64,000 nucleotides of DNA, taken from NCBI RefSeq assembly GCF_009905255.1, contig NZ_CP047602.1:744001-808000 (forward strand), read 5' to 3'. How positions within the stretch are numbered: position 1 is the stretch's first letter; every line of letters starts with the position of its first letter. The notes under the pieces were generated by a model. The model made no database searches and was not told the DNA's origin. It saw nothing but the letters and a program-made list of their open reading frames with translations. Source of the stretch: Thermoanaerobacterium aotearoense (lineage in GTDB: Bacteria; Bacillota; Thermoanaerobacteria; Thermoanaerobacterales; Thermoanaerobacteraceae). Made by a program: the position numbers and the translations under genes. This document shows positions 1 to 64,000 of this stretch, piece by piece.

Positions 1-26
1 AATTAGATAATAAATGATATTTAAAG

Positions 27-80
27 TAAGCGTAGGAGTGAGAGAAAATATATTCTCGCTCATACGCTTATTTTATTTCA
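27..80. terminator. Bidirectional hairpin terminator
   Basis: Long stem: positions 27-34 pair with 63-70, and after one mismatch 36-43 pair with 54-61. A T-rich run follows on the + strand (71-79). It would end the minus-strand gene at 88-387 and any gene entering from the left. Confidence 0.7.
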
Positions 81-87
81 CTTATGT

Positions 88-387
88 TTAAGATTGAAAA
101 ACCTGATCTAACGGTTTTTCACCCCATACTGCAACTGGACCAGCATTGTATCTTTTTACAAGGTGATCTGAACTTATATTTCCGAAAATTCCATCTACAG
201 TTATATTGTCCCAGGCTTGAAAAGACATTAAAGCATTTTTAGTTTCTGGTCCAAATATGCCATCTGCTTTGCAGTTACAGCTTGAAATTAAATAGTATCT
301 GCCGACGGCATTTAATGCATATTGTAATCTGTACACATCTTGTCCCGTATTGCCCTCAGTTAATGTACGCGTAAAAGGATATGTCAT
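88..387 (-). CDS. Peptidoglycan-binding domain protein (PG_binding_1-like)
   Basis: A 99-residue protein that is almost entirely one peptidoglycan-binding repeat. It has the family pattern GNTGQDVYRLQYALN, then DGIFGPETKNALMSFQ, then a second VDGIFG. I chose the inner ATG at 387 because GAGGTG lies 8 nt upstream; an in-frame ATG at 429 has no such site. There is no signal peptide and no catalytic domain, so it could be a wall-binding accessory protein or a remnant of a spore-cortex or phage lysin gene. It is convergent with whatever lies left of the window. Confidence 0.75.
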   Translation of the reverse strand: MTYPFTRTLTEGNTGQDVYRLQYALNAVGRYYLISSCNCKADGIFGPETKNALMSFQAWDNITVDGIFGNISSDHLVKRYNAGPVAVWGEKPLDQVFQS

Positions 388-500
388 TATTTTCACCTCG
401 CTTTTATTATTTGTTTGAAAGGAATTCATCGGCCGATTTACCCTTCTATATAGAAAAGAGTATTTTATTTTTAAAATACAACCTTTTTTAAAGGTATTTT

Positions 501-2165
501 TAAATTTTAATTTTTTTTAATCATTTTTAATGTTTATGTAATATTTGACAAATTGATTAGATGTATAATAGTGCTAGAAATTGTGAGGGAGGATGATCAC
601 ATGAAAAGATTTTTGGCTGGTTTATTGATTTTAGCTTTACTTTTAACTGGATGTGGAATTGCTGCAAAACAAAGCAATGCAGTTAATTCTTCAAAATCAA
701 ATGAATCTGATATTATGTGGAAATGGTCTTTTAAAAACAATCATAAAGCATTAGAAAATTTACAGATTTTCAAGTCAACAGATAAAGGTAATTCATGGAC
801 TGAAATAAATTTACCTATAAACACTCTTCCAAAAGATGCATATAGTGACGTCTATGTGGAAAATGTTGTCCCATATTTTTTAGACTCTGATAATGGTTGG
901 ATTTCATGGATAAATAATAGCGATACAATATTGTATATGATTAAAACGACAGATGGAGGCAAAACGTGGAGCAAACTAATTTATAAACTGCCACAATTAT
1001 CACAAAGCATTTCGAAAATCCAATTTGTAACACCAAATATAGGATGGCTTTTAGCTGTATCTGATGGAGCAGCGGAGCAGCAAATTAAATATTTATTTAA
1101 AACAAATGATGGAGGTAAGACGTGGAAAAAAGTTAATGTTACTTCATCAGATTCTTATTCAGGTTTACCAATTGTAGGGACATCAACTGATATGATATTT
1201 TATGGCGTAGATAATGGATGGGTAGGTGTATCAAATCCGGTATCAGCGGATGTGATCTTGTATAGAACAGTTGATGGAGGCAATACGTGGATTAAAGTTT
1301 CAGTTCCTATACCACAAGGTTATGAAAAATATTGTATCTTGTCGGCTTCAGTACCTGTATTTAAAGACGATAAAAACGGAACATTAAACGTCGATTTCTA
1401 TAGGACAAACAATGGCAAAGCTGAAAATCACACTGTGACTTATGTGACAGATGATGGAGGAAACACTTGGTCAGCAAATGTATACGCGTATGATGAAAAT
1501 AAACATATATTTGTAAAATTAAAGACAAAAGGTGAGATTAAAAAATTTGACTTGATGGATTATGTAATAATGAAGGATTACAAAATTACAAGTGTTGCTG
1601 ATGTAAAAACTGTATCTCTGTCTTATGATAATAAACTCATATATGTTAATTTTAATTTGCCTGAAGATACTGATAGCATAATTATTCAGGTTAATGATGG
1701 AAAGTTTATTAAATTTGGTGATAGATATGGAGGCGCGACTAATGGGGTTTGGTCTCCTAACCATGATGAATTGGCTTTTACATCCGGTACAATAGGTAAA
1801 GGTGGAGTATATTTGTACGATGCTGAAAATAATTTTTATAAGAATTTTCATGTTCCTTATATTAATATTGCGAAAATTTTTTGGAATTGCGATGGTGATC
1901 GCATTTCTTTTATAGGAGAAAAGAATAGTGATTTTGAACTATGTACTATTGATCTGAAAAATGGCAAATATTCAGTTATCAATAAATTAAATCCAGAAGA
2001 TATAAAATCACTTGAGAAATCTATTATATGGAAGTAAAGGCAGGTTACTTCCCTACCTTTTGCCACATAATATTGTTAAAAATTTCAGAGAAGGTGTGAA
2101 AATGAAAAGACTTTTTATCAGCTTGTTGATTTTAACTTTATTTTTAAGTGGGTGTGGAAGTAATA
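501..2165 (+). repeat. Duplicated lipoprotein unit, copy 1 (full length)
   Basis: This stretch (promoter region, whole BNR lipoprotein gene, and the leader plus signal-peptide coding part of the next lipoprotein) recurs at 4201-5332 with high identity. Copy 2 lacks the part corresponding to about 1480-2013. Similarity stops just after the lipobox codons of the downstream gene. Confidence 0.85.
601..2037 (+). CDS. BNR/Asp-box lipoprotein with C-terminal PD40-like domain (LP1)
   Basis: 478 residues. The start at 601 is preceded by GGGAGGATGATCAC. Residues 1-18 form a lipoprotein signal ending LLTGC (Cys18). Five Asp-boxes of type (S/T)xDxGxxW lie near residues 60, 117, 168, 223 and 283 (for example TTDGGKTW, TVDGGNTW), predicting a beta-propeller of the VPS10/Ycf48-like or sialidase-like fold. 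Residues about 300-478 contain WSPNHDELAF and IFWNCDGDRISF, which resemble TolB/PD40 propeller blades. It is probably on the outer face of the membrane; the ligand is unknown. A second copy at 4302 has lost the C-terminal domain. No catalytic residues are recognised. Confidence 0.8.
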   Translation: MKRFLAGLLILALLLTGCGIAAKQSNAVNSSKSNESDIMWKWSFKNNHKALENLQIFKSTDKGNSWTEINLPINTLPKDAYSDVYVENVVPYFLDSDNGWISWINNSDTILYMIKTTDGGKTWSKLIYKLPQLSQSISKIQFVTPNIGWLLAVSDGAAEQQIKYLFKTNDGGKTWKKVNVTSSDSYSGLPIVGTSTDMIFYGVDNGWVGVSNPVSADVILYRTVDGGNTWIKVSVPIPQGYEKYCILSASVPVFKDDKNGTLNVDFYRTNNGKAENHTVTYVTDDGGNTWSANVYAYDENKHIFVKLKTKGEIKKFDLMDYVIMKDYKITSVADVKTVSLSYDNKLIYVNFNLPEDTDSIIIQVNDGKFIKFGDRYGGATNGVWSPNHDELAFTSGTIGKGGVYLYDAENNFYKNFHVPYINIAKIFWNCDGDRISFIGEKNSDFELCTIDLKNGKYSVINKLNPEDIKSLEKSIIWK

Positions 2166-2614
2166 TTAAAAATAATAATATAAATTCAAATTATAAAAAT
2201 TTAACGCCTATAGAATATTATACTGTATATAGTAATTTTCTAACTTATACAGATATGTCTAAATCTCCAAAAGAAGGAATATATGTGTTTAAATATGATA
2301 AAGAATGGGATGAATTTAAAAAAGAGCATTTTGAGGATGTTGAATTTTTAAGTAATAATCAATTTCCTAATATTTCTCTCGATACTACAAACAAAAATCT
2401 CATTTGTGTTGTAATATATCCACCGAAACCGACATATGTTCCACAATTTTATATTAAAAATATTGAAGTGAATAATAAATACTTATATATTTACACTGAT
2501 ACAACCGGTATTGTTAAAAAGACTACAGGCATAAATGAAAATACCATTTATGTCATATTGGTTACCATGAAAAAAGGAATAATCAAAAACAATATTATTT
2601 CGCGTTTGGAATAA
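2102..2614 (+). CDS. Lipoprotein of unknown function (LP2)
   Basis: 170 residues. The start at 2102 has AGAAGGTG upstream. The signal MKRLFISLLILTLFLSGC (Cys18) is nearly identical at DNA level to those of the genes at 5269 and 6890. An Asn/Lys-rich linker follows, then a compact domain (about residues 35-170) with no family I can name. It lies 64 bases after LP1 and begins inside the duplicated unit, so its leader is shared with the gene at 5269 while its mature domain is not. Confidence 0.7.
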   Translation: MKRLFISLLILTLFLSGCGSNIKNNNINSNYKNLTPIEYYTVYSNFLTYTDMSKSPKEGIYVFKYDKEWDEFKKEHFEDVEFLSNNQFPNISLDTTNKNLICVVIYPPKPTYVPQFYIKNIEVNNKYLYIYTDTTGIVKKTTGINENTIYVILVTMKKGIIKNNIISRLE

Positions 2615-2677
2615 ATTTAAAAAAGACCATGTGATAGAGAAAGTGATTCAACTCTTTAGATTTTTTTTATTTTTTTT

Positions 2678-2803
2678 CTAATGAGTACCTATAGATGAAG
2701 ATGCAGCCAATATGGAATTTAATAAATACAGGGGGATGTCCTTACCTGCCAACGTGCTAAGAGATGTATAATTGAAAAATTCTTGCAACTCTAACACCTC
2801 CAT
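2678..2803 (-). pseudogene. Short holin-like remnant
   Basis: 41 codons reading MEVLELQEFFNYTSLSTLAG and then a non-hydrophobic tail ending at a stop. The N-terminal pattern (aromatic, then SLSTLAG) resembles the start of small phage holin-like proteins of clostridia, in which a transmembrane segment should follow TLAG; here it does not. I infer a truncated remnant. GGAGGTG overlaps the ATG, so a TTG at 2788 could also be the start. Confidence 0.3.
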
Positions 2804-3043
2804 CAAAGAAAAAGTTTAAAATTATCTATTTTCTCTTTATCTATTAAAAAGTACATGATTTTAAAAATACAACCCATTAATTGTAGTTTTTAGGAAAAAC
2901 AATCATATAGGTAAGAAAGTAAAAACAGGGCCTAACAATTTATTTGCCCTGTTCCCCATTGAAATCTATTATATTGCACATATTATAACATAATTTTAAA
3001 TTAATGTAATTTATTTTAATAATTTTTAATAATTTGTAATATT

Positions 3044-3111
3044 TGCGTAATAAATAAGGAGATGATTAGTTGTATAATATTGTTAAAAGTTTTAAGTAGG
3101 AGGAAGATTAC
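3044..3111 (+). promoter_or_regulatory. Conserved lipoprotein-array promoter/leader
   Basis: The sequence TTGTATAATATTGTTAAAA, followed by a purine-rich RBS (AGGAGGAAG), precedes the ATG at 3112. Close versions precede the genes at 2102, 5269, 6157 and 6890. TATAAT is a plausible -10; no good -35 at 17 nt is visible. Confidence 0.5.
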
Positions 3112-4203
3112 ATGAAAAGACTTTTTATTGGCTTGTTGGTTTTGACAATATTTTTAAGTGGTTGTGTAAGCAAAACAAATGATGTTATAAAGAATAACAA
3201 TGCCAAGCAAACATATGATTTTCAGTATATTAAAATGATGACACAATACAATGGTTGGGCTTTAGGAGAAAATAAAATTTATATTACTAGCGATAAAGGT
3301 AAGACATGGATTGATGTATCACCTGCTACTAAAAATAACATTTTTTCATGGTACTTTTTAAACGAAAATTATTCTTGGGTGCTTTATTCAGATGGAACTT
3401 TACATGAGACCAGAAATAGAGGCAAAAGTTGGGTTGGTTCTAAAGTTCCTTTTACAATGGGCAAGTTATTTTTTCTTCAAAAAAAAGATGGATTAAATGG
3501 TTGGATGTTAAAAGAATATGGGCCGGCTTCTGGAGATAATCCTATTGACGTGTATAAATTAATAGATAGTAAATGGAAACTTATTAGCAAAGGGAAAATG
3601 CCAAACAATTCGTTAAAAGATGATAATTCAATTTCATTTGAAGGCGAAAAGACATCTTTCATTTTTTTACCTGATGCTAAGACTGGCATTATCACAGTAG
3701 AATATCGTATACCGGGAAAATATGGATTGTACTTAAGCAGTGATAGTGGCTATACATGGAATAAAAAAGATATACCATTACTTTCAAAATTCAAAGATGA
3801 TAGCATTTTATTTTATTCTCCTAATTTTTTTGATTGCGAAAAAGAAACTATCGTAATTTTACCGGTTTGTATTTACGATATTAAGCATAATGACTATCAA
3901 ATAATTTTTATGAACAGTAGTGATGATGGCTCAACATGGAAAGAATTATCGTCATTTTCAATAAAAGAAAAACCGATTGAGATAAATTTAGTAGATAAAA
4001 ATAATTGGATTATTTTAACAAATAATTCGCTGTTTATTACAAATAACAACGGTAAAACCTGGAATAAAATTAAGCCTCCTAAGAATACAGTACAAATACA
4101 ATTTATAGATTCTAAAAATGGATGGGCTTTAGTTAAATCACAATTGGATACACATTTATATTACAGTAATAATGGTGGATCTTCATGGGAAAAACTGTTT
4201 TAA
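3112..4203 (+). CDS. BNR/Asp-box lipoprotein (LP3)
   Basis: 363 residues with signal MKRLFIGLLVLTIFLSGC (Cys18). At least five Asp-box-like motifs run through the protein (SDKGKTW near residue 60, RNRGKSW, SDSGYTW, SDDGSTW, NNNGKTW, and NNGGSSW near the C terminus), so nearly the whole mature chain should be a beta-propeller like that of the Ycf48/BNR families. It is a divergent relative of LP1/LP4, not a recent copy. RBS AGGAGG precedes the ATG. The duplicated unit (copy 2) begins at its stop codon. Function unknown; surface exposure is inferred. Confidence 0.8.
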   Translation: MKRLFIGLLVLTIFLSGCVSKTNDVIKNNNAKQTYDFQYIKMMTQYNGWALGENKIYITSDKGKTWIDVSPATKNNIFSWYFLNENYSWVLYSDGTLHETRNRGKSWVGSKVPFTMGKLFFLQKKDGLNGWMLKEYGPASGDNPIDVYKLIDSKWKLISKGKMPNNSLKDDNSISFEGEKTSFIFLPDAKTGIITVEYRIPGKYGLYLSSDSGYTWNKKDIPLLSKFKDDSILFYSPNFFDCEKETIVILPVCIYDIKHNDYQIIFMNSSDDGSTWKELSSFSIKEKPIEINLVDKNNWIILTNNSLFITNNNGKTWNKIKPPKNTVQIQFIDSKNGWALVKSQLDTHLYYSNNGGSSWEKLF

Positions 4204-5332
4204 ATTTTAATTTTTTCTTAATCATTTTTAATATTTATGTAATATTTGACAAATTGATTAGATGTATAATAGTGCTAGAAATTGTGAGGGAGGATGATCA
4301 CATGAAAAGATTTTTGGCTGGTCTATTGATTTTAGCTTTACTTTTAACTGGATGTGGAATTGCTGCAAAACAAATCAATGCAATTAATTCTTCAAAATCA
4401 AATGAATCTGATATTATGTGGAAATGGTCTTTTAAAAACAATCATAAAACATTAGAGAATTTACAGATTTTCAAGTCGACAGATAAAGGTAATTCATGGA
4501 CTGAAATAAATTTACCTATAAACACTCTTCCAAAAGATGCATATAGTGACGTCTATGTGGAAAATGTTGTCCCATATTTTTTAGACTCTGATAATGGTTG
4601 GATTTCATGGATAAATAATAGCGATACAATATTGTATATGATTAAAACGACAGATGGAGGCAAAACGTGGAGCAAACTAAGTTATAAACTGCCGCAATTA
4701 TCACAAAGCATTTCGAAAATCCAATTTGTAACGCAAAATACAGGATGGCTTTTAGCTGTGTCTGATGGCGCAGCGGAGCAGCAAATTAAATATTTATTTG
4801 AAACAAATGATGGAGGTAAGACGTGGGAAAAAATTAATGTTACTTCATCAGATTCCTATTCAGGTTTACCAATTGTAGGGACATCAACTGATATGATATT
4901 TTATGGCGTAGATAATGGATGGGTAGGTGTATCAAATCCGGTATCAGCGGATGTGATCTTGTATAGAACGGTTGATGGAGGCAATACGTGGAGTAAAGTT
5001 TCAGTTCCTATACCACAAGGCTATGAAAAATATTGTATCTTGTCGGCTTCAGTACCTGTATTTAAAGACGATAAAAACGGAACATTAAACGTCGATTTTT
5101 ATAGGACAAACAATGGCAAAGCTGAAAATCACACTGTGACTTATGTGACAGATGATGGAGGAAACACTTGGTCAGCAAATAGCGAGAAATCTATTATGAA
5201 ATAAAGGCAGGTTACTGCCCTACCTTTTACTACATAATATTGTTAAAAATTTCAGAGAAGGTGTGAAAATGAAAAGACTTTTTATCAGCTTGTTGATTTT
5301 AACTTTATTTTTAAGTGGGTGTGGAAGTAATA
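4201..5332 (+). repeat. Duplicated lipoprotein unit, copy 2 (internal deletion)
   Basis: Second copy of 501-2165. It matches from TAAATTTTAATTTTTT at its left edge through TCAGCAAAT at 5172-5180, then jumps to sequence matching about 2014 onward (GAGAAATCTATTAT). About 530 bases of copy 1 are missing. Confidence 0.85.
4302..5204 (+). CDS. BNR/Asp-box lipoprotein, C-terminally truncated copy of LP1 (LP4)
   Basis: 300 residues. The start at 4302 has the same GGGAGGATGATCAC context as LP1. Signal and lipobox are identical (LLTGC, Cys18) and all five Asp-boxes are kept. After TDDGGNTWSAN the chain ends within seven residues (SEKSIMK), because the DNA encoding LP1's PD40-like domain is deleted and reading resumes in a different frame near LP1's stop. 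About a dozen substitutions separate it from LP1. The propeller part is intact, so it may still be functional. Confidence 0.8.
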   Translation: MKRFLAGLLILALLLTGCGIAAKQINAINSSKSNESDIMWKWSFKNNHKTLENLQIFKSTDKGNSWTEINLPINTLPKDAYSDVYVENVVPYFLDSDNGWISWINNSDTILYMIKTTDGGKTWSKLSYKLPQLSQSISKIQFVTQNTGWLLAVSDGAAEQQIKYLFETNDGGKTWEKINVTSSDSYSGLPIVGTSTDMIFYGVDNGWVGVSNPVSADVILYRTVDGGNTWSKVSVPIPQGYEKYCILSASVPVFKDDKNGTLNVDFYRTNNGKAENHTVTYVTDDGGNTWSANSEKSIMK

Positions 5333-6099
5333 ATAGTGCAAATATTCACTCAAAAAATAGCTCTCTAAATAGTAAAGTAAAAGCAGGTATTAACTCAACT
5401 TCAAAAATTAATTCTAAAGAAGCAGATTTGCAAAAGTCTAATATAGATGATAGTAATATTTATGATGTTTTAAAAACAATTAAACCTCAGATACAGAAAG
5501 CCACAAATGTGCCAGTCATATTGCCAACCTATGTTCCAACAATTGAAATACTTAATTTTCTGGGTTCTTCTGTCAGAAATAATAAATACTATGCCATTAA
5601 ATATGAAGCTAATAAAGATTATTATTTTATCGCTATAGATACTATAAATGCGATTATTCCTATTAACGATGAACGTTTAACTTATATTCCAGTCGGTTTA
5701 GACCCTCTCACATTTTTTTTGCTTTCGGCTGGTGAAAACAAATTTAAAGATGAGATTAAATATCCAATAATTAAACCTAATAAAACATTTAAAAAGATAG
5801 TAATTGACGATGTAGAATTTTTAACAGGTGAAAATTTTCCTGGACAGTTAGCATATACAAAATATAATAATTGGGATATTTATATACGAGGCTATGATAA
5901 TAATGATATGGTAAAAGAAGTTAAAAGTTATTTATCGTATTTTCGATTATTTAAAAGTGATATAAAAGAAGGAGAAATTTTTATTGAAAATAACTCTTTC
6001 CAATATATAAAATGGACATCAAAAGCAGGCTACAATTATTGGTTATATCCACATGCCAGTGATATGGACGTGATCAAAATGTTTAATAGTTTATTTTAA
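5269..6099 (+). CDS. Lipoprotein of unknown function (LP5)
   Basis: 276 residues, signal MKRLFISLLILTLFLSGC (Cys18), then a Ser/Asn/Lys-rich linker to about residue 60. The mature domain has no family I recognise. It contains a strand-rich region ending HASDMDVIKMFNSLF. The 5' leader, RBS (AGAAGGTG) and signal codons match LP2 almost base for base, but the mature parts are unrelated by eye. An in-frame GTG at 5263 is less likely than the ATG at 5269. Confidence 0.7.
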   Translation: MKRLFISLLILTLFLSGCGSNNSANIHSKNSSLNSKVKAGINSTSKINSKEADLQKSNIDDSNIYDVLKTIKPQIQKATNVPVILPTYVPTIEILNFLGSSVRNNKYYAIKYEANKDYYFIAIDTINAIIPINDERLTYIPVGLDPLTFFLLSAGENKFKDEIKYPIIKPNKTFKKIVIDDVEFLTGENFPGQLAYTKYNNWDIYIRGYDNNDMVKEVKSYLSYFRLFKSDIKEGEIFIENNSFQYIKWTSKAGYNYWLYPHASDMDVIKMFNSLF

Positions 6100-6156
6100 T
6101 AAAAAATATTCAATTTATTGTATAATATTGTTAAAAGTTGTAGGGAGGGATTATAT

Positions 6157-6820
6157 ATGAAAAAGATTTTTATCAGCTTGTTAATTTTAACTTTATTTTT
6201 AAGTGGATGTGGAATTACCGATGTTAAAAACAATAATATAAATCCAAATAAGCATAATAAGGTAATTAGCGATACTACTACAGCACAAACAAATTTAGAC
6301 AATCTTAAAAATTCAAATAAAATGCCATCATTCAAAGAGGAAATAATTAAAGAGGAAGGAATAGAGTATAAAGTATCTTATAAGCTTTTTGACTGTTCAA
6401 AATTATCTCCAGGTTTTTTAACATACATTCCAGAGTCTATGAAAACTCAATTAAGTAATTCAAGTGATGGTAGTACTGTTATTCGAATTTATGAAACATC
6501 AAAAGAAGGGGAAACATTGCACGATTATAATTATATTCAAATTTTTTATTATCCTAAAAACACAGAAAAATGCTGCAATAGAATTAATAAAAAATCTTTC
6601 AAACAAATATAATCTCAACGAAAATCAAAACATACGTAAATGGGCAATACTTCAATATAATGGAATCTATGGTACTATTGCCTTAGGATACTACAATAAA
6701 AGATATTTTTATGTGCTTACACATTCTACTACTGAATCCGCAGATATTTTTAATCCTCTATCAGAGCGTATATTTGCAGAATGGCGTTGGACAGATACAG
6801 GTAAGGGATTAATCGATTAG
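6157..6820 (+). pseudogene. Frameshifted lipoprotein gene (LP6)
   Basis: The first frame (6157-6612, 151 codons) starts MKKIFISLLILTLFLSGC. Its last 15 or so codons (KCCNRINKKSFKQI) look out of frame. The +1 frame continues sensibly (NAAIELIKNLSNKYNLNE...) to a stop at 6820. The switch maps near two five-A runs (6556-6560, 6566-6570); with one A fewer in either, a single product of about 220 residues would result. It could be an ordinary pseudogene, a phase-variable gene or a sequencing error. AGGGAGGG precedes the ATG. Confidence 0.65.
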
Positions 6821-6889
6821 CAGCTTATGTAATATTCACCAGATTAGTTAGATATATAATATTGTTAGAGATTTTATGGAGGTATGTAT

Positions 6890-7624
6890 ATGTATATGAA
6901 AAGACTTTTTATAAGCTTGTTGATTTTAACTTTATTTTTAAGTGGATGTGGAAGTAAAACAAGCAGTAAATTGCAAAAGGCTCAATTTTCAAATACAGCA
7001 AAAAATGATAGCAAGAATATAGATACACCACATATTAACCAACATATTCCACAACTTATCACATATAACGGTGATCATGTATCAGTTTGGGTGAATCAAT
7101 TCTTATTTGTTGAAAATGGTGATTTAAAAGAAAGTTATAACGGTGATAAAAGTTATATAAAGCTTAGTTATGCAAAGGACAATGTCATAAAGACTATTGA
7201 TTTAACTTCATACGCGTTAAAGTACGATTTGTTCAACGGCATTGATTATATAACTGCTTCTCCGTCAGGAAGATATATTGTTTTGGAATTTTCTCAAGAC
7301 GTTCCAATTAGTGTCATTGTTGATACTGACACAAATAAAAGCAACATACTGTGGTATGATGAATCAAAAAAAGAAAGCATGATGAGAATTTCATTTAACC
7401 CCAATAATGAAGATGAGTTTGCTTTTTTGCCATCGGCAGAAATAAATGGCCCTAATGGCAGTCATTTTTTGAAGCTTTATGAAATAAAAACTCATAAGAT
7501 AAATACATTAGGTGAAATCTCAGAGAAAGATGTAACGATGCAAAATTCACTGATACAATGGGATAGAAACGCAATAAATGTCATTTCACTGGATAAAAGC
7601 AAAGTATTCACTTTTGCATATTAA
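6890..7624 (+). CDS. Lipoprotein with TolB/PD40-like segment (LP7)
   Basis: About 244 residues. Three in-frame ATGs lie at 6884, 6890 and 6896. TGGAGG at 6877-6882 best fits 6890, while alignment with the paralogues favours 6896 (MKRLFISLLILTLFLSGC). The mature part has SPSGRYIVLEF and ISFNPNNEDEFAFLPS, like propeller blades of the PD40/TolB type, so it may be related to the C-terminal half of LP1. It is the last member of the array. Ligand unknown. Confidence 0.7.
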   Translation: MYMKRLFISLLILTLFLSGCGSKTSSKLQKAQFSNTAKNDSKNIDTPHINQHIPQLITYNGDHVSVWVNQFLFVENGDLKESYNGDKSYIKLSYAKDNVIKTIDLTSYALKYDLFNGIDYITASPSGRYIVLEFSQDVPISVIVDTDTNKSNILWYDESKKESMMRISFNPNNEDEFAFLPSAEINGPNGSHFLKLYEIKTHKINTLGEISEKDVTMQNSLIQWDRNAINVISLDKSKVFTFAY

Positions 7625-7673
7625 TCATTATACAGAAGTAAGTCTGAAAACAAGAGAAAGAGGGGGGCTTTGT

Positions 7674-8273
7674 ATGAAGGCAAAAAGTGTAATGATATTT
7701 GCAATAGGAATAATGGTTGGAATACTGTTATCTCAAATGTTGACAAGACATACAAGCATTTACGATGTCAATGGCAATGGAGCATCTGAAAATGTTCAAA
7801 GTGTTGATATGAGAAATCCGATATCACAAAAAGAAATTTTGAAGCAATTAGAAGCAAGTTCTGCTTTTGATATGTCGCAAATACCAGTTGTAGGCTCAGA
7901 TATCTATGGTCACGCTTGGCAGGATTTAGGTACAAAACCATCTTCATTCACTTCTTGGAAAGTGCCTAAAGTATGGCAAAAATATATTTATTCTGAAAGT
8001 GACAAAACCGATCCTGAATCCATAAGCAATGGAGCTAATGATAAATTTTTATATATAACATTGCAAGGCGTTGTCTTTCTGTATTTACCTCCTGACGGAA
8101 GGTATTGGTGCTCTGTACCGATGTTTGGGGATATACCGCCAGGTTCTGTAATAATTGCACAGCATGTCCCTTTAAAGACCGCTGTTGAAGCTGGTGTAAT
8201 TCCTGTATATCATGGTCAAGCTTTTACTAAAAGCTATCCTTTGCCAAAAGAATGGCAGGATGCATTAAGATAG
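7674..8273 (+). CDS. Membrane-anchored protein of unknown function
   Basis: 199 residues. The start at 7674 follows AGAGGGGGG. Residues about 5-22 (VMIFAIGIMVGILLSQML) form one hydrophobic anchor with a short positive N terminus; the rest is predicted outside the cell. A Trp/Tyr-rich core (WKVPKVWQKYIYSE, YLPPDGRYWCSVPMFG) may be a globular domain. No family recognised. It starts about 50 bases after LP7, so the two may be co-transcribed. Confidence 0.6.
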   Translation: MKAKSVMIFAIGIMVGILLSQMLTRHTSIYDVNGNGASENVQSVDMRNPISQKEILKQLEASSAFDMSQIPVVGSDIYGHAWQDLGTKPSSFTSWKVPKVWQKYIYSESDKTDPESISNGANDKFLYITLQGVVFLYLPPDGRYWCSVPMFGDIPPGSVIIAQHVPLKTAVEAGVIPVYHGQAFTKSYPLPKEWQDALR

Positions 8274-8337
8274 TTAATGGATGCTTAGAAATCAACAAAC
8301 CAATTAACCATAAATAATCTAAAGGGGGTCAATTTGT

Positions 8338-8913
8338 TTGCTTATCACATTGATTTTTGCAATAGTGACAATATATTTGATTATTTCTTCAAAACATCCA
8401 AAATTTAAAAGGCCAAAGATACGGTATACTGTAGCGTTTTTTCTATGTATACTTCTTGCAATTCATTTTTACTTAGACTATTTTAGAATAGGGTCGTTTA
8501 ATTCGCTGGTTTTAAGTAACTTCCACAATTCAAAGATCGTTTCGGTTATGTTGGTTAAAAATACTGACAATACTAAGAACGGCATCGTAAAAAGTACCAG
8601 TGATGCAAAGGTAATAAATGACTTGATAGCGTATTTAAAGCGATTTAAACTTCTACAGTATGATGGCAAATATAGTGATGCAAACAATCATTCTTATGAT
8701 ATTGTATTTTATACTGACAAAAAAGATGAAAGAATCGGAATAAGTGTAACAAATGAGAAATATATTGATGTCGCTGTAACAACCACTAAGACTTATCATT
8801 TATTCTTTTTTAATTGGTATAACAACATAAACAGCTATAAATCTTACAAGATAGTTAACGGCAAAATAAATTCGCATTTTTTAGATTCTGTATTGGATTC
8901 TATAGAGGATTAA
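8338..8913 (+). CDS. Two-TM protein of unknown function
   Basis: 191 residues, starting at TTG 8338 with AAAGGGGGT 8 nt upstream. Two hydrophobic segments (about 1-18 and 31-46) flank a basic loop (KHPKFKRPKIR). The remaining 140 residues form a soluble alpha/beta-looking domain with no recognised motif. It ends the accessory block; after it the codon usage becomes that of the core genes. Confidence 0.6.
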   Translation: MLITLIFAIVTIYLIISSKHPKFKRPKIRYTVAFFLCILLAIHFYLDYFRIGSFNSLVLSNFHNSKIVSVMLVKNTDNTKNGIVKSTSDAKVINDLIAYLKRFKLLQYDGKYSDANNHSYDIVFYTDKKDERIGISVTNEKYIDVAVTTTKTYHLFFFNWYNNINSYKSYKIVNGKINSHFLDSVLDSIED

Positions 8914-8922
8914 TTCAAAATC

Positions 8923-8938
8923 TGTGATATTTATCACA
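8923..8938. promoter_or_regulatory. CRP/FNR-family palindromic operator
   Basis: TGTGA-TATTTA-TCACA is a perfect 5-6-5 inverted repeat matching the CRP/FNR consensus. It lies 60 bases upstream of the ferredoxin start at 8999, with TATA-like sequence (TATAGTATATA) in between, as expected for activator control. HcpR or another FNR-like regulator is a guess. Confidence 0.6.
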
Positions 8939-8998
8939 AACATTATGTTGTTTTTGTTGTATAGTATATATTGGACAGAAATGAATGGAGGTTATCAG

Positions 8999-9364
8999 AT
9001 GGTTAAAAGAAAGATAGTAAAGATTGACGAAGAAAAGTGCAATGGATGCGGCCTTTGTATTTCACCATGTGTTGAAAGCGCAATAGTTTTAGTGAATGGA
9101 AAAGCCAAAGTCATAAGTGAAGAGCTTTGCGATGGCGCAGGTGTATGTTTGAATGTGTGTCCAACAGGTGCTTTGTCTATCGAAGAAAGGGAAGCCATGC
9201 CTTTCAACGAAGAAGCTGCACTTAAGCATAAGGCAAAAATCAGCAAAGACACATGCTCATATTGTGGCAACAGCGACGATGATGCACCAATTTTGACGTA
9301 TAAATACAAAGGAGAGATAAAACAAGTCTGTGTAAGATGCCTTCCGGCTCTTATTCACGGTTAA
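8999..9364 (+). CDS. 4Fe-4S ferredoxin-type protein
   Basis: 121 residues. The start at 8999 has ATGGAGG upstream. The first cluster motif is canonical (CNGCGLCISPC). The second is CDGAGVCLNVCP, where Ala replaces the usual second Cys, so the second cluster may be lost or ligated differently. A C-terminal pair of CxxC-like motifs (CSYCGN, CVRC) could bind a metal. The expected role is electron transfer, perhaps in nitrosative or redox stress given the CRP/FNR site. It overlaps the convergent gene by 14 bases. Confidence 0.85.
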   Translation: MVKRKIVKIDEEKCNGCGLCISPCVESAIVLVNGKAKVISEELCDGAGVCLNVCPTGALSIEEREAMPFNEEAALKHKAKISKDTCSYCGNSDDDAPILTYKYKGEIKQVCVRCLPALIHG

Positions 9365-9656
9365 TCCTTTTAGGGATGTTTGGCGGTTGGGAAGATGTAC
9401 CAAGCTCTTTGTGGCGCGGTGAATGAACTACAGTGATGCTGTTCATGATTATTTCTACGTCTTCTTCACCGTCTTTTATTTTTTTTCTGAATTCTACCCT
9501 TGGCACAACTACTGTGACCTCATGAGGTACATCTATGTTTGTCTTCCTTTCTATCTCTACATCAAGGCCGTACAGCCTTAACGTTATTTTATCGTACCCT
9601 TTGCTTCTTTTAAATAGCTTTTTTGCCATATTTAATATGCTTTTTATATTAACCAT
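9351..9656 (-). CDS. Small protein of unknown function
   Basis: 101 residues, starting at ATG 9656 with GGGGGTT upstream. The sequence is basic at the N terminus and then strand-rich (ITLRLYGLDVEIERK, EVTVVVPRVEFRKK). No family recognised and no signal peptide. It is divergent from rubrerythrin (125 bases between starts), so the two may share control. Confidence 0.55.
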   Translation of the reverse strand: MVNIKSILNMAKKLFKRSKGYDKITLRLYGLDVEIERKTNIDVPHEVTVVVPRVEFRKKIKDGEEDVEIIMNSITVVHSPRHKELGTSSQPPNIPKRINRE

Positions 9657-9780
9657 GATATAACCCCCAATACAATTTATGAGAAAAATGATATATACGT
9701 TCATACAAATGGTGATGTATTGTATAAAATAGCAAAATTGATAAAAAATATAGACAAACTGATAAAGAAAGGGTGTATTT

Positions 9781-10329
9781 ATGAAAAATAATATGACAGC
9801 AGCTAATCTGCGCTCTGCATTTGGCGGGGAAAGCATGGCATATCAAAGGTACAAATCGTGGGGTAAAATTGCCATGCAAGAAGGCTTTAAGAATGTATCA
9901 AAGCTCTTTAATGCCATAGCGTATGCAGAGGAAGTTCATGCAGGAAATCATTTTAAAGCACATAGAGATATCGAAGGAGACTTTTTAGTGCCGGCAATGG
10001 CTGGTTTCGGCATAGGAAATACGTCTAATAATTTAGGTAAAGCCATAAGCGGAGAGCTTTTTGAGGTAAACGAAATGTACGCAACTTACATCGCTACAGC
10101 AGAATTTCAACAAGAACAGGAAGCTTTAAAGTCATTTACATGGGCAAGAGAGGCTGAAAAAATTCACGCTGATCTTTTTAAAGAAGCAAAGCTGTCAGTG
10201 GACATGGGAAAAGACGTAAGCTTTAATGAAGTACATATTTGCAGTATTTGCGGCTATACTACGATAGGACCTATACCCGAGAAATGTCCTGTCTGTGGAG
10301 CAGAAAAAACGAAGTTTGTGTCATTTTAA
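9781..10329 (+). CDS. rbr: Rubrerythrin
   Basis: 182 residues, with GAAAGGGTG before the ATG. The N-terminal ferritin-like four-helix domain carries the di-iron ligands in AFGGESMAYQRYKSW and AYAEEVHAGNHF. The C-terminal rubredoxin domain has CSICGY and CPVCGAEK. It reduces hydrogen peroxide using electrons from rubredoxin or other carriers, protecting an anaerobe. It is monocistronic, ending at the terminator 10332-10362. Peroxide control by the PerR-like protein at 28117 is possible, but I see no clear box. Confidence 0.93.
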   Translation: MKNNMTAANLRSAFGGESMAYQRYKSWGKIAMQEGFKNVSKLFNAIAYAEEVHAGNHFKAHRDIEGDFLVPAMAGFGIGNTSNNLGKAISGELFEVNEMYATYIATAEFQQEQEALKSFTWAREAEKIHADLFKEAKLSVDMGKDVSFNEVHICSICGYTTIGPIPEKCPVCGAEKTKFVSF

Positions 10330-10331
10330 AG

Positions 10332-10362
10332 AGGAAGGGCTTATAACCTTCCTTTTAATTTT
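10332..10362 (+). terminator. Terminator after rubrerythrin
   Basis: Stem AGGAAGG (10332-10338) with CCTTCCT (10347-10353), then TTTAATTTT. Confidence 0.75.
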
Positions 10363-10446
10363 GCACACATGATCATGATCGGATTGACACACATTTGAAC
10401 CATATCTAAATGAATTTCTCGTAATGTGTTTTACTGCACACATTTT
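10361..10446 (+). promoter_or_regulatory. Upstream activator repeats for the sigma-54 promoter (copy 1)
   Basis: Contains TTGCACACAT (10361), TGACACACATTTGA (10385-10398), and the inverted repeat AATGTGT/ACACATT (10423-10444) within GTGTTTTACTGCACACATTTT-like sequence. The same words occur at 14376-14437 upstream of the other sigma-54 promoter. They are the likely binding site of the LevR-type activator at 11735. Confidence 0.65.
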
Positions 10447-10489
10447 TTATAATAAGCATAAGAATTTATTTTGCTGTGTGTCGCAACAT

Positions 10490-10505
10490 TGGCATCAAAT
10501 TTGCA
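10490..10505 (+). promoter_or_regulatory. Sigma-54 (-24/-12) promoter
   Basis: TGGCATCAAATTTGCA fits TGGCAY-N5-TTGCA exactly. It lies 60 bases upstream of the dehydrogenase start at 10565. Confidence 0.85.
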
Positions 10506-10520
10506 CTTCATATATTGGGG

Positions 10521-10548
10521 AAGATTGTCTTGTCTAAATTACAATCTT
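10521..10548 (+). other. 5' UTR hairpin
   Basis: AAGATTGT (10521-10528) pairs perfectly with ACAATCTT (10541-10548) just downstream of the expected sigma-54 transcription start and just before the RBS. There is no U-tract, so it is not a terminator; it may stabilise the transcript or be a binding site. Confidence 0.45.
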
Positions 10549-10564
10549 GATTGGAGGAGAGCCA

Positions 10565-11512
10565 ATGAAAGGCAAAGTTTTGATAACACCGAGATCTTTG
10601 TGCCATAGGAAAAACGATATAGTTGAAATGCTAAGGGATTATGAGGTTCTAATCAATGAAACTGGAAGACCATTTGATGAAAATGAATTAAAGGAGCTTA
10701 TACAGGATGTTGATGGCATTATCGTAGGTGTAGATAAAATAACGAGAGAAATTCTGGAGAAGGCTAAAAAATTAAAGGTTATCACAAAGTACGGCGTTGG
10801 ATTAGATAATATTGACATAGAATACGCTAAAAGGTTAGGCATAAGGGTAACTTACACGCCTGGTGCAAATAAAGAATCTGTTGCTGATTTGGTGTTTACG
10901 ATGATATTAGAACTTAGCAGACAACTGTTTAAGATGGATAAAATTGTGAGAGATAATAGATGGGATAAAGTCATTGGCAGGGAAGTATACGGAAAGGTCA
11001 TCGGGATAATCGGAACGGGGAATATCGGCAAAAGCGTTGCAAAAAGGGCTACAGGATTTGACATGAAAATATTGGGTTACGATATGCAGCCTGATTATGA
11101 CTTTGCAAGGCAGATAGGCATGAAATATGTTGATTTACAGACTTTGCTAAAAGATTCTGATTATATAACATTGCATATACCATTTACAAAAGATATGTAC
11201 CATTTTATAGATAGAGAAAAACTAAATATGATTAAAAGTACTGCATTTATAGTCAATACTTCACGTGGAGAGCTTATAAATGAGGAGGCTCTGTACGAAG
11301 CTTTAAAGCAAAAGAGATTGGCTGGTGCAGCATTAGATGTGTTTGAAATAGAGCCTCCTTATAATAGTAAATTGATTAAACTGGAAAATGTAATACTTTC
11401 TCCACATTGTGGCGCATCAACTGAAGACGCAATAATTAAAATGAATATGATGGCTGTAGAGGGTCTTAAAAGTGTTTTAGAAGGCAAAGAACCTAAATTT
11501 GTATACGCATAA
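10565..11512 (+). CDS. D-isomer-specific 2-hydroxyacid dehydrogenase (PGDH-like)
   Basis: 315 residues, starting at ATG 10565 after GGAGGAGA. The Rossmann motif GIIGTGNIGKSVAKR sits near residue 150. The catalytic Arg is in NTSRGEL, the Glu in VFEIEPP, and the His in LSPHCGAST. It lacks the C-terminal ACT domain of many serine-pathway SerA proteins. Its sigma-54 promoter, which shares activator repeats with the PTS operon, suggests it oxidises or reduces a hydroxyacid from the imported sugar or sugar acid instead of making serine. The exact substrate cannot be read from the sequence. Confidence 0.82.
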   Translation: MKGKVLITPRSLCHRKNDIVEMLRDYEVLINETGRPFDENELKELIQDVDGIIVGVDKITREILEKAKKLKVITKYGVGLDNIDIEYAKRLGIRVTYTPGANKESVADLVFTMILELSRQLFKMDKIVRDNRWDKVIGREVYGKVIGIIGTGNIGKSVAKRATGFDMKILGYDMQPDYDFARQIGMKYVDLQTLLKDSDYITLHIPFTKDMYHFIDREKLNMIKSTAFIVNTSRGELINEEALYEALKQKRLAGAALDVFEIEPPYNSKLIKLENVILSPHCGASTEDAIIKMNMMAVEGLKSVLEGKEPKFVYA

Positions 11513-11734
11513 TGTCTAAAGCTGAAACGATAAAATGCAAAAAACTTGTTATCTGGCTCTATTATGTCTGTAATCGCGTTTTTTAAAAGAAACCAGCTAA
11601 AATTTCGGATTGAACAAAATGATCATCGGTGATAAAATTTTAATATCATTTTATGAATTTCGTTTTTTTCTCTAAAGCGTTGCATCAAATTTTTAAACCG
11701 TTATGTTGAATTGTAAAAGGAGCTGGTATAAGTA

Positions 11735-14389
11735 ATGGATTTCAAAAATAGTGAAAGCATAAAAAGAAGTGATAAAGTCTATAAAAAATTAAAGGAGCTG
11801 ACGGAATCTTTAAATCTTAATGATTTTAACGGTCCTTTAGGATATGATGCTTTATATATAGGAAAGCTACTAAACATATCCAGAAGCAATACCAGCAGGG
11901 AACTTAACAAGCTATTAAAATCAGGAAAAGCGATAAAAATAAAAGGTAAGCCAGTTTTGTATTTAGATAAGTTGTATTTTAAGGAAAACTTTAGTTACCG
12001 CTTTACAAAGTCTGTTTTTGAAGATAGGGAAGATTTTGTGAATACATTAACAAATGCAGGAATAATGAAAAAAGAAGCATTTCAGATTAACTCACATAAT
12101 CAAAATAAACTTATCAATGCCAAAAAAATTGGCAATAAATATTCTGAAAGCATACTTGATAATATCATCGGTGCTAAAAGCAGCTTAAAAGAGCAAGTTT
12201 CAAAGGCAAAAGCAGCCATATTATATCCTCCAAATGGGCTTCATACGTTGATAATTGGACCTACAGGTGTTGGAAAATCTACATTTGCTGAAATGATGTA
12301 CAAGTTTGGAGTGGAAGCGAAAGTTTTTAAAAGCAATTCTCCTTTTGTAATATTTAATTGTGCCGATTATGCTCAAAATCCTCAATTGCTTATGTCCCAA
12401 CTATTCGGTCATATAAAAGGTGCTTTTACTGGAGCAGATAGAGAAAAAAGAGGCCTTATTGAAGAAGCTGATGGCGGCATATTATTTTTGGATGAGATTC
12501 ACCGAATGCCGCCGGAAGGACAGGAGATGTTGTTTACCCTTATTGACAATGGGAAATACAGACGGTTGGGAGAGACTGAAAATGTTAGAAGTGTAAAAGT
12601 TTTGATTATTGCTGCTACAACTGAAAATCCGCATTCGGCTTTACTTCACACTTTCTTAAGGCGCATTCCGATGGTGATTCAATTGCCAAGCCTTGATAAA
12701 AGAACGTTGATTGAGCGCTTTTTATTCACATATCAGTTTTTTTATGAGGAATATGAGAGGCTAAATGTACCCATTAAATTAGAAAATGATGCGTTAAAAG
12801 CAATAATGCTTTATGACTGTCCGGGAAATATTGGACAATTGAAAAGTGATATAAAGTTAATCTGCGCAAGAGCATTTTTGGATTATATCATTGAGGAAAA
12901 AGAGATGGTAGAAGTCTGTCTATCAACTTTGCCGCAAAATGTAAAAGAAGGCCTTTTGAAAATTCACAATTTAAGGGAAGAAATAGTATTTAGGGAAATC
13001 AGCAATAATGGAGATATAGTATTTAACAAAAACACCATGGACGTAAAGGATAAATTGAACATTAATTTTTTAAAAAGCTCGTATAGCGCAGATGATGATT
13101 TATATGACTTCATAATGGACAATTGGGAAAAATTCAATAGACAAGGGATGCCATCAGAGCACATAAGGGAAAACATAGAAAATCAGATACAATTGTACTA
13201 TAAAAATTATTTATATCCAATTGAACAGGATACTGATGGCGTCAACAGAAGTGTCTTGTTTAAATTTGTCGATCCGTATATATTAACTGCTGTGGAATAT
13301 GCTTTTAATGCTGTTCGTGAAAGCTTTGATGGAGTCATAACGCAGAAAGCCATCTATCTGCTGTCATTTCACATAAAGACAATGATTGAGAGGCTTAAAG
13401 TAGGAATTGCTATTTCGCATCCTGATAGAGAAAGCATAGCAAAAAGCTATAAATCTGCTTACCATGCTGCAAATCTGATAAAAGAACGGCTTGAGGAAAA
13501 ATTAAATATTGAAATTCCTGAAGATGAGACTGCTTTTATAGCCATGTTTTTACAGGCGTTGCAGTATGGGAAAAACAGCAGCAAGATTGGAATATTGGTT
13601 ATGGCGCATGGAAATAGCACTGCCAGCAGTATTGCAGAAGTTACAAATAGACTTCTTGGCACTGATCATGTAAGAGCGTTGGATATGCCACTGGAAGAAA
13701 AACCAGAGGTAACTCTTGACAAGGCTATAAACATTATAAAAGAAATCGATCAAGGCAAAGGTGTGCTGATTCTGGTTGATATGGGGCTTCTAAGAACTTT
13801 TTCGGATATTATTACCGAAAAAACCGGTATAAAAACCAGGACGATTGAAATGGTCAGCACTCCATTAGTGCTTGAAGCTACAAGAAAGGCCTTGACTCCA
13901 GATATGGATATAGACAATTTGGTAGACGAAATAGTATCTTTGCATCCATTATTAAGTGGCGATAGCACCATGGGTGATATGAATTCAGGCACCACCAATA
14001 TTTCGCTTTATGAAAAGAATTTAAAAGACCTTTTATCACAGACATTAAATTTTTTAAATCCTGATAAGGTTTATCCTGTCTTAAAAGGAATTTTAAATGA
14101 TATTCTCAATGAGAAGGATAAAAAAGTAGAGGACGAGATATGGATAAAATTTTTATTTCATTGTGCTTGTTTGATAGAGAGGGCGATTAGAAAGGACTAT
14201 TTGCCAAATAGCGATTTGGATGTAATAAAAAATCGCAACAATGGTTCGTTTCAATTGATAAAAAAGCATTTTGAGGCTGTAGAAAATCTCTTTGGGATAG
14301 AGATTCCAGATAGTGAGTACGCCTATGTAGCAGAAATGATTGACACATATATTGACACACTTGATATTAGGGACATGACACACATTTGA
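11735..14389 (+). CDS. LevR-type sigma-54 activator with PRD and EIIA domains
   Basis: 884 residues. A winged HTH (about 10-80) is followed by an AAA+ domain with Walker A GPTGVGKST, the sigma-54-contacting GAFTGA loop (229-234) and Walker B GGILFLDEIHRM. PRD-like segments flank a mannose-type EIIA domain that starts about residue 617 (IGILVMAHGNS, with the phosphorylatable His). PTS phosphorylation should tune its activity. Its targets are very likely the -24/-12 promoters at 10490 and 14493. The last codons overlap an activator repeat (14376-14389), so gene end and regulatory site share DNA. Confidence 0.92.
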   Translation: MDFKNSESIKRSDKVYKKLKELTESLNLNDFNGPLGYDALYIGKLLNISRSNTSRELNKLLKSGKAIKIKGKPVLYLDKLYFKENFSYRFTKSVFEDREDFVNTLTNAGIMKKEAFQINSHNQNKLINAKKIGNKYSESILDNIIGAKSSLKEQVSKAKAAILYPPNGLHTLIIGPTGVGKSTFAEMMYKFGVEAKVFKSNSPFVIFNCADYAQNPQLLMSQLFGHIKGAFTGADREKRGLIEEADGGILFLDEIHRMPPEGQEMLFTLIDNGKYRRLGETENVRSVKVLIIAATTENPHSALLHTFLRRIPMVIQLPSLDKRTLIERFLFTYQFFYEEYERLNVPIKLENDALKAIMLYDCPGNIGQLKSDIKLICARAFLDYIIEEKEMVEVCLSTLPQNVKEGLLKIHNLREEIVFREISNNGDIVFNKNTMDVKDKLNINFLKSSYSADDDLYDFIMDNWEKFNRQGMPSEHIRENIENQIQLYYKNYLYPIEQDTDGVNRSVLFKFVDPYILTAVEYAFNAVRESFDGVITQKAIYLLSFHIKTMIERLKVGIAISHPDRESIAKSYKSAYHAANLIKERLEEKLNIEIPEDETAFIAMFLQALQYGKNSSKIGILVMAHGNSTASSIAEVTNRLLGTDHVRALDMPLEEKPEVTLDKAINIIKEIDQGKGVLILVDMGLLRTFSDIITEKTGIKTRTIEMVSTPLVLEATRKALTPDMDIDNLVDEIVSLHPLLSGDSTMGDMNSGTTNISLYEKNLKDLLSQTLNFLNPDKVYPVLKGILNDILNEKDKKVEDEIWIKFLFHCACLIERAIRKDYLPNSDLDVIKNRNNGSFQLIKKHFEAVENLFGIEIPDSEYAYVAEMIDTYIDTLDIRDMTHI

Positions 14390-14437
14390 TTGGATAAAAA
14401 CATTTACATGAAGAAGTGTTTTCATGGCACACATTTT
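14376..14437 (+). promoter_or_regulatory. Upstream activator repeats for the PTS promoter (copy 2)
   Basis: TGACACACATTTGA (14376-14389, overlapping the activator's stop codon) and GTGTTTTCATGGCACACATT (14416-14435) repeat the words found at 10361-10446. The site is centred about 80 bases upstream of the -24 element. Confidence 0.65.
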
Positions 14438-14446
14438 AAAGACGGT

Positions 14447-14470
14447 GAATGTCTCTCCTAAGAGACATTC
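14447..14470. repeat. Perfect inverted repeat between activator sites and sigma-54 promoter
   Basis: GAATGTCTCT, loop CCTA, AGAGACATTC. It is 22 bases upstream of the -24 element. It could terminate the activator transcript weakly or bind a protein; there is no strong U-tract. Confidence 0.5.
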
Positions 14471-14492
14471 ATTTGCAGATAGGTCATTTTTA

Positions 14493-14508
14493 TGGCATGG
14501 TTTTTGCA
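14493..14508 (+). promoter_or_regulatory. Sigma-54 (-24/-12) promoter of the PTS operon
   Basis: TGGCATGGTTTTTGCA fits TGGCAY-N5-TTGCA. It lies 50 bases upstream of the EIIA start codon at 14559. Confidence 0.88.
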
Positions 14509-14558
14509 ATATAAAATTTATGAAAGACAAAACATCACATTTTGAAAGGATGATGATC

Positions 14559-14960
14559 TTGATAGGGATATTAGTCGTAACACACGGTGAGTTTGGCAAG
14601 GAATTATTAAAAAGTGCTGAATTAATATTAGGGAAACAGGAAAATGTCATATGTTTAGGATTAAATGAAGGTGATGATGTTTTAAAACTAAAAGATAAAG
14701 TAAGGCAAGGCATCATTGAGCTTGATGAAGGAGAAGGTGTGCTGGTCTTGACAGATATGTTTGGAGGAAGTCCTTTTAATGTGACGTCAGCCAACTTGAA
14801 GGAATTGACTTTTAATTATTTGACAGGAGTAAATTTGCCTATGCTTATTGAAGCATTGTCGTCAAGGCATAGCTGCGACGTCAATATGTTAGCTGATATG
14901 TGTTATAAATCAGGAATTGAAGGGATTAGAAACATGAATAAAGAAATTCTCAGCAAGTAA
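14559..14960 (+). CDS. PTS EIIA component, mannose family
   Basis: 133 residues. I chose the TTG at 14559 because GAAAGG lies 8 nt upstream and the product then begins MIGILVVTHGEFGKELL, as EIIA-Man proteins do; the upstream ATGs at 14550/14553 are too close to the RBS. The His in THGEF is the phosphorylation site receiving phosphate from HPr. It is the first gene of the sigma-54 PTS operon, with IIC, IID and IIB downstream. Confidence 0.88.
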   Translation: MIGILVVTHGEFGKELLKSAELILGKQENVICLGLNEGDDVLKLKDKVRQGIIELDEGEGVLVLTDMFGGSPFNVTSANLKELTFNYLTGVNLPMLIEALSSRHSCDVNMLADMCYKSGIEGIRNMNKEILSK

Positions 14961-15039
14961 ATTTATACGCCGCAATAAAGATGGCTCTTTTAGAGTTATC
15001 TTTAAATATAAAAACTTAATAAAAAAAGGAGGACTTTAT

Positions 15040-15819
15040 ATGCATGTAAGTATTAGTGCATCACAAGCTGCAATCATTGCTTTATGGGTAGCTATAGTTG
15101 AGGCACGTGCTCTTGGTTATTCAACATTGATGCTTCGCTTCACGCCATTGATGACAGGCCTTGTAGTAGGCATCGTTATGCACAATGTACCGGAAGCCAT
15201 GGTAGTTACTGCTGCCATACAGCTAATCTACATGGGGTTAATAGCGCCTGGCGGGACATTGCCAAGTGAGCCAGCAGTCGCGGCTTCTATAGCAGTTCCG
15301 GTTGCAGTTATGGCAAACCTCGATCCATCAGCAGCAATTGCAATCGCAGTGCCTGTAGGACTATTAGGATCATACTTGTATTCTTTTAGATTTCTCTTGA
15401 ATACGTTTGTACTACGCCTTACAGATAAGTATGCAGAAGAATTAAACGATAGAGGCTTGACGCTGACAATAATTGTTTTACCTATTTTAGTTAGCCTTGT
15501 ATTGTTCTTCCCAGCCATATTTATAGCGCTCTACAAAGGGACTCCATTGATAGCGGCTTTGATAAAGACCGTTACAGCCGGCAAGCTATTCCATGTCTTG
15601 ACGGTAATAGGTGGAGGATTGCCTGCGTTAGGAATTGCATTGACACTTACAGTTATAGGCAAGAGAAAATTTGTAGTATTTTTCCTCTTGGCATACTTTA
15701 TGGCTGTAATACTAAAATCCTTAAACGTAAATACTGTGACGTATGCTGTTTTAGGAGGAATAATGGCATATCTTTACGTAATGTTTACAAGTAAAGAAGC
15801 AGATAGTCAACAAATTTGA
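15040..15819 (+). CDS. PTS EIIC component, mannose/fructose/sorbose family
   Basis: 259 residues with many hydrophobic segments (several TM helices) starting ISASQAAIIALWVAIVEARALGY, the usual start of the family. It forms the membrane channel with EIID. RBS AAAGGAGG. It ends 14 bases before the EIID start codon. The imported sugar is not identifiable; fructose, mannose or sorbose-like substrates are typical. Confidence 0.9.
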   Translation: MHVSISASQAAIIALWVAIVEARALGYSTLMLRFTPLMTGLVVGIVMHNVPEAMVVTAAIQLIYMGLIAPGGTLPSEPAVAASIAVPVAVMANLDPSAAIAIAVPVGLLGSYLYSFRFLLNTFVLRLTDKYAEELNDRGLTLTIIVLPILVSLVLFFPAIFIALYKGTPLIAALIKTVTAGKLFHVLTVIGGGLPALGIALTLTVIGKRKFVVFFLLAYFMAVILKSLNVNTVTYAVLGGIMAYLYVMFTSKEADSQQI

Positions 15820-15833
15820 AGGGGGTAAGTGGC

Positions 15834-16718
15834 ATGGAAGATGTAAAAGCGAAAAGCAGTGCAAATTCAGCAGAAATTGATGACAGCAGCAAAAAGATCA
15901 CAAGAAAAGATTTGCTTTTAGGATGGTTTAGATGGTGGTACGCCAATGAAATACCTCATACATTTGATAGAATGCTGGCACCCTCGCTTTTGTTTGGTTT
16001 AATGCCTATTTTAAGGAAAATATACAAAAAGAATGAGGATCTTAAAGAAGCGTATAAAAGGCATCTTTTGTTTTACAATACACAAGCAATTTGGGGTGGC
16101 GGCACAATACTTGGAATAACGGCATCATTGGAGGAGGAAAGGGCTAAAAAGCTAAATGAAGGCAAAATCGATGAAGCAGTTGATCCAGAGATCATAAATA
16201 GCACGAAAGTCGGTTTGATGGGACCCTTGGCAGGCATAGGCGATGCAATAGATTCAGGAACGGTACAGTATATTTTGATTGGTATATTCTTACCTTGGGC
16301 AAAAGCCGGCAGTGCATTGGGGGCTCTTCTTCCTTGGATATTGTTTGTTGCATTGACATTCACATACGGATATTATTTTACTGAATTGGGATACAGGCTT
16401 GGACGTTCTGCAGTCGTGGAAATTGTCAGTGGTGCAAGAATTAGAAAAATTATTGATGGATTGTCTGTTTTAGGTACTTTTATGATGGGAATATTGGCGG
16501 CTTCTTATGTGACGGTTACTACATCATTAAAATGGACTTTGTCAGGAAAACAATTCGTATTGCAGGATATTTTAGATAAGGTATTGCCTGGCTTGTTGCC
16601 ACTGCTGACAGTTATGCTTGTATATTGGTATTTCTCAAGAAAAGGTTTAAAAATAGTGAAAGTGCTTTTATGGCTAATAGTCATATTTGCAGTTTTAGGT
16701 TTTACAGGACTTTTATAA
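15834..16718 (+). CDS. PTS EIID component, mannose/fructose/sorbose family
   Basis: 294 residues, starting at ATG 15834 with GAAGGGGGT upstream. It has the family features RMLAPSLLFGLMPILRK, GLMGPLAGIGDAIDSGT (the conserved PLAGIGD motif), and C-terminal TM helices. It is the membrane partner of EIIC. It is followed by a long perfect hairpin separating it from EIIB. Confidence 0.92.
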   Translation: MEDVKAKSSANSAEIDDSSKKITRKDLLLGWFRWWYANEIPHTFDRMLAPSLLFGLMPILRKIYKKNEDLKEAYKRHLLFYNTQAIWGGGTILGITASLEEERAKKLNEGKIDEAVDPEIINSTKVGLMGPLAGIGDAIDSGTVQYILIGIFLPWAKAGSALGALLPWILFVALTFTYGYYFTELGYRLGRSAVVEIVSGARIRKIIDGLSVLGTFMMGILAASYVTVTTSLKWTLSGKQFVLQDILDKVLPGLLPLLTVMLVYWYFSRKGLKIVKVLLWLIVIFAVLGFTGLL

Positions 16719-16725
16719 TATTCAT

Positions 16726-16765
16726 GGTTTAGCTAAATCGCCTTTAATGGCGATTTAGCTAAACC
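16726..16765 (+). terminator. 17-bp perfect hairpin between EIID and EIIB
   Basis: Positions 16726-16742 (GGTTTAGCTAAATCGCC) pair perfectly with 16749-16765, loop TTTAAT, then CTCTATTTT. The U-tract is weak, so partial termination or mRNA processing is likely, making EIIB less abundant than IIA/IIC/IID. Confidence 0.6.
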
Positions 16766-16797
16766 TCTATTTTAAATCATGAGAAAGGATGTTCATT

Positions 16798-17301
16798 ATG
16801 GGAGAAATCATATTTGCCAGAATAGATGATAGACTGATACATGGCCAAGTAATGACGAAATGGGTAAAAGGGTACAATTGCAACTCCATATTTGTCATTG
16901 ATGACCAGTTAGCCAAGGATGAATTCATGAAAAATATTTATATCATGTCTGCATCTACTGCTAATATTACATTGAAAATATTGACCGTCGATGATTCAAT
17001 AAAATTATGGGAAAAAGATCATTACGACGGATTTAAAGTTATATTATTGTTTAAAAATATAAAGACAGTTAAAGACACCATTGAAAAAGGCTTGCCCATA
17101 AAGAAGCTAAACATTGGCGGCATAGCCAAAAGCGCTGACAGAAAATTCATAATACCGACTGTAAGTCTTAACAAGGAAGAAACGGAATCACTTTTAGACC
17201 TTGAAAAAAATCATGGCGTGGAAATATTTTTCCAGACGGTACCTGAAAGCAAAAGAGTTGGACTTGAAGCTGCGCTTAGCGTGTTTAACATCAAGAGATG
17301 A
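16798..17301 (+). CDS. PTS EIIB component, mannose family
   Basis: 167 residues. The ATG at 16798 is 9 nt after GAAAGG; the ATG at 16789 abuts the RBS. FARIDDRLIHGQV carries the phosphorylatable His. It transfers phosphate from EIIA to the sugar entering through IIC/IID. The gene order A-C-D-B, with a hairpin before B, is unusual. Confidence 0.9.
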   Translation: MGEIIFARIDDRLIHGQVMTKWVKGYNCNSIFVIDDQLAKDEFMKNIYIMSASTANITLKILTVDDSIKLWEKDHYDGFKVILLFKNIKTVKDTIEKGLPIKKLNIGGIAKSADRKFIIPTVSLNKEETESLLDLEKNHGVEIFFQTVPESKRVGLEAALSVFNIKR

Positions 17302-17504
17302 ATTTTCGCTGTTTTCCAGCAATCTACTATTGCAATGTAAAGCATTTAGGTATATACTGTAATCAACAAGATGGTCCTGAGGAGTTTAGTTACGGTGAAT
17401 TTGTTTTCAACCAACACCATGACAACGGGAATTTGGGTTCAATTGCGTATGAAAAGCCTACATTGATGGGACTTCAGAAGCAATTGACAGGATACCCACT
17501 TTAA
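17298..17504 (+). CDS. Small ORF overlapping the EIIB stop; possible remnant
   Basis: 68 codons beginning in an ATGA overlap with the EIIB stop, which could allow translational coupling. The product (with DGPEEFSYGEFVFNQHHDNG in the middle) matches no family I know. There is no RBS of its own and a terminator follows 50 bases later. It may be a real small protein or the tail of a lost downstream gene. Confidence 0.3.
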   Translation: MNFRCFPAIYYCNVKHLGIYCNQQDGPEEFSYGEFVFNQHHDNGNLGSIAYEKPTLMGLQKQLTGYPL

Positions 17505-17554
17505 AAGCGGGCTTGAAAACATAGCCGAACGGCTTCGCGGGATGGATTGGATGT

Positions 17555-17582
17555 AAAAAAACCGGCAATTGCCGGTTTTTTT
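17555..17582. terminator. Terminator of the PTS operon
   Basis: AAAAAACCGGCAATTGCCGG followed by TTTTTTT; a perfect self-complementary stem. Confidence 0.85.
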
Positions 17583-17639
17583 AGTTGGCAGATTTAAAAA
17601 GATCTTCATTTGTAATATAATTTAGAGAGAGGTGATTTT

Positions 17640-19283
17640 ATGAATCTAAATGTAGAAGGTACTGTCTGCACTTTTCCAGATCATGTGACTCTGGAAGAAA
17701 TATCGGAGCATTTTAAGAATAACCATAAGTATAGGATAGTTGCGGCAAAAGTTGACAATGTCATGGTTGACTTGTCTACAAAGGTAGATAGAGATTGTGA
17801 GATACAATTTGTTGATATGTCAACAGAAGAAGGGATGATGGTATACAGAAGAAGCCTTACATTTGTCCTGATTAAAGCGGTTAAAGACATTTTGCCGGAT
17901 TCAAAAGTTACAATTGAGCATTCTTTAGGTAAAGGTTTGTACTGTGAGATTCACGGCTCTACTGTAAACAATAAAATCGTGCATGATATAAAGCATAGGA
18001 TGAGAGAGATAATTGATGCAGATTATCCGATAATAAAAAAGTATTTAGACAAAGAAAGTGCTATCAATCTGTTTTCGAAAGAAGGATTAGAAGAAAAAGT
18101 AAGCCTTTTTAAATACAGTGACAAAGAAAAAATCCCTGTTTATTTTTGCGAAGATGTTGTAGACTTTTTCTACAGTCCATGTGTCCCATCTACAGGATAT
18201 TTGAAGCTATACGATCTTATACTTTACTTTCCGGGAGTTATACTTTTATTTCCTGAACCAAAAAGACCAGATGTGCTTCCTGTATTTGAGGATGTTCCTA
18301 AGTTAGCATCTGTATTTAAAGAAGCTGAGGAATGGGCAAATATACTTAATATAGGATATGTGGCATCTTTAAACGATATGATTAAAAGCGGCAATGGGCG
18401 AGAGCTTGTCTTAATATCTGAAGCCCTTCATGAAAAGAAGATTGCCACTATTGCAGATCACATATATCAAAATAAGATGATAAAGTTAGTCCTTATTGCA
18501 GGTCCTTCCTCATCTGGCAAGACGTCATTTGTTCACAGATTAAGTGTTCAACTTAGAGTAAATGGATTAAAACCGCTTCCAATATCTCTTGACAATTATT
18601 TTTTGCCGAGAGAATTGACGCCAAAAGACGAATTTGGAAACTACAATTTTGAAACGATCGATGCCTTGGATTTAGAGCTTTTTAACGATCACATAATAAA
18701 GCTTATGCAGGGTGAAGAAGTAGAGCTTCCGATTTTCAACTTCAAAAAAGGAGAAAGAGAAAAAATAGGGAAAAAAGTTAAACTTGATAGAAATCACATA
18801 ATCCTCGTAGAAGGCATACACGGTTTAAACGAAAAGCTTACAAAAGATATACCAAAAGACAGCAAGTACAGGATATACATAAGCGCCTTGACGCAGCTAA
18901 ATCTTGATGAACACAACAGAATATCTACTACTGAGACGAGGCTTTTAAGAAGGATCGTGAGGGATAATCAGTTTCGCTCCAGCGATGCCGAAGAGACAAT
19001 TCTTATGTGGCCTTCTGTAAGGAAAGGTGAGGAAAACTATATTTTCCCGTATCAAGAAGATGCGGACATCATGTTTAATTCTTCCCTTCCTTATGAATTG
19101 CCTGTTATAAAAAAGTACGCTGAGCCTCTTTTAAGAAAGATAAATAAAGATAGTAAGGCATTTTCAGTTGCACAGGAGCTTTTGGAGATATTGAGTTACT
19201 TTGTGAATTTGGAAGATGAATCTGCCATACCTCCAAATTCTCTGATGAAAGAATTCATTGGAGGAAGCTGTTTAGATGTGTAA
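17640..19283 (+). CDS. TGS-domain nucleoside (uridine) kinase-like protein
   Basis: 547 residues with GAGAGAGGTG before the ATG. Residues 1-60 form a TGS-like domain and about 60-200 resemble the threonyl-tRNA synthetase second additional domain (HSLGKGLYCEI). A uridine-kinase/PRK P-loop GPSSSGKTSF follows at about residue 285, with DNYFLPRELTPKDE after it. This architecture is common in clostridia. Kinase activity on uridine or a related nucleoside is inferred from the P-loop domain; the role of the TGS part is unknown. Confidence 0.85.
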   Translation: MNLNVEGTVCTFPDHVTLEEISEHFKNNHKYRIVAAKVDNVMVDLSTKVDRDCEIQFVDMSTEEGMMVYRRSLTFVLIKAVKDILPDSKVTIEHSLGKGLYCEIHGSTVNNKIVHDIKHRMREIIDADYPIIKKYLDKESAINLFSKEGLEEKVSLFKYSDKEKIPVYFCEDVVDFFYSPCVPSTGYLKLYDLILYFPGVILLFPEPKRPDVLPVFEDVPKLASVFKEAEEWANILNIGYVASLNDMIKSGNGRELVLISEALHEKKIATIADHIYQNKMIKLVLIAGPSSSGKTSFVHRLSVQLRVNGLKPLPISLDNYFLPRELTPKDEFGNYNFETIDALDLELFNDHIIKLMQGEEVELPIFNFKKGEREKIGKKVKLDRNHIILVEGIHGLNEKLTKDIPKDSKYRIYISALTQLNLDEHNRISTTETRLLRRIVRDNQFRSSDAEETILMWPSVRKGEENYIFPYQEDADIMFNSSLPYELPVIKKYAEPLLRKINKDSKAFSVAQELLEILSYFVNLEDESAIPPNSLMKEFIGGSCLDV

Positions 19284-19392
19284 AAGTTCTAAAAGGGTAT
19301 TGAATTAATATATTATTAGTGCTAATATTTTTTTAAGAAGAATTTTGGTTTTTTTGGTATTTTTAAATTTATTGGTATAAGGAGGAGATGTT

Positions 19393-20733
19393 ATGAATAT
19401 CATTGACCCAGTTGTTGGAGTTATTATCAATTACATTGACAAAGACCCAGAGAAAAACCTTCAAGCAATGGCCAATCTAATGTCAAAGATAGCGGTACTG
19501 CCGAATCACAGACAGCAAATAGAAAGCGTAAAGTCGTTTTTAGACGACAAGGACAGCAACTGGTACAAGTTTACAGTAAAAGGGATAAAAAATATCGACA
19601 AGAACATCTTAAAGACGCTCATGATAAACTTTCTCGTAAATGCCAGCCTTAAAGGCATTCCAAAACAGCAAGAGTGGGAGCAAAAATTAGATGCCAATGT
19701 TCCATGGGCCATACTGATGGATCCTACTGAAGCATGCAATCTAAATTGTGTAGGCTGTTGGGCAGGGAAGTACAATCCACACAATCTATCATTTGAAACC
19801 ATGGATAGAGTTTGCAAAGAAGCAGAAGAATTGGGAGTCTATTTCATAGTTCTATCTGGCGGTGAGCCAACTGTCAGAATGAAAGACATAATAAAGCTTG
19901 CCGAAAATCACAGAAATCAGGTATTTCACCTTTTTACAAATGGTACGCTTATAGATGAGGAAATGATAAAAGAAGTAAAAAGGGTGGGAAATATAACATT
20001 TGCAGTAAGCATTAACGGCTTAAAAGACAAAAATGACGAAATAAGAGGTAAAGGCACTTTTGATAAAGTGATGAAAGCCATGGACCTTATGAGAGAAAAT
20101 GGAGTATTATTCGGTTATTCTGCTACATACACCAGAACTAATATTGAAGAAATATTCAGCGATGAATTTGTAGACACGATGATAGACAAAGGTGCTTACT
20201 TTGCATGGTACTTTACTTACATTCCTGTTGGGAAAGATCCGGATGTAAAATTCATGGTATCACCTGAGCAGAGGAAATACGCTTATGAAAGGATTAACTA
20301 TATAAGAGCTACGAAAGAGCTATTTGCTATCGACTTTTGGAATGACGGTGAGTTCAGCGGAGGATGCATAGCAGGAGGTAAGAGGTATCTTCACATAAAT
20401 GCAGCAGGGGATGTTGAACCATGTGCTTTTATCCATTACGCCAATGTAAACATAAATGACGTAAGTTTGAAGGAAGCCCTTATGTCTCCTATTATGAAAG
20501 CGTACAGAAAGAGGATGCCGTTTAATCAAAATCATTTGAGGCCATGCCCGCTTATAGACAACCCAGAAGAGCTTTTAAATATAGTGAGGGAATCCAAGGC
20601 AAAGCATACGGAAAACAGCGATGCATCGCATATTGAAAATTTGTACAGCGATTTAGAGAAAGTTGCAGAAAGATGGGGAGAAGTAGCGGATGATATTTGG
20701 AATTCAAAGGCATCAGTCAAAAAAGAAGCTTGA
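19393..20733 (+). CDS. Radical SAM protein
   Basis: 446 residues with AAGGAGGAG before the ATG. The radical SAM cluster motif CNLNCVGCW sits near residue 115, followed by LSGGEPT (SAM-binding GGE). A C-terminal Cys-containing segment (GGCIAGG, INAAGDVEPCAF, HLRPCPLID) resembles a SPASM-type auxiliary cluster region. The N-terminal 100 residues are helical and unassigned. The following HTH gene at 20783 may regulate it. Substrate unknown. Confidence 0.88.
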   Translation: MNIIDPVVGVIINYIDKDPEKNLQAMANLMSKIAVLPNHRQQIESVKSFLDDKDSNWYKFTVKGIKNIDKNILKTLMINFLVNASLKGIPKQQEWEQKLDANVPWAILMDPTEACNLNCVGCWAGKYNPHNLSFETMDRVCKEAEELGVYFIVLSGGEPTVRMKDIIKLAENHRNQVFHLFTNGTLIDEEMIKEVKRVGNITFAVSINGLKDKNDEIRGKGTFDKVMKAMDLMRENGVLFGYSATYTRTNIEEIFSDEFVDTMIDKGAYFAWYFTYIPVGKDPDVKFMVSPEQRKYAYERINYIRATKELFAIDFWNDGEFSGGCIAGGKRYLHINAAGDVEPCAFIHYANVNINDVSLKEALMSPIMKAYRKRMPFNQNHLRPCPLIDNPEELLNIVRESKAKHTENSDASHIENLYSDLEKVAERWGEVADDIWNSKASVKKEA

Positions 20734-20782
20734 CTGCGAAGGCAAAATACCCTATTATATGTAAGAGAAATGGGGTGTTTGT

Positions 20783-21442
20783 GTGCCTTTAACTAAAAGA
20801 AAGGTAGACTTTTTGGAAACGCTTATAAAGCTTTATGACAAGGATAAAGCTCCCGTACACTATGCTGACGTCGCAAATTTTATGGGCATAAGCAAATGGA
20901 CTGCCTATGATATGTTGACAGAATTAGAAGAATTGGGATATGTGAAACGGCAGTATTTTATTGGCGAAGATAAATCTATAGGCAGATCTATATTGGTTTA
21001 CATGCCTAATGAAAGCGCTTATGATGTTGTGAATAAAAGCAGCATACACGAGTGGAACAGCGTAAAAGAAGTCTTATTGAATGTTATCAAAAAAAACGAT
21101 GATTCCATATCAGTAGATGATTTTATAAACGAAAAAAAAGCTGCTTTAAAGCCTCTTAAGTTTTGTGCTTACGCATTGACAACGCTGCTTTTACAGATTA
21201 AGACACTTGATGTAGCAGTAATTGAAAATATAAAAAATTCCATAAATATTAATGGCAGTGAAGCGCCTGTGATTTTGTTTGTGGGAATCGTAATTGGATT
21301 TTACATCGATTATCATTTATCCAGTGAAAGCAGAAAAGTTTTTGAGAAAGTCAATATATTTCACAAATATATAAAAGAGCTAAGCACAAATGACAAGACA
21401 CTGTTGAATAACTTTTTAAAAGAATCGCTTTTGTACATTTAA
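20783..21442 (+). CDS. Winged-helix transcriptional regulator
   Basis: 219 residues, starting at GTG 20783 after TGGGGTG. Residues about 20-75 form a winged HTH (VANFMGISKWTAYDMLTELE, then EELGYVKRQYF). The C-terminal 140 residues are helical with a hydrophobic stretch (VILFVGIVIGFYIDYHL) and have no recognised ligand-binding fold. It probably controls the radical SAM gene or itself. It is followed by a terminator. Confidence 0.7.
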   Translation: MPLTKRKVDFLETLIKLYDKDKAPVHYADVANFMGISKWTAYDMLTELEELGYVKRQYFIGEDKSIGRSILVYMPNESAYDVVNKSSIHEWNSVKEVLLNVIKKNDDSISVDDFINEKKAALKPLKFCAYALTTLLLQIKTLDVAVIENIKNSININGSEAPVILFVGIVIGFYIDYHLSSESRKVFEKVNIFHKYIKELSTNDKTLLNNFLKESLLYI

Positions 21443-21463
21443 GACCGTTTAGGTCTTTTTTTG
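21441..21463 (+). terminator. Terminator
   Basis: AAGACC-GTTTA-GGTCTT followed by TTTTT, immediately at the regulator's stop codon. Confidence 0.8.
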
Positions 21464-21509
21464 TATAATAAAAGTTTTTTTTAAGAAACTAAATTTAGGA
21501 GGTGCTTTT

Positions 21510-21710
21510 ATGAACAGAGAAAAAGAGATAAGTGAGATAATGGACTTTGTGGAAAGGTACAAAGAATCTATGGCCAGTCAAATGGTAGTATCGCGGATTT
21601 TAGGTGATAAAGGTGCTAAGGTAAATGAAGAAACTATTGACAAGTTTAAAAACAGGATTGTAAACGCTGCAGATGACGATTTGGAAGCGTGTTACTATAT
21701 AATAAAATAA
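21510..21710 (+). CDS. Small hypothetical protein
   Basis: 66 residues, strong RBS TTAGGAGGTG. Charged, helical and Cys-poor, with no recognised family. It sits in front of the ferredoxin gene with its own spacing of 63 bases. Confidence 0.6.
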   Translation: MNREKEISEIMDFVERYKESMASQMVVSRILGDKGAKVNEETIDKFKNRIVNAADDDLEACYYIIK

Positions 21711-21773
21711 ATATTTTGTTTTTTGCAAAAATATGTTATATTAGATGTATAAAATAGCATAGGAGGTAAAACT

Positions 21774-21962
21774 ATGAAAGTATATGTAGATCAAGATTTG
21801 TGCATAGCTTGTGGCCTTTGCATCGACACGTGCCCAGCAGTTTTTGATTGGAATGATGAAGGCAAATCACAGGCAATAGTCGATGAAGTGCCTGAAGGAG
21901 AAGAGCAGGCTTGCCGTGATTCTATAGATGGTTGCCCTACTGAGGCAATAAAAGAAATATGA
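21774..21962 (+). CDS. 4Fe-4S ferredoxin (single cluster)
   Basis: 62 residues, RBS ATAGGAGG. CIACGLCIDTCP supplies three ligands plus Cys-Pro, and a distal CPTEAI supplies the fourth. It also has CRDSIDGC, typical of one-cluster ferredoxins with a disulfide. Acidic; acts as a soluble electron carrier. Confidence 0.9.
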   Translation: MKVYVDQDLCIACGLCIDTCPAVFDWNDEGKSQAIVDEVPEGEEQACRDSIDGCPTEAIKEI

Positions 21963-22033
21963 TTTTTGAGTAAAATACAATTTTGGATATATACCTTCGC
22001 TGGAGGAAAAATAAAAGCGGAGGTGTTTTTTCT

Positions 22034-22252
22034 ATGTCAAAGGGAAAAAAGCTTTATAGAAAAGCAGAAGACGAGCTTGAAAGTTTAAAGGAAGAAGTTG
22101 CTGAAGAATTGCACCTTGATGATGACATTGAAAGACGAGGCTATGAAAATATGACCACCAGAGAAGTCGGGAAAATTGGCGGCAATATGGTTAAAAAGAT
22201 GATTAAGTACGCTGAAAAACAGATGGATGAAAAAGACGGCAAGATAGATTGA
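22034..22252 (+). CDS. Small acid-soluble spore protein (alpha/beta-type related)
   Basis: 72 residues, starting at ATG 22034 after GCGGAGGTG. The C-terminal half has TTREVGKIGGNMVKKMI, matching the SASP pattern of a Gly-Gly pair followed by K(K/R). The N-terminal half is acidic and longer than usual (EDELESLKEEVAEEL). It would coat and protect spore DNA; it indicates a spore former. A sigma-G promoter is expected but I could not fix one. Confidence 0.7.
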   Translation: MSKGKKLYRKAEDELESLKEEVAEELHLDDDIERRGYENMTTREVGKIGGNMVKKMIKYAEKQMDEKDGKID

Positions 22253-22258
22253 TATTAG

Positions 22259-22289
22259 GCTGAAGGATGTCCTTCAGCTTAATATTTAT
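22259..22289 (+). terminator. Terminator after SASP gene
   Basis: GCTGAAGGA-TG-TCCTTCAGC perfect stem followed by TTAATATTTAT. Confidence 0.65.
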
Positions 22290-22334
22290 AGGTAAATTCA
22301 ATCATATAATGAAGCAATCATCAGTAATTTAAAA

Positions 22335-22363
22335 GAAGGGAAAAAAGAGTCTATGTCGAATTC
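22335..22363 (+). promoter_or_regulatory. Possible sigma-H-like promoter / 0A-box-like site
   Basis: GAAGGGAAA, 11 nt, GTCGAATTC; the sigma-H consensus RNAGGAWWW-N11-RNNGAATWW is met with two mismatches. The transcript would start about 17 nt before the Lon-like gene's ATG. Confidence 0.35.
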
Positions 22364-22386
22364 TTATTTATAAAGGAGGGCTTTGA

Positions 22387-24756
22387 ATGAGGGAATTAAC
22401 AGCAGAAAATCTTAAAAGGCATATAGATCCAGATTTGCTTGGCTTTGAAACGACGGATGATGTTGAACCTTTAAAAGATCTTATAGGGCAGGAAAGAGCC
22501 AAAGATGCCATGGAGTTTGGTTTAAAAATCAAGCAAAAAGGATACAACATATTCATTACTGGGCTTACTGGCACAGGTAAATCCAGCTTTGCCGTAAGCA
22601 GCGTTTCAGAAGTGGCATCGTCGGAGAAGGTACCAGATGATTGGGTGTACGTTTTTAATTTTGATAAACCATCACAGCCTATTGCCATAAATTTGAGGCC
22701 AGGTGATGGCAAAAGATTTAAAAACGACATGAAAGATTTTGTGGAGCAGCTTCAAAGAGAAATCCCTAAGGCATTTAATTCAAAGGCATACGACTTGCAA
22801 AAAAATGAAATCGTGAAGAAATTTCAGGATAGAAAGAATCAATTGATCCAAGAGCTAAACGATTTAGCAAAGAATTTTGGCTTTGTGCTTAAAGAGACAA
22901 AGACTGGCATAGTAAGCATACCTGTTGTAGATGGAAAACAGATAAGCAACGAAGAATACGAACTATTGGATGATGAGAAAAGGAAAGAGATAGAAGCCAA
23001 AGCGGCAAATTTTGAAGAAAAGGCGCTGCAGATATGGAAGGATATACAAAATATAGACAAAGAAACAAGAGATGCTGTTCACGAGCTTGACAATAACGTA
23101 GGGCTTATGGCCGTTGGACATCTGATCGATGATTTAAGAGATAAATACGCTCAATATGACGGCGTAATGAGATACCTTGACAGCCTTCAAAGAGATATAC
23201 TGGAAAATATCGATAATTTTAGAAGCGATGATGACGAAGACAGTCAATTTCCATTCATCATGCGAAAAAATAAAAAAGATGTTTTTAAAAAGTACAGTGT
23301 AAATCTTTTTGTTGATAACAGCAACACAAATGGTGCACCTGTTGTGGTAGAGTACAATCCAAACTACAACAATGTATTGGGAAATATCGAATATGAAAGT
23401 GATTTTGGAGTGGCAATTACTGATTTTACAAAGATTAAAGCAGGAGCTCTTCATAAGGCAAACGGAGGATATCTTATTCTGCAAGCTAAGGATGTCTTAA
23501 CGTATCCATACGTATGGGATGCCATTAAGCGTACACTGAAGACAGATAAAATAGTCATAGAGAATGTTGCATCATCATACGGCCTTTTGTCCATATCATC
23601 ACTAAAGCCTGAGCCAATTGACTTGAATGTGAAGGTAATACTCATAGGGACGCCGTATTTATACTATATCCTTTATAACTATGATGATGACTTTAAAAAG
23701 CTTTTTAAAGTTAAGGTTGACTTCAACGATGTGATGGATTTAAGCGAAGAAAATATCTTGAAAATGGCTTCTTTTATAAAGAAACATTGTGTCGAGGAAA
23801 ATTTGAGACCTTTTCACAAGACTGGAGTGGCAAAAGTCATTGAGTATTCAACAAGGATATCAGAAGATCAAAACAAATTATCGACACAGTTTAATGATAT
23901 CGTAGAGATTCTATACGAATCAAACATTTGGGCGGAAATAGAAGGAAACAAAGTTGTCATGGCTCACAATGTGGAAAAGGCTATAAGGGAAAAGACAAAG
24001 CGGGTCAACATGATAGAGGAGAAGTATATAGAATACTTTAAAGATGGAACGTTTTTGATGGATGTAGATGGTGAAAAAGTTGGGATTGTAAATGGACTTT
24101 CTGTGATAAATTTAGGTGATTACCAATTTGGAAAGCCTTCCAGAATAACGGTTACTACTTACCCTGGCGAAGAAGGCGTAGTAAACATCGAAAGGGAAAC
24201 CAAAATGAGTGGTCACATTCACGACAAAGGGGTCATGATAATAACAGGATTTATAGGTAATAGATATGCGTTGGATTTTCCGCTTACTTTATCGGCCAGA
24301 ATATGCTTTGAGCAGCTTTATGAAGGCGTAGAAGGAGACAGTGCCTCCAGCACAGAGCTTTACGGACTCCTTTCAAGCTTGTCAGACATTCCTATTAGAC
24401 AGGAAATAGCCGTAACCGGCTCTGTCAATCAATTTGGAGTCATACAGCCTGTAGGAGGCGTAACACATAAAATCGAAGGATTTTATAAGTTATGCAAAGT
24501 AAAGGGACTGACAGGTAGGCAAGGCGTCATAATTCCAGAGCAAAATGCCATAAACCTTGTTTTGGACGATGAAATAATAGATGCATGCAGGATGGGTAAA
24601 TTTCACATATACACTGTAAATACGATAGACGAAGGTATGGAAATATTGACAGGCCACAAGATGAGTGATATAAACGAAAGGGTGAAAAACAAGCTAAGAT
24701 CGTTTTACGACATACTGACAAAAGAAAAGTCATCTGATAAAGAAAGGAATGTTTGA
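22387..24756 (+). CDS. Lon-like ATP-dependent protease (LonB/LonC-like, AAA_32 type)
   Basis: 789 residues with AAAGGAGGG before the ATG. Walker A is GLTGTGKSS (about residue 58) and an inserted helical coiled region spans about 130-280. The C-terminal Lon protease domain has the catalytic Ser in GDSASSTELY and the Lys in the downstream VTHKIEG region. It degrades proteins, probably stress or sporulation substrates. A sigma-H-like motif lies just upstream. Its stop codon overlaps the next gene's start region. Confidence 0.9.
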   Translation: MRELTAENLKRHIDPDLLGFETTDDVEPLKDLIGQERAKDAMEFGLKIKQKGYNIFITGLTGTGKSSFAVSSVSEVASSEKVPDDWVYVFNFDKPSQPIAINLRPGDGKRFKNDMKDFVEQLQREIPKAFNSKAYDLQKNEIVKKFQDRKNQLIQELNDLAKNFGFVLKETKTGIVSIPVVDGKQISNEEYELLDDEKRKEIEAKAANFEEKALQIWKDIQNIDKETRDAVHELDNNVGLMAVGHLIDDLRDKYAQYDGVMRYLDSLQRDILENIDNFRSDDDEDSQFPFIMRKNKKDVFKKYSVNLFVDNSNTNGAPVVVEYNPNYNNVLGNIEYESDFGVAITDFTKIKAGALHKANGGYLILQAKDVLTYPYVWDAIKRTLKTDKIVIENVASSYGLLSISSLKPEPIDLNVKVILIGTPYLYYILYNYDDDFKKLFKVKVDFNDVMDLSEENILKMASFIKKHCVEENLRPFHKTGVAKVIEYSTRISEDQNKLSTQFNDIVEILYESNIWAEIEGNKVVMAHNVEKAIREKTKRVNMIEEKYIEYFKDGTFLMDVDGEKVGIVNGLSVINLGDYQFGKPSRITVTTYPGEEGVVNIERETKMSGHIHDKGVMIITGFIGNRYALDFPLTLSARICFEQLYEGVEGDSASSTELYGLLSSLSDIPIRQEIAVTGSVNQFGVIQPVGGVTHKIEGFYKLCKVKGLTGRQGVIIPEQNAINLVLDDEIIDACRMGKFHIYTVNTIDEGMEILTGHKMSDINERVKNKLRSFYDILTKEKSSDKERNV

Positions 24757-25900
24757 TGTGGCTTGTGTCACAAAAGAGGAAATTAAGGAGTTTGCATATA
24801 AGTCTGGCATTGACGTGATAGGCTTTGCAAGTCCTGACTGCCTTTTTGAGTATAGGGATTTATTGCTTTATAGATTCAACAATGGTTTAAATTGCAATAT
24901 TGAAGAAAAGGACGCAGAAAAAAGGATAAATCCCTATTATCTGCTTGATGATGTCAAGACCATAATATCTGTCGCTATATCGTACAATGTAGATTATAAA
25001 TTTGACCCTCCAAAGTCTGGATATGGCACTATTTCAAAGACTGCATGGGGTGTAGACTATCATAAAGTCATGATTGATTTGCTTAGGAATCTGGAAAAAT
25101 TCATTTCATCTAAATGCGGTGCCGTCAAAACTGTTTTGCTTGTTGACAACAATCCGCTTTTGGAGAGAGCTATTGCTTATAATGCAGGCATTGGATTTTT
25201 CGGGAAAAATAATATGATAATAAATGAGGAATATGGATCATATTTATTTTTGGGAGAGATGCTGATAAACGTGCCATTTGAACCAGACTCCAAAGTTGAG
25301 TCGAAATGTGGCAGTTGTGCAAGATGCCTTAAAGCGTGTCCTGGAAAAGCGTTGATTGAAGAATACAAAATAGATGCAAACAAATGCTTGTCGTATGCTA
25401 CAATTCAAAAAGGATATTTAAGCGATAGCACATTAAAAAGATTAGGTACTCGCATATATGGCTGTGATACGTGCCAAGATGTTTGTCCTTTCAATGAAAA
25501 GGCGAAGAAAGTCACAAGGCGTGAGTTCACGCCTCAAAACCTTAAACCTAAACACGATTTGAAAGATATTCTGTGCCTTGACAACAAAAAGTTCAAAGAA
25601 TTGTTTGGTGCTACTTCGGCATCTTGGAGAGGAAAGAATACTATAATAAGAAATGCTATAATTGCGGCTATCAACTTAAATGACAAGGATTCAATCCAAC
25701 AATTGAGAAAACTTATAAGCTCTGAAAGTGCTTATATAAGAGGATATAGTGCATACGCATTAAGCATTCTTGATAAGGAAAATGCTTTTCCGCATATTGA
25801 AAAAGCTTATCTAAATGAAAAAGATGAAACTGCAAAAGAGTTCATGAAGAAAGCCATGATGAATATTAGAGGTGAGACTTTTGAGGATAACGAAAGATGA
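24749..25900 (+). CDS. queG: Epoxyqueuosine reductase QueG
   Basis: 383 residues. The ATG at 24749 overlaps the previous stop; an in-frame GTG at 24758 is better spaced from AAAGGA and may be the true start. It has two 4Fe-4S motifs (CGSCARCLKACP and CDTCQDVCPFN), the cobalamin-binding catalytic region, and a C-terminal HEAT-like repeat segment. It reduces epoxyqueuosine to queuosine in tRNA (last step). It is in an operon with nth. Confidence 0.92.
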   Translation: MFDVACVTKEEIKEFAYKSGIDVIGFASPDCLFEYRDLLLYRFNNGLNCNIEEKDAEKRINPYYLLDDVKTIISVAISYNVDYKFDPPKSGYGTISKTAWGVDYHKVMIDLLRNLEKFISSKCGAVKTVLLVDNNPLLERAIAYNAGIGFFGKNNMIINEEYGSYLFLGEMLINVPFEPDSKVESKCGSCARCLKACPGKALIEEYKIDANKCLSYATIQKGYLSDSTLKRLGTRIYGCDTCQDVCPFNEKAKKVTRREFTPQNLKPKHDLKDILCLDNKKFKELFGATSASWRGKNTIIRNAIIAAINLNDKDSIQQLRKLISSESAYIRGYSAYALSILDKENAFPHIEKAYLNEKDETAKEFMKKAMMNIRGETFEDNER

Positions 25901-26525
25901 AGCGCTGGAGGTTCTGGAAATTCTTAAAAAGACATATCCTGATGCAAAACCTGGTTTACACTTTAAAAATGCCTTTGAGCTTTTGATAGCCACAATATTG
26001 TCAGCACAGTGCACCGATAAAAGGGTCAACATGGTTACAGAAAAACTTTTTAAAAAGTACAAATCGCCATTTGACTTAAAAGATGTTGACCCATTAGAAT
26101 TTGAAGAAGAAATAAAGGATTGCGGTCTTTACAGGAACAAGTCCAGAAACATAATAAACACTTGCAGGATTTTGTGCGACAAGTACGGCGGTACTGTCCC
26201 TGATGATATGGAAAAGCTTATGGAGCTACCGGGTGTTGGCAGGAAAACAGCAAATGTGGTTATAAGCAATGCTTTCAAAAAAGATGCGATTGCTGTCGAT
26301 ACACATGTTTTTAGGGTATCAAATAGGATTGGACTTGCTGAAAGCGATGATGTTTTAAAGACAGAGTATCAGCTTATGGATATTATTCCTAAAAATTTGT
26401 GGTCTTTGTCTCATCATCTTCTTATATACCACGGGAGAAACATCTGTGCGGCACGGAAGCCTAAGTGCGATATTTGCCCCATCAATCATATTTGTAAGTT
26501 TTATAAAAATTTTATAAAAAATTAA
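25881..26525 (+). CDS. nth: Endonuclease III (DNA glycosylase/AP lyase)
   Basis: 214 residues. The TTG at 25881 is 6 nt after AGAGGTG and overlaps the queG stop by 20 bases. The helix-hairpin-helix LPGVGRKTANVVI, catalytic Asp in VDTHVFRV and C-terminal FeS ligands C-x6-C-x2-C-x5-C (CAARKPKCDICPINHIC) are all present. It removes oxidised pyrimidines. Confidence 0.95.
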   Translation: MRITKDEALEVLEILKKTYPDAKPGLHFKNAFELLIATILSAQCTDKRVNMVTEKLFKKYKSPFDLKDVDPLEFEEEIKDCGLYRNKSRNIINTCRILCDKYGGTVPDDMEKLMELPGVGRKTANVVISNAFKKDAIAVDTHVFRVSNRIGLAESDDVLKTEYQLMDIIPKNLWSLSHHLLIYHGRNICAARKPKCDICPINHICKFYKNFIKN

Positions 26526-26608
26526 TCAGTATGTAATTTATTTGCAAAGTATTTGTAATATAATTAAATTGTTCTAAGTTAAAAAAACTAAATAATGGGG
26601 AGATCAAA

Positions 26609-28093
26609 ATGGAGACAAAGGACACAAAAACCATAAAAAGCAAAAGCAATTATTTTTACATCATTCTTCTTTTATTAATAATCACTGTATTTGCCGGTTC
26701 ATTTGTGATGTTTTATTCTGTCATGAATCAAAATACTATTGCAAAAGGTGTTTTTGTAAATGGTATAAGCCTCAGTGGGCTTACTAAATCTGAAGCGTAT
26801 GCAAAACTGCAAGATAACCTTAAGGCGGTAAACAATTTAAAAGTCGCTTTAAAATACAACGACAAGCAGTTTGTGCTTCCGAGCGGTGACGTTAAAATAA
26901 GCTACGACTATGATGCTATCGTCAATGAAGCTTATTCTATAGGCAAAAGTGGGAATTTCATAAATCGCATAAAGACGATATATGATGTTTCAAAAAATGG
27001 TAAATATCTCGAATATAGGCCTACAGCCGATTTTAACGGTTTAGATAAATTTGTGATGGACATATCGAAAAGCATAGACAAAAATCCTGTTGACGCTAAA
27101 ATATACGTATCTGACGGTAAGATAAACATTACAAATGATATTTCTGGTTTAAAAGTCGATGCAAATAAGACAATTGAAAGTATAAAAAGTGCGGTTAAGA
27201 GCGTGATCATATCTGGCGATAAAGACTATGTAGAAATTCCTGTTACAGTTAAAGAAGTCGATGCAGACATAAAAGCGTCAGAACTCAGCATGATAAAAAG
27301 CAAAATCGTCAGCTTTTCTACACAATTTAATACTGGTGACGCAAATAGGTCAGAAAATCTTGCTGTAGCTGCAAAAGCTGTAAACGGCAAGCTGCTTATG
27401 CCGGGGCAAGTCTTTTCACTTAATAAAACGTTAGGGCCAAGAATCATACAGAATGGATATAAAGAAGCGCCTGTGATAATCGGCAACAAGCTTGTTCCCG
27501 ATATAGGTGGTGGGGTTTGTCAAGTCGCCACTACCCTTTACAATGCCGCACTAAGGGCAGATATGAAAATCGATGAGAGATACCATCATACATTTCCGGT
27601 TGGCTATGTGTCGCCGGGCCAAGATGCTACGATCTCGGGTGACGTCCTCGATTTAAAGTTTGAAAATCCAACGAAATACCCTATATACATTGAATCGTAT
27701 ATAAGTGGAAACAATTTTGTAGTGAACTTTTACGGATATTCGGAAGATCCAGGGAAACGGATCGATATATATTCTGAAATTGTGGAGAAGTACGATCCTA
27801 AGGTGACATACGTTGATGATCCTACACTGCCTGAGGGAGTCACTCAGGTAGATGTGGAAAAGCATACAGGATACAAGGTGAATACTTACAGGCTTATTTA
27901 TGAGAACAACGTTTTGGTGAAAAAGGAATTTTTGTATACAGATATATACAAGCCAGTTGACGGCGTCATAAGGCGTGGTGTGAAAAAAGACGAGGTAAGT
28001 AACAATGAAAGTGTTCAAAGCCAAATTGATGAAAAGAATGTATCTACAGAGGATTTAAATGGAAAACCTCAAAACATAAATCCTACAAATTAA
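26609..28093 (+). CDS. VanW-family protein with PG-binding domains
   Basis: 494 residues. One N-terminal TM segment (YFYIILLLLIITVFAGSFV) is followed by two repeats of the YoaR/PG_binding_4 type (about 45-230) and then the VanW domain (NLAVAAKAVNGKLLMPGQVFSLN, DIGGGVCQVATTLYNAALRA). The C terminus is a low-complexity polar tail. The protein is extracytoplasmic and associated with the cell wall; the biochemical role of VanW is unknown. Confidence 0.9.
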   Translation: METKDTKTIKSKSNYFYIILLLLIITVFAGSFVMFYSVMNQNTIAKGVFVNGISLSGLTKSEAYAKLQDNLKAVNNLKVALKYNDKQFVLPSGDVKISYDYDAIVNEAYSIGKSGNFINRIKTIYDVSKNGKYLEYRPTADFNGLDKFVMDISKSIDKNPVDAKIYVSDGKINITNDISGLKVDANKTIESIKSAVKSVIISGDKDYVEIPVTVKEVDADIKASELSMIKSKIVSFSTQFNTGDANRSENLAVAAKAVNGKLLMPGQVFSLNKTLGPRIIQNGYKEAPVIIGNKLVPDIGGGVCQVATTLYNAALRADMKIDERYHHTFPVGYVSPGQDATISGDVLDLKFENPTKYPIYIESYISGNNFVVNFYGYSEDPGKRIDIYSEIVEKYDPKVTYVDDPTLPEGVTQVDVEKHTGYKVNTYRLIYENNVLVKKEFLYTDIYKPVDGVIRRGVKKDEVSNNESVQSQIDEKNVSTEDLNGKPQNINPTN

Positions 28094-28120
28094 AAAAACG
28101 AGCATCGCTCGTTTTTTTAA
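28091..28120. terminator. Bidirectional terminator
   Basis: AAAAAAACGAGC-ATC-GCTCG followed by TTTTTTT, serving both the VanW gene and the convergent Fur-family gene. Confidence 0.88.
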
Positions 28121-28539
28121 TTTGTCATCTTCGTTTTGCAATCAGGGCAGTAGCCATAAAAATACAGCTTTTGATCCATCAAAAGGTAATCTTTGTATTT
28201 GCTTACTTCACCAAGAAGATCATCTAACGCTGAGTCATCAAGGTCATCTACCCTGTTGCATCCGTAACATATCAAATGCGGATGTGAATTGACATTTGCG
28301 TCGTATCTAAAGCTACCTTCACCAACATTAAGTTCTTGCACAAGGCCTATACTCTTTAGCATTTCAAGTGTCTTGTAGACAGTAGCCAAACTCATTGTTG
28401 GGAAATCGGACGACAACGTCTTGTATATGGTCTCAGCACTTGGATGTTCCTTGGTATTTTTAAGCATGTTAATTATAGCAAGTCTTTGAGGTGTAACTTT
28501 TAATCCCTTTTCTTTCAGGATTGACGAGATATCGTCCAT
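28117..28539 (-). CDS. Fur-family regulator (PerR-like)
   Basis: About 140 residues. Two adjacent ATGs lie at 28542 and 28539; the second is better spaced from GAAGGG. The winged HTH has LKVTPQRLAIINML and SLATVYKTLEML. Metal ligands include HPHLICYGC and CPDC, giving two CxxC-type structural Zn sites. A peroxide sensor (PerR) fits the anaerobic context with rubrerythrin, but Fur or Zur cannot be excluded. The promoter has a palindromic site over its start, suggesting autoregulation. Confidence 0.88.
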   Translation of the reverse strand: MDDISSILKEKGLKVTPQRLAIINMLKNTKEHPSAETIYKTLSSDFPTMSLATVYKTLEMLKSIGLVQELNVGEGSFRYDANVNSHPHLICYGCNRVDDLDDSALDDLLGEVSKYKDYLLMDQKLYFYGYCPDCKTKMTN

Positions 28540-28583
28540 CATATCCCTTCTTTCTATGAAATATTAATTAATAAGATTTCTCT

Positions 28584-28602
28584 TGTAATATTTATAGTTA
28601 CA
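28584..28602. promoter_or_regulatory. Palindromic operator over the Fur-family gene's start site
   Basis: TGTAA-N9-TTACA inverted repeat located just downstream of the -10 element of the minus-strand promoter, as expected for autorepression. Confidence 0.45.
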
Positions 28603-28630
28603 TTATACTATCGCGATTTCATGCTGTCAA
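28602..28630 (-). promoter_or_regulatory. Sigma-A promoter of the Fur-family gene
   Basis: On the minus strand: TTGACA (28630-28625), 17 nt, TATAAT (28607-28602), both consensus. Confidence 0.85.
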
Positions 28631-28668
28631 TCATTTTTTAAAATTCCATTGTGAAAAATCGTGAAAAC

Positions 28669-28697
28669 TTGAAGTTGTCTGTCAGTAATGGTATAGT
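28669..28697 (+). promoter_or_regulatory. Sigma-A promoter of the HAD gene
   Basis: TTGAAG, 17 nt, TATAGT, ending 38 bases before the ATG at 28735. Confidence 0.6.
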
Positions 28698-28734
28698 AAT
28701 ATTGAAAAAATATTCTGATGAATGGGGGACTACG

Positions 28735-29559
28735 ATGGCATATAAATTAGTTGCAATAGATATGGATGATACACTTTTGACTCACGACAAGCAGATCTCG
28801 AGAGAAAACTTAGAAGCTTTAAAAAAAGCCCGCGATGCAGGTGTTTATGTTGTCATATCCACAGGAAGGATTTACGCTTCCGCTTACGCATACTCGGAAT
28901 TTTTAGGATTCAAACCGTACATCATCGCCAGCAATGGAGCCATGGTGATAGACGACAATGATGAGGAAATTTATAAAAGCGTGCTTGATATAGACATATT
29001 GACGTATTTGATAGATTTGGCCAAGAAGAATGACCTTTACTATCATTTTTACAGCGATAAAATTGTCTATTCCCCAGAGATTACCAGCAAATATCAAAAG
29101 TATGGAGAGTGGAATAGATTGTACGCTGAAACATTAAAGGTAGAAGTGGAGAATATACCTTCTTATGAAGAATTTGAAAGCAAGTTGAAAGACAGCATTG
29201 TTAAATTTGTAATGTTTGACGAAGATTCAGAAAAAATAAAAGCAGTGAGAAAAACGATAGACTGCGAAAAAGGCGACAGATTAGAGACTACAAGCTCGTT
29301 TCACAATAATATAGAAATATTAAATAAAGGTGTAAATAAAGGAAACGGCCTCAAGATATTGGGAGAATATTTAGGTATTGACAGATCAGAAATGGTGGCA
29401 ATAGGTGACAGTGAAAATGATGTAGAGATGGTTGAGTATGCAGGTCTCGGTGTGGCGGTGGAAAATGCCATAGATAAACTTAAAAAAACGGCAGACTTTA
29501 TTACAAAGTCAAACATGGAAAACGGCGTCGCTTACGTCATAAATAAATTTATCTTGTAA
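28735..29559 (+). CDS. Cof-type HAD-IIB family phosphatase
   Basis: 274 residues, starting at ATG 28735 after GGGGGAC. HAD motif I is DMDDTLL, motif II is STGRIY, and the C-terminal motif is GDSENDVEMVEYAG. The type IIB cap lies between. It dephosphorylates a small metabolite, probably a sugar phosphate or flavin; the substrate is not determinable. Confidence 0.9.
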   Translation: MAYKLVAIDMDDTLLTHDKQISRENLEALKKARDAGVYVVISTGRIYASAYAYSEFLGFKPYIIASNGAMVIDDNDEEIYKSVLDIDILTYLIDLAKKNDLYYHFYSDKIVYSPEITSKYQKYGEWNRLYAETLKVEVENIPSYEEFESKLKDSIVKFVMFDEDSEKIKAVRKTIDCEKGDRLETTSSFHNNIEILNKGVNKGNGLKILGEYLGIDRSEMVAIGDSENDVEMVEYAGLGVAVENAIDKLKKTADFITKSNMENGVAYVINKFIL

Positions 29560-29589
29560 GCAGATTTACTTTTAAAAGGAGGAGTTCTT

Positions 29590-29862
29590 GTGAAAAAAAC
29601 AGTCCATCTTAATTTGACAGGCCAGGTGCAAGGAGTCGGGCTTAGGTATTCTGTTTACAACATGGCTATGCGGCTTAATATAACTGGATACGCAAAGAAT
29701 CTATACGATGGAAGCGTTGAAATTGTAGCAGAAGGCGATGAAGAAGACATAAACATGCTTATCGATTACATAAAAAACGGACTAAGATGGGCAAGGGTAG
29801 AAAGCATAGCTCAAAAATGGGAGAACTACCAAGGATTGTATCGTTCTTTTGAAATAATGTAA
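29590..29862 (+). CDS. Acylphosphatase
   Basis: 90 residues, starting at GTG 29590 after AGGAGGAG. GQVQGVGLRYSV carries the phosphate-binding Arg and AKNLYDGSVEIVAEG the catalytic Asn. It hydrolyses acyl phosphates such as 1,3-bisphosphoglycerate or carbamoyl phosphate. Confidence 0.93.
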   Translation: MKKTVHLNLTGQVQGVGLRYSVYNMAMRLNITGYAKNLYDGSVEIVAEGDEEDINMLIDYIKNGLRWARVESIAQKWENYQGLYRSFEIM

Positions 29863-29957
29863 AATGATGCTGACAGGCTAAAAATATCCATTTTATAAAC
29901 GGTTACAAATATGATATAATTGAAATATGAATATTGATGTATACGAGGGTGTAGAAT

Positions 29958-31307
29958 ATGAAGCTGGATATGGGACTTAATTTAAAACAAGTACAGAAAT
30001 TATTGATGACGCCTCAACTGAAACAGGCCATCGAGATCTTGCAGCTAAATTCGTATGAGCTAAATGAGCTTATCACAAGTGAACTGGAAACAAATCCTAT
30101 GTTGGAGGCGTACGAAGATAAGGAAGACATCATTGAGATTTACCGCGAATTAAATAAGAATAGCGACCTTGATAAGTACAATTACAGCGCCGATGACGAA
30201 GAAAGAGACGACTTAAGCTTTGAAAACATGGTCTCAACTGATACGTCCCTTACAGACCATTTGCTATTTCAACTTCATATAACACCTCTTGCGAAGAAGA
30301 TAAAAGAGATATGCAAAGTTATAATTTACGATCTTGACAGTAATGGCTATCTGAACGATGATGTCAAAAAGCTCAGTGAAGATTACAATTACAGCCAAGA
30401 GGATGTTTTGGCGGCTTTAAATGTAGTGCAGTCATTTGATCCGCCAGGCATCGCAGCGAGAAACTTGACAGAATGTCTCATGATTCAGCTAAAAAGCAAA
30501 AATATGTATGATGGCGTAATAAAAGAAATAGTAGAAAATTATTTAGAAGAAATTGCAGACAACAAGCTTTCGTTTATAGCAAAGAAGTTAAATGTAGACA
30601 TTAAAGAAGTGCAGAATGCCGTTGATGAGATAAAAAAGCTGAATCCAAGGCCGGGAAGCAGTTTTTCGAGCTACAACGATATTAAATACGTTGTTCCAGA
30701 TGCTTATATAAAGAAGATAGACGGGGATTATGTCGTGCTTATAAACGAATCTTTGTATCCTGGCTTAAGAATAAATAAATCTTATGAAAGCATTTTGACT
30801 GCCACCGATGACGACAATACAAAAAAATACTTGTCAAATAAGATTCAGTCAGCCATGTGGCTTATAAAAAGCATTGAGTCGAGAAGAGATACTTTGTACA
30901 AAGTGTTAAGTGCGATAGTGAAAGAGCAAAGGTCATTTTTTGACAGAGAGCAGAAATACATTAAACCTATGAATTTAAAGAAGATTGCCGAGGCAGTAGG
31001 AGTTCATGAATCGACGGTAAGCAGGGCAGTAAACGGAAAGTACGTCGATACACCTTTAGGTGTTTTTGAAATCAAATACTTCTTCCAAAGCGGCATCGGC
31101 AATGGTGACGGCGAGATGTTTTCACAGGAAATGATAAAAGAGATGATAAAGCAATTGATAAGCGAAGAAGACCCTCAAGATACTTTAAGCGACCAAAAAA
31201 TAGCTGAGATTTTATCTCAAAAAGGCGTGACGATATCCAGAAGGACTGTTGCTAAGTACCGGGAAGAGATGAATATTCCATCGTCCAGCAAGAGAAAAAG
31301 ATATTGA
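29958..31307 (+). CDS. rpoN: RNA polymerase sigma-54 factor
   Basis: 449 residues. The Gln-rich region I (LKQVQKLLMTPQLKQAIEIL) is followed by the core-binding domain, an HTH (IAEAVGVHESTVSRAVNGKY), and the RpoN box within SRRTVAKYREEMNIPSS at the C terminus. It recognises -24/-12 promoters; the two found at 10490 and 14493 are obvious targets. The gene is followed by a strong terminator and then the glycolytic operon. Confidence 0.97.
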   Translation: MKLDMGLNLKQVQKLLMTPQLKQAIEILQLNSYELNELITSELETNPMLEAYEDKEDIIEIYRELNKNSDLDKYNYSADDEERDDLSFENMVSTDTSLTDHLLFQLHITPLAKKIKEICKVIIYDLDSNGYLNDDVKKLSEDYNYSQEDVLAALNVVQSFDPPGIAARNLTECLMIQLKSKNMYDGVIKEIVENYLEEIADNKLSFIAKKLNVDIKEVQNAVDEIKKLNPRPGSSFSSYNDIKYVVPDAYIKKIDGDYVVLINESLYPGLRINKSYESILTATDDDNTKKYLSNKIQSAMWLIKSIESRRDTLYKVLSAIVKEQRSFFDREQKYIKPMNLKKIAEAVGVHESTVSRAVNGKYVDTPLGVFEIKYFFQSGIGNGDGEMFSQEMIKEMIKQLISEEDPQDTLSDQKIAEILSQKGVTISRRTVAKYREEMNIPSSSKRKRY

Positions 31308-31347
31308 CAAAAGAGAGCAATAATTTTATAAAATGCTCTCTTTTGTC
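31306..31347 (+). terminator. Terminator after rpoN
   Basis: A 14-bp perfect stem: GACAAAAGAGAGCA (31306-31319) with TGCTCTCTTTTGTC (31334-31347). It overlaps the rpoN stop codon; the U-rich half of the stem supplies the T-run. Confidence 0.75.
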
Positions 31348-31422
31348 ATATTGTCTATTGAAAAATTAGAAGTCTTAATATAAAATAGTATTGAAGGTAA
31401 AAATATTTATTTAATGTTTTGG

Positions 31423-31458
31423 TGGGACAGTTATAATACAACGGGTCGATAAAAGTCC
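31423..31458 (+). promoter_or_regulatory. CggR operator and -10 region of the glycolytic operon
   Basis: TGGGAC (31423), CGGGTC (31442) and AGTCC (31454) resemble the CGGGAC/TGTC half-sites of the Bacillus CggR operator. TATAAT at 31432-31437 is the probable -10, lying between the half-sites. The site precedes cggR by about 20 bases, as expected for autoregulation. Confidence 0.65.
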
Positions 31459-31476
31459 TGAAGAAGGTTTTGATAC

Positions 31477-33557
<2,081 letters not shown>

Positions 33558-33562
33558 TATCA

Positions 33563-33589
33563 TAGGACAAGGCTTATAACCTTGTCCTA
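33563..33589 (+). other. Intercistronic hairpin between gap and pgk
   Basis: TAGGACAAGG (33563-33572) pairs perfectly with CCTTGTCCTA (33580-33589). No T-run follows, so it is more likely to protect or process the polycistronic mRNA than to terminate it. Confidence 0.6.
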
Positions 33590-33613
33590 AAATATATCGA
33601 TAGGAGGTATATC

Positions 33614-34795
33614 ATGAAAAAGACTGTAAGGGATATCGATGTAAAAGGCAAGAGAGTCCTTGTAAGGGTAGATTTTAATGTACCTATGGATAGTGAAAAA
33701 AACATCACTGATGACACGAGGATAAAAGCGGCATTGCCTACTATTCAATATCTTTTAGACAATAATGCAAAGGTGATATTGGTATCTCATTTAGGAAGGC
33801 CAAAAGGCAAGTTTAACATGGAGTATTCTATGAAGCCTGTTGCAAAAAGGCTTTCAGAGCTGCTCGGGAAACAAGTCATTGTAGCTGATGATGTAATAGG
33901 TGAAGATGCTAAGGCAAAAGCCAGTGCATTAAAAGACGGTGAAGTATTGCTTTTAGAAAATGTCAGATTCCACGCTGAAGAAGAGAAAAATGATCCTGAT
34001 TTTTCAAAAGAATTGGCATCATTGGCTGACGTATTCGTCAACGATGCGTTTGGTACAGCTCATAGAGCTCATGCGTCCACGACAGGAGTCGCCAGTTACC
34101 TACCGGCAGTATCTGGATTTTTAATTGAAAAAGAGTTAAACTTCATGGGTGGCGCTTTGGAAAATCCAGAAAGACCTTTTGTGGCAATACTGGGCGGCGC
34201 AAAAGTTTCAGATAAAATCGGTGTTATCACAAACCTTTTAGACAAAGTTGACAGCCTATTGATTGGCGGCGGTATGGCATACACATTTATAAAGGCTGAA
34301 GGCTATGAAATAGGCAAATCACTTTTGGAGGAAGACAAATTAGAGCTTGCAAAAGACTTGATCGAAAAGGCTAAGCAAAAAGGCGTTAAATTGCTTTTGC
34401 CAGTTGATACGGTAGTCAGTGCAGAATTAAAATCAGGTGTTCCTTATGAAGTGGTTGATATAGATAAGATGCCTAATGACAAGATCGGCGTAGATATTGG
34501 ACCAAAGACAATTGAAGAATTTTCAAAAGTCATAAAAGATGCGAAGACAGTAGTTTGGAATGGTCCTATGGGTGTATTTGAAATCAGAGAATTTGCAAAG
34601 GGAACAGAGGCAATCGCAAAAGCCATGAGCGAGTGCAGTGGCACTACTATAATCGGTGGCGGAGATTCTGCAGCGGCAGTAGAACAATTAGGCTATGCAG
34701 ACAAAGTGTCACATATATCGACTGGTGGCGGTGCGTCATTAGAATTCTTAGAAGGCAAGGTATTGCCTGGAATAGCTGCATTAAACGACAAATAA
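33614..34795 (+). CDS. pgk: Phosphoglycerate kinase
   Basis: 393 residues, [23 protein letters not shown] at the N terminus, SHLGRPKG, and the C-terminal [13 protein letters not shown] nucleotide-binding loop are intact. It makes ATP from 1,3-bisphosphoglycerate. It is 13 bases upstream of tpiA. Confidence 0.98.
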
Positions 34796-34808
34796 AGAGG
34801 TGTTTTGA

Positions 34809-35555
34809 TTGAGAAGACCTATTATTGCAGGTAATTGGAAGATGTACATGACGCCATCTGAAGCTGTAAATCTTGTAAATGAGCTTAAGCCTTTAGTGTC
34901 TGGTGCAGAAGCAGAAGTTGTAGTAATACCGCCATTTGTGGATCTTGTTGACGTAAAAAAGGCCATAGATGCTTCTAATATAAAATTAGGTGCACAGAAC
35001 ATGCACTGGGAAGAAAAAGGCGCATTTACAGGAGAAGTCTCACCGATTATGCTTAAAGAGATAGGCGTAGAATACGTCGTAATCGGCCATTCAGAGAGAA
35101 GACAGTATTTTGCGGAGACGGATGAGACTGTGAATAAAAAAGTCAAATCTGCATTAAGTCATGGACTTAAGCCTATTGTATGCGTAGGCGAATCATTATC
35201 TCAAAGAGAAGCAGGGGAAGCTTTCAATGTAGTAAGAGAACAGACAAAAAAAGCATTGGATGGCATTAAAAGTGAAGATGTCTTGAATGTCGTCATAGCT
35301 TATGAGCCTATTTGGGCTATTGGAACAGGAAAAACAGCTACATCGAAAGATGCGAATGATGTAATAAAGGTCATAAGAGAGACCATTGCAGACATATACA
35401 GTATAGACATCGCTAATGAGGTAAGAATACAATATGGTGGCAGTGTTAAACCTGATAATGCTAAAGAGCTTATGTCAGAAAGCGATATTGATGGTGCATT
35501 AGTGGGCGGAGCTAGCCTTAAAGCGCAGGATTTCGCTAAAATTGTAAATTATTAA
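34809..35555 (+). CDS. tpiA: Triosephosphate isomerase
   Basis: 248 residues, starting at TTG 34809 after AAAGAGGTG (product begins [14 protein letters not shown]). The catalytic His is in VIGHSERR and the catalytic Glu in [14 protein letters not shown]. It interconverts dihydroxyacetone phosphate and glyceraldehyde-3-phosphate. Confidence 0.98.
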
Positions 35556-35567
35556 GGAGAGGATTGC

Positions 35568-38416
<2,849 letters not shown>

Positions 38417-38428
38417 TTGTCTATGCAA

Positions 38429-38467
38429 AAAAAGAAGCTCAGTATCAACATACTTGAGCTTCTTTTA
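38429..38467. terminator. Bidirectional terminator after enolase
   Basis: AAGAAGCTCA pairs with TTGAGCTTCTT around loop TATCAACA, flanked by A and T runs. It lies at the 3' ends of both eno and the convergent gene. Confidence 0.8.
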
Positions 38468-38774
38468 AATTTTTGACTTCGAATCCGACTGCGTCTGCAA
38501 ATGCGCCTGATGCAATCATAAAGCTGCCGGCTAAAATAAGCAAATCAGGATTTTCAATGGTGGCTTCATCTTTATTTTCATTTTGCCTTAGCGATATTAT
38601 ATTTAGGGCGTACAACAAAAAAGTTCCTATGAAAATAATCCATCTACCAGAAAGTACAAGATTTTCTTTTGTTTTTACATTGCCATTTATTCCTATTGCA
38701 AAAAGTATATAACCGATAGCTGTTGCCAAAGAGCTTCCAGACGATAATTCTTGAATAATGGAAGATGGCGTCAT
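38445..38774 (-). CDS. Small membrane protein of unknown function
   Basis: 109 residues. The ATG at 38774 is 9 nt from GAAGG; the ATG at 38783 abuts the RBS. Three or so hydrophobic stretches (LATAIGYILFAIG, WIIFIGTFLLYALNIISL, LLILAGSFMIASGAFADAVG) suggest a small integral membrane protein. No family recognised. Its 3' end lies inside the shared terminator. Confidence 0.6.
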   Translation of the reverse strand: MTPSSIIQELSSGSSLATAIGYILFAIGINGNVKTKENLVLSGRWIIFIGTFLLYALNIISLRQNENKDEATIENPDLLILAGSFMIASGAFADAVGFEVKNLKEAQVC

Positions 38775-38926
38775 AAAAATCATCCTTCATATATTGTTGA
38801 CTAATTTATGCTATTCATTATATCTTGATTATGTGTACATTGTATCTAAAAGCATCTTGATATGATTAGCTTATAAGTGATAAAATAGTAATATGATTAT
38901 GCAAAAAAGAAATGGGATGTGATAAA

Positions 38927-39295
38927 ATGCCGAGACCTCAAAAATGCAGATGGGTAAAGTGCGAACCAAACATAAACTATTTTAAACCAGTAGGGATTCC
39001 TATGCACTCATTGAGTGAAGTCGTGCTTACAGTTGAGGAATTTGAAGCCATACGCCTAAAAGATTTAGAGGGATTAGAACAAGAAGATTGTGCGGAGAGG
39101 ATGAAAGTTTCAAGACCTACATTTTTTAGGATCATAATGTCGGCACGTGAAAAAGTTGCAGATGCACTTGTAAATGGCAAAGCCATAAGAGTGGAAGGCG
39201 GCAATTACAAAGTCTACGGTGAGGACGCACCGCACCATGGACATTGTCATAGGCATGGCATGATGAGCGAATCGATTCCTGATGAAGAAAATTAA
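38927..39295 (+). CDS. UPF0251 (DUF134) protein
   Basis: 122 residues, ATG at 38927. It starts MPRPQKCRWV and contains VEEFEAIRLKDLEGLEQEDCAERM, then KVSRPTFFRI, the HTH-like core of the family. The His-rich tail (HHGHCHRHG) may bind metal. These proteins are thought to be DNA-binding regulators; the target is unknown. Confidence 0.9.
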   Translation: MPRPQKCRWVKCEPNINYFKPVGIPMHSLSEVVLTVEEFEAIRLKDLEGLEQEDCAERMKVSRPTFFRIIMSAREKVADALVNGKAIRVEGGNYKVYGEDAPHHGHCHRHGMMSESIPDEEN

Positions 39296-39298
39296 TGC

Positions 39299-39327
39299 TT
39301 GATATAAATATGCTATTGTTATATAAT
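39299..39327 (+). promoter_or_regulatory. Sigma-A promoter of secG
   Basis: TTGATA, 17 nt, TATAAT; 38 bases before the ATG. Confidence 0.7.
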
Positions 39328-39365
39328 ATACAATAGTGCAAATATGATTTTCGGAGGTTAAACAT

Positions 39366-39605
39366 ATGCTAAAAATAATAGTACTTATAGTTCATATTAT
39401 TGTTAGTTTGTTTATGATGGCAGTTATACTATTGCAGCAAGGTAAAAGTGCAGGTATATCCGGCGCGATTGCAGGTGGTGCGGAGACTTTCTTTGGCAAA
39501 AATAAGGCCAGAACGATGGAAGGCACTTTGGAGAGGCTTACTACGATAAGTGCTGTAGTTTTCATAATTACTTCGTTGATATTGACGTTGCTGATGGGAA
39601 AATAA
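39366..39605 (+). CDS. secG: Preprotein translocase subunit SecG
   Basis: 79 residues, RBS CGGAGG. Two TM segments (IIVLIVHIIVSLFMMAVILL and the C-terminal ISAVVFIITSLILTLLMG) flank the conserved GAETFFGKNKARTMEGTLERLT loop. Part of the SecYEG channel that exports proteins including the lipoproteins in this window. Confidence 0.95.
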   Translation: MLKIIVLIVHIIVSLFMMAVILLQQGKSAGISGAIAGGAETFFGKNKARTMEGTLERLTTISAVVFIITSLILTLLMGK

Positions 39606-39620
39606 TATCGTCTATATAAA

Positions 39621-39648
39621 ATAAAACCCTTATTGGGTTTTATTTTTG
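39621..39648 (+). terminator. Terminator after secG
   Basis: AAAACCC-TTATT-GGGTTTT followed by ATTTTTG. Confidence 0.8.
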
Positions 39649-39663
39649 TGAGAAGGTGATATG

Positions 39664-40674
39664 ATGAAAATAAGGGAAATATCTGAGGATATGGAGTATA
39701 AAATACTATCACCGTACGCAGCACACAGCAGAGAATCAAAAGGACGAATGAAAGACGAGGAAAAGTGCGATATTCGCACAGATTACCAAAGGGATAGAGA
39801 TAGAATCATACATTGTAAGGCTTTTAGGAGATTGAGCCATAAGACGCAGGTTTTTATATCTCCTGAAGGCGACCATTACAGGACGAGACTTACACATACT
39901 TTAGAAGTTGCACAAATATCAAAGACTATTGCGAGGGCATTAAGGCTTAACGAAGATTTGACAGAAGCCATAGCTTTAGGCCACGATTTAGGACATACTC
40001 CTTTTGGCCATTCAGGTGAAGATGTTCTAAATAGGCTTTTAAAAGATGGCTTTAGACATAGCGTTCAAAGTTTAAGAGTGGTAGATGTGATAGAAAATAA
40101 TGGCTTAGGGCTTAATCTGACGTGGGAAGTGCGAGATGGCATCTTAAACCATTCCACATCCGGCAGTCCTGGGACGTTAGAAGGTAAAATCGTTCAATTG
40201 GCAGACAAGATTGCCTATGTGAATCACGACATTGATGATGCAATCCGAGGCAAGGTATTGACAAATGATGATATACCAAAAGATTTAAGGCAGATATTAG
40301 GAGATACTCACAGCAAGAGGATAAATACAATGGTGAAGGACATAATTGAAAACAGCATGGGAAAAGATAATATCTCCATGAGCCGTGAGATTTATGATGC
40401 TACTTACAGCCTTAGAGATTTTTTGTTTAAAAAGGTTTATATAGGTTCGAAGGCGAAAAGCGAAGAGGCAAAAGCAAAAAAAGTTGTTGAACAGCTTTTT
40501 TATTATTTTTGTGAAAATGTAGAAGACATGCCTGCGGAATTTATCGAATTAACGCATGAATATGGCAAAGAACGGGCAGTTGCCGATTATATAGCAGGAA
40601 TGACTGATAAATACGCTATAACAAAGTATAAAGAGATTTTTCTTCCATCGCCATGGGAAGATAAAAATTTTTAA
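39664..40674 (+). CDS. HD-domain dGTP triphosphohydrolase-like protein
   Basis: About 336 residues. Tandem ATGs lie at 39661 and 39664; the second is better spaced from AGAAGGTG. HD motif residues are in RLTHTLEV, GHDLGHTPFGHSGED and the later NHDIDDA. It hydrolyses dNTPs to nucleoside and triphosphate or is a homologue of unknown specificity. In this clade it often precedes dnaG, as here. Confidence 0.9.
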   Translation: MKIREISEDMEYKILSPYAAHSRESKGRMKDEEKCDIRTDYQRDRDRIIHCKAFRRLSHKTQVFISPEGDHYRTRLTHTLEVAQISKTIARALRLNEDLTEAIALGHDLGHTPFGHSGEDVLNRLLKDGFRHSVQSLRVVDVIENNGLGLNLTWEVRDGILNHSTSGSPGTLEGKIVQLADKIAYVNHDIDDAIRGKVLTNDDIPKDLRQILGDTHSKRINTMVKDIIENSMGKDNISMSREIYDATYSLRDFLFKKVYIGSKAKSEEAKAKKVVEQLFYYFCENVEDMPAEFIELTHEYGKERAVADYIAGMTDKYAITKYKEIFLPSPWEDKNF

Positions 40675-40690
40675 AATGTAAAAATTTCAA

Positions 40691-40719
40691 GAAGGATTTT
40701 AGGAATTTGTGTCGAATAT
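40691..40719 (+). promoter_or_regulatory. Sigma-H-type promoter upstream of dnaG-sigA
   Basis: GAAGGATTT, 11 nt, GTCGAATAT: a full match to RNAGGAWWW-N11-RNNGAATWW. It is about 85 bases upstream of dnaG. The B. subtilis sigA operon likewise has a sigma-H promoter. Confidence 0.65.
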
Positions 40720-40756
40720 ATTAATTCCATGAAAATTTTATAATTGTTTTTAAAAA

Positions 40757-40785
40757 AGAGGATTTTCCTGTTTTTTGTCGAACTA
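40757..40785 (+). promoter_or_regulatory. Second sigma-H-like motif with perfect Spo0A box
   Basis: AGAGGATTT, 11 nt, GTCGAACTA (one mismatch to sigma-H). It includes TTGTCGAA at 40775-40782, the Spo0A box consensus. It is a near-tandem copy of 40691-40719 and its flanking TATTAATT. Confidence 0.5.
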
Positions 40786-40803
40786 TTAATTAAGGTGGTG
40801 TTT

Positions 40804-42600
40804 ATGTCTTATTCAAAAGACGTGATCGATAGAGTAATAGAAGAAAATGATATAGTAGATGTTGTCTCAAGCTATGTTTCGCTTAAAAAATCTGGCAGGG
40901 ACTTTAAGGGATTGTGCCCGTTTCATCATGAGAAAACACCATCTTTCAATGTAAGCCAAGAAAAGCAGCTTTATCATTGTTTTGGTTGTCAAGCCAGCGG
41001 AAATGTCATTACCTTTGTAATGAATATTGAAAATGTAGGTTTTAAGGAGGCCGTTGAGTTCTTGGCAGATAGAGCTGGTATAGAGATTGAAGAAGAAAAT
41101 TTGTCAAGTTTGGAGTATCAGAAAAAAAAGCTGAAGGATGAAATATATGAAGTCAATAGGTTAGCTGCTTTGTTTTACCACAAATACCTTTATTCTAAAT
41201 TTGGACAGGCTGCATTAAAATACCTTTACGATAGAGGCATAGACGACATTACAATAAAAAGATTTGGATTGGGGCTTTCTCCAGCCAATGGACTTGAATT
41301 GTTTAATTATTTAAAGCGCCGAAACTATAGTATTGAGGTTCTTTTAAAGGCGGGTCTTGTCTTAAAAGGCAGCAGCGGTTCATATTATGATAGATTTAAA
41401 AATCGAGTCATGTTTCCAATAATAGATGAAAAAAACAATGTAATAGGATTTGGCGGCAGAGTCATGGATGATGTAAAACCAAAGTATTTAAATACTCCTG
41501 AGACGGTTGTTTTTAAAAAAGGAAAGACATTGTATGGGATTAATTACGCTAAAAAATCAAAAGAAGATATGCTTATTATCGTTGAAGGATATATGGATGC
41601 CATTGCATTGTATCAAAGCGGACTTGACAATGTCGTTGCATCGTTGGGTACTGCACTGACTATAGAGCAAGGTAGACTTATAAAAAAGTACAAAAATACT
41701 GTTGTCATTTCATACGACGCAGATGAAGCAGGCATTGAAGCGACTATGAGGGGTCTAAATCTTTTGGATGAACTTGACCTAAATGTAAATATACTGACAG
41801 TGCCTAATGGCAAGGACCCCGATGAATTTGTCAGAAAAGAAGGTTTTGATGCGTTTAAAAAACTTCTTCAAAAGACAGATACATTGATAGAATATAAGAT
41901 AAAGAAGTACAAAAAAGATTTGGATTTAGAAAAACCATCAGATAGGATAAAGTACATCAAAAAGGTGTGCAAGGATCTTGCCACATTGAAAGACGAAGTA
42001 AAGCGAGATGTGTATATCTCCATCGTATCAAAAGACGCCGAAATACCTGAAAATACTATTAGAGCAGAAATAGACCAATTTGTCAAGGGTTTTTTGCAAA
42101 ATAATAAAAAAATTAGGTATACAGTTGGCAATAATAGGCATAATATTAAATACAGTGGAGCAAAAAAGATACCGTCTCTTAAATACTTGATTGCACTGCT
42201 TTTGATTGACAACAAGCTTTACAGCAGAGTAAAAGGGAAGATTTCTGCAGATGACATCGAAGATGAGCATTTAAAGGCTGTAGCGTCTTATGTTTTTGAG
42301 AGACTTGAAGATGGAGGACATGTGGATGTAAAAGACCTAAGCTTTATGCTGGACAATGCTGATTTAAAAGACGAATTTAACGATATATTCAACGTGCTGT
42401 ATAGCGAGAAAATGGCAAGCGAGAAGATAGTGGATGACTGTGTAAAAGAGATAATCAAAGATGACATACGAAAAAAAATAGCGAACATTAAGCGTGAAAT
42501 TGACGATTCATATAATGCTGGTGACATGGAAAAAGAAAGAGAACTTTTGATACAATTACAGAAATATGAAAAGGAGATGCTGAATTTAAAAAATGGCTGA
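40804..42600 (+). CDS. dnaG: DNA primase
   Basis: 598 residues, starting at ATG 40804 after AAGGTGGTG. The N-terminal CHC2 zinc finger ([11 protein letters not shown]...CFGC) is followed by Toprim motifs [14 protein letters not shown] and ISYDADEAG. The C-terminal helical region should bind DnaB. It makes RNA primers at the replication fork. It overlaps the region upstream of sigA, as in the conserved dnaG-rpoD operon. Confidence 0.97.
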
Positions 42601-42631
42601 GAAAAAGGTTGCCCAAAAGGAGGGGACACCC

Positions 42632-43705
42632 GTGAATAAAGAAAAAGTAAAAAATTCTATAAAAGAGCTAATCGATAAAGGCAAAAAGAATGGCATGTTG
42701 ACGTACAATGAAATAATGAATTCTCTTGAAGATATTGATATGGATGCGGATCAGATAGAAAAAGTATATGACACATTTGAAAAATTAGGTATAGAGATTG
42801 TTGGAGAGGAACCGCAGCAGGATGAATTGATTCCAGAGGAAGATCTGGATTTGGATCTGTCTATCCCTGAAGGTATAAATATTGACGATCCAGTGAGAAT
42901 GTACTTAAAAGAAATAGGAAAGATACCTCTTCTATCTCCTGATGAAGAGATAGAATTGGCAAAGAGGATAGAAAAAGGCGATGAAGAAGCTAAAAAAAGG
43001 CTTACGGAGGCAAATTTGAGGCTTGTTGTAAGCATTGCTAAAAGATATGTTGGAAGAGGCATGTTATTTCTCGATTTGATTCAAGAAGGAAATTTAGGCC
43101 TTTTGAAAGCTGTTGAAAAGTTTAACTACAGAAAGGGATTTAAGTTTAGCACATACGCTACGTGGTGGATAAGACAGGCAATCACCAGAGCTATAGCTGA
43201 TCAGGCCAGGACGATACGCATTCCTGTCCACATGGTAGAGACTATTAATAAGCTTATAAGGGTTTCAAGACAACTTTTGCAAGAATTAGGACGTGACCCT
43301 CTACCAGAGGAGATCGCTAAAGAGATGGACATGTCGGTTGACAAGGTCAGAGAGATAATGAAGATTGCTCAAGAGCCAGTATCGTTAGAGACTCCTATAG
43401 GCGAAGAAGAAGACAGCCATCTTGGCGATTTTATACCAGACGAAGATGCTCCAGCGCCTGCTGAAGCAGCGGCATTTACAATGCTTAAAGAGCAGCTTAT
43501 AGATGTATTGGATACTTTGACGCCGAGAGAAGAAAAGGTGTTAAGGCTGAGATTTGGGCTTGATGATGGCAGAGCAAGGACATTGGAGGAAGTAGGCAAA
43601 GAATTCAATGTTACGAGAGAGAGAATAAGGCAGATAGAGGCAAAGGCATTGAGGAAATTGAGACATCCAAGCCGCAGCAAGAAATTAAAAGATTTTTTGG
43701 ATTGA
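42632..43705 (+). CDS. rpoD: Primary sigma factor SigA (RpoD)
   Basis: 357 residues from the GTG at 42632, which is 7 nt after AAAGGAGGGG; the in-frame ATG at 42593 overlaps dnaG and lacks an RBS. Region 1.1-like N terminus, region 2 ([29 protein letters not shown]), region 3, and region 4.2 HTH ([17 protein letters not shown]) are present. The housekeeping sigma factor. Confidence 0.97.
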
Positions 43706-43711
43706 CACTGC

Positions 43712-43739
43712 TTGACAGCGTATAAAAATGTAGTATAAT
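43712..43739 (+). promoter_or_regulatory. Promoter of the tRNA-Asn/tRNA-Met operon
   Basis: TTGACA (43712-43717), 16 nt, TATAAT (43734-43739); the tRNA begins 11 nt later. Confidence 0.8.
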
Positions 43740-43750
43740 AATAAATATAT

Positions 43751-43825
43751 TCCTCAGTAGCTCAATGGTGGAGCAACCGGCTGTTAACCGGTAGGCTGTA
43801 GGTTCGAGCCCTACCTGAGGAGCCA
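43751..43825 (+). tRNA. tRNA-Asn (GTT)
   Basis: The cloverleaf closes with TCCTCAG/CTGAGGA. The anticodon GTT is at 43783-43785, GGTTCGAG is the T loop and CCA is encoded (43823-43825). Confidence 0.95.
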
Positions 43826-43831
43826 TATTTA

Positions 43832-43907
<76 letters not shown>

Positions 43908-43925
43908 TATAATGATGAAAGGATA

Positions 43926-43955
43926 GGCATTTGATTTTACAAATGCTTTTTATTT
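43926..43955 (+). terminator. Terminator after tRNA-Met, also the 5' region of trmK
   Basis: GCATTT-GATTTTAC-AAATGC followed by TTTTTATTTT. It ends only 6 bases before the trmK ATG. Confidence 0.65.
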
Positions 43956-43961
43956 TATAGT

Positions 43962-44672
43962 ATGAAGCTGTCACAGAGATTAAATTCTATCATTAAGATG
44001 ATAAAACTTCATTCTAAAGTTGCTGATATAGGTACAGATCATGGATATATACCAGTCTACCTTTACTTAAATGGCATTTCAGACTACATAGTTGCATCAG
44101 ATGTAAAATCTGCTTCTCTCAATAAAGCAATTGATGTTATTAAAAAGTACAATCTGTCAGAAAATATAATTGTACGGCTTGGCGATGGATTAAGTGTTTT
44201 AAGACCAAATGAAGTTGATACTGCTGTAATAGCCGGCATGGGTGGCATTTTGATTTCAGATATTTTAGAAAGGGATAAAAGCATTGCTTCAACTGTAGAG
44301 AGGTTTATCTTGCAGCCTATGACGGCATCTGACCATCTTCGCAGGTACATTTATGAGAATGGGTATTTGATTGTTGATGAAGATTTAGTCTTTGAGAAAG
44401 GAAAGTTCTTTGAGATAATGGCTGTAGAACATGGCAAGGGAAAAGTCCACGACGAAATTTTTTATGAAATCGGCGAAAAACTCTTTCAAAAACGTCACCC
44501 ATTGCTTAAAGATTATATATCATATAAGATAGGGAAGCTAAAAAGGATTCTTGATGAAGTCTCGAAAAGCAATGAAAGTGGTTTGCTGAAAGAGGATATT
44601 TTAAATAAAATAAAAAAATATGAGGTGTTATTGTATGAGTCTGAAATGCCAGACAATAGCGGGAATGATTGA
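43962..44672 (+). CDS. trmK: tRNA (adenine(22)-N1)-methyltransferase TrmK
   Basis: 236 residues. SAM-binding VADIGTDHGYIPVYL lies near residue 17 and the catalytic-domain motif AGMGGILISDIL follows. It methylates A22 of tRNAs. The start at 43962 fits the family (MKLSQRLNSII), yet no Shine-Dalgarno is visible: a terminator hairpin ends just before it and AAAGGAT lies about 40 nt upstream. It overlaps the Nif3-like gene, a conserved pairing. Confidence 0.92.
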   Translation: MKLSQRLNSIIKMIKLHSKVADIGTDHGYIPVYLYLNGISDYIVASDVKSASLNKAIDVIKKYNLSENIIVRLGDGLSVLRPNEVDTAVIAGMGGILISDILERDKSIASTVERFILQPMTASDHLRRYIYENGYLIVDEDLVFEKGKFFEIMAVEHGKGKVHDEIFYEIGEKLFQKRHPLLKDYISYKIGKLKRILDEVSKSNESGLLKEDILNKIKKYEVLLYESEMPDNSGND

Positions 44673-45750
44673 CAAACTTGCACCGCACAAATGTGCCGAA
44701 GAATGGGACAATGTTGGACTTCTTGTGGGTAATCCCAGAAAAGATGTGTCGTCTGTCATGGTGGCTTTAGATGCCACGAGAGAGGTTGTATTAGAAGCCA
44801 TATCAAAAAAAGTCGACATGATTGTAACGCATCACCCTATAATATTTAAACCATTTAAGAACTTGCGTACTGATAATCCGTTAGGGGAAGTTTTGACGAT
44901 GCTCATAAGAGAAGACATACCTGTGTATTCGGCACACACCAACTTTGATGCTGCAAAAGGCGGAATGAACGATATCCTCTGCAACATACTGGGAATATAC
45001 GACGAGGAGATTTTGCAAGTTACGTATAAGGAAGGCTATAAGAAAATTGTAGTATACGTTCCGATTGGATATGAGGAGATAGTAAAGACAGCCATGTGCA
45101 ATGCAGGGGCAGGCTACATAGGAAATTACAGCGATTGCACGTTTCAAACGATGGGCATAGGAAGCTTTAAACCGTTAGAAGGAACAAATCCTTTTATAGG
45201 TGAGATAGGAAAAGTGGAGAATACCCAGGAGGTTAGAATAGAGACTATAGCGCCAGATAAATTGGTAAACAGGATCATAAGCGCCATGCTTAAAGTTCAT
45301 CCATACGAAGAGGTAGCTTACGATATATACCCGGTTGAGACGTTGTACGACGAATATGGAATAGGAAGAGTAGGCTTAATAAAAGACACTACATTAGGCA
45401 ACCTTGCAAATGATGTAAAAGCAAAACTTGGCTTAAAAAACATACGGGTCGTAGGCGATTTAAACAAGGCAGTTAAAAAAGTGGCTGTATGTGGTGGCAG
45501 TGGCGGCAGCTTTGTATCGATTTCTGCTTTCAAAGGCGCCGACGTTTTGATAACAGGTGATGTTGGCTACCATGATGCAGTAGACGCAAGACATCTTGGA
45601 CTGGCTATAATAGATGCGGGTCATTTTGGCACAGAGAAGATTTCTGTAAATTTCATTGCTGAATACATAAGGGATGAAGCGCAAAAAATGAATGTAGACT
45701 TAGACGTCATCACCAGTGAAATACAAGCTGATCCGTTTATATTCATGTAA
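44635..45750 (+). CDS. Nif3-like dinuclear metal-binding protein
   Basis: 371 residues. The ATG at 44635 is 7 nt after GAGGTG. Metal-ligand motifs THHPIIF, YSAHTNFDAAKGGMND and the C-terminal GHFGTEKI are present, with the inserted PII-like middle domain (about 130-230). Also called GTP cyclohydrolase 1 type 2-like; the true activity is unresolved in the family. It follows trmK as in many Firmicutes. Confidence 0.93.
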   Translation: MSLKCQTIAGMIDKLAPHKCAEEWDNVGLLVGNPRKDVSSVMVALDATREVVLEAISKKVDMIVTHHPIIFKPFKNLRTDNPLGEVLTMLIREDIPVYSAHTNFDAAKGGMNDILCNILGIYDEEILQVTYKEGYKKIVVYVPIGYEEIVKTAMCNAGAGYIGNYSDCTFQTMGIGSFKPLEGTNPFIGEIGKVENTQEVRIETIAPDKLVNRIISAMLKVHPYEEVAYDIYPVETLYDEYGIGRVGLIKDTTLGNLANDVKAKLGLKNIRVVGDLNKAVKKVAVCGGSGGSFVSISAFKGADVLITGDVGYHDAVDARHLGLAIIDAGHFGTEKISVNFIAEYIRDEAQKMNVDLDVITSEIQADPFIFM

Positions 45751-45760
45751 TAATTGCCAT

Positions 45761-45789
45761 TTGACAAACTTATTTGATAGTGGTATCAT
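45761..45789 (+). promoter_or_regulatory. Sigma-A promoter of rnpB
   Basis: TTGACA, 17 nt, TATCAT; the RNA begins about 20 nt later. Confidence 0.8.
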
Positions 45790-45811
45790 TCTATATCTGG
45801 AGAGTAATATT

Positions 45812-46170
45812 TACGAGTAAGCCAGATGGTCGCGTACATTATGTACGAGGAAAGTCCGAGCTCCACAGGGCAAGGTGCCGGGTAATACCCGGTGGAGGTG
45901 ACTCCAAGGAAAGTGCAACAGAGATATACCGCCTATCACTAATTCGTCAATGCGGATTGGTGGTGGGTAAGGGTGGAAAGGCGAGGTAAGAGCTCACCAG
46001 CATCCAGGCGACTGGAATGCTCTGTAAACCCCACCTGGAGCAAGGTAGAATAGGAGGGAAATACAAGTGGCCCGCTTGACCCTCGGGTAAAACCGCTGGA
46101 GGTATCAGGCAACTGATATCGTAGATAGATGACCATCTAAAACAGAACTCGGCTTATAGACTTGCTCGTA
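45812..46170 (+). ncRNA. rnpB: RNase P RNA
   Basis: The ends pair (TACGAGTAAG at 45812 with CTTGCTCGTA at 46161-46170). The universally conserved GAGGAAAGTCCGAGCTCC lies near 45849 and ACAGAACTCGGCTTAT near 46142; together they form P4. Length about 359 nt. It processes pre-tRNA 5' ends. A 71-codon ORF within it is a shadow. Confidence 0.95.
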
Positions 46171-46180
46171 TTAAAAGGCA

Positions 46181-46214
46181 AAAACTCAATGTCATGTGGC
46201 ATTGAGTTTTTTTT
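46181..46214 (+). terminator. Terminator after rnpB
   Basis: AAAACTCAATG-TCATGTGG-CATTGAGTTTT followed by TTTT. Confidence 0.85.
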
Positions 46215-46248
46215 AAATAATTTTTTATGAGAGAGGTTGTAATTTTAA

Positions 46249-47358
<1,110 letters not shown>

Positions 47359-47427
47359 AAAGCAATTGAAGGTTTACATCATTTTTGATATTATATAATT
47401 GTAAAATATTAAAAGGAGATGGACGAA

Positions 47428-48129
47428 TTGAGTATTCACATAGGTGCAAAAGATGGAGAAGTTGCAAGTACAGTTTTGTTGCCTGGAGATCCATTGAGGG
47501 CTAAATACATTGCTGATAACTTTTTGACGGACGTAATTTGTTACAACGAAGTCCGCGGAATGTACGGGTTTACTGGTTATTACAAGGGCAAAAGGGTATC
47601 TGTTCAAGGCACAGGGATGGGTATACCATCTATATCTATATATGTAAACGAGCTTATTCAAAGCTATAACGTAAAAAATCTAATAAGGATAGGCACATGC
47701 GGATCGATGCAAGAAGATATAAACATAAGGGATGTAATATTAGCAATGGCATCATCGACAGATTCTGCTATAAATAAGATCAGATTTAATGGGATGGATT
47801 ATGCTCCTACAGCCAGCTTTAAGCTTTTGAAAAAGGCTTATGATGCGGCTTTGGAGAAAGGCATCAACGTAAAAGTAGGAAATATACTTTCGTCAGATAC
47901 GTTTTACAACGATGATAAAGATAGTTGGAAATTATGGGCTAAGTTTGGTGTTTTAGCAGTTGAGATGGAAACGGCAGGTCTTTACACTTTAGCCGCTAAG
48001 TATGGTGTAGACGCTCTTACTATATTGACAGTAAGCGATAGCTTAGTTACGGGTCATGCTACATCAGCGGAAGAAAGGCAGAAGACATTTAACGATATGA
48101 TAGAAATTGCTCTAAACATTGCTGAATAA
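47428..48129 (+). CDS. deoD: Purine nucleoside phosphorylase DeoD
   Basis: 233 residues. The TTG at 47428 is 9 nt after AAAGGAG and gives [13 protein letters not shown], the conserved start; the ATG at 47419 abuts the RBS. GTCGSMQ, the catalytic Asp in TVSDSL, and VEMETAGLY are present. A hexameric phosphorylase for purine (deoxy)nucleosides. Confidence 0.94.
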
Positions 48130-48147
48130 TATGTGGGAGTGATGAAA

Positions 48148-49104
48148 ATGCAACCACTAAAGTTTAAACCCATATTCATGGAGAGGATATGGGGTGGAGA
48201 TGCCTTGAAGACGAAATACGGCTTTAATGTCCCTGACGGCAAAAAGATAGGTGAGCTTTGGTGCATTTCTGACAATAAAACTGCAGTAAGTGAAGTAGAT
48301 GGCGGTATTTACGATGGAGTTAAATTAAGAGAAATTGCAAATAAGCATGGAGATGAGCTTTATGGAGAAGGTAAATCGTACGACAGATTTCCATTGCTTA
48401 TAAAGATAATAGACGCTAATGACAAGCTGTCTGTTCAAGTGCATCCAGATGATGATTACGCTTATTATCATGAAAATGGTGACATAGGCAAGACAGAAAT
48501 GTGGTATATAATCGATGCAAAGCCTGGTGCTACACTTATCTGCGGTTTAAAAGAAGGAACGACGAAGGAACAATTCAAATCATTGCTTGAAAAAGAAAGT
48601 CTCGAAGACTGCCTTAATGAAATAGAGGTAAGGCGGGGAGATGTGGTATACATACCTTCAGGAATGGTACATGCCATTGGAGAAGGCATATTAATCTGCG
48701 AAATACAGCAGAATTCAGATTTAACTTACAGAGTTTATGATTACAACAGGGTAGATGACAATGGAAACAAAAGGGAGCTTCACATTGATAAAGCTTTAGA
48801 TGTAATTGATTTTAATTTAAAAAGCGATAAAATAGTTCCTGAATATAAAAATATATCTGGAGGAAGCATCGCCAATGTTGTTCAGTCAAAATACTTTAAA
48901 ACAGACGTGATTCACGTTGAGTCAACAGTTGATATGGAGACTAACGGCACTTTTAATACATTGGTGATGGTAGAAGGCGAAGGAAAAATACTTTACGAAG
49001 ATGGAGAATTCGATTTAAAAAGCGGTGAATCGCTTTTGATACCTGCAGAAATTGGCAAATACACAGTTACTGGCAATTGCATCATTATAAGGTCTTACGT
49101 GTAG
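48148..49104 (+). CDS. manA: Mannose-6-phosphate isomerase, class I
   Basis: 318 residues. The ATG at 48148 is 7 nt after GGGAGTG and gives MQPLKFKPIFMERIWGG. Zn ligands are in SVQVHPDDDYAYYHE, EMWYI and GMVHAIGEG. It interconverts mannose-6-phosphate and fructose-6-phosphate, which would connect a mannose PTS (such as that at 14559-17301) to glycolysis if mannose is its substrate. Confidence 0.93.
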   Translation: MQPLKFKPIFMERIWGGDALKTKYGFNVPDGKKIGELWCISDNKTAVSEVDGGIYDGVKLREIANKHGDELYGEGKSYDRFPLLIKIIDANDKLSVQVHPDDDYAYYHENGDIGKTEMWYIIDAKPGATLICGLKEGTTKEQFKSLLEKESLEDCLNEIEVRRGDVVYIPSGMVHAIGEGILICEIQQNSDLTYRVYDYNRVDDNGNKRELHIDKALDVIDFNLKSDKIVPEYKNISGGSIANVVQSKYFKTDVIHVESTVDMETNGTFNTLVMVEGEGKILYEDGEFDLKSGESLLIPAEIGKYTVTGNCIIIRSYV

Positions 49105-49159
49105 AAAGTGATGTTGACACAGAGCTAAAAATATAATATACTAAACATGTAAGGCAAGT

Positions 49160-49236
<77 letters not shown>

Positions 49237-49273
49237 TTTTGGCTGATTTAAAATTTAAATATGGATTTTAAGT

Positions 49274-49350
49274 GGGGTTATAGCCCAGCCGGTTAGAGCG
49301 CTACGCTCACATCGTAGAGGTCACAGGTTCGAATCCTGTTAACCCCACCA
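49274..49350 (+). tRNA. tRNA-Val (CAC)
   Basis: Nearly the same gene as 49160-49236 (five differences by eye). Anticodon loop CTCACAT reads CAC. CCA encoded. Probably a local duplication with an anticodon change. Confidence 0.93.
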
Positions 49351-49361
49351 ATCTGAAATGT

Positions 49362-49387
49362 GCAGCTTATAAAGCTGTTTTTATTTT
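49362..49387 (+). terminator. Terminator after tRNA-Val pair
   Basis: CAGCTT-ATA-AAGCTG followed by TTTTTATTTT. Confidence 0.75.
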
Positions 49388-49412
49388 GCAAAAAACCGCC
49401 TTTAAGAGGCGG
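49388..49412 (-). terminator. Terminator of the SGNH hydrolase gene
   Basis: On the minus strand GCCGCCT-CTTA-AGGCGG is followed by TTTTTTG. Confidence 0.8.
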
Positions 49413-49420
49413 CTTTAAAA

Positions 49421-50047
49421 TTAGAAAGCTTTGATTAAATTAAGCCATTCTTTCGCAATTATGGCGTGCCCCGCATTTGTTGGGTGTACACCATCTGAAG
49501 CCCAAAAAGCCGGATCTTTTGCAGTTGAATATTTTGCCATGATGCCATCCAGCGGGATGAAATATGCTTCAAATTCCCTTGACAGATTTCTGACTACATG
49601 GATTTTTGGATCTAAGTCGACCCTCCATTCTTTTCTGTCTTCCGGTACTGGAAGGACAAAAGGCTCCATGATGATGATTTTTGCGTCAAGGTTTTTTCTT
49701 GTCTTTTCAAGTATGTATCTATAGTCTTCTTCGAATTTTTCCGGTGATGTGTAGTCGCTATTGTCGTAATTTCTCCATGTATCATTTATTCCAATAAGTA
49801 TTGACACGACTGTTGGCTTTAAATCTATACAGTCATTTTGCCAGCGCTCTTTTAGATCTCTAACTCTGTTTCCACTTATGCCTCTATTTAAGAATTTTAC
49901 GTTTAACTCAGGATGTAATGCGTAAAACATTGATGCAATGATATTGGGGTACCCAAATCCTAAATCGTCAGGGTTTTCTCGATCTCGCCCAGCATCTGTT
50001 ACGCTATCACCCTGAAATAAAACTACATCACCATCTTTTAATAACAT
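49421..50047 (-). CDS. SGNH/GDSL-type hydrolase (esterase)
   Basis: 208 residues, GAGGTG before the ATG at 50047. Block I QGDSVTD (catalytic Ser), block II GISGNRV, block III GINDT, and block V DGVHPTNAGH (Asp/His) are intact. There is no signal peptide, so it is intracellular. It resembles acetyl-xylan/carbohydrate esterases that deacetylate imported oligosaccharides; this fits a plant-polysaccharide degrader but is an inference. Confidence 0.9.
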   Translation of the reverse strand: MLLKDGDVVLFQGDSVTDAGRDRENPDDLGFGYPNIIASMFYALHPELNVKFLNRGISGNRVRDLKERWQNDCIDLKPTVVSILIGINDTWRNYDNSDYTSPEKFEEDYRYILEKTRKNLDAKIIIMEPFVLPVPEDRKEWRVDLDPKIHVVRNLSREFEAYFIPLDGIMAKYSTAKDPAFWASDGVHPTNAGHAIIAKEWLNLIKAF

Positions 50048-50177
50048 ATTAAATCACCTCTATTAAAATTGACGATATGATATCGTAAACTATGTTATCA
50101 CATTTTAGATAATGATTTCAACTTTTTGACAAAAAAAGTAGAAATCATCGCCATCTTATGATATAATTATTCCTGAT

Positions 50178-50249
50178 GGGGATGTAACTCAGTGGGAGAG
50201 TACCACATTCGCATTGTGGGAGTCGAGGGTTCAAATCCCTTCATCTCCA
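50178..50249 (+). tRNA. tRNA-Ala (CGC), no encoded CCA
   Basis: Acceptor GGGGATG/CATCTCC includes the G3:U70 pair that marks alanine tRNAs. The anticodon stem CCACA/TGTGG has loop TTCGCAT, giving CGC. After the discriminator A the sequence is CTT, so CCA is not encoded, unlike every other tRNA gene in the window. A hairpin terminator follows. Confidence 0.85.
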
Positions 50250-50261
50250 CTTAGAAAAATG

Positions 50262-50301
50262 AAGGGTTTTGGCATTTCACTTAGTGCCAAAACCCTTTTT
50301 T
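50262..50301 (+). terminator. Terminator after tRNA-Ala
   Basis: AAGGGTTTTGGCA pairs with TGCCAAAACCCTT, followed by TTTT. GGTGCCAAA and AGCGCC just downstream echo the stem. Confidence 0.75.
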
Positions 50302-50400
50302 GGTGCCAAATTAGCGCCATGAAAAGTATTATCTATTTTTTTGCGTTTAGGCGAATGGAATAAAAGGTTCCGATGATATAATAAATTGGGAGGGATGATT

Positions 50401-50610
50401 ATGAATGAAATGTGCATAATTGACAGATTCGAAGGTGATTATGCTGTAATTGAGTATGGACGTGTCACATTTAATTTTCCTCGGACTCTTTTGCCAAAAG
50501 ATTCAAAAGAAGGCGATGTAATAAAGTTTGATGTGCGTATTGACGATAAAGAGACATTTAAGCGAAGCCAGAAAATGAAAAGGCTGGCAGACGAACTTTT
50601 TAGAGAGTAG
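50401..50610 (+). CDS. DUF3006 protein
   Basis: 69 residues; the ATG at 50401 follows GGGAGGG. MCIIDRFEGDYAVIEY and FPRTLLPKDSKEGDVIKF match the small DUF3006 family. It sits directly before the MBL-fold lipoprotein, a pairing seen in many clostridia; the role is unknown. Confidence 0.85.
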   Translation: MNEMCIIDRFEGDYAVIEYGRVTFNFPRTLLPKDSKEGDVIKFDVRIDDKETFKRSQKMKRLADELFRE

Positions 50611-50621
50611 AGAGGTGCATC

Positions 50622-51542
50622 ATGTTTAAGAAAATAGCAATTTTCGGTTTAATATTTGTTCTCTTTTTTTCTTTAGCAGGTTGTGCTACAAGCACTACAA
50701 ATTTCAATCAGTCACAAAATGAAGTTCAAAATGCTACAGTTAAATCTGAAGATGGACTCCTTAAAGTGCATTTTATCGATGTGGGACAAGGAGATAGCAT
50801 TTTTATTGAGTCTCCTGGTGGCAAGACGATGCTAATCGATGCTGGTGTTCCAGAAATGGGGAAAAAGGTCGTCGACTACATAAAAAGCTTAGGTGTAACA
50901 AAAATCGACATATTGGTTGGTACATATCCACATGAAGATCACATTGGTGGCATGGATAGAGTGATAGAAAGCTTTGAAATAGGGAAGTTTTACATGCCAA
51001 AGGTGACTACAAACACGAGGACATTTGAATATGTATTGAACGCAGCGAAAAATAAGGGATTGAAGATAGATGTGGCGAAAGCAGGAGTGACTTTGGATCT
51101 TGGACATTCTGTCAGCGCTGAAATGATAGCACCAAATAGCTCTAAATACGACGATCTTAACGAATACAGTGCAGTTATAAAACTTGTTTATAAAAACACA
51201 TCGTTTTTGTTTACAGGCGATGCTGGTGCTGAATCGGAGAGAGAGATGATTGAAAAAGGGTATGATTTGAAATCGGATGTTCTTAAAGTTGGACATCATG
51301 GAAGCTCAACATCAACTACTGCAAGCTTTTTAGATGATGTCAGTCCCAAATACGCTGTAATCTCCTGTGGAAAAGGCAATGACTACGGACATCCTCATAG
51401 TTCTACATTAAAAAAGCTTAAAAATAGAAATATACCAGTTTATAGGACGGATGAATGCGGTACGATAGTTGCTTCAAGCGATGGGCAGAATATTTCGTTT
51501 AATGTGAAACCAGGCGATTACACGCCGGGACAAAAAAACTAA
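50622..51542 (+). CDS. ComEC/Rec2-like metallo-beta-lactamase-fold lipoprotein
   Basis: 306 residues with GAGAGGTG before the ATG. Lipobox SLAGC near residue 20. MBL motifs: HFIDVGQGDSIFIES, THPHEDHIGG-type sequence (TYPHEDHIGGMD), TGDAG, VGHHGSST and YGHPHSS. It corresponds to the hydrolase domain of ComEC without its membrane channel. Surface-anchored; it could degrade DNA or another phosphodiester. Confidence 0.9.
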   Translation: MFKKIAIFGLIFVLFFSLAGCATSTTNFNQSQNEVQNATVKSEDGLLKVHFIDVGQGDSIFIESPGGKTMLIDAGVPEMGKKVVDYIKSLGVTKIDILVGTYPHEDHIGGMDRVIESFEIGKFYMPKVTTNTRTFEYVLNAAKNKGLKIDVAKAGVTLDLGHSVSAEMIAPNSSKYDDLNEYSAVIKLVYKNTSFLFTGDAGAESEREMIEKGYDLKSDVLKVGHHGSSTSTTASFLDDVSPKYAVISCGKGNDYGHPHSSTLKKLKNRNIPVYRTDECGTIVASSDGQNISFNVKPGDYTPGQKN

Positions 51543-51620
51543 AAGCGGATTTTTGTTACATAAATATGTAGATTTCATGAAAAGATATAACCAGAAAGAA
51601 TTATGAGGAGGTTATATCTC

Positions 51621-52691
51621 ATGAAAAAATATAAAAGATATATTGCGATGATGTTGATTTTTGTCATGGTACTTGCAACTGTATCATTAGCCGGATGCAA
51701 AAGCTCAGTTAAAAAGCCAGTTACTTCTAAAAGAAGTTTAAATGTTGTTGGATTCTATGTTGATTCACCTGGATACGACAACTCGTACAATTCGCTTGTA
51801 AAATACGCAAAGTACATGGATACGGTCTCACCGCTTTGGCTTACTGTTCAAGGCGATGGATCAGTTAAAGATTCAACGAATCCGCAAGCTTTAAACTTTG
51901 CCAAGAAAAACGGTTTAAAAGTCGTTCCACTTGTAAATGTGGCTGACAGCAAGGATTCGGTTTTGCTTGATTCTAAAGTGAAGACTGAGACAATGAATGA
52001 GCTTATAAGTCTTCTTAAAAAACATGGATTTGACGGGTACAACATAGATTTTGAGTTTATTCCACATGGCACAAAAAATTATGTTAAAGATAAAGACTAC
52101 CTTACGGCATTTATGGGTACTTTTAGGACGATGATGAAAAGAGAGGGTAAAATCTTAGATATGTCTGTGATTCCTCATTATCAGGTTTCGCCTGATATAT
52201 CTGGGATTTACGATTATCACAAATTGGCACCATTGGTTGATCATGTGACATTGATGACTTACGATAGGCATAATGCCTCATCGCCACCGGGACCAGTATC
52301 TCCGGAGCAGTGGGTTGAGAACAATGTAAAGGATGCATTAAAAGAGGGATTTAAGCCAAGTCAGATTTGCCTTGGTGTTGCAACGTATGGATACGATTGG
52401 CCTGCAAATAAGTCAGGTGGTTTTTCTGCCCCAACAAAGACGATACTTCAGAATGCTCAGCAAAAAGGCGTGACAGTACAGTGGAGCAATACGTATCAAG
52501 AGCCATACTACACGTACTATGACAGCACATATGGTGCCACAAGGCAGGTATGGTTTGAAAATTCTACTACAATGGCTGAGAAAATAGATATAGCCAAGAA
52601 ATACGGCATCCACGGCATTTGCATATGGAGAATTGGTTTTGAAACACCGTCGTTTTGGCAGGTTATAGCCAAAAAGATTGGAGCAAAGTAA
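51621..52691 (+). CDS. Glycoside hydrolase family 18 lipoprotein (YaaH/SleL-like)
   Basis: 356 residues from ATG 51621 (AGGAGG upstream). Signal ending SLAGC (Cys26). The GH18 motif is DGYNIDFEF, matching DxxDxDxE with the catalytic Glu. A distal WENSTTMAEKIDIAKKYGIHGICIWR-type ending (broken here as WFENSTTMAEK and GIHGICIWRIG) matches spore-germination chitinase-like hydrolases. It may cleave cortex or wall peptidoglycan. Confidence 0.88.
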   Translation: MKKYKRYIAMMLIFVMVLATVSLAGCKSSVKKPVTSKRSLNVVGFYVDSPGYDNSYNSLVKYAKYMDTVSPLWLTVQGDGSVKDSTNPQALNFAKKNGLKVVPLVNVADSKDSVLLDSKVKTETMNELISLLKKHGFDGYNIDFEFIPHGTKNYVKDKDYLTAFMGTFRTMMKREGKILDMSVIPHYQVSPDISGIYDYHKLAPLVDHVTLMTYDRHNASSPPGPVSPEQWVENNVKDALKEGFKPSQICLGVATYGYDWPANKSGGFSAPTKTILQNAQQKGVTVQWSNTYQEPYYTYYDSTYGATRQVWFENSTTMAEKIDIAKKYGIHGICIWRIGFETPSFWQVIAKKIGAK

Positions 52692-52699
52692 GTTAGCAG

Positions 52700-52723
52700 C
52701 CACTCGCATAGCGGGTGGTTTTT
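52700..52723 (+). terminator. Terminator after GH18 gene
   Basis: CCACTCG-CATAG-CGGGTGG followed by TTTTT. Confidence 0.8.
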
Positions 52724-52749
52724 GATTCATTTGCAAACTCAATAAAACG

Positions 52750-52778
52750 TTGACTTACCGTTAAAAGAATAATATAAT
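52750..52778 (+). promoter_or_regulatory. Sigma-A promoter of lgt
   Basis: TTGACT, 17 nt, TATAAT; 35 bases before the ATG. Confidence 0.8.
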
Positions 52779-52813
52779 CAAATCATGACAAATAAACATA
52801 TTGGAGGTTAGTT

Positions 52814-53590
52814 ATGTATATACCATCTATTAGCCCGTATGCATTTAAAATTGGACCGATTGCTGTACATTGGTATGGAATTTTCATGGCTTTATCTATA
52901 GCCGCTGGTGCCTATTACCTGTACGTTAGGTCGAAAGAGCTTAACTACGATGAAGATTTCTTGCTAAATCTCTTGATGATTGTTGTTATATCCGGAATAG
53001 TAGGAGCAAGATTGATGTTTGTATTGGCAAATGACATTGATTGGTTTTACAAAGATCCGATACAGATTCTTAAGATTTATCAAGGTGGATTGTCGTGGCA
53101 TGGAGCTGTATTAGGAGGATTCCTTGCAGGTCTTTATTACTGCCATAAGAAAAACGTCAAAATAAATCCTTTGGAAGATTACGCCGTCATAGGATTGGCT
53201 ATAGGAAATATGCTTGTAAGAATAGGAAATATATTTAATCAAGAGGTTTTGGGAAGACAGACTGACTTTGCTTTTGGAAGATGGCCTGCACAATTAGTTG
53301 GTGTAGCAATGGGACTTATTCTTTTAATACGTTATTTCTACATCGAGAGAAAACACATGCCGTACGGGTATCAGTTCTGGTCTTTTATATTTTACTATCA
53401 GCTTATGAGGGGGCTTATTGAAGAGACTGTAAGAGATAATCCGCTGTTTTGGCCAGTTTATCTGAATAAGCACCTAGGAATCGGCTTTTTCACTTTGACG
53501 CAGATTGCAACTCCTTTTATACTTATATTGGCATATTGGATGATGAGGCGTGTATTAAATGATCCAGAAAATAAGAAAGTGAATTATTGA
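52814..53590 (+). CDS. lgt: Prolipoprotein diacylglyceryl transferase
   Basis: 258 residues, RBS TTGGAGG. Multiple TM helices. Family motifs HWYGIFMAL, GGLSWHGAVLGG and RIGNIFNQEVLG (variant of RxGNFxNxE) are present. It transfers diacylglycerol to the lipobox Cys, so it is needed to mature the lipoproteins encoded here. Confidence 0.95.
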   Translation: MYIPSISPYAFKIGPIAVHWYGIFMALSIAAGAYYLYVRSKELNYDEDFLLNLLMIVVISGIVGARLMFVLANDIDWFYKDPIQILKIYQGGLSWHGAVLGGFLAGLYYCHKKNVKINPLEDYAVIGLAIGNMLVRIGNIFNQEVLGRQTDFAFGRWPAQLVGVAMGLILLIRYFYIERKHMPYGYQFWSFIFYYQLMRGLIEETVRDNPLFWPVYLNKHLGIGFFTLTQIATPFILILAYWMMRRVLNDPENKKVNY

Positions 53591-53611
53591 CCTGCTTTAC
53601 GCGGGTCTTTT
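53589..53611 (+). terminator. Terminator after lgt
   Basis: GACCTGC-TTTAC-GCGGGTC with one G:U pair, then TTTTAT. Confidence 0.65.
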
Positions 53612-53642
53612 ATATAATAAAAAACGAGAGAGGGAGATTGTG

Positions 53643-54131
53643 ATGGAGAAAAAGGAATTATTTAAAGAATTGCTTTCGATGATAGAGAAATCATCAAGTG
53701 AGATAGATAATTTAAATGATTTTTACAATGAGGTTGTGAAAATACTGGACAGCAATTTACCTTACTACAATTGGACAGGCTTTTACTTCATGGAAGATGG
53801 AATGTTGAAACTTGGTCCATACATAGGAAGGCCAACAGAACATGTAAAGATAAAAGTTGGTCAAGGTATATGTGGCAGAGCTGTGGCTGAAAATGCCACA
53901 ATCGTCGTAGATGATGTGACAAAGGAGGACAATTACTTAGCTTGCAGCATTGAGACAAAGTCTGAGATAGTAGTGCCTATAAGAGTTGACGATGAGATAA
54001 TCGGTGAAATTGACATAGATAGCGATGAAAAAGCAGCCTTTGACGATGATGACAGAGCATTTTTGGAAGGTGTGGCAGAAATAGTCGGTAAAAAAATAAA
54101 AAAACGAACATATAATATCAAAGAAAACTGA
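53643..54131 (+). CDS. GAF-domain protein (free-Met-sulfoxide reductase-like)
   Basis: 162 residues; the ATG at 53643 is 6 nt after GGGAG. It is a single GAF domain with YYNWTGFYFMEDGMLKLGPYIG, GICGRAVA and VVPIRVDDEIIGEIDID. The fold matches fRMsr (YtsP-like). In this protein only CGRA and ACS provide Cys residues for catalysis. Binding of a small ligand instead is possible. Confidence 0.85.
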   Translation: MEKKELFKELLSMIEKSSSEIDNLNDFYNEVVKILDSNLPYYNWTGFYFMEDGMLKLGPYIGRPTEHVKIKVGQGICGRAVAENATIVVDDVTKEDNYLACSIETKSEIVVPIRVDDEIIGEIDIDSDEKAAFDDDDRAFLEGVAEIVGKKIKKRTYNIKEN

Positions 54132-54146
54132 GAAAGGAGAAATCAC

Positions 54147-54716
54147 ATGAAAAGATCTTCTGTTGTGTTGATATCAGTAGCAGCAGTCGTGCTATTAATA
54201 GTTGTTTACTTTTTTTCAAGTTATAATGGGCTTGTAAGTCAGCAGGAAAATGTAAATAGCAAATGGAGCCAAATAGAAAATCAGCTTCAAAGAAGGGCGG
54301 ATTTGATTCCTAATCTCGTTGAGACTGTAAAAGGTTATGCCGCTCATGAACAGTCTGTATTTGACAGCGTAAATAAAGCCAGAGAGAAGCTTCTTGCTGC
54401 AAATACGGTTCAGGAGAAAGCAAATGCCAACGATGAACTTGGGACGGCTTTAGGAAGGCTTTTGGCCATATCAGAGAATTATCCTAACTTAAAAGCCGAC
54501 CAGAATTTCAGGCAGTTAAGCGATGAATTGGCAGGCACAGAAAATAGAATAGCTGTTGCCAGAATGGATTACAACAATGCTGTTCAGCAGTATAATACCA
54601 GCATAAGGCAGTTTCCTAATGTCATCATAGCAAGGATGTTTGGGTTTACGGAGAAACAGTATTTTAAAGCACAAGCTTCAGCATCGGAAGTTCCAAAAGT
54701 CGATTTTTCAAAATAG
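54147..54716 (+). CDS. lemA: LemA family protein
   Basis: 189 residues, RBS GAAAGGAG. One N-terminal TM helix (VVLISVAAVVLLIVVYFF), then the conserved helical domain (SKWSQIENQLQRRADLIPNL, TENRIAVARMDYN). Membrane-anchored, function unknown; commonly paired with a TPM-domain protein as here. Confidence 0.95.
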   Translation: MKRSSVVLISVAAVVLLIVVYFFSSYNGLVSQQENVNSKWSQIENQLQRRADLIPNLVETVKGYAAHEQSVFDSVNKAREKLLAANTVQEKANANDELGTALGRLLAISENYPNLKADQNFRQLSDELAGTENRIAVARMDYNNAVQQYNTSIRQFPNVIIARMFGFTEKQYFKAQASASEVPKVDFSK

Positions 54717-54728
54717 GGAGGTTATGTG

Positions 54729-55532
54729 GTGTTAAAATATGCCAAAACGTTATTTTTGCTGATATTATTTTCTATATTAATTTTTGGTCAAATATTTGCT
54801 GCCACAATTCCTTCTAAACCATCTCAGTACGATTATGTGTACGACTATGCCAACATTATGAACCAAAGCGATATTGATACGATAAGAAGCATAGGGAAAG
54901 AAATAGAAAGCTTAACTGGGGCTCAGATTATCGTAGTGACGGTTGATGACATAGGAGACTATCAAATATCGGATTATGCGTTAAATTTATTTAGAAGCTG
55001 GGGAATCGGACAAAAAGACAAAAATAATGGCGTGCTTCTTTTGGTAGATAAAAAAAGGCTTTTAGAAGGATTAAGCGGTAAAGTTTTTATATCTGTCGGG
55101 TATGGGTTGGAAGGTGCTATTCCAGATTCTGTCGCAGGAAGGATTCTGGACGATTACGTATTGCCTAAATGGAACGATAAAGATTATTCAGGAGGCATTG
55201 TAGAAGGATATAAAGCAATAGCGGCATTGGTCGCCAAAGAATACAACGTGGATTTAAAAAATGTCGACCAAAGCCAGTATGCTCAGCAAAATGACAATGG
55301 CAGTAACAAAGCGGAAGGAATAATTTCTGTAATCGCCATGATAATATTGCTTATTATTTTTTCTAATATACGTGGTTGGTGGTGGCGTGGTCCTGGCGGG
55401 TTTGGCCCTGGAGGATTCGGTGGTTTCGGCGGATTTGGAACTGGCGGCGGTGGTTTTGGAGGAGGCTTTGGCAGCGGAGGAGGTGGAAGTTTTGGCGGCG
55501 GTTCCACCGGTGGAGGTGGAGCTGGCCGCTAA
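54729..55532 (+). CDS. TPM-domain protein with Gly-rich tail (YgcG-like)
   Basis: 267 residues. Tandem GTGs lie at 54726 and 54729; the second is 7 nt after AGGGAGG. Signal peptide ending near IFAATIP. The TPM domain (about 35-165) has DYANIMNQSD and GYGLEGAIPDSVAGRIL. A TM helix (VIAMIILLIIFSNI) is followed by a very Gly/Phe-rich C terminus. Forms a pair with lemA. Its stop overlaps the convergent reductase gene by four bases, with no terminator between. Confidence 0.92.
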   Translation: MLKYAKTLFLLILFSILIFGQIFAATIPSKPSQYDYVYDYANIMNQSDIDTIRSIGKEIESLTGAQIIVVTVDDIGDYQISDYALNLFRSWGIGQKDKNNGVLLLVDKKRLLEGLSGKVFISVGYGLEGAIPDSVAGRILDDYVLPKWNDKDYSGGIVEGYKAIAALVAKEYNVDLKNVDQSQYAQQNDNGSNKAEGIISVIAMIILLIIFSNIRGWWWRGPGGFGPGGFGGFGGFGTGGGGFGGGFGSGGGGSFGGGSTGGGGAGR

Positions 55533-56551
55533 ACCCTGAATTTTCCTCTTTCATATTGCTTTGGCCATTCTACATCTTCTTTAAGGTCGTGGGCTGCATA
55601 CAGTGGCCAATACGGATTTCTCAGAAGCTCACGGCCTAAAGCGATGATATCGGCTTTTTCATCCTTAAGTATTTGTTCAGCCATTTCAGCTTTTGTTATT
55701 AAGCCTACTGCCGCTGTTTTAAAACCGAGCTGGCTTTTTATTTTTTCAGAGTATTTGACTTGATAGCCTGGATAAAGATCGATTTTTGCATTTAAAAGTC
55801 CTCCGCTGCTTGCATCTATTACATCAACGCCTAATGGCTTTATATGCGATAAAATTCTTATCATTTCGTCAATATCGATGCCGCCTTCAATGTAATCATC
55901 GGATGAAACTCTTACAAATAAAGGCTTGTTTTCTGGCCATACTTTTTTTATAGCTTCTATGACTTCTTTAAGTACCCTCACTCTGTTGATGACATCACCG
56001 CCGTACTCATCGCTTCTTTTATTTGAAAGAGGCGATAGAAATTCGTGTAACAGATAACCGTGTGCTGCGTGTACTTCAACTACATCAAAACCAGCGGCAA
56101 GAGCTCTTGCTGCCGCATCTTTAAACTTTTCTACGATGGTGTTTATTTCTTCTTTCGTAAGTTCATGTGGCAATTTATAATCATCGCTCCAGTTTATCGA
56201 CGAAGGCGCCACAGGCGTTTCATCTGTCACTTCTGATTTTCTGCCAGCATGGGCTAATTGTATGCCCATTGTAGCACCGTATTTTTTACACTCTTCAACA
56301 ATTTTTTTGAGTGATTCTACTTGCTGATCGTTCCAGATACCCAGATCGCGATCAGTTATTCGCCCTCGACTTTCTACTGCTGTGGCTTCAATCATTATTA
56401 ACCCTACACCGCCGACGGCTCTGCTGACGTAGTGAACAAAGTGCCAATTGTTTGCAAGGCCGTCTTTACCTGCAGAATACTGACACATTGGAGACATCAT
56501 AATCCTATTTTTTATTGTAATGTCTTTTATTTTTATAGGTGTAAACAACAT
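55529..56551 (-). CDS. namA: Old yellow enzyme family NADPH dehydrogenase (NamA/YqjM-like)
   Basis: 340 residues, AAAGGAG before ATG 56551. It starts MLFTPIKIKDITIKNRI. MSPMCQYSA, AHAGRKSE, HAAHGYLLHEFLSPLSNKR and the C-terminal GRELLRNPYWP match the YqjM group of FMN ene-reductases. It reduces activated C=C bonds with NADPH. The converging 3' end may produce antisense read-through with the TPM gene. Confidence 0.93.
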   Translation of the reverse strand: MLFTPIKIKDITIKNRIMMSPMCQYSAGKDGLANNWHFVHYVSRAVGGVGLIMIEATAVESRGRITDRDLGIWNDQQVESLKKIVEECKKYGATMGIQLAHAGRKSEVTDETPVAPSSINWSDDYKLPHELTKEEINTIVEKFKDAAARALAAGFDVVEVHAAHGYLLHEFLSPLSNKRSDEYGGDVINRVRVLKEVIEAIKKVWPENKPLFVRVSSDDYIEGGIDIDEMIRILSHIKPLGVDVIDASSGGLLNAKIDLYPGYQVKYSEKIKSQLGFKTAAVGLITKAEMAEQILKDEKADIIALGRELLRNPYWPLYAAHDLKEDVEWPKQYERGKFRV

Positions 56552-56721
56552 AAGAACATCTCCTTTCAAGATATATATTACCACTTAGGTTGCAAAAATA
56601 AAAATTATTAAATAAAAAGTTATTTTACAGGCAAAAACGTATTCATTAAGATTGCTTTATTTCTATTTTCCTCAATTCGTGTTATAATATATGTTGTAGA
56701 TTTTAAAAAGGAGGGCATATC

Positions 56722-56943
56722 GTGAGAGAAAGAGTAGAAGAAGTTTTAAAGCTTTTAAGACCTTCTCTTCAAGCAGATGGCGGAGATGTAGAACTCGTCG
56801 ACGTTACTGACGATGGCGTAGTTCAGGTAAGGCTTACAGGTGCTTGCGGCGGCTGTCCATTTGCAGTAATGACATTGAAAGAAGGAATTGAAAGAGCAAT
56901 AAAAGAAGAAATACCTGAAGTAAAGGAAGTTGTTGCTCTTTAA
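56722..56943 (+). CDS. NifU C-terminal-like Fe-S scaffold protein
   Basis: 73 residues, starting at GTG 56722 after [24 protein letters not shown] and ACGGCPFA (CxxC for Fe-S) are characteristic. It assembles or carries Fe-S clusters. Confidence 0.93.
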
Positions 56944-56950
56944 AGATAAA

Positions 56951-56976
56951 AAATCCGGAATTAACCGGATTTTTTT
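56951..56976 (+). terminator. Terminator after NifU-like gene
   Basis: AAATCCGG-AATTAA-CCGGATT followed by TTTTT. Confidence 0.85.
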
Positions 56977-57001
56977 ATGCCAAAAAAAGGATTTTTCAAA
57001 A

Positions 57002-57056
57002 ATACATAGAATACTATATATGGTAATATTTTACTTAATGGAGGTATTCTATGTAT
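57002..57056 (+). promoter_or_regulatory. Long-range perfect inverted repeat covering an RBS and start codon
   Basis: ATACATAGAATAC (57002-57014) is perfectly complementary to GTATTCTATGTAT (57044-57056). The 3' arm includes the last base of GGAGG and the first two bases of the ATG at 57055; the loop is 29 nt. Confidence 0.6.
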
Positions 57057-58554
57057 GATTAAAAAGTTTTTTCTATTAACTTTGACGTTGATAATGGTAT
57101 TTAGCTTAAACGTCTTTTCATATGCTTTTCCCAACGATATTCAAAATCAAGATTACTTAAAATTGTTGAAAGATAAGATGCCATTTACAAGTGATATGTC
57201 AGTAGATCAAATCAGAAAAAATAGCGATGGTTCTATCGAAATAAACATGAAAAGCGATGGCGACATATACAAAACCCTTGATGTTGTATTAAACGATGGA
57301 CAGATTAAAAGCGCAGATTATTATGTTGATCAAATGAAATACTTATTTGACAAAAGCGGCAAATCAAAAATAGGGAAGGACGATGCTGAAATAATAGGCA
57401 AAAAACTTTTGGAAAATGTTTTTGGAGAAAAATTTGAATATGTATCAGAGGTTAATGATTCAACGTACATCGATGATGCTTTAGAAAGACCAATAATTTA
57501 CAAATTTCGTTACAAAAATTTAGTTGATGATGTGCCTGTGTACAATTTAGACGCTTATGTTTACATTGACTCCGAAAGCGGCGATATATTGAAATTAAAA
57601 GGACAAAGTATAGATGAATCATCTTATAATAAAGACATAAAGACGATTGGCAGTGTTGATGCCTTAAAGGCATTTAATAGCAAACTTAATCCTACTCTTG
57701 TGTATTTAAAGAACAATGACGATGATTTTCCAAAATATCGGCTGTACTATGCTTTAAGCATCGACTATAATCTTGTTGGAGTTGACGCATTAAACGGCGA
57801 TTTGGTAGATTTTAGTGGTGATAAGCTGTACGATGATGTCGCAACAATTAAGGGTTGTACTAACGAGCTAAAAAATTCAGGTAACATGGTGTCTTACGAT
57901 GAGGCATTGAAAATAGCAATGAATGAAATGAATAACTTTCGGATAAATGATATTAAAGTATTAGACAGCAAGACAATTGAAAGGTATTTTCTCACTGAAA
58001 AGGCAGCGTATACATTTAATATGAATCATACTGATAAAAGCTTAATAGTTAATGCAAATATAGCAGTCGACAAAGAAAGCGGAATTATAATGAGTGAGAA
58101 TGTAGATATTTCTGATGATGATGGGTTATTCGATACATATGGCAATTTAGATAGGATAATAGATTTTGCTAAGAAAATTTTGAGAGGAAAAGATTGCAAG
58201 CTGAATCTTTTAAAAAAACCTGTCGTAGGGAATGATGATTATACGTACATGTTTTATCGGGTTTACAATGATGCAATAGTTTTGGATAATTATGTGAGAA
58301 TTAAAACAGATAAAAACGGTAAAATAATAAATGTCTCATTAAATTGGGATGAAGCTGATAAACCATCAACAAGAGATATTTTGAATGAAAGCATTGCAAG
58401 AAACATATTAATAGATGAGAAACCATCTCTTTGTTATTTGTATACAAGCAAATATGGACTTAAGCCAATATACCGTTTGCCTACGATGGATTTAATAGTG
58501 GATGCGTTGACTAAACAAAAAATATCCATAAATGAATTTGAAAAAGGATATTAG
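57055..58554 (+). CDS. Secreted YcdB/YcdC-domain protein
   Basis: 499 residues. Signal peptide (KKFFLLTLTLIMVFSLNVFSYA). Two YcdB/PepSY-like halves with KIGKDDAEIIGKKLLENVFG, and IDSESGDILKLKG, AVDKESGIIMSE. The ATG at 57055 overlaps the 3' arm of the inverted repeat; a second ATG at 57051 runs into a stop after two codons. These domains are found in sporulation-related secreted proteins; function unclear. Confidence 0.82.
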   Translation: MIKKFFLLTLTLIMVFSLNVFSYAFPNDIQNQDYLKLLKDKMPFTSDMSVDQIRKNSDGSIEINMKSDGDIYKTLDVVLNDGQIKSADYYVDQMKYLFDKSGKSKIGKDDAEIIGKKLLENVFGEKFEYVSEVNDSTYIDDALERPIIYKFRYKNLVDDVPVYNLDAYVYIDSESGDILKLKGQSIDESSYNKDIKTIGSVDALKAFNSKLNPTLVYLKNNDDDFPKYRLYYALSIDYNLVGVDALNGDLVDFSGDKLYDDVATIKGCTNELKNSGNMVSYDEALKIAMNEMNNFRINDIKVLDSKTIERYFLTEKAAYTFNMNHTDKSLIVNANIAVDKESGIIMSENVDISDDDGLFDTYGNLDRIIDFAKKILRGKDCKLNLLKKPVVGNDDYTYMFYRVYNDAIVLDNYVRIKTDKNGKIINVSLNWDEADKPSTRDILNESIARNILIDEKPSLCYLYTSKYGLKPIYRLPTMDLIVDALTKQKISINEFEKGY

Positions 58555-58565
58555 GAGATGATACG

Positions 58566-58712
58566 ATGGATGAAAAATTAAAGATAGAGGCGGCGAAAGA
58601 ATTGGGACTATTAGATAAGGTACATAAAGTAGGATGGTCAAATTTGACAGCACAAGAAACCGGAAAAATTGGAGCCATTGTAAAAAAGAAAAAATATAAA
58701 TCTGCCATGTAA
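58566..58712 (+). CDS. Small acid-soluble spore protein (SspF-like)
   Basis: 48 residues, RBS TAGGAGATG. KIEAAKELGLLDKVHKVGW and NLTAQETGKIGAIVKK match the short SASP pattern (AxELGLxDKVxxxGWxxLTxxExGxIG). It lies 11 bases after the YcdB-like gene and so may share its transcript. It binds spore DNA. Confidence 0.85.
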   Translation: MDEKLKIEAAKELGLLDKVHKVGWSNLTAQETGKIGAIVKKKKYKSAM

Positions 58713-58754
58713 AATTTTTGTTGTAGTGGTATACTTGTATTTGAGGTGAGACAA

Positions 58755-59504
58755 ATGGCTCAAGAAGACGTATATGAAAAAGTCGCAAGATTGATGGAGA
58801 ATTCTAAAAAAACCGTTATATTGACAGGAGCTGGAATATCTACAGAAAGCGGCATTCCCGATTTTAGGAGTCCGGGAACTGGGCTTTGGGAAAAGATGGA
58901 CCCTATGGAAGCGCTGTCTACAAAAGTTTTATACAATGATCCTAAAAAATTTTACAAAAGCGGCTTTAAAATTTTGCTATCAATGAAAGATGCAAAGCCA
59001 AACAAAGCACACTACATATTGGCCCAACTGGAGCAGGATGGGTTTATATCATGCGTAATTACTCAAAACATAGATAATTTGCATCAAAAAGCTGGGTCGA
59101 AAAAAGTGTACGAAGTACACGGTCAGACAAGGACAGGAAGCTGCACAAATTGTGGCGAAGTAGTCTCAATTGATTTGCTGGAGGCGAAAGTGTCTAAAGG
59201 GGAAATCCCACCTAAATGCGACAAATGCAACGGAGTTTTAAGACCAGATGTTGTGATGTTTGGAGATCAGATGCCTGAAGATTTTGAAAAGGCATGGCAT
59301 GAAGCAGAAGACAGCGATTTAATGATAGTCATTGGTTCATCGCTTACCGTATCACCTGTAAACTTCCTGCCGGGCTTATCAAAGCATCTTGTCATAATAA
59401 ATAAATCAGAGACGCCAGAAGATAGAAGGGCTGATGCAGTCATAAGAGAATCGGCAGGTGAAGCTTTAAGTAAAATCGTAAGATACTTAAAGACAGTGCA
59501 ATAA
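58755..59504 (+). CDS. cobB: Sirtuin NAD-dependent protein deacylase
   Basis: 249 residues; the ATG at 58755 is 6 nt after [33 protein letters not shown], the catalytic His in VHGQTR, and zinc Cys (CTNC...CDKC) are present. It deacylates lysines using NAD, for example acetyl-CoA synthetase in other bacteria. Confidence 0.95.
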
Positions 59505-59517
59505 GGCTAAAATTCAT

Positions 59518-59547
59518 TTGACAATGTATATGTTTCAGTGCTATTAT
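59518..59547 (+). promoter_or_regulatory. Sigma-A promoter of the cold-shock gene
   Basis: TTGACA, 18 nt, TATTAT; the leader is about 33 nt, so there is no long cold-shock 5' UTR. Confidence 0.75.
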
Positions 59548-59586
59548 AAAGAGGTAAATTATTTATCACGTTTGGAGGAAGATATA

Positions 59587-59790
59587 ATGGTAAGAGGTAA
59601 AGTAAAATGGTTCAATGCTGAGAAAGGTTATGGCTTCATAGAGAGAGAAGGTGGCTCGGACGTATTTGTTCATTACTCAGCAATTGAACAGGATGGTTTT
59701 AAGACATTAGAAGAAGGACAGGAAGTTGAGTTTGATATAGTGGAGGCTGAAAAAGGGCCACAGGCCGCTAACGTTAAAAAAGTTTCCTAA
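59587..59790 (+). CDS. Cold-shock protein
   Basis: 67 residues, TTGGAGG before the ATG at 59587. RNP1 KGYGFIE and RNP2 VFVHYSAI are intact. An OB-fold that binds single-stranded RNA and DNA. Confidence 0.95.
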
Positions 59791-59801
59791 TGGAGAAAAT
59801 C

Positions 59802-59829
59802 AACCCTAACAGCGATGTTAGGGTTTTGA
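59802..59829 (+). terminator. Terminator after cold-shock gene
   Basis: AACCCTAACA-GCGA-TGTTAGGGTT followed by TT. Confidence 0.75.
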
Positions 59830-59882
59830 GATATATGGCAGTGTATATTTTGACGAGATGCGAAAAAAATTAAAAAAGGATA

Positions 59883-59911
59883 TTGACGAATCGGCGTTTT
59901 TTATGTATACT
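59883..59911 (+). promoter_or_regulatory. Promoter of the five-tRNA operon
   Basis: TTGACG, 17 nt, TATACT; the first tRNA starts 20 nt later. Confidence 0.75.
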
Positions 59912-59930
59912 AATACTTGTCACGGAAATT

Positions 59931-60006
59931 GGTCGTATAGCTCAGCTGGGAGAGCACCTGCCTTACAAGCAGGGGGTCATAGGTTCGAGCCCTATTGCGA
60001 CCACCA
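59931..60006 (+). tRNA. tRNA-Val (TAC)
   Basis: Acceptor GGTCGTA/TGCGACC, anticodon loop CTTACAA, CCA encoded. Confidence 0.95.
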
Positions 60007-60010
60007 TTAT

Positions 60011-60087
60011 GGCCCAATAGCTCAGTTGGTTAGAGCGCCAGCCTGTCACGCTGGAGGTCGAGGGTTCGAGCCCCTTTTGGGTCGCCA
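60011..60087 (+). tRNA. tRNA-Asp (GTC)
   Basis: Acceptor GGCCCAA/TTGGGTC, anticodon loop CTGTCAC, G discriminator, CCA encoded. Confidence 0.95.
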
Positions 60088-60100
60088 TAAAATTTAAAAA

Positions 60101-60176
60101 GCCTCGATAGCTCAGTCGGTAGAGCAAGGGACTGAAAATCCCTGTGTCAGTGGTTCGATTCCACTTCGAGGCACCA
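60101..60176 (+). tRNA. tRNA-Phe (GAA)
   Basis: Acceptor GCCTCGA/TCGAGGC, anticodon loop CTGAAAA, CCA encoded. Confidence 0.95.
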
Positions 60177-60185
60177 TTAAGTTAA

Positions 60186-60261
60186 GCGGACATAGCTCAG
60201 TTGGTAGAGCATCACCTTGCCAAGGTGAGGGTCGCGAGTTCGAGTCTCGTTGTCCGCTCCA
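60186..60261 (+). tRNA. tRNA-Gly (GCC)
   Basis: Acceptor GCGGACA/TGTCCGC, anticodon loop TTGCCAA, T discriminator, CCA encoded. Confidence 0.95.
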
Positions 60262-60267
60262 AAATTT

Positions 60268-60341
<74 letters not shown>

Positions 60342-60360
60342 TATTTATTCAAGCGATATC

Positions 60361-60388
60361 AAGCCTTTCATGGCTTTTATTTTTTTGT
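60361..60388 (+). terminator. Terminator of the tRNA operon
   Basis: AAGCC-TTTCAT-GGCTT followed by TTATTTTTTT. Confidence 0.75.
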
Positions 60389-60409
60389 TTAATTTCTAAA
60401 AATAAATCC

Positions 60410-60430
60410 GTGACAATCCCATGACAATCC
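60410..60430. repeat. Tandem TGACAATCC repeats beside the integrase
   Basis: TGACAATCC occurs at 60410-60418 and 60422-60430, just beyond the integrase stop. Short direct repeats here could be arm-type integrase sites or part of the att region. Confidence 0.4.
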
Positions 60431-60437
60431 GAGATTT

Positions 60438-61568
60438 TTATTGCATAATTTCTATTGATTCTATAGCTTGTTTTTGAATATCTGGTAATACATGCGAATA
60501 CGTATCAAGAGTAATGCTTACATTAGCATGGCCCAATCTTTCGCTTACAATTTTAGGATTTATTCCTTTCTTTAATAGCCATGTAGCGTGTGTATGCCTT
60601 AAATCATGGAAACGGATAATTTCTATAGGAGCTTTGTTGTTCTCTTTGTTATAAGCTTTTTCGTATAGCTGAAATCTTTTAGAAATGTACTGTGGAATGA
60701 GAGGATCTCCATTTTCATGAGTGCATACAAAATTGTTATCATTATATAATTCACCTAGTAGTAATTTATTTTCAATTTGTTTTTTCCTTTGTGCTTTAAG
60801 AGCTTCTATTGTCGTTTTAAATAATACAATCTTGCGCTTGGATTTTTTTGTTTTTGGTTCTTTTAAAGTTAATGTTCCATATAGATATTGCATATTTGAT
60901 GTGACATATATAATTCCATTAATTAAATCAACATTTTCCCATTTAAGTGCGGATATTTCGCCTTCACGCATACCTGTTTCTAATGCTATTTTAACCGGAA
61001 GATATATTTTTTCATCTTTTATAAAGTCTAAAAAGTTTTTTGCGGTATCTTCATCCCATACCTTCATTTCGATTTTTGCTACTTTAGGTGGTGTAACGGA
61101 ATCAGATGGGTTGTTATATATCATTTGCCAGCCTACAGCATGTTTTAAGGCTAGATGCAGCATTCTATGTATCTTCAATATTGTACTATTAGATAATGTA
61201 CCTTCATCAACAAGTTTGCTGTAATATTGTTGTATGTGTGCTGGTTTTAAATCTTGAAGTTTTGCAATACCAATATGATTTTTTATATTAGTTGTAAATT
61301 CAGCATATCTTTTATAAGTGCTACTTGTGACATTGACTTTTGCATATGTTTCAAGCCAATAATCGAGATAATCTGCTAAAGTCATAGTTCTGGAATCTAC
61401 AAATTGTCCAGTTTCCAACTCCCTAATTAATTTGTTCATAGCCTTTTCGCAATCAGATTGCCTCTTAAATGTTTTTGATTTGTATTTTTTCTTGCCGGTG
61501 ATAGGATCTTTGCCAATATAAACAACATATTGCCAGCCATCGCCATGCTTTCTAATATGGCCACGCAT
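60438..61568 (-). CDS. Tyrosine-type site-specific integrase
   Basis: 376 residues, AGGAGGAGG before the ATG. An N-terminal arm-binding domain (RKHGDGWQYVVYIGKDP) and core-binding helices (60-160) precede the catalytic domain with R201 (TGMREGEIS), H321-x2-R324 (HDLRHTH), H347 (LGHANVS) and Y357 (TYSHV): the full catalytic set. It integrates and excises the element to its right. Its 3' end faces the tRNA cluster about 100 bases away. Confidence 0.95.
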   Translation of the reverse strand: MRGHIRKHGDGWQYVVYIGKDPITGKKKYKSKTFKRQSDCEKAMNKLIRELETGQFVDSRTMTLADYLDYWLETYAKVNVTSSTYKRYAEFTTNIKNHIGIAKLQDLKPAHIQQYYSKLVDEGTLSNSTILKIHRMLHLALKHAVGWQMIYNNPSDSVTPPKVAKIEMKVWDEDTAKNFLDFIKDEKIYLPVKIALETGMREGEISALKWENVDLINGIIYVTSNMQYLYGTLTLKEPKTKKSKRKIVLFKTTIEALKAQRKKQIENKLLLGELYNDNNFVCTHENGDPLIPQYISKRFQLYEKAYNKENNKAPIEIIRFHDLRHTHATWLLKKGINPKIVSERLGHANVSITLDTYSHVLPDIQKQAIESIEIMQ

Positions 61569-61633
61569 AGATAATACCTCCTCCTATTTGCTGTTTTTTA
61601 ATCTAAAGATTTTATTTCCACACTCAAAACATA

Positions 61634-61663
61634 GTTTCAATCCCTCATAGGTAGACTAAAAAC
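61634..61663 (-). CRISPR. Solitary 30-nt CRISPR-repeat-like sequence
   Basis: Read on the minus strand it begins GTTTTTAG, continues TCTACCTATGAGGG and ends ATTGAAAC. From memory this matches type I-B/III repeats of Thermoanaerobacter and relatives in length (30), start and the ATTGAAAC 3' end that becomes the crRNA 5' handle. Only one copy lies here, between immA and the integrase; there is no second repeat within the intergenic gap and no cas gene in the window. The gap around it (61569-61710) has no ORF. Confidence 0.65.
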
Positions 61664-61710
61664 TAACAAGTTGGAAATCATTTATAGACATCTTCAAATT
61701 ATATTAATTT

Positions 61711-62052
61711 TTATCTGCAATACTTTACAATATCCTCCGCAACCTTATCAGCTTCAATTTCTATATACTTATATTGCATGTCTAAACCTATGTAATAACT
61801 TTGCTTTGGGCAATCTTCTAAGATGTGTTTTAATTCGTGTATAAAGACTTTGCATTGTGTTTCATAATCTGTATTACCATTAAGTATTAAATAATAATTG
61901 CCTTGTCGGCTGACATATGTAAAGCCGTATATACAAGTATCAATATTTGCAATAGATACTTGTATATCATACGCTGTCATAAGCTCATAGAATGGGATTT
62001 CTTGATTTAAAAGAGCCTTCACAAGAGGCTTGTCTAAAAAGTCGATAGCCAA
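61711..62052 (-). CDS. ImmA/IrrE family metallopeptidase
   Basis: 113 residues, starting at TTG 62052 with AAAGGGGGC upstream. FIHELKHILED carries the HExxH zinc site and EIEADKVAEDIV the third ligand region. Such proteases cleave ImmR-type repressors on integrative elements to induce excision; no ImmR gene is visible in the window. It is 23 bases downstream of the ATPase-nuclease gene, in the same direction. Confidence 0.88.
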   Translation of the reverse strand: MAIDFLDKPLVKALLNQEIPFYELMTAYDIQVSIANIDTCIYGFTYVSRQGNYYLILNGNTDYETQCKVFIHELKHILEDCPKQSYYIGLDMQYKYIEIEADKVAEDIVKYCR

Positions 62053-62075
62053 AATAAAGCCCCCTTTTATATATG

Positions 62076-64000
62076 CTAATAGCTAGGCATTACTATTTCT
62101 TTTGGTTGTACTGCCGTATTGTTAGATATATTATCAATTATTTCGTCTGCAGAAATATAATTTTTATCAATAAGTTTTTTTCTTTCTAATTCAAGTTTTT
62201 CATTTAAAAATTTATGCTTAATTTCAAATTCGGCAATTATTTCGCTCCATTTTTTTATATAAATTTTATAATTATCAACTTTATAGGCTAAGGATCTTTC
62301 ACCGTGTGGTTGTGCATTTTTTAATAATCCGCTTATATAGTTATCATAATCATTACCAACTAAATAAAACTCCCAAAACATATTTGGTGCATTAAATTGA
62401 TGTTGTTTAAGTATAACATCCATATATTCTTGAACTTGATAAAACTGTTTTGTGCCTAGCTTTATATTAGGATGTTTTAATTCAACAACAATATTATTTA
62501 TAATATCATTTTGTATGTCTTGCCTTACGGCAAAAATATCCATTTGTTTATATTTATTTTCATGCTCAATTTTTTTCTTTTCTGTTTCACCTGTTAATAT
62601 ATAACAGTATCTTCTTAACGCTTCTTCAAAATTTGGTTCTGCTGCTGTCACTAAGTGATATTGTTCTCCAAATATCCAATAATGACTTTCTATAAAAGCT
62701 TGTAGATGAGGTATTTCATTTGCATTCAAATCTTTATTAAATACTAAACATTTTAATTCTTCAATTGCTTTAAATCTATCCTTTATTAATTTTATTGTTT
62801 TAATTATATTTGTCAGTTTAGAATATTTTAGTAACTTTAGCAGTTCGGTTTTATCTTCTTCTTCTAATTCAATAATTTCATTTAGTATTTCGAATAATTG
62901 TTCTTTTTCGTCAGAATCCATAATAAGATTTAAAAAGTGTACGAATGTCTTTTTTTGTATGTCATTTAAACTAGTAAAAATTTTAGGCTGTGCCTGATAA
63001 AGAGCTGATATAAGGTCATCTAATTGAGATTTTTTATATTGATCAATAAAATTATCTTTGTCAAACTTGGGATACGCATTAGCTTTTTCTAAATTATCTA
63101 TAAGTTTTTCAGATGATTTTCTTAAAAATGATTTTCTTTTTTCTTTTAATAATTTTTCTATAGAATTCATTAAAAATTTATATTCATCGCTTGATTTGCT
63201 ATTAAATAAACATGTCTGAGAATCATCACTGTCAAAACTAAAATTGTTAAATAAACTGCTTTTGATATAAATACTGTGATAAAACTGATCAGCTTTTTTA
63301 TTAAGTGTTGTTGTTTCTTTATATTTTTCAATATCATTTGAATCTATAAAATAAAATCTTGAATATTCATTAGTTAGTGGATATCTCCATTGTACAAACT
63401 TTATTTTAAAATTGATTTTTGTTTTTTCATAAATTAATTCCTCTTTTTCCTCATCCAAGATAATATCTGAATAATCAACTTTTTTATCATTTACTTTTAT
63501 ATTGAAATTTCTTTCTTTATTCAATTCTAAAAACCAACAAAATTCTTTTTTTATAAAATCTATTATTTCATTTTCATTAATTGAGTTATGTAAATTCGTA
63601 AATGTAACTTTTGTTCCTGTATTTTCAAATGTTTCTTGGATATTTTTGTCAATATATGTAGTTAAATTTTGATCATCGATATATATTTCATATTTAATAT
63701 TTCTATTTGTAGATTTATCTTTATATATTGTTTCCCATTTAGCATTCGAGGCAAAGCAAAAGAATGTAAGTCTTCCTACGCCATTTTTACCATGCATTAA
63801 TGATACTTTTCGTTTTTCGTCAGGATTTATCACTTTTTCAGAGTCAAAAAAAGGAGTAAATTTTTCACTAAGTTTAGTTCTGTCAATACCATATCCATTA
63901 TCTATAATTGATATTTCATCAATTTCTTTTAATATATTTTTATGCAAATTAATTTCGACACAATTTGCTTTCGCATCAAAACCATTCCATATATATTCAG
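62076..64000 (-). CDS. GHKL ATPase fused to DUF4263/Shedu-like nuclease (5' end off the window)
   Basis: The reading frame is open to the window edge; at least 640 residues are visible. The N-terminal GHKL (Hsp90/MORC-like) ATPase has the N box WNGFDAKANCVEI (at 63950-63990), G1 DNGYGID, and the GKNGVGRL loop. A helical middle region follows. At about residues 430-520 (counting from the TTG at 63947), HYWIFGEQYHLV, then D470 in MDIFAVRQD and E489-x-K491 in VVELKHP form a PD-(D/E)XK pattern like Shedu (DUF4263). I infer an ATP-gated nuclease, possibly anti-phage. AT content is higher than in the core genes. Confidence 0.75.
   Translation of the reverse strand, partial: EYIWNGFDAKANCVEINLHKNILKEIDEISIIDNGYGIDRTKLSEKFTPFFDSEKVINPDEKRKVSLMHGKNGVGRLTFFCFASNAKWETIYKDKSTNRNIKYEIYIDDQNLTTYIDKNIQETFENTGTKVTFTNLHNSINENEIIDFIKKEFCWFLELNKERNFNIKVNDKKVDYSDIILDEEKEELIYEKTKINFKIKFVQWRYPLTNEYSRFYFIDSNDIEKYKETTTLNKKADQFYHSIYIKSSLFNNFSFDSDDSQTCLFNSKSSDEYKFLMNSIEKLLKEKRKSFLRKSSEKLIDNLEKANAYPKFDKDNFIDQYKKSQLDDLISALYQAQPKIFTSLNDIQKKTFVHFLNLIMDSDEKEQLFEILNEIIELEEEDKTELLKLLKYSKLTNIIKTIKLIKDRFKAIEELKCLVFNKDLNANEIPHLQAFIESHYWIFGEQYHLVTAAEPNFEEALRRYCYILTGETEKKKIEHENKYKQMDIFAVRQDIQNDIINNIVVELKHPNIKLGTKQFYQVQEYMDVILKQHQFNAPNMFWEFYLVGNDYDNYISGLLKNAQPHGERSLAYKVDNYKIYIKKWSEIIAEFEIKHKFLNEKLELERKKLIDKNYISADEIIDNISNNTAVQPKEIVMPSY

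Follow-up and report, generated by a model that had tools for sequence, protein, structure and literature searches.

The window, that is the whole stretch of DNA that was analysed (64 000 nucleotides, bases 744001–808000 of a single 2.67-Mb contig of Thermoanaerobacterium aotearoense), carries in a tRNA-Cys gene an integrated element that proves to be a ~34.5-kb tailed-phage prophage. On its minus-strand lysogeny side, a repressor gene, a GHKL ATPase gene, immA, a lone CRISPR repeat and the integrase gene follow one another in this order (Table 1), and ORFs of the prophage were assigned, by reading of their sequences, to putative portal, protease, capsid, tape-measure and lysin-like proteins. 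The ATPase encoded between the repressor and immA has a weak HSDR_N-like C-terminal part and is missing from the corresponding place in the related prophages of two other genomes (G016 and G017, see below); it is a possible defence gene. Beyond attR, a further partial att copy occurs (C1:839992-840028), perhaps the trace of another integration.

Table 1. Features of the prophage end that bears the lone repeat, and the cas6 gene of the host. Positions are those of the window; C1 denotes contig coordinates.
Feature	Position	Strand	Remarks
tRNA-Cys, attachment gene of the prophage	60268..60341	+	integrase adjoins
attL	60293..60385 (C1:804293)	.	93 bp, directly repeated in attR (C1:838757-838849)
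Tyrosine integrase, directly downstream of the repeat	60438..61568	-	PF00589, E 5.7e-28
Possible outer stem enclosing the repeat, downstream arm (weak)	61614..61625	-	GAGTGTGGAAAT
Expected 8-nt 5′ handle	61634..61641	-	ATTGAAAC; Cas6 cleavage expected between 61642 and 61641
Solitary type I-B CRISPR repeat (SRU)	61634..61663	-	30 nt, GTTTTTAGTCTACCTATGAGGGATTGAAAC
Possible outer stem enclosing the repeat, upstream arm (weak)	61668..61678	-	ATTTCCAACTT
immA-like gene, 113 aa, directly upstream of the repeat	61711..62052	-	name from motif and position; no Pfam match
GHKL ATPase gene, 680 aa, upstream of immA	62076..64000, on to C1:808118	-	PF13589, E 5.3e-18
Host cas6 pseudogene (L016)	C1:144219-144860		96-bp deletion and stop

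The repeat is intergenic, 47 nt 3′ of the immA stop and 65 nt 5′ of the integrase start, on the strand common to both genes, and under the ORF model used no ORF runs across it. Position, strand and flanks agree with the first-pass annotation, which had described an intact 30-nt repeat standing alone between immA and the integrase gene and co-directional with both. The repeat pattern, allowing up to 3 mismatches, is matched once in the window and not at all in 100 shuffles. In the SRUFinder rules (PMC10651486), a solitary repeat unit (SRU) is an intergenic sequence that shares 90% or more identity and coverage with a known repeat, reaches a bit score of 41.1 or more and has no other repeat, not even a partial one, within 100 bp. 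Scores were computed here against the array repeats of genomes G017 and G002 and of the host; the window copy reaches 29/30 identity and 52.0 bits with the first two, and 27/30 and 36.2 bits with the repeat of its own host. Aligned with the repeat, each 100-nt flank scores 16 of 30, the same as the shuffled mean (~16), and no second repeat, full or partial, was found within these 100 bp on either side. Upstream of the window copy there is no leader-like GTCGTC/GACGAC motif, unlike in a true one-spacer array. By the published criteria, the site is a solitary repeat unit.

Outside the array of the host, just one further copy in the genome lies within 3 mismatches of the 23-base core pattern, and it is degenerate; the degenerate lone repeat at C1:2368604-2368633, with 5 mismatches, stands in a chromosomal and apparently non-phage intergenic region. 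The possibility, raised by the first-pass annotation, that the lone copy is the end of an array joined by misassembly is unlikely, the sequence being one contig with phage genes continuous on both flanks of the repeat and the array lying 650 kb off with a different repeat.

The same genome contains one array of this repeat type, made of 56 copies of GTTTTTAGCCTACCTATAAGGAATTGAAAC beside a type I-B cas operon. The order at this locus is cas6, cas8b, cas7, cas5, cas3, the 56 repeats, cas4 and cas1, several of these names resting on gene order and on reading of the sequences. The lone copy departs from the host array repeat at positions 9, 18 and 22 (3 of 30) and from the array repeats of G017 and G002 at 1 position. 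The host and its genus use I-B, with repeats 1–3 mismatches away, and the reading proposed at first, said to fall if the host had no repeat within a few mismatches, stands on this point. Since each of the three changes can be found in one or another natural array within the order, recognition of the window repeat by the Cas6 of the genus is plausible. The 8 nt of the expected 5′ handle are identical in all host array repeats and in most congener array repeats; the cleavage site is presumably that known in general for I-B Cas6.

The host cas6 is itself broken. It has lost 96 bp, in frame, between two direct repeats of ATTTAAGCTTA and carries an in-frame TGA ahead of the C-terminal glycine-rich segment, while no stop occurs in the matched cas6 region of the other genus genomes (8/8). 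It follows that the repeat would be unable to trap Cas6 in this strain, where it is probably idle, and that any action as an RNA anti-CRISPR (Racr) would be confined to other hosts.

Pressure on the prophage was assessed with 1,043 spacers extracted from 18 genomes of the order. The prophage is matched by 18/1,043 of them at up to 8 mismatches and by 11/1,043 at up to 3, against 0 matches in the reversed prophage and 0 in the chromosomal flanks. The majority of the matching spacers come from G015, whose repeat is that of the host, and at most of the matched sites the PAM is NNA. Spacer 46 of the host itself matches the prophage perfectly at positions 13–37, with mismatches at positions 1, 4, 7, 9, 10 and 12, on the seed side, a pattern consistent with escape or divergence. 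Judged by these spacers, the prophage (family) is under I-B attack in the genus. The earlier suggestion that the repeat may blunt a I-B system of a host is thus upheld in part: I-B spacers of congeners do target the element, but trapping of Cas6 in this strain would fail with the broken gene.

Pattern scans between immA and the integrase gene found no terminator and, just upstream of the repeat, no sigma-70-like promoter. With neither a promoter nor a terminator of its own found, the repeat probably lies within an immA–integrase operon transcript. An outer stem around the repeat is visible at -18 kcal/mol, but it was set aside as not significant (fold z -1.33; flank duplex p 0.055).

The first-pass annotation had suggested that related elements be searched for the repeat at the same place, a lack of conservation counting against its reading; one such case was found, and the reading stands on this point too. 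A prophage fragment of G017, with an immA 93% identical to that of the window, has a lone AGTTTTAGCCTTCCTATAAGGGATTGAAAC 2 nt past the immA stop. The 22 nt that follow resemble sequence downstream of the window repeat (17/22, reached by 0.2% of shuffles), a likeness by which the two lone repeats may go back to a single ancestral site. The gene next to the G017 repeat on its downstream side is DUF4258 and not an integrase gene; directly after this repeat, at 2439-3211 (L066, G017:C18), DUF4258 and MqsA-like genes form a toxin–antitoxin-like pair. The related prophage of G016 has no repeat after immA and bears a more degenerate lone one beside a cro-like gene (L064, G016:C6, about 5976-6005), with the 3′ 18 nt largely intact and the 5′ half degenerate. 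Within ~1.5 kb of 30 integrase loci of the order, no lone repeats beyond those reported here were found.

Among viral contigs, a lone repeat 29/30 identical to that of the window was found in one otherwise unrelated temperate phage (L196, positions 3293-3322, L199 and L201), where it stands just after the first early gene. The exact 30-mer is absent from the viral contigs; searches of viral contigs and phage records for relatives of immA, or of the integrase with immA, gave none or only distant integrases, and the repeat has only weak matches in phage and plasmid records. The 3′ core also recurs in IMG/VR as other solitary copies, of which ~10 would be expected by chance by our own estimate. 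Array repeats, too, are more conserved at the 3′ end, which confounds the asymmetry between 5′ and 3′ halves in the lone repeats of viral contigs. Two viral contigs (L124:1753-1782 and L126:1064-1093) have a lone I-B-type repeat within a long outer stem, the arms of which co-vary (tcagctacc/ggtagctga versus tcaactacc/ggtagttga), a sign of structured RNA. In another (L072:5925-5954), a strong hairpin resembling a terminator comes within ~40 nt after a lone repeat, and a small array lies ~900 nt downstream.

Solitary repeats of mobile elements are documented as RNA anti-CRISPRs. In the work of Camara-Wilpert et al. (2023, PMC10651486), Cas6 processes the Racrs, which form a Cas6–Cas7 subcomplex without Cas5 and Cas8, and for RacrIF1 the inhibition resides in the fragment 5′ of the cut. 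Racrs usually have a promoter close upstream. In the same paper RacrIC1 shares a transcript with acrIC5, which it follows at a distance of 11 nt, and the discussion gives I-C, I-E, I-F and V-A as the subtypes tested. The window repeat resembles these SRUs in being lone and intergenic, of the subtype of its host, located in a prophage and above the SRUFinder thresholds, and as RacrIC1 follows acrIC5 it lies downstream of a small same-strand gene, at the 3′ end of immA. It differs from the Racrs tested in PMC10651486 in being of type I-B, in the promoter and terminator of its own that were not found and in the broken cas6 of the host.

Since the site is an SRU by the published criteria, an RNA anti-CRISPR is taken as the best reading: the prophage repeat would probably be a decoy RNA, of a known kind, that jams bacterial CRISPR immunity with Cas6 as its chief target. 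The repeat would be transcribed inside the immA–integrase mRNA; Cas6 would bind it and cleave 3′ of position 22; the 5′ fragment, carrying the bound Cas6, would nucleate a Cas7 filament lacking a proper 5′ handle, and Cas proteins would thereby be diverted from true crRNAs, as in the RacrIF1 mechanism. In favour of the Racr reading are the complete, solitary and intergenic copy, the cognate I-B repeats 1–3 mismatches off, the spacer pressure, the recurrence of lone repeats, and the location on a mobile element (the tRNA-Cys prophage) with CRISPR of the same subtype, I-B, in its host and genus. Counting against it are the promoter and terminator of its own that were not found, the fold z of -1.33, the broken host cas6, the other integrase loci scanned in the order, devoid of lone repeats within ~1.5 kb, and the G016 copy, elsewhere and with its 5′ half degenerate. 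On balance, the solitary type I-B repeat unit is most likely an RNA anti-CRISPR in Cas6-positive hosts, an assignment to which we give about an even chance of being right.

The main rival, offered in the first-pass annotation as the scar of a lost mini-array, is a functionless relic: the repeat would be what remains of a mini-array since lost, or of recombination with a host array, and would be drifting at a mosaic junction of the prophage. It is kept as likely enough because the repeat is located at such a junction, the homology of the immunity regions between relatives breaking near it, and because no promoter, nor a terminator, was found. The degraded copy at another place in G016 and the decayed one- or two-repeat arrays of G002 and of viral contigs point the same way. 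A lost array is harder to reconcile with a window copy that is intact and 29/30 identical to congener repeats, that has neither second repeat nor leader beside it, and that has near-identical lone counterparts in the unrelated phage (L196, L199 and L201); the relic is considered possible, though doubtful. One of the decayed cases, the small array of G002 (L067, G002:C3:44016), has a near-identical repeat (29/30) and, unlike the window, a leader-like palindrome, one spacer and a decayed second repeat.

Another explanation starts from the location of the repeat, which precedes the integrase start by 65 nt on the common strand, the scans of the immA–integrase interval having revealed no terminator: Cas6 could cut the immA–integrase transcript immediately 5′ of the ribosome-binding site of the integrase gene, so that in an active I-B host the cut would change integrase output and the phage would sense the CRISPR status of the host. 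Lone repeats just upstream of a ribosome-binding site also occur in L078 and L125. However, the downstream gene is not conserved, since DUF4258 follows the repeat in G017 and unrelated early genes follow it in L196, and such a switch in the integrase leader is improbable. That the repeat is a CRISPR sensor, instead of or besides an inhibitor, with Cas6 cleavage setting integration or excision by host I-B activity, is rated slightly lower again.

A phage may also carry CRISPR elements of its own. In CreR/CreA systems, degenerate repeats provide guides whose seed partly matches a cas or toxin promoter beside a PAM. A phage-borne crRNA or CreR/CreA-like guide, in which the repeat and the downstream 30–36 nt would steer the Cascade of the host to a competitor phage or to the promoter of a cas or toxin gene, could draw on the intact 3′ end of the repeat-like unit with its expected handle ATTGAAAC and on the location of the G017 repeat upstream of the DUF4258/MqsA-like pair. 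It is nevertheless very improbable: there is no second or pseudo-repeat downstream, no match with up to 3 mismatches over 24 nt was found in 24 genomes of the order, and in scans of the prophage and the cas region seed matches numbered 1 for the window (shuffled mean 3.0, maximum 7) and 13 for G017 (shuffled mean 5.1, maximum 15), both inside the spread of shuffled guides, on which a CreR/CreA-type guide was rejected. Virus-borne mini-CRISPR arrays, known from SPV1/SPV2 (reviewed in PMC11656645), likewise place a repeat of the host CRISPR type on a virus, but a mini-array consists of two or more repeats around a spacer with matches in related viruses, whereas the window has a single repeat and no spacer with a target in the 24 genomes; this candidate was also discarded.

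The preferred reading, an RNA anti-CRISPR, would if true add a I-B Racr in a thermophile, located within the lysogeny operon of a prophage family targeted by the I-B spacers of the genus. The site shows a lone repeat in a host already without cas6, and the unrelated phage with its almost identical lone repeat, together with I-B species whose cas6 is intact, would provide a clean system for the study of solitary-repeat function.
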